A program made the translations under genes and the position numbers. The notes below the pieces were generated by a model. The model did not search any database. It was not told the DNA's origin and was given only the letters and a program-made list of their open reading frames with translations. From Pseudobdellovibrionaceae bacterium (GTDB lineage: Bacteria > Bdellovibrionota > Bdellovibrionia > Bdellovibrionales > Bdellovibrionaceae), in the NCBI GenBank assembly GCA_014378775.1, contig JACMMZ010000088.1:1-37525 (forward strand): a DNA stretch of 37,525 bases. Direction: 5' to 3'. The number at the start of each line of letters is the position of its first letter. The stretch's first letter is position 1. Below are positions 1 through 37,525 of the stretch, piece after piece.

Positions 1-267
1 CAGTCCCTAAAAGTGATTGCCGCAAAAGATTTAACATCGCGACCTGAATCAGGTCCGCTTCGGGGATCAAACGAAATGTTAGGGGCCGGCGTCGGACAAG
101 CTATGCCCGCGGATCTTTTAAGTTCCGAGGACGGCACGGATGCTTCCAACAGCGCAAAAGCTAAATCCGGTCTTTTAAACAACAATTCATTTTTAGGTTT
201 GATTTTTGTTATCCTGGCCATAGCCGGATATATCGGATTCAAATTTTATAAAAAACGTGATCACTAA
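1..267 (+). CDS. C-terminal end of an unknown membrane-anchored protein (partial)
   Basis: The frame is open back to base 1, so the GTG at 13 in the ORF track need not be the start; this is probably the tail of a longer gene cut by the window edge. The visible part is low-complexity and polar (Ser, Ala, Asn, Gly), followed by one hydrophobic segment (about residues 60-77, FLGLIFVILAIAGYIGF) and a short basic tail (KFYKKRDH). That pattern is a C-terminal membrane anchor with the tail on the cytoplasmic side. No LPXTG or MYXO-CTERM-like motif precedes the anchor. It converges on the fliL-like gene and overlaps its stop by 4 bases. Function not recognised. Confidence 0.5.
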   Translation, partial: QSLKVIAAKDLTSRPESGPLRGSNEMLGAGVGQAMPADLLSSEDGTDASNSAKAKSGLLNNNSFLGLIFVILAIAGYIGFKFYKKRDH

Positions 268-740
268 TTCATAACAAAATCAGTGAAGTAAACATCTTTA
301 ACCAATCCAACTTTAAGAACGCGATTAACTTCCTGAACAATTTTGTCTTTTAAAAATAGTTTTCCTTGAATAGTTTCTAACTCATCAAATGTTTTATCAT
401 TTAAAAGTCTTACGATACTATCGCGTGCGCGAGCCCGATTTTCGGTATCCATAATACTTTCAAAAGATTCGGCACTGATCATGTCTAAATTAACTTGAAT
501 ACGAATCGTTCTTTTGGGTTGACCCGATAAGTTCACAATAAATTTATCCATAGTGTAAACCATTGGACCTTCGCTGAGGTGCTCGGGAAGGCTCGCCACG
601 CTTCTCAGAGATGTTTCCGTGATGGATGGATTCTCATATCCCATGGTCGACATATAAACCCAATATGATCCAAGGCCTAACACGCCGAGGTTCATCAAAG
701 TAAAAAGACCCAGAAGTAGGGATTTGATTTTCGAATGCAT
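264..740 (-). CDS. fliL: FliL-like flagellar basal-body-associated protein
   Basis: FliL is a single-pass inner-membrane protein beside the flagellar stator that affects motor torque. The protein has a short cytoplasmic N-terminus, one membrane segment (about residues 10-31) and a periplasmic domain. Its core (MDKFIVNLSG, then a strand of alternating hydrophobic residues) and end (VKDVYFTDFVMN) match the FliL pattern. The ORF track starts at 743, but two ATGs lie in tandem: GGAGG is only 2 bases from the first and 5 from the second, so I place the start at 740 (158 residues). No other flagellar gene is nearby, so this is an orphan or second copy. A sigma-28-like promoter lies just upstream. 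Family call fairly sure; a role in the motor is inferred. Confidence 0.8.
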   Translation of the reverse strand: MHSKIKSLLLGLFTLMNLGVLGLGSYWVYMSTMGYENPSITETSLRSVASLPEHLSEGPMVYTMDKFIVNLSGQPKRTIRIQVNLDMISAESFESIMDTENRARARDSIVRLLNDKTFDELETIQGKLFLKDKIVQEVNRVLKVGLVKDVYFTDFVMN

Positions 741-762
741 CATAACCTCCGCATACCTATTT

Positions 763-790
763 GTATCGGACTTTTCACAGCAAGACTTTA
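763..790 (-). promoter_or_regulatory. Candidate sigma-28 (FliA) promoter for fliL
   Basis: On the minus strand TAAAGTCT (790-783) and TCCGATAC (770-763) are separated by 12 bases. The enterobacterial FliA consensus is TAAAGTTT, 11 bases, GCCGATAA, so this matches 7/8 and 6/8 with one extra spacer base. The start of transcription would fall near base 756, giving a leader of about 15 bases that contains only the GGAGG ribosome site. A flagellar sigma site in front of a FliL gene makes functional sense, but spacing and organism-specific consensus are untested. Confidence 0.5.
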
Positions 791-886
791 AGTAGATAAC
801 ACTTTGTTAAGACATAGAAAGCGCAAACACATACGACCTGCGTCCGGTCCTGTAGATAAGATTAACAGTTTTACGGCAATTCGAGA

Positions 887-1063
887 TTAATTAGGGTCAG
901 TCACTTTGTTCTCAAGATCAATCTTTGAAGAATCTGACTCCAGATCGGCTAAAGCTTTGATGTGCTGATCATATTCGGCCTGTGTTAATCGACCTAAACG
1001 CAAATTAAGATCCAATAAACGAGAATCAAACTTTAAATTTTCTACAGCTTTGTTCAAAGACAT
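887..1063 (-). CDS. Small conserved-looking cytoplasmic protein, 58 aa (not in ORF track)
   Basis: An ATG at 1063 opens a 58-codon frame ending in TAA at 887-889. It is preceded by GGAG 7 bases upstream of the ATG, the best ribosome site in this gap. The product (begins MSLNKAVENL) is charged and probably helical, with a heptad-like Leu pattern (LLDLNLRLGRL) and a TQAEYDQHIKAL stretch typical of short coiled-coil proteins; no signal peptide or membrane segment. It lies 64 bases downstream of the rhomboid gene on the same strand and may be its last operon member. Function not recognised. It was left out of the ORF track only because it is shorter than 60 codons. Confidence 0.65.
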   Translation of the reverse strand: MSLNKAVENLKFDSRLLDLNLRLGRLTQAEYDQHIKALADLESDSSKIDLENKVTDPN

Positions 1064-1127
1064 ATTTGCTCCGGGTTGATAATTATTGGAACTTCACAAA
1101 GTAATGTATATTAGATTAAAGATCCAG

Positions 1128-1868
1128 CTAATTCCAGTATTTTGGATTATCGTCTTTGTCGTTTTTCTCGTTATCGATCACCAGGCGTAGGGAATTATTT
1201 TTCTTCTTCATTTTTCCCGCGATTTGCTTCAATTTAAAATAGGCATGGGACTTCAAGGTGGCATAACCTACAGCAATGCCTCCTAAATGAGCTAAATAGG
1301 CGACTTCAGTTCCTGAGAAACCCGAACTGAGCAGCGAAGCAAAATCAATTCCCCCGACAATCATCACGAAGTACTTGGCCTTCATGGGAAACATTCCCAT
1401 GAAATAAGTGATTCTTTCCGAGAAAATAATTCCATAGGCCAATAACAAACCGAATAAAGCCCCTGAGGCCCCCATGACCGGTAAAACCAACGGAGTACGG
1501 ATCGAAGTGGTCGCAGAGTAAATAGCCACCCCTAAACAGTACAGAATGGCCGCTCCGATACCAGTTACAAAATAATACGTGGTAAAAAATTTAGAGCCCC
1601 AATGTTTTTCTAATTCTGAACCAAAAAAATACAGCATCAGCATATTAAACAGAATATGAAACGGCGACATGGCGTGCAGAAACATGTACGTCAGCAATTG
1701 CCAAACATAAAAATTTTCAATCACCTGGGCCGGATACAACGCTAAGGGTTGCCAAATATTGACTTTAAAAATTCCGCCGATGACGACTTGTAAAACAAAC
1801 CAGACAAATCCCGTGACGATCATTAATCTTTTAACAACCGGAGTCACCGGCATCATTTGAAGACTCAT
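1128..1868 (-). CDS. Rhomboid-family intramembrane serine protease
   Basis: Rhomboids cut transmembrane segments of other proteins inside the lipid bilayer. The 246-residue protein is polytopic with about six hydrophobic segments. It carries the HxxxN pair (H71, N75), the catalytic serine in GASGALFG (S135) and the catalytic histidine in HLGG (H194), so the Ser-His dyad is intact. The first loop contains the WQ and FLH motifs usual in the family. A charged C-terminal tail of about 40 residues (KKKNN, DNEKNDKDDN) stays in the cytoplasm. The start is supported by AAGGAG 6 bases upstream, and its ATG overlaps the HIT gene stop (ATGA). Substrate unknown. Confidence 0.93.
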   Translation of the reverse strand: MSLQMMPVTPVVKRLMIVTGFVWFVLQVVIGGIFKVNIWQPLALYPAQVIENFYVWQLLTYMFLHAMSPFHILFNMLMLYFFGSELEKHWGSKFFTTYYFVTGIGAAILYCLGVAIYSATTSIRTPLVLPVMGASGALFGLLLAYGIIFSERITYFMGMFPMKAKYFVMIVGGIDFASLLSSGFSGTEVAYLAHLGGIAVGYATLKSHAYFKLKQIAGKMKKKNNSLRLVIDNEKNDKDDNPKYWN

Positions 1869-2506
1869 GCGTTCTCCTTAACTTTATAATTTTGAAAATA
1901 TTTTTTAAACGTGGCTACTGTGTCATCCACATTTTCGATCACAAGCTTAGTCTCGGCAATCAAAGGGAAAAAATTCAAATCTCCGTTCCAACGAGGCACG
2001 AGATGAAAATGCAAATGATCAGGAATTCCTGCTCCGGCTGCGGATCCATTATTTAAACCCAAATTATAACCCTGAGGATTATAAATTTGAGTCACAGCTT
2101 GCACCGCAAGCTTTAAAGTTTGCATCAAATCAGCGTACTCCAGCGGCTCGAGTCCTAAAAAATCACCGCAATGACGATGCGGTAAAATCAGAAGGTGGCC
2201 ACTGTTGTAGGGAAATTTATTCACCACGATTTGTGAATATTTTGTCCGGTAAACACATAAATTTTCTTCCATGCGATCCTGTTCGGCAACGCTATCGGCA
2301 TAACAAAAAACACAGCCCTGTTTTTTCATTAATTTTCGCACGTACTTGAGTCGCGCTGGACGGAAAAGAACATCGCGCTCGATCGGCCAAATATCTTGGT
2401 TTAAACCGACCAATGAAGGTCCAGCTAAAGAACTTTTAGCCGTCATCTTTTTTCGAGAAGTCGATTTGGGCTTTGGTGTTAAAGATTTTTTAGTCTTTTT
2501 TTTCAA
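1865..2506 (-). CDS. HIT-family (Ap4A phosphorylase-like) nucleotide-binding protein
   Basis: HIT proteins hydrolyse or phosphorolyse nucleotide phosphoanhydrides such as Ap4A. The histidine triad is visible as HLHFHLV near residue 165, preceded by LNNGSAAGAGIPDH. Upstream, CVFC plus histidines resembles the zinc site of Apa-type members, and LFRPARLKYV matches the L-x-x-P-x-R motif that precedes it. The first 30 or so residues are a lysine-rich tail (KKKTKKS, KPKSTSRKK) not typical of the family. The listed start is TTG one base after the sppA stop; an internal Met at residue 21 is an alternative that removes most of the tail. Probably co-transcribed with sppA and the rhomboid gene. Confidence 0.88.
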   Translation of the reverse strand: MKKKTKKSLTPKPKSTSRKKMTAKSSLAGPSLVGLNQDIWPIERDVLFRPARLKYVRKLMKKQGCVFCYADSVAEQDRMEENLCVYRTKYSQIVVNKFPYNSGHLLILPHRHCGDFLGLEPLEYADLMQTLKLAVQAVTQIYNPQGYNLGLNNGSAAGAGIPDHLHFHLVPRWNGDLNFFPLIAETKLVIENVDDTVATFKKYFQNYKVKENA

Positions 2507-2507
2507 A

Positions 2508-3515
2508 TTACCAATATCCCGGCATCATAAATAACGGTTGATTCAATAACTCAGTTTTAAAAATATTTTTCATTAAACGAGATGTTGAAAATAACGGAGA
2601 CGGAGCAAAAGTATTGAGTTCATCTTCATCACGGTTATTAAATATCGTCTCAAACCAGTTATCTTTACCTTTTGAAGGCTTCACGACTTTATAATCATCA
2701 CCCAGCTTCGCCATCGTGGCCGCCATGCGAACCGCATCTTCAAAAGTTCCTTCCGCATCAGCAAATTTTAATCTCACCGCAGTAGACCCGGTCATAACCC
2801 GTCCATCAGCATACTGAGAAACAATTTCCTCACTTAAGTTTCGAGAATTCATCACGGTTGTTTTAAATTGAAGATAAACTTCATCGATCATGCTTTGAAA
2901 TAATTGTCTTTCATCTTCCCGCATCGGACGGTATTCAGATCCTGAATCTTTGAATTTTCCCGAAGTGATAGTGTAACGTTGAACCTTCGCCCATTCATAA
3001 AGTTTTTCTAAATTAGCAAATTCCATAATGACGCCGATTGAACCGATCATGGCACCCGGAGCCACTAAAATTTTGTCGCAGGCTAATGCTGCGTAATATC
3101 CGCCACTGGCAATAAGCCCGGTTGAAACACATACAATAGGTTTTTTAGTTTCTTTTCGAGCCCGAATAATTTCGTAATAAATTTCCTGCGACGGACCCAC
3201 TGCCCCGCCCGGGGAATTGATATCAATAACAATGGCTTTTATGGAAGGATCTTTTTTATATTTTTTTAATTTTTTCAAAAAAGATTTTCCGTTCATGATC
3301 ACGCCATTAATTTCTAAATTCAGAATCTGATTCTTCGACATCGTCGTTTCACCATCAGACCCCTCGACATCTTTTGAACTCATAAAGTATCGAACCGCAA
3401 TAATTGCAAAAAAACCAACAAACAATAAAATCATAAACTTACGACCGAACGACCAATTTTTCACTAAAAACAACCTTTCGAGAATCAGCCCGTAACTGAA
3501 TGAAACAGACTTCAC
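2508..3515 (-). CDS. sppA: Signal peptide peptidase SppA, short (36K) type
   Basis: A membrane-anchored S49-family serine protease that degrades cleaved signal peptides. It has an N-terminal membrane segment (about residues 28-44) and one protease domain, unlike the double-length E. coli enzyme. The nucleophile is S137 in LIASGGYYAA; the general base is probably K189 in TSGKFKDSGS, 52 residues later, the same spacing as in the B. subtilis enzyme. INSPGG (residues 100-104) forms the oxyanion region. The start is GTG, with GAGGA 10 bases upstream; Met28 is a less likely alternative as it would remove the charged cytoplasmic lead. It heads sppA-HIT-rhomboid, a run with two membrane proteases. 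Confidence 0.93.
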   Translation of the reverse strand: MKSVSFSYGLILERLFLVKNWSFGRKFMILLFVGFFAIIAVRYFMSSKDVEGSDGETTMSKNQILNLEINGVIMNGKSFLKKLKKYKKDPSIKAIVIDINSPGGAVGPSQEIYYEIIRARKETKKPIVCVSTGLIASGGYYAALACDKILVAPGAMIGSIGVIMEFANLEKLYEWAKVQRYTITSGKFKDSGSEYRPMREDERQLFQSMIDEVYLQFKTTVMNSRNLSEEIVSQYADGRVMTGSTAVRLKFADAEGTFEDAVRMAATMAKLGDDYKVVKPSKGKDNWFETIFNNRDEDELNTFAPSPLFSTSRLMKNIFKTELLNQPLFMMPGYW

Positions 3516-3715
3516 ATAGTAAGGGTCCTCTCTTGTCAGTTTTCAGTCATCTCGCTTCGCAGTATGGAAAGCCGGATGTTACGTGAGTTCTACCCATCCC
3601 CTCCGAAGGAAATCAGGAATTTTGTACCCAAAATTCCTGATTAACCAACGAACCGGGGAATAGGCTTATACATGGAGTAAACAAGAGGCGGTAAGCCGAA
3701 CCGTAATCCTCAAAA
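3516..3715. other. Intergenic segment between rpsA terminator and sppA, possibly structured
   Basis: No open frame with a ribosome site is visible. Besides the 14-bp inverted repeat listed separately, GGCTTA (3663-3668) and TAAGCC (3692-3697) can pair, and AACCGGGG and CGAACCG blocks flank them. The segment probably holds the sppA promoter and leader on the minus strand. I do not recognise a known RNA family. Confidence 0.35.
3611..3642. repeat. Perfect 14-bp inverted repeat, 4-base loop
   Basis: AATCAGGAATTTTG (3611-3624) and its exact reverse complement (3629-3642) are separated by TACC. No T-tract follows on either strand, so it does not look like a simple intrinsic terminator. It lies about 95-125 bases upstream of the sppA GTG, suiting an operator, a leader-RNA hairpin, a processing site or a degenerate mobile-element end. 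Nothing similar occurs elsewhere in the window. Confidence 0.8.
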
Positions 3716-3745
3716 AAAAGGGAAGCTTTTTCAAGCTTCCCTTTT
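3716..3745 (-). terminator. Rho-independent terminator after rpsA
   Basis: GGGAAGCTT (3720-3728) pairs perfectly with AAGCTTCCC (3733-3741) around a 4-base loop, and the stem extends through flanking A and T runs. Read on the minus strand, the stem is followed by eight T residues. It sits 27 bases past the rpsA stop. The A/T flanks make it usable in both directions. Confidence 0.93.
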
Positions 3746-3771
3746 TACAAATTCATTTACTTTTCTGCCAA

Positions 3772-5562
3772 CTAGTCTTTTTTAAGACCCTTAAGCTGAT
3801 CACCGAACATATCACCGAAGCTTGTTTTTGCTGTTGTAGCTGCTTTTTTCACGTAATCATCGACATTGGCTTTTTGATCACGAAGCGTAATCAACTTCGC
3901 TGATAATCCTACTTTTCGAGCATCTTTGTCGATGCTGATAACTTCGGCCTTAATTTTACCGCCCACTTTGATAAAATCTTCAACCGTTGTGATTTTATCA
4001 ACAGTTAATTCAGAAATATGAATGAGTCCTTCGATATCACTTTCGAGTTCTACAAAAGCTCCGAAATCAACTGTCTTAGTCACTTTGACTTCGTGTTGAG
4101 TTCCGATTCCGTATTTAGTTTCAATTTGTGACCAAGGATCAGATTCTAATTGTTTAACCCCTAAAGAGAAACGTTCATTTTCAGTGTCTACACCTAAAAC
4201 AACCGCGCGAACTTTCGCACCTTTAGCAAACATTTCAGAAGGATGATTCACACGTTTCGTCCATGAGAAATCAGAGATATGAACTAAACCGTCAATACCG
4301 TCTTCGATTCCGATGAATACACCGAAATCAGTGATCGATTTAACTTCACCTTCAATGATCGTTCCTGGAGGGTAAGATTCTTTCATCTCAACCCAAGGAT
4401 TTGTTTGAAGCTGTTTCATACCTAAGCTGATTTTTCTGTTTTCAAAATCAATGGCGATAACTTGTACGTCAACTTCTTGATCGACTTGTACGATTTGATT
4501 CGCGTGCTTGACACGTTTTGTCCAAGACATTTCAGAAACGTGAATAAGTCCTTCGACTCCGTTGCCTAATTCAACAAACGCTCCGTATTCAGCTAAAGAT
4601 ACAACTTTACCTTTAGCTTTAGAACCAATTGGGAACTGAGACTGAACTGCTGCCCATGGGTCGTCAGTTAATTGCTTCATTCCTAATGATACGCGTTCTT
4701 TTTCAGTGTCGTACTTAAGAATTTTAACGTTGATTTCCGCACCGACTGAAATGACTTCAGAAGGATGCTTTATGCGCCCCCAGCTCATGTCAGTGATATG
4801 TAGTAATCCGTCAATACCACCTAAATCGATGAATGCTCCGTAATCAGTGATATTCTTAACAAGACCAACAACCGTTGCGCCTTCTTTCATGGTATCAGCT
4901 GTTTGAGCTTTGAGGTTATCACGTTCACTCTCAAGTATCGCGCGACGAGATAAAACAATGTTTCCACGTTTTTTATTGAATTTGATAACTTTAAATTTAT
5001 ATTTTTTACCCAAGTAAACATCCATATTACGTACCGGACGTAAATCGATTTGTGAACCTGGTAAGAATGCTTTAACTCCGATATCAACCGATAGTCCGCC
5101 TTTAACTTTAGCGATGACTGTTCCTTCGATAATTTCTTCGTTTTCAGCAGCTTTAGAAATATCGTTCCATGCACGTAACATATCGGCCTTATCTTTCGAT
5201 AACGCGATCATGCCGTTTTCATTTTCGATACGGTCAATCAGGACTTCGACGGTTTCACCTACATTAACTTGGCGAACGCCATCAACGATTCTAAATTCGT
5301 TGATCGGAATGAGACCTTCTGATTTGTAATTGATATCAACCAATACATAATCAGATTGGACTTCGACAACTTTACCGGTAACGACGTCACCGACACGGAA
5401 GTCTTGATCTAGAGTTGATGCCTGAAACATCGTTTCGAACTCACCCGTTTTATCTGCTTGTGCATTAAAACCTGGATTTGCGGCTATATTTGAGTCTTCA
5501 GCATCTAGCATCGCTAATACTGATAGTTTTTCTTTTTGGCTCTTGCTTATCGTTTTGTTCAT
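3772..5562 (-). CDS. rpsA: 30S ribosomal protein S1
   Basis: S1 binds mRNA on the small ribosomal subunit and helps unwind structured or weakly Shine-Dalgarno-led messages. The 596-residue protein has six S1 (OB-fold) repeats from about residue 55 to 560, seen as recurring units such as ITDYGAFIDLGGIDGLLHITDMSW and SITDFGVFIGI. Repeats 3-6 share the DxSW-KR/IKHPSE pattern, the usual RNA-binding set; repeats 1-2 are the divergent ribosome-docking pair. Upstream of the ATG the nearest purine block, AAGGA, is about 14 bases away with an A-rich tract between, so the initiation site is non-canonical; S1 messages are often autoregulated this way. It follows cmk, the common cmk-rpsA order. Confidence 0.98.
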   Translation of the reverse strand: MNKTISKSQKEKLSVLAMLDAEDSNIAANPGFNAQADKTGEFETMFQASTLDQDFRVGDVVTGKVVEVQSDYVLVDINYKSEGLIPINEFRIVDGVRQVNVGETVEVLIDRIENENGMIALSKDKADMLRAWNDISKAAENEEIIEGTVIAKVKGGLSVDIGVKAFLPGSQIDLRPVRNMDVYLGKKYKFKVIKFNKKRGNIVLSRRAILESERDNLKAQTADTMKEGATVVGLVKNITDYGAFIDLGGIDGLLHITDMSWGRIKHPSEVISVGAEINVKILKYDTEKERVSLGMKQLTDDPWAAVQSQFPIGSKAKGKVVSLAEYGAFVELGNGVEGLIHVSEMSWTKRVKHANQIVQVDQEVDVQVIAIDFENRKISLGMKQLQTNPWVEMKESYPPGTIIEGEVKSITDFGVFIGIEDGIDGLVHISDFSWTKRVNHPSEMFAKGAKVRAVVLGVDTENERFSLGVKQLESDPWSQIETKYGIGTQHEVKVTKTVDFGAFVELESDIEGLIHISELTVDKITTVEDFIKVGGKIKAEVISIDKDARKVGLSAKLITLRDQKANVDDYVKKAATTAKTSFGDMFGDQLKGLKKD

Positions 5563-5676
5563 GTTTTGTTTTTTTTCCTTCTACGCAGAAAGCCCTCTTG
5601 GAGCTTAAAGGTGAACAGCAGTTCTACTTTTTTTACAGAATTCGGTCAAGGCCAAATCGTGAGGTATTTCCTTCGT

Positions 5677-6354
5677 TTAACGTTGGACCTTCGGCCATGA
5701 GAAATCATAGGCCTTTTGGACGACTTGTTCTAAAGTGAGTTCACTGGTGTCGACCACTAAAGCTTCTGCAGGAACCTGCATAGGGGCGACTTTGCGTGTG
5801 GAATCTTGGATATCGCGTTGCTTTTGTTGGGCTTTTAAAACGTCTTTATCTAAACCTAATTCTTGAGCCCGACGAGAGGCGCGATCTTCCGAGCGCGCCG
5901 TTAAATAAATTTTGGCTTCGGCCAAAGGAAAAACCACCGTGCCACAGTCGCGACCTTCGGCAATGAGACCCTGATTTTCCACGGCACAATTTCTTTGATG
6001 GTCCAATAGTGACTGCCGCACTTCAGGAAAGTGGCTGATTTTGCTGGCGATATTTCCTACGTCTTCATGAGACGTTTTATCTGTGACGTCGACCCCGTCA
6101 AACCATACTTGAGTTTTTTCGGTGGTCATCACAATTTTCCAGGTTTTTGAAAAACAGAGCTCAGATAAAGCGATCGGGTTATCAAGGTCGGTTTTCATCT
6201 GTTGCGCCACATAGGCTAATCCGCGGTAAAAAGCCCCCGTTGAAACCCATGGGATACCTAATTTTTTAGAAAGCTCTCGACTCACTGACGATTTGCCAGA
6301 AGCCGCAGGTCCATCTATTGTAATTACGTAGCCCATTTTTTCTACCCACTTCAT
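5677..6354 (-). CDS. cmk: Cytidylate kinase
   Basis: Phosphorylates CMP and dCMP with ATP to supply pyrimidine nucleotides. The P-loop is GPAASGKSS (about residues 14-22), followed by the dCMP-binding STGAFYRG. AEGRDCGTVVFP is the family signature, and the RASRRAQEL stretch belongs to the mobile lid. At 225 residues it has the usual length. Two starts are possible: ATG at 6354, or ATG six codons in (MGYVITIDGP), which fits the family better; neither has a strong ribosome site. It is 13 bases downstream of hisC and leads into rpsA. Confidence 0.96.
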   Translation of the reverse strand: MKWVEKMGYVITIDGPAASGKSSVSRELSKKLGIPWVSTGAFYRGLAYVAQQMKTDLDNPIALSELCFSKTWKIVMTTEKTQVWFDGVDVTDKTSHEDVGNIASKISHFPEVRQSLLDHQRNCAVENQGLIAEGRDCGTVVFPLAEAKIYLTARSEDRASRRAQELGLDKDVLKAQQKQRDIQDSTRKVAPMQVPAEALVVDTSELTLEQVVQKAYDFSWPKVQR

Positions 6355-6367
6355 TTAAAACCACACG

Positions 6368-7489
6368 CTAACTGATTTCAGGAATCTCAGCTAGCATTTT
6401 CTCGATTGCTTCGATGGCTTTTTTATTTTCAAATGCTTTACCCACAGTCATTCTGAGATAATTTGGAAAACCGTAGTTAGCAACAGGTCTAAGAATAATC
6501 CCTTTTTTAAGCAAGTTCACAAAACAGGTTTGAGCGTTACGTTTAGTATCAAATAAAATAAAATTTCCGTCTGATTTATAAAAAGGAAGATTTAAACGCG
6601 TCAACTCGCTGTAAAAATAATCCAAACCTTCCCAAGTTATTTTCTGCGATTCGGCCCTGTAAGCGTCATCGTCTAAAGCCGCAACCGCGGCGATTTGAGC
6701 CAAATCATTCACGTTAAATGGATTGCGCACCCGATTATAGAATTCGAGCACATATTCCGGCGCTAAAAGAACGCCCAGTCTTAATCCAGCCATTCCATAA
6801 ACTTTTGAAAATGTTTTGAGAACTAAAACATTGGTGTATTTTTGATAAAACTGAGCCGCCGCTTTAAATTCGGGATTTCGCACGTATTCTGTGTACGCTT
6901 CATCAAAAACCAAGAGCACATCGTCGCGATTTCCTAAACGGACCAAAAAATCATCTAATTCAGAGCCTCCGACAGAAGTCCCCGTGGGGTTGTTAGGATT
7001 CGGAATGAAAATGAGACGAATCTTAGCGCTGGGATTTCGGAAAAAGTGATCAGCAAAACCTTTCAGGTCCATGGTTAGATCCGGCCTCAAATCTACCGTA
7101 CGAACTTTAACTCGTGCCGCTTGAGCGCAAACTTGATAAGCGACGAAAGCCGCTTGCGACGTCAGGACAGCGTCGCCGGGTTCGCAAAAAATTCGAATCA
7201 ATAAATCAATAATTTCATTGGAACCGTTTCCTACACCGACTTGCGTCGTCGGCACATTCCATTTTTCTGAAATTTTTTGAATAAGATCATGACAAGAAGG
7301 ATCCGGATAAAGATGTTGCTGATCTAAAGCATTCTTAATCGCCGTGATGACTTGAGGACTAGGCCCCAAAGGATTCTCATTGCTGGCGAGTTTATAAACT
7401 TCGGTTAAACCATACTCTCGTTTTGTTTCAGCAATCGGTTTACCTGTTTTATAGGGAACTAAATTTAATATCTCCGCAGACACTTTCAT
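6368..7489 (-). CDS. hisC: Histidinol-phosphate aminotransferase
   Basis: A PLP enzyme of histidine synthesis that aminates imidazole-acetol phosphate; relatives also act on aromatic amino acids. Fold-type-I signatures are present: LASNENPLGPSP near residue 35, FIPNPNNPTG (161-170), D196 in FDEAYTEY and the PLP lysine K229 in TFSKVYGMAGLRLG. R347, in the YLRMTVG motif near the end, binds the substrate carboxylate. No other his gene is in the window. It is the first gene of the hisC-cmk-rpsA run and is divergent from the HyuA-like gene, with only 44 bases between the start codons. Confidence 0.93.
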   Translation of the reverse strand: MKVSAEILNLVPYKTGKPIAETKREYGLTEVYKLASNENPLGPSPQVITAIKNALDQQHLYPDPSCHDLIQKISEKWNVPTTQVGVGNGSNEIIDLLIRIFCEPGDAVLTSQAAFVAYQVCAQAARVKVRTVDLRPDLTMDLKGFADHFFRNPSAKIRLIFIPNPNNPTGTSVGGSELDDFLVRLGNRDDVLLVFDEAYTEYVRNPEFKAAAQFYQKYTNVLVLKTFSKVYGMAGLRLGVLLAPEYVLEFYNRVRNPFNVNDLAQIAAVAALDDDAYRAESQKITWEGLDYFYSELTRLNLPFYKSDGNFILFDTKRNAQTCFVNLLKKGIILRPVANYGFPNYLRMTVGKAFENKKAIEAIEKMLAEIPEIS

Positions 7490-7533
7490 GTTTGACCTTT
7501 TTCTTTTACGACTTTACAATTTCCCAACTTATT

Positions 7534-8862
7534 ATGACGGACAACCAGACTCAAGCAAATTTAGCTCTATTTATTGGTGAAACTTACTGCGAGATCGAAG
7601 TCCAAAATCTGGACCACCAAATTATTTTTTCCAAAGAAATTTTTCTGCCTCAAATTACCCTCAAAAACGCGCTCCAAACAACGGCGGCCGAAGTTTTGAA
7701 GTTAGGCTGCACCATTCAAAATGTTTACACCGTTTGCCGCTACCTAGAAAGACTGAAAAACTTTCGATTAGGTGGAAGCGTCATTCAAGTAACCCACAAG
7801 GGTTTGGAAAATAATTACATGCTGGAAAACACCGGGCGCTTTTCGTTAGCGGCTTCATCACTGATCATCGCTATCGATGCTCAGGCTAACATGACCGATC
7901 TTTCAGAATACCTAAGCACTGAATTTGATCGCACCCGCAAAATCAATCCGGAAGCAAACAAAGTAGTCATGAATCTTGATCCAAAGCAAATATCCGTCGC
8001 AAAAAATAAAATGATCCAAAAATTCTTTACTGAAAAAAACTTCAAACTTTTTTTTAATTCAACGCCTTACGATCTGAATTCGATTCGCCAAGTTCTGCTT
8101 AACGCGGGAACCGAAGGGACAAAAGAGGAATTAACTAAAGAGATCCAAGACGCTTTTCCGGCGGCTGAAATATTATTTTGGTCTCAGGATCGATTTTTAA
8201 CTGAGATCGAAAATTATCAACTGTATTTTAGTGCGGATGACTTTCTCGGATCGACGATTTTCGCAGACAAAAACAGTTCAGTCGATAAGGTGATCCATTT
8301 AGATATTGAAAATTGGATGGTGCTTGAGAAATCGCATCAATCCTGCTGGGACAGTCCCTGGGGGAAAATACAACGGTCTCATTTTCGAAATACCCCACTA
8401 TCACTTCACCCGCTGACAGAAATACTCATCGATGAAAATGCCTTTCTTCAGTTTTCAAAAATGCCGGCTCCTAGCGAACCGGGACCGATGACGGCTGGTC
8501 GCGGTGTGAAATCTCTGATCTTAGACGTGTTCTTTGCTGATTTGAAAAATCAGGCTTTATTGAACCGGTTATTTCCGGCTTTGCAAAACGCCAACATTGA
8601 AAAAAAAATACAATCCCAATTTAAAGTTTTAGAACATGGTCAAAAAACGGAGAGTAAAACATTGAATCAATCTGATATTAAAGAATTTATCCAGGAATTG
8701 ATTCACTTCGACATCAACCGCCTCGGCTGCAGTGATGAAAATTCGCTCTGTACCGGTAATATGTCATTTTTAAAAAAAGAGGGATCCAAAAAATCAAACC
8801 ATTTGAAACATTTTAGATGGACCGAAGAAATTTTTAAAAAAGTGGCTGAGGTGAAAACGTGA
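7534..8862 (+). CDS. Divergent, shortened HyuA-like (hydantoinase/oxoprolinase subunit A) protein
   Basis: The ORF track begins at 7423 inside hisC; I choose the ATG at 7534 (442 residues), which removes a 67-base overlap. Similarity to HyuA is faint but ordered: FKLFFNSTPYDLNSIRQVLLNAG (near 170-192) resembles the segment where HyuA has its SxSHEVxP and NA motifs, and SEPGPMTAGRGVKSLILDVF (314-333) resembles ADPGPACYGRGG-xTVTDA. The N-terminal DxGGTFTD ATP motif is replaced by LFIGETYCEIE, and the protein is roughly 240 residues shorter than normal HyuA. Its stop overlaps the start of the HyuB-like gene by 4 bases (GTGA), indicating coupling. Enzyme activity is doubtful; relationship moderately supported, function unknown. 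Confidence 0.55.
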   Translation: MTDNQTQANLALFIGETYCEIEVQNLDHQIIFSKEIFLPQITLKNALQTTAAEVLKLGCTIQNVYTVCRYLERLKNFRLGGSVIQVTHKGLENNYMLENTGRFSLAASSLIIAIDAQANMTDLSEYLSTEFDRTRKINPEANKVVMNLDPKQISVAKNKMIQKFFTEKNFKLFFNSTPYDLNSIRQVLLNAGTEGTKEELTKEIQDAFPAAEILFWSQDRFLTEIENYQLYFSADDFLGSTIFADKNSSVDKVIHLDIENWMVLEKSHQSCWDSPWGKIQRSHFRNTPLSLHPLTEILIDENAFLQFSKMPAPSEPGPMTAGRGVKSLILDVFFADLKNQALLNRLFPALQNANIEKKIQSQFKVLEHGQKTESKTLNQSDIKEFIQELIHFDINRLGCSDENSLCTGNMSFLKKEGSKKSNHLKHFRWTEEIFKKVAEVKT

Positions 8863-10100
8863 TTTCACATTTAGAGTCTCATAAATTCGGATCGATCATC
8901 AGTCACTTTAACAATGCCTCGATTGTAAACAGCAAAGGCGAACTTCTTTTTTCAAAAGATGCGGATCCGTTTAAAACCACCACCAGTCGTTTAGTTTTAT
9001 TTCAAATTGCGAAAAAATACCTTTCTCCCAGTACTGGTGACATCATTATCTCCAATGATCCTGAAAACGGCGGAACGTCTCTATCGCGTATTTATTTTAT
9101 AAGTTGCCTAAGTCTCAATTTATTTCTGATTTGGGATGCTGAATTTTATCCTATCGATTTTAAGATTCCGCTATCTCCATTTGTGGAAAATGGAAAAATA
9201 AGCCCCTTTATGAAAACGGCCTTGATTGAATCGCAGCCGAACAAAGAACACTACTCTGCCTTTTTTGAGACGGAAATTGGTAAATTCAATACGGTTAATA
9301 AATTCAAGGAATTCATTCGCGAAGCTTCTGGGGAAGACTTTCAAAAGCAGTGGTTTATGGTTTGCAAAAATATTTTCATCAATCATTTTGAAGCCAAAGC
9401 TTTCGGGCAGAGCGAGCTCAGTTATAAATACAAAACAGATCATCTTTTGAAACTAAGAACCGAAGTAGATGAAAAACAAAATCAGCGCTTCTTTAAAGTC
9501 GATTTTTCGGGATCCAGCCTGGCCAAACCAGGGCCCGCACAAATTTCTTGCGCATCACACGTCATCGAGAGTGGTCTCATTATCGAGTTTAGTAAGTATT
9601 ATGCTTTAGAAAAGTATTTATCTCAGCCCATCTTAGATCACGTAAAGCTCATCTTGCCGCCGAAGTCTATTGTGAGTAATGCTCACAAGGCGGGTGAATT
9701 TAATTTCGAACTTCAAAAAATGGCCCGTCAGATGATGAAATTTAATTTGACGCAAATTAATGCTCAAACTAAAAAAAATGACAAGAAATTTTCTCTGTAT
9801 TCAACCCACCTGTTGCAAATGACATCCGGTACGGAAACAAACTTATTCTTTTTATCCAATTCGCGAATTCAATTTGAAAATTTGAATTCGTTTCATCAAA
9901 AAATTCTCCAAAACACCGATGGCGAATATAAAGCGTGCTTGGTTTATAACTCCGATAAACCATTAACGATTCGGGTAAGTGGAATTTCTTCAGACGAAGA
10001 TCACGCCAAACGTTGGCTCAAAATTAATAAAGCACCCGTCAGACATGGCACTTTCAATTTAAAAAAAGGTGACGAATTCATTTTGAATTGGAAAATTTAA
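8859..10100 (+). CDS. Divergent, shortened HyuB-like (hydantoinase/oxoprolinase subunit B) protein
   Basis: Starts at GTG overlapping the previous stop. The family's clearest motif is kept: TGDIIISNDPENGGTSL (59-75) corresponds to PGDvfilNDPyxGGTHLPD. The following residues expected in HyuB (HLPD and the AHHxDvGG metal-type motif) are not there; the equivalent region reads LSRIYF and DAEFYPIDF. Later, VDFSGSSLAKPGPAQISCASHVIES and LILPPKSIVSN match the vDFtGTs...gpiNap and P-x-Gs-lnp segments. Length is 413 residues against more than 500 usually. So both subunits of a two-gene enzyme are present, in normal order, but both lack hallmark residues. Likely a repurposed pair; no substrate can be read from context. 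Confidence 0.6.
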   Translation: MISHLESHKFGSIISHFNNASIVNSKGELLFSKDADPFKTTTSRLVLFQIAKKYLSPSTGDIIISNDPENGGTSLSRIYFISCLSLNLFLIWDAEFYPIDFKIPLSPFVENGKISPFMKTALIESQPNKEHYSAFFETEIGKFNTVNKFKEFIREASGEDFQKQWFMVCKNIFINHFEAKAFGQSELSYKYKTDHLLKLRTEVDEKQNQRFFKVDFSGSSLAKPGPAQISCASHVIESGLIIEFSKYYALEKYLSQPILDHVKLILPPKSIVSNAHKAGEFNFELQKMARQMMKFNLTQINAQTKKNDKKFSLYSTHLLQMTSGTETNLFFLSNSRIQFENLNSFHQKILQNTDGEYKACLVYNSDKPLTIRVSGISSDEDHAKRWLKINKAPVRHGTFNLKKGDEFILNWKI

Positions 10101-11306
10101 TTAGACCTGAGCGCCCGTTTTTTGAATGGCTTTACGAATTACTTCGATATGTTCGTGATCGATAGTTTCAATCACAAAATCGATTTTAGTTTGCTTCATC
10201 CCGAGATCGCTTCCGATGCGGTCATGGTGAACTTCTAGAATATTAGCTCGGTTATCGGCTAAAATCTGAGTGAGGCGGCTTAAACTACCAGGAATATCGG
10301 GTACAATCACGGAAAGCTCACACAACCGACCACGTTGAATTTGTCCGTGCTGAATCACCCCGGAAATCATATTTAGATCGACATTTCCACCGCAAACCAA
10401 AACGCAGGTTTTCGAACCCAATTTTAAATTTTTATGAGATAAAATTGCGGCCAATCCCACCGCGCCCGAACCTTCCGCCACTGTTTTTACCCTTTCGAGT
10501 AAAAAAACCATGGCTTCAGCGATTTGCCCTTCGGTCACCGTCACGATTTCGTCCACGTATTTTGATATGAAATCATCGTACATGATTTGACTGGGTTTCT
10601 TAATGGCGATGCCGTCCGCTAAAGTCGATATCGGATTTTGAATCATCTCAAATTTATGTTGATGAAAAAGTTGTGACATAGTGGAAACAGTTTCCGTTTG
10701 GGCCCCAATAATTTTAATTTTCGGGTTTATACTTTTTGCCGCGATCGCGATCCCACTGATTAAACCCCCGCCTCCAACCGGCACCACGATGCTGGTTAAA
10801 TCAGGAATTTGCTCGAGGACTTCTAGTCCAATCGTACCCTGACCGGCGATGACTTTTTCGTCTTCATAAGGGTGAACAAAAATGTAACCTTTCTCTTTGG
10901 CTAATTGAATCGAATAATCTTTAGCTTCGTCAAAACTTGTACCATAAAGTATAACGGTCGCGCCGTAATTTTTAGTTGCTTCAACTTTTGATAAAGGCGC
11001 ATTGATCGGCATTACAATTGTTGACTGCACACCGTGAATTTTTGAACTTAAGGCCACCCCTTGGGCGTGATTACCGGCTGAACAGGCAATGACACCACAT
11101 TTTTTCTCAGCTTCGGTCAGACTCAAAATTTTATTTGTGGCTCCTCTGATTTTAAAGCTTCCCGTACGCTGCGTATTTTCCAGTTTAAAAAATACTTCGC
11201 AGCCGACCAAAGCGGTTGCTGAACGAGAGTAATCACAAACGGTTAAATTGATACTGTCAGCTATATTCTGACGTGCATTTTGGATGTCTTGTAAGGTGAC
11301 TTTCAT
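10101..11306 (-). CDS. ilvA: Threonine ammonia-lyase (dehydratase) with C-terminal ACT domain
   Basis: Converts threonine to 2-oxobutanoate and ammonia, the first step toward isoleucine. The PLP lysine is K52 in TGSFKIRGA; the phosphate-binding glycine loop is [10 protein letters not shown] (about 176-185) and SAGNHAQGV lies in between. After the catalytic domain, one ACT domain (about 325-401, from [19 protein letters not shown]) suggests allosteric control, as in the short TdcB-plus-ACT forms rather than E. coli IlvA. AAGG lies 5 bases before the ATG, inside the imperfect palindrome CCCTAAATTAAGGG. Its stop codon abuts that of the convergent HyuB-like gene with no spacer. Catabolic (tdcB-like) use is possible. 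Confidence 0.93.
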
Positions 11307-11330
11307 GGCCCTTAATTTAGGGCGAAGTTT

Positions 11331-11567
11331 CTACCAATACAAGCTGATTCCGAGAATTGGTGGGTATTCGGTTTTTAAAAAAGACTTCGGTGTTTGAGAT
11401 GTGCGAGTTCGATCTTGAACATCTGATGCGGTTTCCGCATTGTCCGAAGGATCGTTACAAAACATAAAAGGAGCCAGATATTTTCCGCAAGCCTCGCAGC
11501 GCTCGATTTTTTGAGTTTCCGATTCAGATGTTTTATTGCAAATATGGCAGCGGCGGATGTGAACCAT
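11331..11567 (-). CDS. Small zinc-ribbon protein
   Basis: A 78-residue protein with two knuckles, CHIC near residue 7 and CEAC near residue 24, the four-cysteine layout of a zinc ribbon, preceded by a basic MVHIRR start. The middle is polar and low in complexity, and the end (YPPILGISLYW) is hydrophobic and aromatic, like a docking tail. GAGG lies 9 bases upstream of the ATG. It sits 24 bases upstream of the threonine dehydratase on the same strand. No function recognised; a role as a protein- or nucleic-acid-binding adaptor is only a guess. Confidence 0.75.
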   Translation of the reverse strand: MVHIRRCHICNKTSESETQKIERCEACGKYLAPFMFCNDPSDNAETASDVQDRTRTSQTPKSFLKTEYPPILGISLYW

Positions 11568-11727
11568 GTATGAAACCTCGCGTATAAGTTTAGTATAAAT
11601 CTTACTTAAAAAGCTGCAAGACTCTCACCTTCAAATCTCGTAATAAGATCGAATGAATAATGCCGCGATGAATTTTATCAAACTGAGACGACTAATGACT
11701 TTACGCGCAAGCCAAAAAAGGAACTTC

Positions 11728-12471
11728 TTACGAATCGAAATTGCAAATATCCAGAAAACTCGTCACCTCAAGCGAAGCTCCCCCAATAAGGAATCCATCA
11801 ACGTGATCGAGCGCTATCAGATCTTTCGCATTATCGGCTTTAACGCTGCCACCGTAAATTAATTGAAAGTTTTTAAAATTCATCGACGTCATTTTTTGGA
11901 AAAGTTCGGCGTGAACTTCTTTGACCTGATCAAGGCTTGCCACCTGGCCTGTGCCGATGGCCCAAACCGGTTCGTAGGCGACAACGATACGTTTACTCAA
12001 ATTAACGGCGGATAACGCTGCTTCTAATTGTTCAAAACAAACTTTCAGTGTTTCGTTTTTTTGGCGCTGCTCCAGGCTTTCTCCGATACAAAGAACCGGC
12101 AGTGTATCCAGACTTTGGCTGAGCAAAACTTTCTTATTTATCGAAGAATTTAATTCTGAGAAAATTTGACGACGTTCGCTGTGACCGATTAAACAAATGG
12201 TTGAACCGATAGACTGAGCAATGGCTAAAGAGTTTTCGCCAGTGAATGCGCCTTTGACTTCGATGTGAATTTGCTGCGGTCCGAACCGAACCGGTGATTT
12301 TTTTAAATTTTGAGACAGCTTATCCAGAGAAAAATTTTGCGGAAAAATAAAAGCTTCTTTAGTTTCAAAAAATTTCTCACTTGTTTTAGCCAAAAAATCC
12401 TGAGCAAACGCAGCGGCTTGATCAGGGGTTTTATTTAATTTCCAGTTCGCCGCAAAAATTTTTTTATTCAT
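11728..12471 (-). CDS. tpiA: Triose-phosphate isomerase
   Basis: Interconverts dihydroxyacetone phosphate and glyceraldehyde 3-phosphate. The ORF track begins at 12537 inside pgk, but the family N-terminus MNKKIFAANWKLNK starts at ATG 12471, 7 bases after the pgk stop; that gives 247 residues, the normal length. Catalytic residues are present: K11 in NWKLNK, the histidine in IGHSERR and the glutamate in VAYEPVWAIGTG. The phosphate loop YGGSVK and LIGGASL follow. It is the last gene of the gap-pgk-tpiA glycolytic run. Confidence 0.97.
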   Translation of the reverse strand: MNKKIFAANWKLNKTPDQAAAFAQDFLAKTSEKFFETKEAFIFPQNFSLDKLSQNLKKSPVRFGPQQIHIEVKGAFTGENSLAIAQSIGSTICLIGHSERRQIFSELNSSINKKVLLSQSLDTLPVLCIGESLEQRQKNETLKVCFEQLEAALSAVNLSKRIVVAYEPVWAIGTGQVASLDQVKEVHAELFQKMTSMNFKNFQLIYGGSVKADNAKDLIALDHVDGFLIGGASLEVTSFLDICNFDS

Positions 12472-12478
12472 TTGAAGC

Positions 12479-13717
12479 CTAAAATGTAGGGGTGCTGGTT
12501 GAAGATTCAGATTGTTTACGTTTACGTAAGACTTCAAGTCCCGGTAGTCTTTCCCCTTGAAGGTATTCGAGACTCGCCCCGCCTCCGGTAGAAATATGGG
12601 TCATCTTATCTGCAAATCCAGAAATTTCGGCTGCCGCCGCTGAATCCCCGCCGCCCACAATCATGGTACCTGGGTTTGCGGCCATCACTTCCGCAATTGC
12701 AAAAGTTCCCTTTGAAAATTCTGTTGTCTCAAACACTCCCATCGGTCCATTCCAAAAAACAGTTTTAGCTTCGGCTAAATATTTCTTATAAAGCTCAATG
12801 GTTTTTGGACCAATATCCAATCCGATTTCGTTTTCTTTAATTTGATGATTCGTTGTGACTCGGATATTTTTGGTGTCACCAAAGGCTTGGCTGGTAATGT
12901 GATCCACCGGTAATAGTAAAGTTTTACCTCGAGCTTCGATACGTTCAATCATTTCTTTGGCATATTTCAATTTATCTGCTTCGACTAATGACTTCCCAAC
13001 TTCCACGCCCTGAGCTTTTAAAAAAGTGTAGGCCATGGCTCCGCCAATAACAAAACCATCAACCACGTTGATCAGTTTTTCAATGACAGGAATTTTGTCG
13101 GATACTTTTGATCCACCAAGCACTGCGATGTACGGTTTTTGTGGCTTGTCGAATAAACCATCGAGCATTTTAATTTCTTTTTCGATCAGAAATCCGACGC
13201 CTTTTTCTTGCATCATTTCTGGTAAGGCCGAAATACTGGCATGGGCTCGGTGCGAAGCTCCGAACGCATCATTAATATAAATATCCGCGTAGGAAGTCCA
13301 CATGACGGCAAGCTCCGTGCTGTTTTCTACTTCACCTTGATCAAAGCGAAGATTTTCTAAACAGATAATCTGATTTTTCATCGGGCCGTAAAGAATATGT
13401 TTAACCCCTTCAGAATCAGGTTCTTCCATCAGAACTACTTCAAGATCAAGCAATTCACCCAATCTTTTTGCTACCGGCTCCATTGAATACTGACGATCAG
13501 CCGAAGTCTTCGGACGACCTAAATGAGACGCGATAATGATTTTCGCCCCTTTTTCGAAACAGTATTTAATGGTTGGAAGACTGGCCGTGATGCGCGTTTC
13601 ATCTGTGATATTTCCCTCTTTGTCCATTGGAACATTTAAATCTAATCTTAGAAATACTGTTTTACCTTTAAGTTCAAAATCCCGGACGGTTTTGATTCCT
13701 TTTAAACCATCAGACAT
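12479..13717 (-). CDS. pgk: Phosphoglycerate kinase
   Basis: Transfers phosphate from 1,3-bisphosphoglycerate to ADP in glycolysis, reversible in gluconeogenesis. N-domain signatures are RLDLNVPMD, SHLGRPK and FGASHRAHAS; the C-domain shows the hinge lysine-rich GGSKVSDKI, WNGPMGVFE and the nucleotide-binding GGGDSAAAA, then STGGGASLEYLQGE. At 412 residues it is of typical length, with a short Ser/Thr-rich tail. The ATG shares its A with the gap stop codon (TAATG), so the genes are probably translationally coupled. Confidence 0.98.
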   Translation of the reverse strand: MSDGLKGIKTVRDFELKGKTVFLRLDLNVPMDKEGNITDETRITASLPTIKYCFEKGAKIIIASHLGRPKTSADRQYSMEPVAKRLGELLDLEVVLMEEPDSEGVKHILYGPMKNQIICLENLRFDQGEVENSTELAVMWTSYADIYINDAFGASHRAHASISALPEMMQEKGVGFLIEKEIKMLDGLFDKPQKPYIAVLGGSKVSDKIPVIEKLINVVDGFVIGGAMAYTFLKAQGVEVGKSLVEADKLKYAKEMIERIEARGKTLLLPVDHITSQAFGDTKNIRVTTNHQIKENEIGLDIGPKTIELYKKYLAEAKTVFWNGPMGVFETTEFSKGTFAIAEVMAANPGTMIVGGGDSAAAAEISGFADKMTHISTGGGASLEYLQGERLPGLEVLRKRKQSESSTSTPTF

Positions 13718-14709
13718 TAGTTCTTCTCCATCATAAATAAAGCCATATCCACCATTCGACTTGAGAACCCAGTTTCATTATCGTACCAAGATAATACTTT
13801 AGCGGTTCTTTGACCCACCACCATGGTCGTTTTACTGTCGACGATGGATGATAATTTATTTCCGTTAAAATCTATACTAACTAATTCCTCTGTTTCAAAA
13901 CCAAGGACACCTTTAAGTTCACCTTGAGAGGCTTCTTTTAATGCCGCATTGATTGATGCGACCGACACATCTTTTTCGGTATTAAAAGTAAAATCAACCA
14001 AGCTGACATTCGGTGTTGGTACGCGGATCGATAATCCGTCAATTTTACCTTTGAGTTCTGGCAAAACTAAACCCACTGCTTTTGCGGCCCCGGTTGTTGT
14101 GGGAATCATCGATACTGCGGCCGAGCGAGCTCGACGCATATCTTTGTGAGCCGCATCTAATATTTTTTGATCATTGGTGTACGAATGAACCGTAAGCATT
14201 GTTCCGTTCACGATACCAAAAGATTTATGTAATACATGAGCCAACGGCGCTAAACAGTTCGTCGTGCACGAAGCATTAGATAAAAAAGTATGCTGTGCGG
14301 GATTGTATTGCTTATGATTAATTCCGTAAACAACCGTTATATCGACTCCGTCAGCGGGAGCCGAAACCATAACTTTTTTGGCTCCGGCCGTGATATGTTT
14401 TTGATAATCTTCTTTTCCTTTAAGCGCCCCGGTACATTCCATAACTAATTCAACGCCCCAAGCTTTCCACGGAATGTGTGCCGGATCTTTTTGTTTAGTT
14501 ACCGGAATTTTTTTTCCGTTAACGATGAGGTTTTCTCCGTCGTGAGTTACATCAGCTTTAAAAATTCCATGAGATGAATCATATTTTAATAAATGCACAA
14601 TTCCTTCTAAATCATCTAAAGAATTAATTCCTACGATATCTAACTGTTCAAAACCTTCGCGAAAAAATACGCGCCCGATGCGACCGAAACCATTAATTCC
14701 AACTTTCAT
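13717..14709 (-). CDS. gap: Glyceraldehyde-3-phosphate dehydrogenase
   Basis: Oxidises glyceraldehyde 3-phosphate with NAD(P) and phosphate. The Rossmann motif is KVGINGFGRIGR at the very start, the nucleophile is the cysteine of SNASCTTNCLAP, and the base histidine lies in TVHSYTNDQ; the end reads WYDNETGFSSRMVDM. N-S at residues 32-33 (GINSLDDLE) instead of the usual N-D leaves cofactor preference open. The ORF track starts at a GTG (14718) that has AAAGGAG 7 bases upstream; I prefer the ATG at 14709 because it gives the family N-terminus and has AGGTGG close by, but the GTG is a real alternative. It lies downstream of tatD. Confidence 0.96.
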   Translation of the reverse strand: MKVGINGFGRIGRVFFREGFEQLDIVGINSLDDLEGIVHLLKYDSSHGIFKADVTHDGENLIVNGKKIPVTKQKDPAHIPWKAWGVELVMECTGALKGKEDYQKHITAGAKKVMVSAPADGVDITVVYGINHKQYNPAQHTFLSNASCTTNCLAPLAHVLHKSFGIVNGTMLTVHSYTNDQKILDAAHKDMRRARSAAVSMIPTTTGAAKAVGLVLPELKGKIDGLSIRVPTPNVSLVDFTFNTEKDVSVASINAALKEASQGELKGVLGFETEELVSIDFNGNKLSSIVDSKTTMVVGQRTAKVLSWYDNETGFSSRMVDMALFMMEKN

Positions 14710-14734
14710 TTTTCCCACCTAAGTACTCCTTTGA

Positions 14735-15544
14735 TTAATTCCAGTTAATTTTTTTAAATAATTTGAGAGCATTTTGTTTCGTTACTTCACACAAAATATC
14801 CATCGTAACATTTTTTAATTCCGCCACCACTTTTGCTGTATGTAACATGTAAGCTGAAGTGTTCGGCCGCCCGCGCATCGGCACCGGAGCTAAAAAAGGC
14901 GAATCTGTTTCGACATGGAGGCGGTCCAACGGGATAATATTTTTAACGATATCACGCAAAGCCGTGGCATTTTTAAAAGTCGCTACCCCGGAAATAGAAA
15001 TATTAAATCCCACATCTAAAGCTTTTCTGGCCAGCCATTCGGTTCCAGTGAAGCAATGAATGACGCCGCGGACATCACCTTTATACTTATTTAAAATGCG
15101 AATTGTTTCTTCTTCTGCATCACGGGTATGGATTTCAACTGGTAAATTTAATTTTTTAGCGATGTCTAGTTGCTTTTCAAAGGCTTCAATTTGCTCGCTG
15201 CGAGGTGACTGATCGTAATAATAATCTAATCCTATTTCGCCGATGGCCACCACTTCGGGACGAGGTGCATTTTTGATCAGGAATTCCCCCACTTCATCGG
15301 TGTACTTAACTCCTTCGTGCGGGTGAACGCCAATGGTGCAGTAAACATCAGGCGCGTACTTGACCGCCAAATCGATAACCGTTTGTAAATCTTCAGGCTC
15401 CGTCCCAATCGTAATGATTTTCGATACCCCGGCGGCGCGCGCCAGATTCAACGCGGCTTCGGATCCGCCTTCTAAGCGATCAAGATGACAGTGAATATCA
15501 ATCCATGTAGGTAGCGCTGACGATTCATTTTTACTTTCGCGCAT
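14735..15544 (-). CDS. tatD: TatD-family metal-dependent hydrolase (DNase)
   Basis: A TIM-barrel amidohydrolase-type nuclease implicated in DNA repair and tRNA or DNA 3'-end trimming. Metal ligands are visible: H18 and H20 in DIHCHLD, E in AIGEIGLDYY, H in EIHTRDA, H in VIHCFTG and D in HVETDSPFLAP. At 269 residues it has normal length. Its start lies inside the end of holB (14-base overlap), the frequent tmk-holB-tatD order, and gap follows. Confidence 0.95.
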   Translation of the reverse strand: MRESKNESSALPTWIDIHCHLDRLEGGSEAALNLARAAGVSKIITIGTEPEDLQTVIDLAVKYAPDVYCTIGVHPHEGVKYTDEVGEFLIKNAPRPEVVAIGEIGLDYYYDQSPRSEQIEAFEKQLDIAKKLNLPVEIHTRDAEEETIRILNKYKGDVRGVIHCFTGTEWLARKALDVGFNISISGVATFKNATALRDIVKNIIPLDRLHVETDSPFLAPVPMRGRPNTSAYMLHTAKVVAELKNVTMDILCEVTKQNALKLFKKINWN

Positions 15545-16493
15545 GCATCACCCATAAACTTTCTACCGACATGGTGCTATCAGCATAGCCGAGAAGATCT
15601 TTTTGCATTTTCAAAAGACCAGATATAAATCGATTGATTCGAGCATTATCTAAAAAAATAAATTTATGCAGTCGATCCATCTGATCGCTGTTCAAAACGC
15701 TAGTTAGCTCGTTCAGCTTGAGCACCAGAACATCGCGCATGACCAGAATCCAATTTTTAATAATATCCTGAGCTTCTTCGCGGTCTTTGAAAAAATTTCT
15801 CCATCCTGTTGAATTTAAAAAATCAGCTTCCGTCCAAAAAGATTCTAAAAGATCAAAACTTTGAATTCTTTTTGTCATGCCCTCGGGGCTGGACAATTGA
15901 GCCACGGCATTTAGTTGACCCCGGCTGCATTTATACACCCATTCAGATAAACCGGGTATAATTGATTTAATTTCGGCTTCCGTTAATGGATGAAACCGAA
16001 TAACTTGTGACCGAGAACGAACCGTTCTCATCATGGATTCTGCCTCCGGCGCGATGAGAATAAAGTAAACATTTTGATTTGGCTCTTCTAATATTTTTAG
16101 AATAGAGTTCGCGGCCTGCGGATTAAATAAATGAGCTTGATCAATAATGATTGCACGATTTCGTCCAAAATTAGATAAGTTTAAAAATTGAATGATCTCT
16201 CGCGCTTGATCGACTTTGATATTTTGTCCGGCCGGTTCAATAAAAAGAATATTTTCAGATTGGTGCTTAGCGACTCGAATGCACGAAGGACAAATCCCGC
16301 AGGGAGAATCCGGCATGTCCTTAAGGCCTTCACACAAAAGCTTTTGCGCGACGGCGTAAGCGACCATTTTTTTTCCGATACTTTCCGGTCCGGTAAACAG
16401 CATGGCATGCGGAAGTCGCCCACGTTCTATCGCGTCTTCGATTTTCGTGATCTGGGCTTTGTGTCCGCGAATTTGTGATTTCAGATTTAGCAT
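15531..16493 (-). CDS. holB: DNA polymerase III delta' subunit
   Basis: A clamp-loader subunit that helps place the beta sliding clamp on DNA. The AAA+ fold is visible, with a degenerate Walker A (GPESIGKK, lysine where S/T is usual) as expected for delta', a four-cysteine zinc module in the CEG...CGICPSC stretch, DQAHLFNPQAANSILKILEEP (Walker B/sensor region) and SRS in place of the SRC arginine-finger motif. The ORF track uses TTG at 16505; I prefer ATG at 16493, which overlaps the tmk stop as TGATG and begins MLNLKSQIRGHK, giving 320 residues. Standard partner of tmk and tatD. Confidence 0.93.
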   Translation of the reverse strand: MLNLKSQIRGHKAQITKIEDAIERGRLPHAMLFTGPESIGKKMVAYAVAQKLLCEGLKDMPDSPCGICPSCIRVAKHQSENILFIEPAGQNIKVDQAREIIQFLNLSNFGRNRAIIIDQAHLFNPQAANSILKILEEPNQNVYFILIAPEAESMMRTVRSRSQVIRFHPLTEAEIKSIIPGLSEWVYKCSRGQLNAVAQLSSPEGMTKRIQSFDLLESFWTEADFLNSTGWRNFFKDREEAQDIIKNWILVMRDVLVLKLNELTSVLNSDQMDRLHKFIFLDNARINRFISGLLKMQKDLLGYADSTMSVESLWVMHARK

Positions 16494-17140
16494 CACGAAA
16501 TCCAACTTCGGCTGCGGAGTTCATCGATTAGAGTTTTAAATAATTCGTCGGGCGCTAAAGCTGCGTTGAGAACCAACCAATTATTTCTTCCCGATGACTT
16601 TGATTCCAAAGCTTGACTGAGAAAAGCGGAGCGAACGCGTTCGTGAAATTCATCTTTTTCGGATTCAATGCGATCATCTTCGCTACCGGTTTGGTCACTT
16701 CTTTTTAATCGACGTTTTTTAGATTCCCCCACGGATAAATCTAACAACACAGTCAAATCAGGCACCAGATTATTGGTTGAAAACTGATTCAGCCATTCGA
16801 CTTGCTCTTTGGAAATCCCGCGCCCGCCGCCCTGAAAAGCGACTGAGCTCGCTGAAAATCGGTCACACAGGACCCATTTTTTTTGGGCTAAGCCTGGTCG
16901 AATCACCAGATCAACATGTTGAGAACGGCTCGCTTGATAAAGTAAAAGTTCAGTTCGAGGAGTTGGAGCTTGATCGCGTTTTTGTAAAAGGAGATCACGA
17001 AGTTGGTCTCCAACATCCGTTCCTCCGGGCTCACGTGTAACGACTGTCAAAAAAGAAAGGCCGGCTAAATGTTCATCCAACATTTTTATCAACGATGACT
17101 TACCGGAACCATCTAGACCTTCAAAGACCATAAAAAACAT
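16493..17140 (-). CDS. tmk: Thymidylate kinase
   Basis: Phosphorylates dTMP to dTDP. The P-loop is FEGLDGSGKSS near residues 6-16, the TREPGGT motif follows at about 35-41, and CDRFSASSVAFQG is the DR-Y/F signature that binds dTMP. The lid has basic residues (KKRRLKRSD) and the length, 215 residues, is typical. A second ATG three codons in could also be the start; no strong ribosome site marks either. It heads the tmk-holB-tatD-gap-pgk-tpiA run and diverges from secG. Confidence 0.96.
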   Translation of the reverse strand: MFFMVFEGLDGSGKSSLIKMLDEHLAGLSFLTVVTREPGGTDVGDQLRDLLLQKRDQAPTPRTELLLYQASRSQHVDLVIRPGLAQKKWVLCDRFSASSVAFQGGGRGISKEQVEWLNQFSTNNLVPDLTVLLDLSVGESKKRRLKRSDQTGSEDDRIESEKDEFHERVRSAFLSQALESKSSGRNNWLVLNAALAPDELFKTLIDELRSRSWIS

Positions 17141-17205
17141 AGCTTTAAGGTATCTCTCACTCGGTGTTTTTTGTCATCATTAAACAGTGCGTAAAAATGG
17201 CTCAA

Positions 17206-17235
17206 AAGGCTCCTTGGCTCAAGACATGGAGCTTT
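17206..17235 (+). other. Weak hairpin in the tmk-secG divergent region
   Basis: AAGGCTCC (17206-17213) pairs with GGAGCTTT (17228-17235) with one G-T pair around a 14-base loop. It lies about 70 bases before secG in the shared divergent region. It could be part of an untranslated leader; too weak to call a terminator. Confidence 0.2.
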
Positions 17236-17307
17236 TAGTTCTAGACGAAACAATAGTTTTTAGTTTAAGTTTAATTTCTTTTATAACTCAAAACGGAGAC
17301 GCTCTTT

Positions 17308-17631
17308 ATGATGACATTTTTAGGAACAGTTCACTTGATCGCATGTCTTGCTTTAATCATTTTAGCCATGATGCAGGATTCTAAAGGCGGAGGAATGTTC
17401 TCGTCTCAAACATCATCAAATTCAGTTTTGGGTGCAACCGGTGGTGCTTCTTTAGCCGTGACTATGACAAAAATTCTTTCCGTTATTATTCTCATTACCT
17501 GTGTAAGTATCGCCATGATCTACACCAATTCCAATAAATCCGTCGTCGATAGTGGCGTTATGGGCGGATCGCCTGCGCCAACAACGGTCCCGGCCGCTGC
17601 AACTTCAGCTGATAACACCCAAAGTAAATAA
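17308..17631 (+). CDS. secG: Preprotein translocase subunit SecG
   Basis: SecG is the small accessory subunit of the SecYEG channel that assists SecA-driven export. The protein has two membrane segments (about residues 4-21 and 54-74) joined by the family loop DSKGGGMFSS...SNSVLGATGGASL, and an Ala/Pro/Thr-rich C-terminal tail. GGAG lies 9 bases before the first of two tandem ATGs. A FecR/AgmX-type protein follows after 4 bases. Confidence 0.93.
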   Translation: MMTFLGTVHLIACLALIILAMMQDSKGGGMFSSQTSSNSVLGATGGASLAVTMTKILSVIILITCVSIAMIYTNSNKSVVDSGVMGGSPAPTTVPAAATSADNTQSK

Positions 17632-17635
17632 TTCG

Positions 17636-18442
17636 ATGAAATCTTGGCTTATACCTGGTTTAATCACAGCCGGTATTGCTCTGATCGGAACGGCGTTAAT
17701 TATTCCCAGTCGCTCCATCGACTCGATTGGAAAAAAAGTCATCGCTCAAGTCATCAATTTTAAAGGTTCAGCCACCGTTGAAGGTCTTGACCAAACGGAC
17801 ACGGCCACCATTCGAGAGAAAACAAAAATAAAAAATTTAGATGTCATTAAAACAAAGTCTTCGAGTGAAGCCCTGGTTGAAATCTCGACTAACGGTGATG
17901 AAGTTCGAATTTTAGAAAAATCACACATCCTTTTTGAAGAAAATACCGAGGGTTCAATTGTTCTGACTATCAAAGAAGGTGACCTAATGATTGAAAATTT
18001 AGGTCAAAAAACTGATGCGAGAGATCCTGCGGTGAGACTGTGGATTAAAAAAGAAGGTCGTCAGTTGTCGGCTTTAGATTACGCCATCACCAATGAGAAA
18101 AACTCCACCTCTTCTCCGATTGAAAAATCTAAATTTGTGTCAAATATTCCTAAAAGTGATTTCTTGGCTCAAAGTAAGATTGAAGAGATTCTCAATGCAA
18201 AAAAAAATGATTTCTTTCGTTGTTACGGACAACTTATTCAAAAAGAAGAGCAAGCTCATGGTCAGTTGTTGTTATCATTTGAAATATTACCCACCGGAAA
18301 AGTCGCTTCCGTGAATGTGACGAAAACAGACATTAGTCAGCCTTCGTTTTTATCGTGCCTTAAAGAGGTTGTTTCACGAACGATCTTTCCACCGTTCAGT
18401 GGGCGCGCCATGACCACGGTTTTTCCACTCAAATTTGACTAA
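17636..18442 (+). CDS. FecR-like and AgmX/PglI C-terminal domain envelope protein
   Basis: The ORF track start (17552) lies inside secG; ATG 17636, 4 bases after the secG stop, gives 268 residues beginning MKSWLIPGLI with one N-terminal membrane segment (about 4-23). Residues 35-130 look like a FecR domain: a GSATVEG opening, NLDVIKTKSSSEALVEIS and a GDEVRILEKSHILFEE repeat. The C-terminal part (about 180-268) has NDFFRCYGQLI, HGQLLLSFEILPTGKVASVNV, CLKEVV and FPPFSG, which match the AgmX/PglI C-terminal, TonB-like domain of myxobacterial and Bdellovibrio envelope proteins. It probably sits in the inner membrane facing the periplasm. Function unknown; co-transcription with secG is implied by spacing. 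Confidence 0.75.
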   Translation: MKSWLIPGLITAGIALIGTALIIPSRSIDSIGKKVIAQVINFKGSATVEGLDQTDTATIREKTKIKNLDVIKTKSSSEALVEISTNGDEVRILEKSHILFEENTEGSIVLTIKEGDLMIENLGQKTDARDPAVRLWIKKEGRQLSALDYAITNEKNSTSSPIEKSKFVSNIPKSDFLAQSKIEEILNAKKNDFFRCYGQLIQKEEQAHGQLLLSFEILPTGKVASVNVTKTDISQPSFLSCLKEVVSRTIFPPFSGRAMTTVFPLKFD

Positions 18443-18456
18443 CTATTTTAACGTCA

Positions 18457-19530
18457 TTAGTATTCGTGCAGATAATCAATATCGTTTCGGATCCACGGTT
18501 CAAAAATACCTTCAAGTTCGTAAACTTTTCCGTTCTCGACCCTTTTCTCACGTAAGGGTTGAATCTGACATTGCCACGTATGCGAAAGAATTTTTTGTTC
18601 GATCAGATAATTGAAAATCATCTCGAAAGACGACAAACCCAAAATGCGACGTTTAATGAGATCTTCGAAGGATTTCACCAGCATATTTGAAGTGAATCCG
18701 TAGTGTTCCTTAAGACTGGAAATAATCCGACCGAGCTCTTCTAATGATAAACGCTGATCTTGCACAAGATCTAAAGCGATCTGGAATGTATCATAGGTGG
18801 CCATGCAACGACGACCGTATTTGATATAATACTGGGGATCCGTATCGGTGGCTAAATTTATATAAATTTTATCAACCGGATCTTGAATCTGTAGCATGGT
18901 TTGTAGCCGTAAAATTTCTTCGATCTGCTGTGCACTGACTCCAAGTCGCTCAAGCAACTTGGATAGTTGCAAAGTCGTGTGACGTCGGGTGCAGATGTCA
19001 GAAAATAAAGTATAAATCGTGGCATCGGATTCAGAATCATCACCAAAACAAATTATTTTTACATTTTCACCTAATTGCACGCGCAATTGCATCAGCGCTT
19101 GCACTTTATAACCGATTTGTTTTTTCAAGAATAAAAATTTAGACGGAACCAGGTTTTTCAAATTATCTTTATAAAACATCATCAATGGACTAATATTGTC
19201 GAGTTGAAATTTTTCCAAAATTTTGGATTCCATCTGCGGAGGTGAAGCCGATACAAAAAATAAGGGTAAAATATCATCTTGATAATGTTTTTTACGAAAG
19301 CGAGTCATACTCGTGATGAGTTCTGAGGATCCGGGCACATTTTTTTTGGTCAAAGACTTTTCAAAAATGGTAGCCAGCAATCCACGGAAAGAATCAATTT
19401 TTGTGTCTAAATAAGTTTTATCTAAATCCCATACATAGACTTCAGAAAATTGCGAAATATCCAAACCTTTGCTGTAATCAAAACAAACGACGTCAAGTTG
19501 AGTCTCTGATCGGTTATGCCATCCACGCAT
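18457..19530 (-). CDS. HAD-superfamily phosphatase of the App1 (DUF2183) type
   Basis: App1-type proteins dephosphorylate phosphatidate in yeast; bacterial substrates are mostly unknown. The HAD motifs are present: WDLDKTYLDTK with D35 and D37, FVSASPPQME (S94) as motif II, a lysine in the FLFLKKQIGYK stretch (residues 133-142) and FGDDSESDATIY (D164, D165, D169) as motifs III-IV. These match the App1 pattern closely, but the N-terminal lipin-like part is missing and a helical region of about 170 residues with no recognised domain follows. The start is 2 bases after the DUF475 gene stop, so the two are probably co-transcribed. Confidence 0.78.
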   Translation of the reverse strand: MRGWHNRSETQLDVVCFDYSKGLDISQFSEVYVWDLDKTYLDTKIDSFRGLLATIFEKSLTKKNVPGSSELITSMTRFRKKHYQDDILPLFFVSASPPQMESKILEKFQLDNISPLMMFYKDNLKNLVPSKFLFLKKQIGYKVQALMQLRVQLGENVKIICFGDDSESDATIYTLFSDICTRRHTTLQLSKLLERLGVSAQQIEEILRLQTMLQIQDPVDKIYINLATDTDPQYYIKYGRRCMATYDTFQIALDLVQDQRLSLEELGRIISSLKEHYGFTSNMLVKSFEDLIKRRILGLSSFEMIFNYLIEQKILSHTWQCQIQPLREKRVENGKVYELEGIFEPWIRNDIDYLHEY

Positions 19531-19532
19531 AA

Positions 19533-20567
19533 TTAGACTTTCTTATCCGCTTTAAGCGAATGCAGTACGGATACTGATAAAATGGTTAATCCACTCAGTC
19601 CCGTGATCCATTCCGGAATGTGTACAAATGATCCAAATAACATGATAATTGCTAAAGAACCTAAAGCATAAAAAGCTCCATGCTCAAGATACTTAAAGTT
19701 ATCGACCGTATTTTTATCCACAAAATAAATGGTTAAACTTCGCACGAAAAAGGCTCCGATACCCAGCCCGATCATAATCAAAAATAAACTGTTAGTTAAA
19801 GCAAAAGCCCCTACCACACCGTCAAAACTAAAAGAGGCATCTAGAACCTCTAGATATAAAAATGTTCCCACACCAGCCGAAGCCACCACGGTTTGTGCGT
19901 CGGAGACCACATCTTTACTTTCCAGAAATGCTGAGATTCCGTGGACGAATAAAAAAGTGATAATTCCGAATACGCCTGAAATCAGAAAGGCGTATTTCTC
20001 TTCAATATTGTCAAACATTCCCGCGAACAGAATAAGAACGATTAACGTCAAGACGAGTTCAACCCCTTTAAATTGACCAAACTGGGCCATCGGCTTTTCT
20101 ACAAAATGGATCCAGTGAACTTCTTTTTCTTGATCAAAAAAGAAATGAACAAACACCATAAATAAAAATATTCCCCCGAAGCTGGCCACATAGATATGAG
20201 ACGACGTCATAATTTCAGCGTACTTGATGGGTTCGTTGATCGACATCATCAAAGCTTCGATCGGTCCAATTTTTCCTAAGACTGAAACTATTCCTAACGG
20301 AAAAAGTAGTCTCATACCGAAAACGGCAATCAGCATCCCCCATGTTAGAAATCGTTTTTTCCAAACCTCGGACATCGTTTTCATAACCGTCGCATTCACC
20401 ACGGCGTTATCAAATGATAATGAAATTTCAAGAATGGATAAAAGCACCGTCGTCATTAAGGCCTGCATCACCTGAGCCATCGATTGAGTCTGATACCAAA
20501 TCATGCCAACCACGAGTAGCAATCCCGCCACTGTGATCCAAATAGACGATTTAAAATATTTTAGCAT
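19533..20567 (-). CDS. DUF475 / TerC-like integral membrane protein
   Basis: A polytopic protein with about nine hydrophobic segments. The repeated family motifs are EISLSFDNAVVNA (about 48-60) and LEVLDASFSFDGVVGAFALT (about 245-264), the paired SFDN/SFDG signatures of the DUF475 branch of the TerC superfamily, in which acidic residues inside the membrane probably bind metal ions. TerC proteins are tied to tellurite resistance and to metal supply for exported proteins; the role here is inferred. The ORF track uses GTG 20573, but ATG 20567 has AAGGG at a better distance, so I use that. It is 12 bases downstream of uvrA. Confidence 0.85.
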   Translation of the reverse strand: MLKYFKSSIWITVAGLLLVVGMIWYQTQSMAQVMQALMTTVLLSILEISLSFDNAVVNATVMKTMSEVWKKRFLTWGMLIAVFGMRLLFPLGIVSVLGKIGPIEALMMSINEPIKYAEIMTSSHIYVASFGGIFLFMVFVHFFFDQEKEVHWIHFVEKPMAQFGQFKGVELVLTLIVLILFAGMFDNIEEKYAFLISGVFGIITFLFVHGISAFLESKDVVSDAQTVVASAGVGTFLYLEVLDASFSFDGVVGAFALTNSLFLIMIGLGIGAFFVRSLTIYFVDKNTVDNFKYLEHGAFYALGSLAIIMLFGSFVHIPEWITGLSGLTILSVSVLHSLKADKKV

Positions 20568-20579
20568 ACCCACCCTTTT

Positions 20580-23261
20580 TTATTTGACCATGACTCGTTT
20601 TAAATAATCAGCCGTAATGCTCTTGCTATTTTTGACTTTAATAATTTGCTCGGGGGTCCCTTCGGCCACAATGTGTCCGCCGTAAATACCGCCGTCCGGC
20701 CCTAAATCCACGATGTGATCGGCGGTCTTGGCCACTTCCATGTTGTGTTCAATAATCAGCACGGTGTTTCCTTGATCGGTTAATTCCTGTAAAAGTTCGA
20801 CCAGCTTTCGCACATCATCGAAATGAAGTCCCGTAGTTGGTTCATCTAATATATACAGAGTCTTACCGGTTCCCCGCTTAGATAATTCCTTAGATAGTTT
20901 GACCCGCTGGGCTTCTCCGCCCGATAAAGTCGTTGAAGCCTGACCAAGCGTCATATAATCAAGTCCAACTTTTTGCAGCGTTTGAAGTTTGCGGCTAATG
21001 TGAGAATGATTTTTGAAAAATTCTAAAGCTTCTTCCACATTCATTTTTAGCACGTCATCAATATTTTTATCTTTAAATTTAATTTGTAAAGTTTCACGGT
21101 TGTAGCGTTTTCCATTGCAGGTATCACAGGTGACGTAAACATCGGAGAGAAAATGCATTTCCATTTTAATTTGTCCATGCCCCATGCATGTTTCACAGCG
21201 TCCGCCTTTGACATTGAAACTAAAACGACCCGGAGGAAATCCGCGTAATTTACTGTCTGGTAAAGCGGCGTACAATTCACGAATGATCGGTAGTAAACCC
21301 ACGTAGGTCGCAGGTGTTGATCGAGGTGTTCTTCCAATCGGTCTTTGATTGATATCTATGACTTTATCAATTTGATCTAACCCTTCAACTTTTTTATAAT
21401 TGGCCGGTACAACATTGGCTCGGTAAAAATGCTTAGCTAATATTTTATAAAGAGTATCAATGATCAAAGTTGATTTGCCACTTCCAGAAACTCCGGTGAT
21501 GCAAGAAAGTTTACCCAGGGGAATAGTTAAGTTTACATTTTGTAGATTGTTGCCGGTCGCTCCGATGATCTTTAAAAAATGTCCGTTTCCTTGGCGGCGC
21601 ACTTTCGGCATCGCGATTCTTTTTTTACGGGATAAATATTGGCCCGTCATCGAATCTGGATTTGCCATTAATTCCTGAGGCGTTCCCTGCGCCATGATTT
21701 CACCCCCCAATTTACCCGCGCGTGGCCCGAGATCGACGACAAAGTCTGCTGACATAATCGTGTCTTCATCGTGCTCGACTAAAATGATGGTGTTTCCACG
21801 TTCTTTCAATTCTTGAATAATTTCCAATAACCGATGGTGATCACGAGGATGTAAACCAATACTGGGTTCATCCATAACATACATACAGCCGATTAAAGCC
21901 GATCCTACCTGAGTCGCCAGACGAATTCGCTGAGCTTCTCCTCCGGATAAGGTGCTGGCCTGGCGGGAAAGTGACAAGTACGAAGTTCCCACCCGATCCA
22001 AATAATTCAAGCGATCAATGATCTGCTTGGTAATTTTATCGGCAATAAATTTATTTTTTTCGCTCCATTTTATTTTAGATATAAACTGGTTCAGCTCGAC
22101 AATTGAAATTGCGGAAAGTTCTGCGATATTTTTATCTTCAATTTTAACATTAAGACTTTCTTTTTTCAGTCGAGCCCCGTGACAGTCTGGACAAGCGGTA
22201 ATAATGATTTCGTCTTCCTCTTCATCATCATCACTGTCTGAAATTTTTTGTCCTTTGTAACTGTATTTCACTTTATCTAATTTGCGCGCGCCAATATCGG
22301 ATTCCGAAAATTCTTCCTCTTCCAATAAATCTAAAGTTCCTAAACCATGACAGGTCAGACAAGCTCCGCGTGGGTTATTGAAACTGAAAAGGCGCGGCTC
22401 CATTTCAGGAAAACTAAAACCGCATTTTGGACAGGCCGAATGCAGTGAAAAATTAGTCCGACTACCCTGTGCAGTCTCGATGACAATGCGTCCTGCAGCT
22501 AAAGACAGAGCCGTATTTATGCTTTCGGATAAACGATGCCGAATGCCGTCTTTAAGAATGATTTGATCAACCACCAAATCAATATTGTGTTCTTTAGTTT
22601 TTGCCAATTTTTTTGAAGCGGAAATCAAGGTTTCTAATTCGAAAAATTCGCCGTCGACTTTAACTTTAACAAAGCCTTTTTTAAACCACTTCTGAAATTC
22701 GGCTAGGAACTCACCCTTTTTTCCTTCCGCCATCGGGGCCATCACTAAAAGTTTGGCTCCGTTTCCTTTTTTGAGGACGTCATCAATAATTTGATGCGGG
22801 GTTTGAGAGCTGACCGGAATATGATGTTCTGGACAAAGCGGAGTTCCGACTTTGGCAAACAACAAACGAAGATAATCGTAAACTTCCGTTATAGTGCCAA
22901 CGGTTGAACGCGGATTAAGTCCCACCGTTTTTTGATCGATGGCGATGGCCGGACTTAGTCCAGTCACTGAATCCACATCCGGTTTTTTCAGTTGCTCTAA
23001 GAAATTTCTGGCGTAGGCCGATAAACTTTCGACATAACGTCTTTGTCCTTCGGCGTACACAGTATCGAAGGCTAACGATGATTTACCGGAGCCGCTTAAC
23101 CCCGTAAATACGGTGACTTTATTTCGTGGAATAGTAACCGAAATGTTTTTGAGATTGTGCTCGCGTGCACCTTTAACAATAATTCCTTCATCAAAATTAT
23201 TTTGAACACGAGCTTTTTGATCGACTGAATTTGAATTTACTTTTTTTGGCAGTTTTGACAT
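20580..23261 (-). CDS. uvrA: Excinuclease ABC subunit A
   Basis: UvrA is the ATPase that recognises DNA damage in nucleotide-excision repair and loads UvrB. Both ABC modules are complete: Walker [10 protein letters not shown] (54-62) and GVSGSGKST (second module), two LSGGEAQR signatures and two Walker B sites ([24 protein letters not shown]). Zinc modules show CPKC...CLTC and CETC...CDTC. An acidic insert ([11 protein letters not shown]) precedes the CPDC motif and is the main oddity. At 893 residues it is a little shorter than the E. coli protein (940). Its ATG overlaps the fur-like gene by 25 bases. Confidence 0.98.
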
Positions 23262-23755
23262 ATCCCGTACAATTCTAGGATATGTCCGGTCAGTTTAAAA
23301 CCAAATTGCGCTGCGACTTGCTGCTGTAATTTTTCGATTTTTTCATTTTCAAATTCACTAATATTTCCGCAGGATGTGCAAGTCAAGTGATCATGATGTT
23401 CTTTAGTGGTGAGCTCGTAGCGAGAGGGCTGACCACCCATTCGAACCTCGGTCACCATTTCATTCAATGTTAATTCACGTAAGAAACGATAAACCGTCGC
23501 AAAACCAATGCTGGAATCTTTCCGATGACATTTTTCAAACAGCGCTTGAGCGGTTACGTGGCGCTCAGAATAGGATAATTGGTTGTCGTACAAACAAGAA
23601 AATATAATCAAGCGCTGGTCCGTTACCTTCAAGCCCATCGATCGGATCATTTTTTTAAAATCATCACTTTGATTGTACTTGGCGGTTACCGTCGTCGGCA
23701 CATCGACGTGTTGAGGAAGGACCGGGGTGAATTCGAATTCGCTTCTTGATCTCAT
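23237..23755 (-). CDS. Fur-family metalloregulator (Fur or Zur)
   Basis: A winged-helix repressor with an N-terminal extension of about 35 residues. The DNA-binding part is GLKVTDQRLIIFSCL and GFATVYRFLRELTLNEMV; the metal part has EHHDHLTCTSCGNISEFE and a final CQNC, so both CxxC pairs of a structural zinc site and the HHDH sensor motif are present. The ORF track begins at TTG 23791; I prefer ATG 23755 because the upstream 36 bases contain a Fur-box-like palindrome that would otherwise be coding. Directly downstream of folE2, which in many bacteria is under Zur control, so zinc sensing is plausible but not shown. uvrA follows. Confidence 0.88.
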   Translation of the reverse strand: MRSRSEFEFTPVLPQHVDVPTTVTAKYNQSDDFKKMIRSMGLKVTDQRLIIFSCLYDNQLSYSERHVTAQALFEKCHRKDSSIGFATVYRFLRELTLNEMVTEVRMGGQPSRYELTTKEHHDHLTCTSCGNISEFENEKIEKLQQQVAAQFGFKLTGHILELYGICQNCQKK

Positions 23756-23775
23756 CTTATCAGTTGTATTGAAAT

Positions 23776-23790
23776 CGAGAATGAATATCA
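23776..23790 (-). promoter_or_regulatory. Fur/Zur-box-like palindrome before the regulator gene
   Basis: CGAGAAT, one base, AATATCA: compared with the 7-1-7 Fur-box core TGATAAT-N-ATTATCA this matches 5 of 7 and 6 of 7. It lies 21 bases upstream of the chosen ATG and just past the folE2 stop, the right place for autoregulation. Similarity alone does not separate Fur, Zur or PerR boxes. Confidence 0.4.
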
Positions 23791-23797
23791 ATTACAA

Positions 23798-24670
23798 TTA
23801 GCTATTCTTACTCATTTGGCTAGTCGCATTGTGAGGATGGAGACTTTCTAAATGCTCGGCCGTAAGTTTGTAATCTTGAATACTTGAATCTGAGTCCAAT
23901 AAAGCAGCAACTTTACGAACGGCATCTTCACAAAACATCGTATTCGCAGCATTTAACCGGGCAAATTCCATTTCATCCGCTTTTTTTACCGCGGTTTGAA
24001 CCGGGGTTTCTAAGCAGCCCTCGATTTTTTCAATCCATTTCGAAATTTCAAATTCGGCACCGGGATGAATTTCTAATTCAACCATCATCGTACTTCGCTG
24101 CGCATGGGGTGTGGCCGGAAAAATTTGTTCCGATTCATACCAGTGCTGAAGCTCAGTTGGACTCAGTTTTTGATTCTTGAAATATTCTTTTGATAATTTA
24201 GCTGACTGGGGACAGGTGCTTGAGTAAGTCACTACGAATTGAATCACTAATTTGGTTAAATTTTTCTGATCGGCCTCAGCCGTAATTTCTACCGGATAAG
24301 AACGAAAACCTTCAATACCTGATTTTAAAGATTTGGTGTGAATCAGGGTTTGATATTTCAATCGCATTTTGGCCTGTGAGGACAGGCCTTCCTGCGAAGC
24401 AATCGCCTGAATTAAAACATCTTGAAGCTGGTGCAGACTGACTTTCTTTCCTAAAATGGACTTCATTTGCAGTTGATACAACCGCGACATGTGAATACCA
24501 CGATATCCTGACTTCAGATTTACAAAGAGATCTAATTCCATCGGAATTTGATGATTGCCTTCTGTAATAAACGACTGAATTTTTGACATTCCCACCCAGT
24601 TGATTCCACGGTAGTTACTGTGGACCAAAGATTGTTCATCAGATTTAATATCCTGCTTGTCGTTTTTCAT
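23798..24670 (-). CDS. folE2: GTP cyclohydrolase FolE2 (type IB)
   Basis: Makes 7,8-dihydroneopterin triphosphate from GTP for folate synthesis; the IB type does not depend on zinc. The 290-residue protein shows RGIHMSRLYQ (H60), the metal-site segment YSSTCPQSAKLS (C153) and PHAQRS near residue 194; it belongs to the T-fold group. Many FolE2 proteins read CPCS at the metal site, here CPQS, so only the first cysteine remains. The start has no strong ribosome site. It is the first gene of folE2-fur-uvrA on this strand, and the divergent gene starts 71 bases away. Confidence 0.93.
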   Translation of the reverse strand: MKNDKQDIKSDEQSLVHSNYRGINWVGMSKIQSFITEGNHQIPMELDLFVNLKSGYRGIHMSRLYQLQMKSILGKKVSLHQLQDVLIQAIASQEGLSSQAKMRLKYQTLIHTKSLKSGIEGFRSYPVEITAEADQKNLTKLVIQFVVTYSSTCPQSAKLSKEYFKNQKLSPTELQHWYESEQIFPATPHAQRSTMMVELEIHPGAEFEISKWIEKIEGCLETPVQTAVKKADEMEFARLNAANTMFCEDAVRKVAALLDSDSSIQDYKLTAEHLESLHPHNATSQMSKNS

Positions 24671-24698
24671 TTTTCTGACTTATCATATAATCGTGGAT

Positions 24699-24709
24699 AA
24701 TGTAACATT
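24699..24709. promoter_or_regulatory. Palindrome AATGTAACATT in the folE2 upstream region
   Basis: A 5-1-5 palindrome (AATGT, one base, ACATT) lies 29 bases upstream of the folE2 ATG and between two divergent starts. It resembles the AATGTTA...TAACATT type of Zur site but is only one central half-overlap. Reported because folE2 genes are frequent Zur targets. Confidence 0.25.
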
Positions 24710-24740
24710 TAAGTATAAAAAAGGGTCGGATCCTTCCATT

Positions 24741-26003
24741 ATGGCGAACAGTTTGTTCTTTCTTAAAAATCTTCAACATAATACAAAATCGCTCGAGGTT
24801 TACCTTGAACGCCGTGATTTCATTGTCCAAACCGAAAGCACCGTCTCAATCGCACTGGAAAAAATTCTGGAATCAAAGCCTGCATTTGTATTCGCGGCAT
24901 GGGATCATCACGACAAAGCGGTCGAATCGATCATATCTCAAATCCCGGCTGAAACCGTGGTCATTCCCTACATCACATCGACTTCAGGTCCCGATACTCG
25001 CAAATTGATGAATTTAGACGTTCCATTAAAAATGTTTCCACCCTTGTCCGGACCCGCTATACAAAGACTTGTCCATCGGTTTGAGAAAGAAAAACACAAT
25101 TTAAACAGCTCTCAGAACAAAAAACTAACTTCTTCCAAAGCTAACTTAAGTGATGACTCTACGGGAACTTTCGTCAACAAAGGCGAGCGCTTCAAAACCA
25201 TGAACACCCTTATCACCAGCCGGGCTCGCGGAGAAATACAAAATATTTCCTCATTCGACAGCGAAACGGATTTGACCTTAGCTAAACCGACGGCTCGATT
25301 CTCTAAAAGCATGCAGGTTAAAATTTCCGAAATCCAAAAGCAATCGCTTGAGGCCAAATTCGATGGGAAAATTCAAGAAGAGCTCAAAGAAATAATTGAA
25401 ACGGCCAAAGAATTAACGACGGCTGATCATCAGCAAACAATTTTTTGTATGCTGATACAGGCCATCGATTGTTCCGGTCTAGTTTTGCTTAATACAGCGT
25501 GGAACCTTCATCTTGAAGATGCCCAGTCAGCTCTTTCCACCTGGGGTAACGTGCTGACCTCGCAATATCACAAAAATGAGGTCAATAAAGATGCGTTTCA
25601 ATCGGATATTTTTGCCATTCACATGCCGACGGATTTAAATGTTTTTGATATTTGTAGTTCTAAATCAAGTATTCAAAAAGAAATTATCGTCGATGGAAAG
25701 AAGACCGTGATGGCATTCTTCGATATGCAGCACAATCCTTTTAATTTAAACTCGAGCGAGAATGAAAATTATTTATCGATCGATTCGGACTGTCTTCACG
25801 AAAATTCATCTATTCCTTTTGATGTCTATTTTGAACTTAAAGAGAACAAAAAGATGCTCAAGATGTTTAAAAAAGAAACGCTTCTTTCGGATAAGGACAT
25901 GGCTTCTATTTCGGAGAAAAAAATTAATCCGTTGCTCATTTCTGCAAATGATGAATTACTTTGGTATAAATATGGAGTTGAGGTTTATTTAAAAAAATTA
26001 TGA
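24741..26003 (+). CDS. Orphan receiver-like signalling protein, two-part
   Basis: ATG 24741 is chosen over the ORF track start (24657, which runs into the folE2 promoter). Residues 1-105 look like a response-regulator receiver fold (FFLKNLQHNTKSLEVYLERRDF, then FVFAAWDHHDK); the acceptor aspartate would fall around AAWDHHD, but the surrounding pattern is not canonical. After a Ser/Lys-rich linker, the C-terminal part ends in FDVYFELKENKKMLKMFKKETLL and ISANDELLWYKYGVEVYLKK, resembling a domain I associate with Bdellovibrio receiver/HDOD signalling proteins. Its stop overlaps maf by 4 bases. Signalling input unknown. Confidence 0.6.
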   Translation: MANSLFFLKNLQHNTKSLEVYLERRDFIVQTESTVSIALEKILESKPAFVFAAWDHHDKAVESIISQIPAETVVIPYITSTSGPDTRKLMNLDVPLKMFPPLSGPAIQRLVHRFEKEKHNLNSSQNKKLTSSKANLSDDSTGTFVNKGERFKTMNTLITSRARGEIQNISSFDSETDLTLAKPTARFSKSMQVKISEIQKQSLEAKFDGKIQEELKEIIETAKELTTADHQQTIFCMLIQAIDCSGLVLLNTAWNLHLEDAQSALSTWGNVLTSQYHKNEVNKDAFQSDIFAIHMPTDLNVFDICSSKSSIQKEIIVDGKKTVMAFFDMQHNPFNLNSSENENYLSIDSDCLHENSSIPFDVYFELKENKKMLKMFKKETLLSDKDMASISEKKINPLLISANDELLWYKYGVEVYLKKL

Positions 26004-26593
26004 AAATAATATTAGCCAGTACGTCAAAATACCGAGCCCTTTTAGTCGCTAAACTTGGTCTTCCGTTTGAAACCGTCAAACCGCTCGCCGATGAAGAGAT
26101 CATCAAAAGCTTATTGATGGCGGAAAATGCATCGCCGATCCAAATCGCCGAAACGCTTTCAAAACAAAAGGGCACATCGATCCAATCGCTGTATCCAAAC
26201 GATGTCATTATTTGTGGCGATCAGCTCGTCAACTTCCATGGAAAAATTTTAGGTAAACCGGGGACGAAAGAAAAAGCCGTCGAACAATTGATGATGATGA
26301 ATAATCAGTTCCATGAACTCGTCACTTCCACCACGATTATTGCCGACGGAAAACTCCACCACAATAACAATATCACCAAAATGAAAATGAAAAATTTAAC
26401 GGAAGCTGAAATTCGAGCCTACGTCGAATTAGACAATCCGATTGATTGCGCAGGCTCTATTAAAATAGAAAGTTACGGCATCACTCTGTTTGAAAAAATT
26501 GAATCAACCGATTTTTCGGCCATCCAGGGCCTTCCGCTGATTTGGATTTCGAACACTCTTAAAGGATTAGGCTATGAGCTTTTTAAAAAATAA
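26000..26593 (+). CDS. maf: Maf-family nucleotide pyrophosphatase
   Basis: Maf proteins hydrolyse modified or canonical nucleoside triphosphates, preventing their incorporation. The signatures are LASTSKYR (5-12), the catalytic D74 in GDQLV, LGKPGT and DCAGSIKIESYGITLF, with AIQGLPLIW near the end. The SKYR form and the CAGS-KIE-GI-LFE block look closer to the YceF (m7GTP-type) subgroup than to YhdE, but I cannot confirm the substrate. It overlaps the previous gene by 4 bases and cdd by 20, so the three are one translational unit. Confidence 0.92.
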   Translation: MKIILASTSKYRALLVAKLGLPFETVKPLADEEIIKSLLMAENASPIQIAETLSKQKGTSIQSLYPNDVIICGDQLVNFHGKILGKPGTKEKAVEQLMMMNNQFHELVTSTTIIADGKLHHNNNITKMKMKNLTEAEIRAYVELDNPIDCAGSIKIESYGITLFEKIESTDFSAIQGLPLIWISNTLKGLGYELFKK

Positions 26594-26984
26594 ATTAATC
26601 GACATTGCTTTAGAAGCTCGTCACTTTTCTCACTCTCCGTATTCTACCAAAAAAATCGGCGCCGCCATTCAACTTGATAACGGAAAAATTTATTCGGGCT
26701 GCAACATCGAAAACGCATCCTACGGTGGTACCGTTTGTGCCGAACGCGTAGCTATTTGGAAAGCCTACAGTGAAAATAGCTTGCCGATTAAAATCAAATC
26801 TATAGCGATCTCGAGCGACGAAAATTCTCCGTGGCCCCCATGCGGATTCTGCCGCCAAGTTATGGCCGAATTCTCTACCGCGGAAACTGAAATTACGTTG
26901 GTCAACTTGCAAAAAAAAGAAGTCACCATGAAATTTTCTGAACTTTTCCCATTCGCATTTGAAGCGAAACATTTGGGAAAATAA
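26574..26984 (+). CDS. cdd: Cytidine deaminase
   Basis: A zinc hydrolase converting cytidine and deoxycytidine to uridine and deoxyuridine in pyrimidine salvage. Substrate residues are N44 and E46 in CNIENASYG, the zinc/proton-shuttle motif is CAERVA (C55, E57), and PCGFCRQ supplies C90 and C93. At 136 residues it is the short tetrameric type. Its start overlaps maf by 20 bases and its stop shares an A with the next ATG. Pairing with Maf puts two nucleotide-pool cleaning enzymes in one operon. Confidence 0.97.
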   Translation: MSFLKNKLIDIALEARHFSHSPYSTKKIGAAIQLDNGKIYSGCNIENASYGGTVCAERVAIWKAYSENSLPIKIKSIAISSDENSPWPPCGFCRQVMAEFSTAETEITLVNLQKKEVTMKFSELFPFAFEAKHLGK

Positions 26985-27505
26985 TGAAACAAAGTAAGTT
27001 GTTTTTTTATGGATTACTTGTAGGATTTTTAAGTTGTTACTTTCTTTTAAAAAATAAGACGGCACCAGAAAAAATTGTGGCGCAAGAATCTAAACTCGCG
27101 GCCTTTCAGCCAAAACCTAAATTATCACTTCCAACTCGAAAAGTAATCATTCCTGAGAAGAAAGAAATTGAGCCGCAAACTCACCATGAAGTTCAAGCGA
27201 CTATGGAAATGGTCCATACGATGCCCGCAGAAACCATCAAAAGAAAAAAGAAGATTCAATTCTCACTTCAAGACATCATGACTATGGAAAGTCAGTGGCA
27301 AGAGCTTCAAGACCAAATTCAAGTCAGCCGAGAGGATCGTGGCTGGCGTGTGAAAATGCTAACTCCGAATACAGTTTTCGCCACCACTGGGTTGGTCGAA
27401 GGAAATTTAATCACTTATGATTCTATTCGCGCACTGGGCGATGAGGCCAGTTCAAGTTTACCCTACCGAATATCTACCATTCTCAATCACGTTTCAGTTC
27501 AATAA
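26984..27505 (+). CDS. Single-pass membrane protein with GspC/PDZ-like C-terminus
   Basis: 173 residues: a cytoplasmic MKQSK, one membrane segment (about 6-22), a Pro/Lys/Glu-rich periplasmic linker (about 27-95) and a compact end. The end reads GWRVKMLTPNTVFATTGLVEGNLITYDSIRAL, close to the GspC/PDZ pattern (GWRV-x-P-x-S-x-F-GL-x-GD-x-I) that type II secretion uses. No type II genes are nearby, so it may be a free-standing PDZ-type adaptor. The ATG overlaps the cdd stop (TAATG). Its stop lies 2 bases from the convergent pheT stop. Function unknown. Confidence 0.65.
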   Translation: MKQSKLFFYGLLVGFLSCYFLLKNKTAPEKIVAQESKLAAFQPKPKLSLPTRKVIIPEKKEIEPQTHHEVQATMEMVHTMPAETIKRKKKIQFSLQDIMTMESQWQELQDQIQVSREDRGWRVKMLTPNTVFATTGLVEGNLITYDSIRALGDEASSSLPYRISTILNHVSVQ

Positions 27506-27507
27506 AA

Positions 27508-29934
27508 TCATTGTCTTAACTTTGCTCCGATCATTTTTTCCGCCGAGGCCATGATCTTATTTACGTTTTCGATAATTTGAGCTTCCGTTAGATCCGCTTC
27601 TCCGCTTTGCAAAGTAACTCGCACGGAAATTGATTTTTGGTTTTGATCCAGTTTGTCGCCTTGATAAATATCAAAAATATGAACGTCTTTGCAAACGCTG
27701 CCTAGGGATTTTTTTACATCAACCATGAAATCACCCATTGTTTTGTTTGAATCGACCACGAATGAAAAATCTCTCTCAACGGCTTGAAATGCGGAAACAG
27801 ATTTGAAACGCATCGGCCGAGGTTGTCCCAGGCAAATGAGATCAAGGTTAAGTTCAGCTACGGCTACATCGACTCGAATTTTTTCTTGTTGAATCAACTG
27901 AGGATGAATTGTTCCGATAAAGCCCACGGCTTTACCTTCAACCAGAATCTGAGCACTTTGTCCGAAATGAAGAAAAGAAACTTTGGCTTCAATTTCTTTA
28001 AACGTGTAGGAATTGATTCCTAACAAAGAAAATAATTTTTCAATTGCGGATCGTACTTTGTAAACATTGGGCGTTGAATTTGAATAAAGACCAAATTCAT
28101 TTCCCCAGGAAGAAATCGCTAAACGATTCGATTCTATGTACCGACCATCTGATTTTGAAAACGCTGGACCGATTTCAAAGAGCTGTCCCCGTTCATTTCC
28201 CATGTGAAAATTCTCCGTGGTATTCTTCCAAATTGAAAAAGATGTTAATCGTCTCATGGAATTCAAATCTTCACTTAAGGGATTACGAATCATGACCGAT
28301 TCATCGTCGATTTTAAATCCATAAGTCTGTAGTGTTTTGGCCGATTGCATGAATTTTTGCTCTTGATCGCGTGAAGTGAAGGCGTAATTAAAAGCCTGCG
28401 AAAATCCGGAAGCTTGCATAACGTTAGAGATTTTATTTTTAAGGATATAAAATGCATCATGTTGCGTTGGCGATCGATCAAATCGAGGTACGGTTTCTTC
28501 GATTTTTTCATACCCGTTGAGTCGCGCGTACTCTTCCACTAGATCCATTTCTTGTTCCATATCAAAGCGGAAAAGCGGTGGCGTGACCGAATAAACTCCG
28601 GTGGATTTTTTGCTGACCTTACACTGAAGTCCCGACATGAATTGTTCAAATAATGAAGCATCCGCCGCGTAACCTAAGCGATCAGAAATAGTTTGAATAT
28701 TTGTTTCAATCGGATTTTTCGTAACCGGTTTTGGATAAACGTCATGATGATTTCCAAAAGCCTCACCACCTGCACACTGTGAAATCAGAAGGACGGCCCG
28801 GTCCAAGGCATCAAGTGTTTGACTGGCATCTACACCCCGAGCGAATCGATAAGCTGAATCGGTTTCAATTCCATTGGCCCTGGCTGATTTTCGGGTGCTG
28901 AGCGCGTTGAAATTAGCACTTTCAATAAAAATATTCTGAGTTTTTTCGCTTACACCAGAATTGAGTCCACCGATAACGCCGGCTAAAGCGACGGCTTTTT
29001 CTCCGTCACAAATTAAAAGCTCATCGCCTTTAAAAGTCAGATCTTGTTCTTTTAATGTTTTAAATTTTTCGTTTGGCTGAGCCTGGCGAACCTGAATGGT
29101 GCTTTTGGCCAGCGAGTCCGCATCGAACGCGTGAAGCGGTTGTCCCATCTCTAGCATCACGTAATTGGTGACGTCGACCACATTGTTAATCGAATTCATA
29201 CCGATGGATTCTAAGCGGGCCTTCAACCATTCAGGACTAGGGCCAATTTTTACACCAGACATGTATCGTCCAGAATAGCGAATACATAGATCTGAATTCA
29301 CTTCTAATTTAATTTTATCAGTGGTCTTCTGATTTGAGAATTTGGAAAATATTTCGATTTTTTTTACCGGGCGATTCAACAGACATCCGATTTCACGAGC
29401 TAAGCCGTAGTGACTTAAGCAGTCGGCACGATTTGGAGTAACCTTTAATTCAAAGGTCACATCACTTTGTCCCGCATAATCAGCGTAAGGCAATCCGATC
29501 GGGGCATCTGCTGGCAAAATAACGATACCTTCGCTAGGCTTATCTACGCCTAATTCTTTAAACGAACATAGCATTCCGTTACTTTCCATGTCTCTAATTT
29601 TTGATTTTTTAATGGCGAAATTTCCCGGTAAAACAGCACCGGGTAAAGCCACAACCACTTTATCACCGGTTTTATGGTTCTGAGCTCCGCACACGATTTG
29701 TGCCGTTACCCCTTTCGCCACTTCAACTTGGCACAGCGAAAGTTTATCCGAGTTTGGGTGTTTATCTTTTAGCGTAATGTGACCAATCACCACATGATTT
29801 AAAGCCTGGGCTTGATCGGTGATTTCTTCGACCTCTAAACCAGCACGCGTAAGTATCGCCGCCAGTTCATCGGTTTTTTTAAAATAGTCCGTCACGTCGA
29901 CGTAGTCATTAAGCCATTGGAGAGAAATTTTCAT
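27508..29934 (-). CDS. pheT: Phenylalanyl-tRNA synthetase beta subunit
   Basis: The beta chain of the alpha2-beta2 enzyme that charges tRNA-Phe; it edits mischarged Tyr and binds the tRNA. From the start: an OB tRNA-binding domain (about 40-150, with VVIGHITLKDKHPNSDKL and VCGAQN), the B3/B4 editing region with GEPLHAFD-like MGQPLHAFD and RFARGVD, B5, a pseudo-catalytic core with NGYEKI, and a C-terminal ferredoxin-like anticodon-binding domain (PRMRFKSVSAFQAVERDFSF-type start, split here). At 808 residues it is standard. The gene lies 25 bases after pheS. Confidence 0.97.
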   Translation of the reverse strand: MKISLQWLNDYVDVTDYFKKTDELAAILTRAGLEVEEITDQAQALNHVVIGHITLKDKHPNSDKLSLCQVEVAKGVTAQIVCGAQNHKTGDKVVVALPGAVLPGNFAIKKSKIRDMESNGMLCSFKELGVDKPSEGIVILPADAPIGLPYADYAGQSDVTFELKVTPNRADCLSHYGLAREIGCLLNRPVKKIEIFSKFSNQKTTDKIKLEVNSDLCIRYSGRYMSGVKIGPSPEWLKARLESIGMNSINNVVDVTNYVMLEMGQPLHAFDADSLAKSTIQVRQAQPNEKFKTLKEQDLTFKGDELLICDGEKAVALAGVIGGLNSGVSEKTQNIFIESANFNALSTRKSARANGIETDSAYRFARGVDASQTLDALDRAVLLISQCAGGEAFGNHHDVYPKPVTKNPIETNIQTISDRLGYAADASLFEQFMSGLQCKVSKKSTGVYSVTPPLFRFDMEQEMDLVEEYARLNGYEKIEETVPRFDRSPTQHDAFYILKNKISNVMQASGFSQAFNYAFTSRDQEQKFMQSAKTLQTYGFKIDDESVMIRNPLSEDLNSMRRLTSFSIWKNTTENFHMGNERGQLFEIGPAFSKSDGRYIESNRLAISSWGNEFGLYSNSTPNVYKVRSAIEKLFSLLGINSYTFKEIEAKVSFLHFGQSAQILVEGKAVGFIGTIHPQLIQQEKIRVDVAVAELNLDLICLGQPRPMRFKSVSAFQAVERDFSFVVDSNKTMGDFMVDVKKSLGSVCKDVHIFDIYQGDKLDQNQKSISVRVTLQSGEADLTEAQIIENVNKIMASAEKMIGAKLRQ

Positions 29935-29959
29935 ATATTTTACACCTTGAAGTTAAAAA

Positions 29960-30988
29960 TTAAAATTGATTTAAAAACCGGATGTCATTCTTCGGAAAGT
30001 GGCGGATATCATCCACACCATATTTAATGATAGCCATTCGCTCGATCCCGAAGCCAAACGCAAAACCTTGCCACTGCGGATAGGGAATTTTGGCAAATTC
30101 AAAAACTTTAGGATTGATCAGGCCGCAGCCTCCAATTTCAATCCAGCCCGATTGTTTACACAACGAACATCCTTTGCCTTTGCAAATCGGACAGGAGCAA
30201 TCGACTTCGGCTGAAGGTTCAGTGAATGGAAAAAAACTGGGACGAAATCGCGTTTTAAGATTTGGCCCGAAAAATTCTTTTACGAAAAAAGAAATGGTAC
30301 CTTTTAAATCCGCCATGGAAACTTTTTCATCTACGCACATGCCTTCGATTTGATGAAAATTGGGAAGATGCGAAATATCACTGTCGCAGCGAAAAACTGA
30401 ACCGGTTCCGATAATACGTAAAGGTGGTTTTTCATTTTCTAAACTGTGAATTTGAATGGGCGAAGTGTGCGTTCGCAAAACGTGTGATTCGTCCACGAAG
30501 AAAGTATCTTGCATGTCGCGCGCCGGATGATTGGGCGGAATATTAAGCGCTTCAAAATTGTAGTAATCTTTTTCAATTAACGGACCTGTTCTTAAACTAT
30601 AACCTAACCGAGACATAATCGAGACGATTTCATTGGTCACTTTAAAAATGGGATGCTCGTGCCCCAGTGGGAAGCTTGCGGCCGAAAATGAAAGGTCTAA
30701 TTTTTCATTCTGCATTTTTGCATCAATTTCTTTATTTTTTATTTTCGATTCAATATCAAAGTAAACGGTTTCTAATTCCGCTTTTACCTCATTGACTAAT
30801 TTACCAAAAAGCGGCTTATCCTCTTTCGGGAGAGCCGCCATTAACTTCATAGCTTCGGTCAAGGCACCGGACTTACCTAAATACTGCACTTTGAAGTTGT
30901 AAAGCTCAGCGGTGCTTTGGGCTTTTGTAAAATCTTTAATCGCGCTGTCTTTGATACTTTTGAGTTGGTTTTGAACGTTGTTTTCCAT
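29960..30988 (-). CDS. pheS: Phenylalanyl-tRNA synthetase alpha subunit
   Basis: The catalytic chain of the phenylalanyl-tRNA synthetase. N-terminal coiled-coil arm (about residues 1-90), then class II motifs: [32 protein letters not shown] (motif 2) and [11 protein letters not shown] (motif 3). The [17 protein letters not shown] segment is the cysteine-rich insert common in bacterial PheS. Length 342. It precedes pheT in the usual order and diverges from rsmG. Confidence 0.98.
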
Positions 30989-31078
30989 AATATTTCCTTG
31001 AAAGCTTATTATAGAATTTATTTAAGTCTTTTCAAGAGTTTAGCCGTATGATATGTAAGTATTCTCAAGGCGGATATT

Positions 31079-31906
31079 GTGGCGCATAAAAATAAAGAAA
31101 ATTACAGCCCCTATAAAGCTCGACAAGAAAAAGCCGGTCGTAATCTAAAGGACAAAAGCATCGTTGATCAGCAAAAAGGCACCCACAAGAAGCCCGACCA
31201 AGTCTTCAGTGTGGCCGAAGCAAATAACCGGATGTACGATATTTTCAAAAATCATGATTTTAAATGCTCTCACGAAGAACGCCAGAAACTGGCTGAATTC
31301 TATGCCCTGCTGATGGAAAACCAAGAGAACAAAAACTTCACGCGGTTGTTAAAATTAAAAGATATCGCCATCAAACATTTCATCGATTGTCTGATTATCA
31401 CCGAGCTGACTGAACTTAAATTCCCTTTGCTTGATGTCGGAACCGGGCCAGGATTTCCCGGGATTCCGCTTAAAATTCGCTATCCAAATGAAAAGATACT
31501 ATTAGCCGAAGGTGTTCAAAAACGCGTTGAATTCTTAAAACAGGCACGCGAAAAAATGAAGCTTGAAAACTTAGATATTATCGGGCGCAATATCAATCCC
31601 TATTTCGAATATCCAGTTCAAGGTGTCATCACTCGCGCCGTCGAAGATATTTCAAACACCTTACGAAACGTTCTAAGTTGTCTTCAAGAAGGTGGCTGTG
31701 TGTACTTCATGAAGGGGCCCGGAGTTAATCCGGAAATTGACCAAGTTCCTGAAGATCTCAAAAATTATTACGAGCTTCATGCGGATCACGTTTATGATTT
31801 ACCTAAAACAGAAAATCATCGGCGCCTCGTGATCTATAAAAAAATCAAAAATGCTCCTTTACCTGAAGATGAAGACAACGATATTTTATTGAATGAAAGT
31901 TTTTAG
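31079..31906 (+). CDS. rsmG: 16S rRNA m7G527 methyltransferase RsmG-like
   Basis: RsmG methylates G527 of 16S rRNA using SAM. The core is plain: NFTRLLKLKDIAIKHFIDCLI, the SAM motif LDVGTGPGFPGIPLKI, and ITRAVEDI in place of the SRA-type loop. The protein is longer than usual (275 residues): about 45 Lys/Arg/Gln-rich residues precede the domain (HKNKENYSPYKARQEK) and an acidic tail follows (PEDEDNDILLNES). The GTG start has AAGG upstream; a later Met (in NNRMYD) is a possible shorter start. The SpoU-type gene follows 3 bases later. Confidence 0.9.
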   Translation: MAHKNKENYSPYKARQEKAGRNLKDKSIVDQQKGTHKKPDQVFSVAEANNRMYDIFKNHDFKCSHEERQKLAEFYALLMENQENKNFTRLLKLKDIAIKHFIDCLIITELTELKFPLLDVGTGPGFPGIPLKIRYPNEKILLAEGVQKRVEFLKQAREKMKLENLDIIGRNINPYFEYPVQGVITRAVEDISNTLRNVLSCLQEGGCVYFMKGPGVNPEIDQVPEDLKNYYELHADHVYDLPKTENHRRLVIYKKIKNAPLPEDEDNDILLNESF

Positions 31907-31909
31907 ATT

Positions 31910-32665
31910 ATGAAAACACTGGAAATTGGATCAAAAGATAATCCGACCTTTAGGAAATTGAAACAGCTTTTAACATCAAAAGGCATCAAAGATGAAAAAT
32001 CTTTTTTTCTGATGGGTGAAAAACTCATTGAAGAATTTTTGCAAAAACCCCATCCTGATTTCAAAATCAAAAATGTAGTGACTTTTGAAGGCCAAGAACT
32101 TCCACTTTTAGATTCTCAAATTAAATTAAAAAAGGAATTGTTCAATGAATTAGACGTGCTCGGCACGCATTATCCCATGCTGGTTTTAGAACATAAAGAT
32201 TTGAATGAATTTAATTTTCAGGAACAACCGGTGGGCTTAGAAGTTATTTCTCCATTAGGTGATCCTAAAAATTTAGGGGCACTGGCCAGGTCAGCACTGG
32301 CATTCGGGGCTTCAAAATTAATCTTAACTCACGATTCGTGTCATCCCTTTTTGCCTCACACGATTAAGTCTTCTGCCGGAGCAATCCTGAATCTACCAGT
32401 TTATTTAGGGAAGATAAAATTAAATCAAATTCCCATGGTTGGGTTTAATGTGGCGCTGGATTTAGAAGGGGAAAAGATTCGAGATTTCAAATGGAATAAA
32501 AATCTGCGATTATTCATCGGAGAAGAAGGACCGGGCATTGATTTAACACCCGATCAAAAAAGAAAAATTCAGTTTGTGTCAATTCCGATGAACTCAATGA
32601 TCGAATCGCTCAACGCAACCGTTTCGGCGTCAATTGCCATGTGGGAATGGCGATCGTCTACTTAA
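31910..32665 (+). CDS. SpoU/TrmH-family RNA 2'-O-methyltransferase
   Basis: SPOUT enzymes methylate ribose 2'-OH groups in rRNA or tRNA. The three motifs are ISPLGDPKNLGALARSALAFGA (motif 1), LFIGEEGPGID (motif 2) and VSIPMNSMIESLNATVSASIAMWEW (motif 3, the SAM knot). The N-terminal 110 residues contain a substrate-binding part (SFFLMGEKLIEEFL). Resembles the RlmB/TsnR branch, but the target site cannot be read. Next to rsmG, so this is a small rRNA/tRNA-modification operon. Its end overlaps the convergent secreted-protein gene by 8 bases. Confidence 0.93.
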   Translation: MKTLEIGSKDNPTFRKLKQLLTSKGIKDEKSFFLMGEKLIEEFLQKPHPDFKIKNVVTFEGQELPLLDSQIKLKKELFNELDVLGTHYPMLVLEHKDLNEFNFQEQPVGLEVISPLGDPKNLGALARSALAFGASKLILTHDSCHPFLPHTIKSSAGAILNLPVYLGKIKLNQIPMVGFNVALDLEGEKIRDFKWNKNLRLFIGEEGPGIDLTPDQKRKIQFVSIPMNSMIESLNATVSASIAMWEWRSST

Positions 32666-33140
32666 CGATAATGTTGCAAAATTTCTGTTGAACAAGGCCC
32701 TTCTCAACAAGAGTAAAAACAGACTTATAATTCAAAGTCTGTTTATCCGTAAATTCAATAATTTGGAGCTGAGTTCCTACGATAGTTTTTTTATTTTTCA
32801 ACCAAATCGAATCACTCATAAATTTATTTTCGACGGTGTCACTTTTAACATTGAGAATAGTTTTCACTTCGGATGGCAATTGGTCAGACACCAAATTGAT
32901 TGATGGAATTAATAATTCAATTCCTGCTGCCGAAATTTCTAAATTTGTTCGGCCCTGAGCTTGAATCATTTCAATTCGAGCCGGCTTGAAGTCGGCTTTT
33001 TTAAGTTCTTTTTCAGATTCAGAACAGCGGATAAATGAAATGCCTCTGGTGTAAGGCTGCATGGCTTCCATAAAATTGATATCGTTAGCGAAAGCTGTTC
33101 CCGAACATAACAAAGCCATAAATAAAATTTTCATTTTCAT
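32658..33140 (-). CDS. Hypothetical exported protein, 160 aa
   Basis: A signal peptide is clear: MKMKILFMALLCSGTAFA with probable cleavage after AFA-N (residue 18). The rest is a mainly beta-predicted soluble domain with two cysteines (C39 and the one in the final FCNIIVK) that could form a disulfide. GGAGG sits 4 bases before the first ATG and 10 before the second, so the first is preferred. No domain recognised. It diverges from the lipoprotein gene, with a 281-base shared upstream region. Confidence 0.75.
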   Translation of the reverse strand: MKMKILFMALLCSGTAFANDINFMEAMQPYTRGISFIRCSESEKELKKADFKPARIEMIQAQGRTNLEISAAGIELLIPSINLVSDQLPSEVKTILNVKSDTVENKFMSDSIWLKNKKTIVGTQLQIIEFTDKQTLNYKSVFTLVEKGLVQQKFCNIIVK

Positions 33141-33205
33141 AAATCCTCCAGATAAGTGTGCGTACCTACGGCAGTTAAAGCAAGATGCAGGCTGAGCTAT
33201 ATTTG

Positions 33206-33218
33206 TCTCAGTCTGAGA
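33206..33218. promoter_or_regulatory. Palindrome TCTCAG-T-CTGAGA in the divergent gap
   Basis: A perfect 6-1-6 palindrome lies near the exported-protein gene in the gap between two divergent envelope genes (33141-33421). The octamer AGCTATCT occurs twice further on (33307-33314, 33333-33340). Both are typical operator-like features, with no clear promoter hexamers beside them. Confidence 0.3.
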
Positions 33219-33421
33219 TGAGCGCTAGTTCGTGTCTAAGTTCTGCATATTGTGTCAAAAAGGGCCAGCGTCGACGCTTTAGACAGATGTCAGGGTCCAT
33301 CATACAGCTATCTTTTTTTGATACGACCAAAGCTATCTGAGTGAAGAGGCCACTGGCATTGCGCTTGCTTTAGTAGTGAGTAACAGCAACTTAAAAAAGT
33401 AACAAATCATAGGGGGAAATT

Positions 33422-34090
33422 ATGATGAAATTAACTTTAGTTTTAACGGCTCTGATCGCATTAACTTCGTGTGGTAACACCAAAGAAGAAACGAATTCGA
33501 ATAATATAAATACTTTCGCATCGACAGCTAACAAAACGTTGGCCAGCTGTAATAAAAAATCGACCGCAGATATTGGTTTAAGTTCAACTGCAGTTCAAGA
33601 TCAAATGGGAACTCAAGATAACAATTGGCTCAAAATTAAAATGACTTTCCTTTCAACTAAAGCCACGGCTTCGGGAAATATTTTGAAATTTTTTAAATGG
33701 AAAATGGTCAACGGCGCGGCTTATTTAGATCAAACACCAATAAGTTTTTACACTTACAACATTTCATCTGGGGTATCTTCAACCACAGCCGTCACTCAGA
33801 TTACAGCGGCTTCGGTTAATTCTTCAATCGGTTACAACATTTATCTAAACGATTTAAGCGGAACTTACCAAGTTATCAAAGCAGTAGTTTACTCATCTGA
33901 TGGCGCAGTTATCGCGCAATCTGATTCTTTGATTCCACAGTTTTTGTCAAACCCAGCTCAGTATGCAATAAATTCTGACGGTTCGGCTCGATCTTCGAAT
34001 CTTCAAGCTTTACATCCTTTAAACTCGACCAACACGACGTCGTGGAATGAAGCTCAATTCACAAATTATTTTCAAGCATTTTGCTTTTAA
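33422..34090 (+). CDS. Predicted lipoprotein, 222 aa
   Basis: A lipoprotein signal: MMKLTLVLTALIALTSCGN with the lipobox LTSC, so the mature N-terminal Cys17 would be lipidated; residues GNTKEE at +2 and on do not carry an Asp +2 inner-membrane retention signal. The body is Ser/Thr/Asn-rich and looks beta-type (ISFYTYNISSGVSSTT...), without recognised domain. AGGGGG lies 5 bases before the start. Convergent with the PDEIW-domain gene, with 1 base between the stops. Function unknown. Confidence 0.8.
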   Translation: MMKLTLVLTALIALTSCGNTKEETNSNNINTFASTANKTLASCNKKSTADIGLSSTAVQDQMGTQDNNWLKIKMTFLSTKATASGNILKFFKWKMVNGAAYLDQTPISFYTYNISSGVSSTTAVTQITAASVNSSIGYNIYLNDLSGTYQVIKAVVYSSDGAVIAQSDSLIPQFLSNPAQYAINSDGSARSSNLQALHPLNSTNTTSWNEAQFTNYFQAFCF

Positions 34091-34091
34091 T

Positions 34092-35090
34092 TTAATGCGA
34101 ACTTTCGGTGGAAACTTCTTCCGCTTCCAGATTTTCCCCCTGGCGGTACCGTTCAAGAAGACTTAAATCAGTAGTTGGAAATGAAAACAAGAGTGAATGT
34201 ACTTGAGTTTCTGGCTCTTCTTCAGTGATGACCAAATAATGAAGATCTTTTTCGTTTGATTCGCTGACTTCTTTTATAAAATTCACTAAGATGTTTCCTT
34301 CAGAACTGACTTGACGCCAAATTTCATCAGGATTATTAATCGTATCATCTCGAAATTCGGCATATTCTTTAAATTTATCAGTAGGTATATCTTTATCTGA
34401 GCGAAGCTTTATCATAGATTCTAGTAAACCGATGGCTAAATAATCCCCTTCTAAGAGCGAATCTCCTTCGAGCGCGGCAAACTGAACCGATTCAAGTTTA
34501 CTATGATAAATAATTTCTTTTTCTCGGAAAACTTCCGTCAAGTTAGCGTCGACGGTGGCAAAATGTAGGAAAACAAAAGTGGGGTAATTTTCTTCCGAAT
34601 TCAAATAAACAATCGCGACGTAATTAAAAACGTCGTCCCCGTCTTGAACTTCTTTAACTAGAGTATACACGACTAAGTCATCGAAAGTATCTGTATTAGC
34701 CCAAATCTCGTCGGGATCATCTAAAGTTTCATCTAACCAGTAATCTAAATTATCGATTTCTTCGCGCGAAAAATCGATTTTAAAATCATAATTTTTCAAA
34801 TATTTATCTTCGATGGCTTTGATGGTGTTTGCAAAATATCCGTAAAGTGTTTTTTCATTTTCGAAAATAAGCCCTTTGGCTTCATCGACAACGATCAACT
34901 CTTTGTCTTGAAACTTTTTTGTGGTCTTACGCATCTTGATTTTTGACGTTCGCTTTTGAATCGACGAAGCCTTGAGTTTTTCTTTAGCCTTACTTTTGGT
35001 TTTAACTTTTATTTTAATATTTTTCGATTTCACTTTTGATGCGACAGAAGATTCGATCTTTTTGTTTAATTTACCAGCAGGCTTTGTCAT
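34092..35090 (-). CDS. Basic-tailed protein with two PDEIW-type (PBECR-like) domains
   Basis: The ORF track start (35231) precedes any ribosome site; ATG 35090 has GGAG 8 bases upstream and gives 332 residues. Residues 1-60 are strongly basic (KVKSKNIKIKVKTKSK, QKRTSKIKMRK), a likely nucleic-acid-binding tail. Then come two copies of one domain: 118-190 (ETLDDPDEIWANTD, FATVDANL) and 246-317 (DDTINNPDEIWRQVS, FPTTDLSL), about 70 residues each with matched strands. The PDEIW motif and layout resemble the PBECR2 group (phage Barnase-EndoU-ColicinE5/D-RelE-like nuclease fold). Whether either copy is catalytic cannot be judged. No partner toxin or immunity gene is obvious. Confidence 0.55.
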   Translation of the reverse strand: MTKPAGKLNKKIESSVASKVKSKNIKIKVKTKSKAKEKLKASSIQKRTSKIKMRKTTKKFQDKELIVVDEAKGLIFENEKTLYGYFANTIKAIEDKYLKNYDFKIDFSREEIDNLDYWLDETLDDPDEIWANTDTFDDLVVYTLVKEVQDGDDVFNYVAIVYLNSEENYPTFVFLHFATVDANLTEVFREKEIIYHSKLESVQFAALEGDSLLEGDYLAIGLLESMIKLRSDKDIPTDKFKEYAEFRDDTINNPDEIWRQVSSEGNILVNFIKEVSESNEKDLHYLVITEEEPETQVHSLLFSFPTTDLSLLERYRQGENLEAEEVSTESSH

Positions 35091-35224
35091 GATGTAATCT
35101 CCACTGCTGAATATCGTAGCGAGAAACATCACGCATGTAAAAGAAACTTGATGACTTACTAAGTCATCAAAAAGGCTTCTTGATACTTTTTCCTTCGTCT
35201 TTAGACTTTTGAATTGAGGTACCG

Positions 35225-35554
35225 GTGTCAAAAATTGACGTTTATTTAGATGAAAAACAAATCGATAATCTGAAAATGATTCTCAATCAGTCGCACGTCG
35301 GTATACATCTACTTTTTGACAATCAATTTATCTCTCAAGTCTTCAAACAAGATTTCAAAGAAGACGATTTTTTTACCGTGGAAAATTTGGTCCGCGCCCA
35401 GGAAGATCTGATTCGATTAATTAAGGCTCAAACCATCGAACAAAAAAAAACATTTATTTCGAAATTAAATTGTGAACAGCAAAATCGCTTAGTTCGGGCT
35501 TACTTCTACATCATTGAAAACGATATCAAACAGAATCAATCTCGCCCGCACTAA
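35225..35554 (+). CDS. Hypothetical helical cytoplasmic protein, 109 aa
   Basis: Starts at GTG, with GAGG 6 bases upstream. The protein is charged and predicted mostly helical (DVYLDEKQIDNLKMILNQ..., EDLIRLIKAQTIEQKKTFISKL), with no signal or membrane segment. It is divergent from the PDEIW-domain gene, its start lying 134 bases from that ATG. No family recognised; it could be a partner of that neighbour or unrelated. Confidence 0.6.
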   Translation: MSKIDVYLDEKQIDNLKMILNQSHVGIHLLFDNQFISQVFKQDFKEDDFFTVENLVRAQEDLIRLIKAQTIEQKKTFISKLNCEQQNRLVRAYFYIIENDIKQNQSRPH

Positions 35555-35606
35555 GACCTAGACCTAAATCTATTTTGTTTTATCTCACTTCTACCGATAA
35601 GACCCT

Positions 35607-35897
35607 ATGCGGATGGGTCTTACAATTTTTTTGGCTCTGATATCTCTGTCGGTCAAAGCGGAATACCGCATGTTTGTACTTGAGATCAATAATAGCAAGA
35701 TGCAAAAATCAAGAACCGTTTACAGCACGATGGATCCCCTTCAGTACAAAACGATCTATCCTTTAGCGGCTGACGAGAGTATCAAATACTCCTCAACTTG
35801 GAGATGCAGAGGCAACACCAGTGGGTTCAAAATTCACTGTGCTCGTCCATTAGATAAAATAGCTGAAAATCAGTCGCAAGATTCACCCCAGAACTAA
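35607..35897 (+). CDS. Hypothetical small exported protein, 96 aa
   Basis: A signal peptide (MRMGLTIFLALISLSVKA, probable cleavage after VKA-E) precedes a small domain with two cysteines (in TWRCRG and KIHCAR), probably a disulfide pair in the periplasm. The end is polar (ENQSQDSPQN). Either of the first two methionines could be the start; no strong ribosome site marks either. It lies 52 bases after the helical 109-residue gene. No domain recognised. Confidence 0.6.
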   Translation: MRMGLTIFLALISLSVKAEYRMFVLEINNSKMQKSRTVYSTMDPLQYKTIYPLAADESIKYSSTWRCRGNTSGFKIHCARPLDKIAENQSQDSPQN

Positions 35898-35917
35898 GTC
35901 TAGAATAAGTCTATAAT
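35896..35917 (+). promoter_or_regulatory. Tandem 11-bp repeat containing a perfect -10 TATAAT
   Basis: AAGTCTAGAAT (35896-35906) is followed at once by AAGTCTATAAT (35907-35917), 10 of 11 identical. The second copy ends in a perfect sigma-70 -10 hexamer, TATAAT (35912-35917), although no good -35 is visible 17 bases upstream. Transcription would start near 35924, just before the hairpin listed next. Confidence 0.45.
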
Positions 35918-35933
35918 CGTCTCAAAAAACAAA

Positions 35934-35960
35934 TATTTTGACTTAAATTGAGTCAAAATA
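35934..35960 (+). repeat. Perfect 10-bp inverted repeat, 7-base loop, in the hsp20-like leader
   Basis: TATTTTGACT (35934-35943) and AGTCAAAATA (35951-35960) are exact complements around TAAATTG. The element ends 5 bases before the preferred ATG (35966). It could be an operator overlapping the transcript start or an RNA hairpin that covers the start region, for example a thermosensor. Core spacing differs from CIRCE (9 bases). Confidence 0.75.
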
Positions 35961-35965
35961 AAAAG

Positions 35966-36673
35966 ATGTCAACCACCATTAAACCTAAATTGGATACGCA
36001 ACTCAAACGTCAAATTTCACAAGGCATGAGTGAAAGAAGAACTGAGCAAACATCACAACAGCTTGAGAGTTTAAAAAATTTGGGCCAAGCCATTAAACAA
36101 AGCCATGCTGATCAGCGAGCAGTCGCCAATGCAACTCACGCGGTTAACCACATACAATCAAAAGATGATGTCACTTCAAATAGCGACAGCACCCGATTGT
36201 ATACACGGCAAGGAAAGCTCGAAAATCTGAACGCCAGTGATATCGCGGATCCTGAAGTTGAAGATGCTGAAGACCGTTTTGTTCGTCATAAAAATGAAAA
36301 GTCTGATACTCAAGAAGCTCAGCAGGTAGCCAGAGATCAAGATGAATTTTATCAGGTGAAAGACCGTGGAAATACTATCAAAGAAGATTCGCAAGGCTAT
36401 TACATCGACGCCTATGCTCCAGAACATGAAAAAGCCGGCGTGCGTGTTTCGATCACTCATGATAAGGCGGTTATTTCGGGAAGTCGCAAAGCCGAAGCGG
36501 AAGAATCAAATGCTCGAGGAAAGATGGTCACCAACAACTTTCAAACCTTTCGTGAAGAATTTAAATTTGACACCCCGGTCGTGGCAAATGGCATGACCCG
36601 AGAACGTTCAGGTGACTATATTCGTTTTTTCATACCTAAATTAGGTGTAAGTGATGGATCCGACGAATCCTAA
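35966..36673 (+). CDS. Hsp20-like (alpha-crystallin-type) domain protein with long N-terminus
   Basis: The C-terminal 95 residues match the small heat-shock fold: GYYIDAYAPEHEKAGVRVSITHDKAVISGSRKAE, then FQTFREEFKFDTPV, then RSGDYIRFFIPK, close to the Hsp20 pattern VxVxAPG-x-VxVxxxxLxIxGxR...FxRxFxLP...xGxLxIxIPK. The N-terminal 140 residues are polar, helical and coiled-coil-like (KRQISQGMSERRTEQTSQQLE), much longer than usual for Hsp20. The ORF track begins at TTG 35948, inside the inverted repeat; I prefer ATG 35966. No upstream chaperone gene. Chaperone activity inferred from the fold only. Confidence 0.68.
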   Translation: MSTTIKPKLDTQLKRQISQGMSERRTEQTSQQLESLKNLGQAIKQSHADQRAVANATHAVNHIQSKDDVTSNSDSTRLYTRQGKLENLNASDIADPEVEDAEDRFVRHKNEKSDTQEAQQVARDQDEFYQVKDRGNTIKEDSQGYYIDAYAPEHEKAGVRVSITHDKAVISGSRKAEAEESNARGKMVTNNFQTFREEFKFDTPVVANGMTRERSGDYIRFFIPKLGVSDGSDES

Positions 36674-36713
36674 GTTGTCTCCTTGACCGCCTTGTTATAC
36701 ACTCGGTTTTGAA

Positions 36714-37418
36714 ATGATCTTCGAAAATATCACCCACCTTTACCAGGAACTGAAAACCAATAATAAACACAGTCTTTGTGTTTTTGATCTGGACTCAACT
36801 CTTTTTAACGTGAGTCCCCGCTCGGAAAAAATTCTTCATGAATTTGCCGTTGATCGCAACTTTCCCGAGCTGCTCAAGATCAAGATTCAGATGGAAGACT
36901 GGGGTATTTATGAAGCCTTACTTCGGGCTGGTTACGATAAAGTACAAAATGAAGATCTTCATCAGAATTTGAAAAAATACTGGAACGAAAAATTTTTCTC
37001 TCATGAGTATATTCATTACGATACGCCTTACTTGGGTGCCATTCATTTTGTGCAGTCCTTGAAATTAAGTGGTGTCGGTATCAAGTACCTGACCGGACGG
37101 GATGTTTTTCGTATGGGTCAAGGAACGGCCGAAGTTTTGAAAAAATGGGGACTTCCCTGCGACCCGGCCCAGATTCATCTCAAGCCACAAAAGGAAATGG
37201 ATGATCACTTATTTAAGTTAGAATGGTTACAGAAATTAGCACAAGATCATCCAAAATCTCAAATTTACTTTTTTGAAAATGAACCAGTTAATATCAATCT
37301 GGTCGGAGATCATATGCCCAATGTGCGTCTTATTTATATGAATACTACACACTCCCGCAGGGATAATGTGCGAGCGCTGCACACCGAGATTTTTAACTAC
37401 ACCATAGAGAGGGATTAA
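36714..37418 (+). CDS. HAD-family hydrolase (phosphatase-like)
   Basis: The HAD nucleophile motif is FDLDSTLF with D25 and D27, motif II lies in KYLTGRDVFRMG, and the acidic motif IV probably corresponds to FFENEPVNINLV, unusual as it reads E-N-E rather than GD-x-x-D. Between them is an all-helical cap (about 35-110). At 234 residues it is typical for a C1-cap HAD. No substrate can be read. It lies 40 bases after the hsp20-like gene and directly abuts rsmI. Confidence 0.8.
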   Translation: MIFENITHLYQELKTNNKHSLCVFDLDSTLFNVSPRSEKILHEFAVDRNFPELLKIKIQMEDWGIYEALLRAGYDKVQNEDLHQNLKKYWNEKFFSHEYIHYDTPYLGAIHFVQSLKLSGVGIKYLTGRDVFRMGQGTAEVLKKWGLPCDPAQIHLKPQKEMDDHLFKLEWLQKLAQDHPKSQIYFFENEPVNINLVGDHMPNVRLIYMNTTHSRRDNVRALHTEIFNYTIERD

Positions 37419-37525
37419 ATGTTGCACTTAGTAGCTACTCCAATCGGAGACTTCACTGAAATCACTTTTCGCGCCGTAGAAATTTTGAAATCGGCCGATG
37501 TCATCCTTTGTGAATCCACAAAAGA
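37419..37525 (+). CDS. rsmI: 16S rRNA 2'-O-ribose methyltransferase RsmI (5' part)
   Basis: The ATG at 37419 follows the HAD stop with no gap (TAAATG) and GAGAGGG lies 5 bases upstream. The visible 35 residues read [35 protein letters not shown] with the VATPIGD and CESTK motifs that mark the RsmI (YraL) tetrapyrrole-methylase-like family, which methylates C1402 of 16S rRNA together with RsmH. The rest is beyond the window edge. Confidence 0.92.

What the first reader, a model, noticed from the sequence alone, without database searches (positions are those of the whole stretch)
34092..35090. Internally duplicated PDEIW domain behind a lysine-rich tail
Two ~70-residue units with the same DxxxxDPDEIW / NNPDEIW opening and matching strand order occur in one protein. 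The motif resembles PBECR2, a phage-derived nuclease fold normally found once in polyvalent proteins. A double copy with a strongly basic N-terminus, in a patch of lipoprotein and small unknown genes, could be an RNA- or DNA-acting effector or a non-catalytic binding derivative.
Basis: partly seen in the sequence, partly recalled or inferred. Interest (0 to 1): 0.6.

Follow-up and report, generated by a model that had tools for sequence, protein, structure and literature searches.

The report
Domesticated double phage-nuclease-fold core protein
A fold known from phage-injected RNA-cutting proteins has been doubled and kept as a single-copy gene across most families of the predatory-bacteria phylum Bdellovibrionota, next to a conserved set of unknown genes, and it has probably lost RNA cutting in favour of binding other proteins.

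Summary
Window 34092-35090 (-) encodes 332 residues: a Lys-rich disordered tail and two homologous units. Each half alone passes the Pfam PBECR2 (PF18810) cut-off, and the halves match each other (hhalign 99.4%, E 5.5e-21; shuffled controls below 1%). It is not a mobile effector. It is a strongly constrained single-copy gene found in 96 of 100 relatives and 221 of 291 genomes sampled across the phylum, divergent from a conserved neighbour (g109), a small secreted protein and a coiled-coil/Hsp20 protein. The duplication predates the families examined. Neither half has the conserved active-site His; an invariant Arg takes its place in unit B, and the strand-4 Thr is not conserved at the aligned position. 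Both units are acidic, unlike most phage copies. Two reduced genomes keep only unit B. A conserved C-terminal His is shared with g109. Best reading: a domesticated, probably non-nucleolytic binding module in which B is the working half and A the degenerate one; its partner is unknown. The domain family is known; I found no description of the phylum-core tandem form or its gene cluster in the literature I could search.

The parts
34092..35090 (-). CDS of the tandem PBECR2 protein, 332 aa
34905..35090 (-). Lys-rich disordered N-terminal tail, residues 1-62; longer in this genus (median tail of the order 13 aa)
   Evidence: (pLDDT below 50)
34476..34895 (-). Unit A, residues 66-205 (PF18810 match at 118-195); degenerate copy, D102 at the position aligned with the catalytic His
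34125..34475 (-). Unit B, residues 206-322; best-conserved copy; R230, D234, F240, E256, P305, G318 invariant in 99 orthologs
34401..34403 (-). Codon of R230, aligned with the catalytic His of phage PBECR2
34092..34136 (-). Conserved C-terminal tail (residues 319-332, ...ESSH-COOH) and stop
35148..35170 (.). Palindrome TTGATGACTTACTAAGTCATCAA between the divergent genes (core TGAC-N7-GTCA at 35152-35166); operator-like
   Evidence: a terminator-like reading on the - strand is
35225..35554 (+). g109: divergent conserved partner, 109 aa, no known family, conserved C-terminal His
35607..35897 (+). g96: small protein with apparent signal peptide, conserved neighbour
35948..36673 (+). Coiled-coil protein with C-terminal Hsp20-like domain, conserved neighbour; shortened in this genus
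33422..34090 (+). Lipoprotein-like gene on the other side, partly conserved neighbour

Best explanation
A PBECR2-fold domain was duplicated before the Bdellovibrionota families examined split, and was domesticated as a cytosolic, probably non-nucleolytic binding module. Unit B is the working half: its invariant Arg/Asp/Glu pocket and its C-terminal tail contact a partner. Unit A is a degenerate copy that stabilises or widens the surface. It works with products of the divergent cluster, most likely g109, with which it shares a conserved C-terminal His and an operator-like palindrome. The Lys-rich tail is a genus-level add-on. Shown by computation: homology to PBECR2, duplication, distribution, constraint, synteny, invariant residues, charge. 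Inferred: loss of nuclease activity, protein binding, partnership with g109.
For: PF18810 in both halves and 80/80 orthologs; a phage-only profile matches A at 96.7% and B at 96.9%, with 20 shuffled and 4 unrelated controls at or below 3.4%. Present in 96/100 and 221/291 genomes, nearly always once. dN/dS about 0.02 against a 92%-identical ortholog, with dS near saturation. All A units form one clade (support 0.87). No conserved His in the N-terminal helix of either unit. Net charge medians A -17 and B -15.5 in the order, -13 and -15 in other families, against +4 for 28 phage domains and -8 to +5 for eight Mu-like ones. B-only proteins in two 1.2-1.3 Mb genomes keep the tail and the invariant residues. 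g109 is beside it in 78/80 loci and in most distant families. C-terminal His 80/80 and 77/78 against a 4% background. TGAC-N7-GTCA in 11/11 genus loci.
Against: An Arg at the His position is an accepted variant in one PBECR family (PMC5512222), and S303, invariant in the order, is one residue from the aligned Thr, so activity is not excluded. Acidic nucleases exist. g109 is not strictly coupled: three genomes of the order have g109 without the gene and four have the gene without a detected g109. The terminal His is missing in some distant families. No interaction was tested.
Confidence: 0.5

Rival explanations
1. Unit B is an active housekeeping RNase of the Arg variant of the PBECR active site, with A as a pseudo-domain that positions substrate.
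For: R230 invariant in 99/99 at the catalytic His position; T/S306 in 99/99 and S303 invariant in the order; the PDB matches of unit B with the highest probabilities are chains of 6cp9, a BECR tRNase toxin complex (PMC9086364), though at E 0.24-0.59.
Against: The Thr position itself aligns to F302 in all order members and mostly D/E/F/Y elsewhere; strongly acidic.
Confidence: 0.2
2. The protein (or g109) is a transcription autoregulator that binds the intergenic palindrome and couples the divergent genes.
For: Conserved TGAC-N7-GTCA between the genes, 25/74 loci with exactly 7 bases between the arms and 11/11 in the genus; one such palindrome in the genome; basic tail in this genus.
Against: The palindrome is missing from most of the order (48/74) although the genes remain; acidic domains; no DNA-binding family; the hairpin can also be read as a terminator.
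Confidence: 0.12
3. Toxin-antitoxin or toxin-immunity pair made of the tandem PBECR2 protein and g109.
For: Divergent neighbours, small and mostly acidic g109; BECR folds are common toxins (PMC11980606, PMC3482391).
Against: Nearly always single-copy, phylum-wide, syntenic; gene kept without detected g109 and g109 kept without the gene; no PADLOC match for the protein.
Confidence: 0.06
4. Recently acquired phage or mobile-element effector.
For: The fold is otherwise typical of phage proteins.
Against: No relative in viral contigs, phages or plasmids at a meaningful E-value; no PHROG match; order-wide synteny with MutS2, Lnt and other chromosomal genes.
Confidence: 0.02

Closest known systems
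Pfam PF18810 PBECR2 in MuF/portal fusion proteins of phages (PMC5512222)
   Same: Profile match of each half; PDEIW motif, Y/F-I-K strand, R-x-G near the end of the domain; predicted order of helices and strands
   Different: Two adjacent copies in a 332-aa cellular protein; no MuF, portal or metallopeptidase; His position is Arg in B; strand-4 Thr not conserved at the aligned position; strongly acidic; not in a phage
jhp1044-type polyvalent proteins of Helicobacter (four PBECR domains; PMC5512222)
   Same: Several PBECR domains in one protein
   Different: Those are mosaic, fast-evolving and phage-linked; this one is conserved, syntenic and single-copy
Phage Mu MuF gp30, with an inactive PBECR domain proposed to bind RNA (PMC5512222)
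   Same: Precedent for a non-catalytic PBECR domain
   Different: Virion head protein with one such domain
BECR tRNase toxin CdiA-CT of K. pneumoniae 342 (PDB 6cp9; PMC9086364)
   Same: Helices followed by four strands; the highest-probability PDB match of unit B
   Different: Foldseek E 0.24-0.59, TM about 0.37, so not significant; secreted toxin with an immunity protein

Membership tests
PBECR2 (PF18810) | Profile match above the curated cut-off | tested here: met
   31.3 and 30.4 bits vs 27.1 for the two halves; 80/80 orthologs match; phage-only profile agrees
PBECR2 (PF18810) | Full domain including the N-terminal helix in the Pfam match | tested here: inconclusive
   Pfam match starts at profile position 49 (A) and 29 (B); hhalign extends through the helix at lower confidence
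PBECR endoRNase active site | His in the N-terminal helix | tested here: not met
   Aligned residue is R230 in B (99/99) and D102 in A of the window (Arg in about two thirds of orthologs)
PBECR endoRNase active site | Arg in place of His (sixth PBECR family) | tested here: met
   R230 invariant in unit B; not met in unit A of the window (variant described in PMC5512222)
PBECR endoRNase active site | Ser/Thr in strand 4 | tested here: inconclusive
   Aligned residue F302 in B, L175 in A; S303 is one position away, T306 four
BECR fold | Structure superposes on solved BECR nucleases | tested here: inconclusive
   No PDB match at E 0.001; 6cp9 at probability 0.63-0.72
Polyvalent phage protein | Phage or mobile context, fusion to other effector domains | tested here: not met
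   Conserved chromosomal context, no other domain, no viral or plasmid relative
Toxin-antitoxin module | Toxin not kept without its antitoxin | tested here: not met
   Gene present without detected g109 in 4 of 99 genomes of the order/class sample, two of them with unit B only
RNase | Cleavage of RNA | not testable with these tools
   needs biochemistry

The most novel reading that the evidence does not exclude
A phage-type nuclease fold became an ancestral core part of the Bdellovibrionota cell: unit B and g109 form a complex recognised through matching C-terminal His tails and acting with the coiled-coil/Hsp20 neighbour, a lineage-defining module of predatory bacteria that has not been described.
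Probability: 0.2. Interest if true: 0.75.

Novelty: new variant of a known kind. Interest (0 to 1): 0.5.

Why it matters
PBECR domains are known as conflict RNases of phages and mobile elements. Here one appears as a conserved core gene of a phylum that includes the predatory bacteria, doubled, re-charged and tied to a conserved cluster. It gives a clear case for asking how a conflict nuclease fold is turned into a cellular part, and points to four conserved genes of unknown role that can be tested by gene removal in Bdellovibrio.

Tried and rejected
Sequence search of the PDB with the family profile found nothing. Foldseek of the full model against the PDB and viral models gave only chance-level matches, with rmsd above 10 A in nearly all rows; the single domain did little better. 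Searches for relatives in viral contigs, phages and plasmids were negative or at E about 5; the one plasmid hit is itself annotated PBECR2 and I did not fetch it, because I could not rule out that it is a virulence plasmid. I first took R230 as proof of lost activity; Mu-like phage copies vary at this position and an Arg family is described, so I withdrew that. Toxin-antitoxin coupling was rejected on co-occurrence. Papers on predator-specific families, the AlphaFold-Multimer study and the Tn-seq study showed no mention of PBECR or of a nuclease of this kind in the main-text searches I ran; supplements could not be read, and I could not map the gene to an HD100 locus number.

Full report
What is there. 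The ORF 34092-35090 on the minus strand encodes 332 residues. Residues 1-62 are Lys-rich (21 K, 2 R, 3 D/E) and predicted disordered. Two units follow. Each half alone scores above the PF18810 cut-off (31.3 and 30.4 bits against 27.1). The halves align at E 9e-9 by BLASTP and at 99.4% probability, E 5.5e-21, by profile comparison, while five column-shuffled controls stay below 1%. AlphaFold2 predicts the same order of elements in both, helix-helix-helix-four strands-helix, with pLDDT mostly above 84; unit B alone gives pTM 0.86.

Is it PBECR2 by more than a Pfam label? I pulled viral contigs with the NPDEVW motif and recovered 28 phage PBECR2-like domains; the eight scanned with Pfam all matched PF18810 and all were fused to a MuF domain. 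Against a profile of these, unit A matches at 96.7% and unit B at 96.9%; 20 shuffled versions reach at most 3.4% and four neighbouring families at most 0.8%. So the homology does not rest on the Pfam model alone.

It is a core gene. A search of 100 relatives found it in 96, at one locus in nearly all; a profile search across the phylum found it in 221 of 291 genomes. A scan of one genome per species returned 80 loci; their titles are Bdellovibrionota names or unspecific MAG names, except one labelled Streptomyces griseus, which by similarity and synteny looks mislabelled. Viral contigs, phages and plasmids gave no relative below E about 5. Against a 92%-identical ortholog dN/dS is about 0.02, with synonymous sites near saturation.

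The duplication is old. In a tree of A units, B units and phage domains, all 46 A units from near and distant families form one clade (support 0.87); B units are not resolved as one clade. The copies thus split before the families did. Unit B is better conserved than A (mean column entropy 1.70 against 2.17). Two reduced genomes of 1.2-1.3 Mb keep an intact 138-residue protein made of unit B and the C-terminal tail only, a natural hint that B is the working half.

Active site. The paper that defined PBECR domains describes their active sites as a His in the N-terminal helix plus a strand-4 Ser/Thr, with one of six families using Arg for His (PMC5512222). Separate hhalign runs put R230 of unit B and residue 102 of unit A opposite the phage His. 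R230 is invariant in 99 of 99 orthologs; residue 102 is Arg in about two thirds and Asp in the window. The strand-4 Thr aligns with F302 in B and L175 in A; a one-residue shift would put S303 there, which is invariant in the order but not beyond. Mu-like PBECR2 copies vary at the His position and keep a Val-Thr in strand 4, which again aligns with F302. I read this as probable but unproven loss of nuclease activity. Both units are net acidic in all 99 orthologs (A -29 to -3, B -22 to -3), whereas 28 phage domains have a median of +4 and eight Mu-like copies range from -8 to +5.

Neighbours. The gene is divergent from g109 (35225-35554), a 109-residue protein of no known family, followed by a small apparently secreted protein and a coiled-coil protein with a C-terminal Hsp20-like domain. 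g109 is found in 78 of 80 loci, the small secreted protein in 63-65 and the Hsp20 protein in 58-61, depending on the query; the arrangement recurs in most distant families examined. Further out lie MutS2, Lnt and a metallopeptidase in many genomes. Co-occurrence is high but not strict: in 99 genomes of the order/class sample 90 have both, 4 the gene only, 3 g109 only, 2 neither (Fisher p 0.03, not corrected for relatedness).

Two shared features suggest a partnership. First, the last residue is His in 80 of 80 orthologs and in 77 of 78 g109 proteins (the exception is a short fragment), against 4% of other long ORFs in the same loci. In distant families the trait is partly concordant: 8 loci with both, 4 with neither, 4 discordant, one of those truncated. 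Second, the intergenic region holds TGAC-N7-GTCA in 11 of 11 genus loci and in 25 of 74 loci in all with the same spacing; the window's version occurs once in the genome. It is absent from most of the order, and on one strand it could be a terminator hairpin.

Fold comparison. Foldseek found no significant PDB or viral match. Among weak matches of unit B, three chains of 6cp9, a BECR tRNase toxin complex (PMC9086364; PMC6851490), have the highest probabilities (0.63-0.72), at E 0.24-0.59. This is compatible with the BECR fold, not proof of it.

Verdict. The better description is a domesticated, phylum-core tandem PBECR2 protein, probably a binding module. The origin direction (phage to cell or the reverse) is not shown.

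Noticed in passing
35225-35554 and homologs: g109 is a conserved protein family of the phylum with no Pfam or NCBIfam entry (QSxxGxHxLFD motif); it is also present in families in which the PBECR2 gene was not found.
   Followed up: partly
35948-36673: The coiled-coil/Hsp20-like protein is about half the length in this genus (241 aa) compared with 430-520 aa in most relatives.
   Followed up: no
L329, L330, L331: Small genomes of the order in which the PBECR2 gene was not found but g109 keeps its C-terminal His; in two of them the lipoprotein-like gene is still beside g109, so the loss looks clean.
   Followed up: partly
L313:1202-1666, L314:1422-1751: Lysine-rich histone-H1-like repeat proteins (KKATKRKVAKKK) in the two reduced genomes that keep only unit B.
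   Followed up: no
L110 (CALQIT020000062.1): A record titled Streptomyces griseus carries a Bdellovibrionota-type locus with synteny; probably a mislabelled MAG.
   Followed up: no
27508-32665: PheS-like and PheT-sized ORFs, GidB/RsmG and a SpoU-type rRNA methylase lie upstream of the cluster in the window; this arrangement was seen in only one of the 80 related loci.
   Followed up: no
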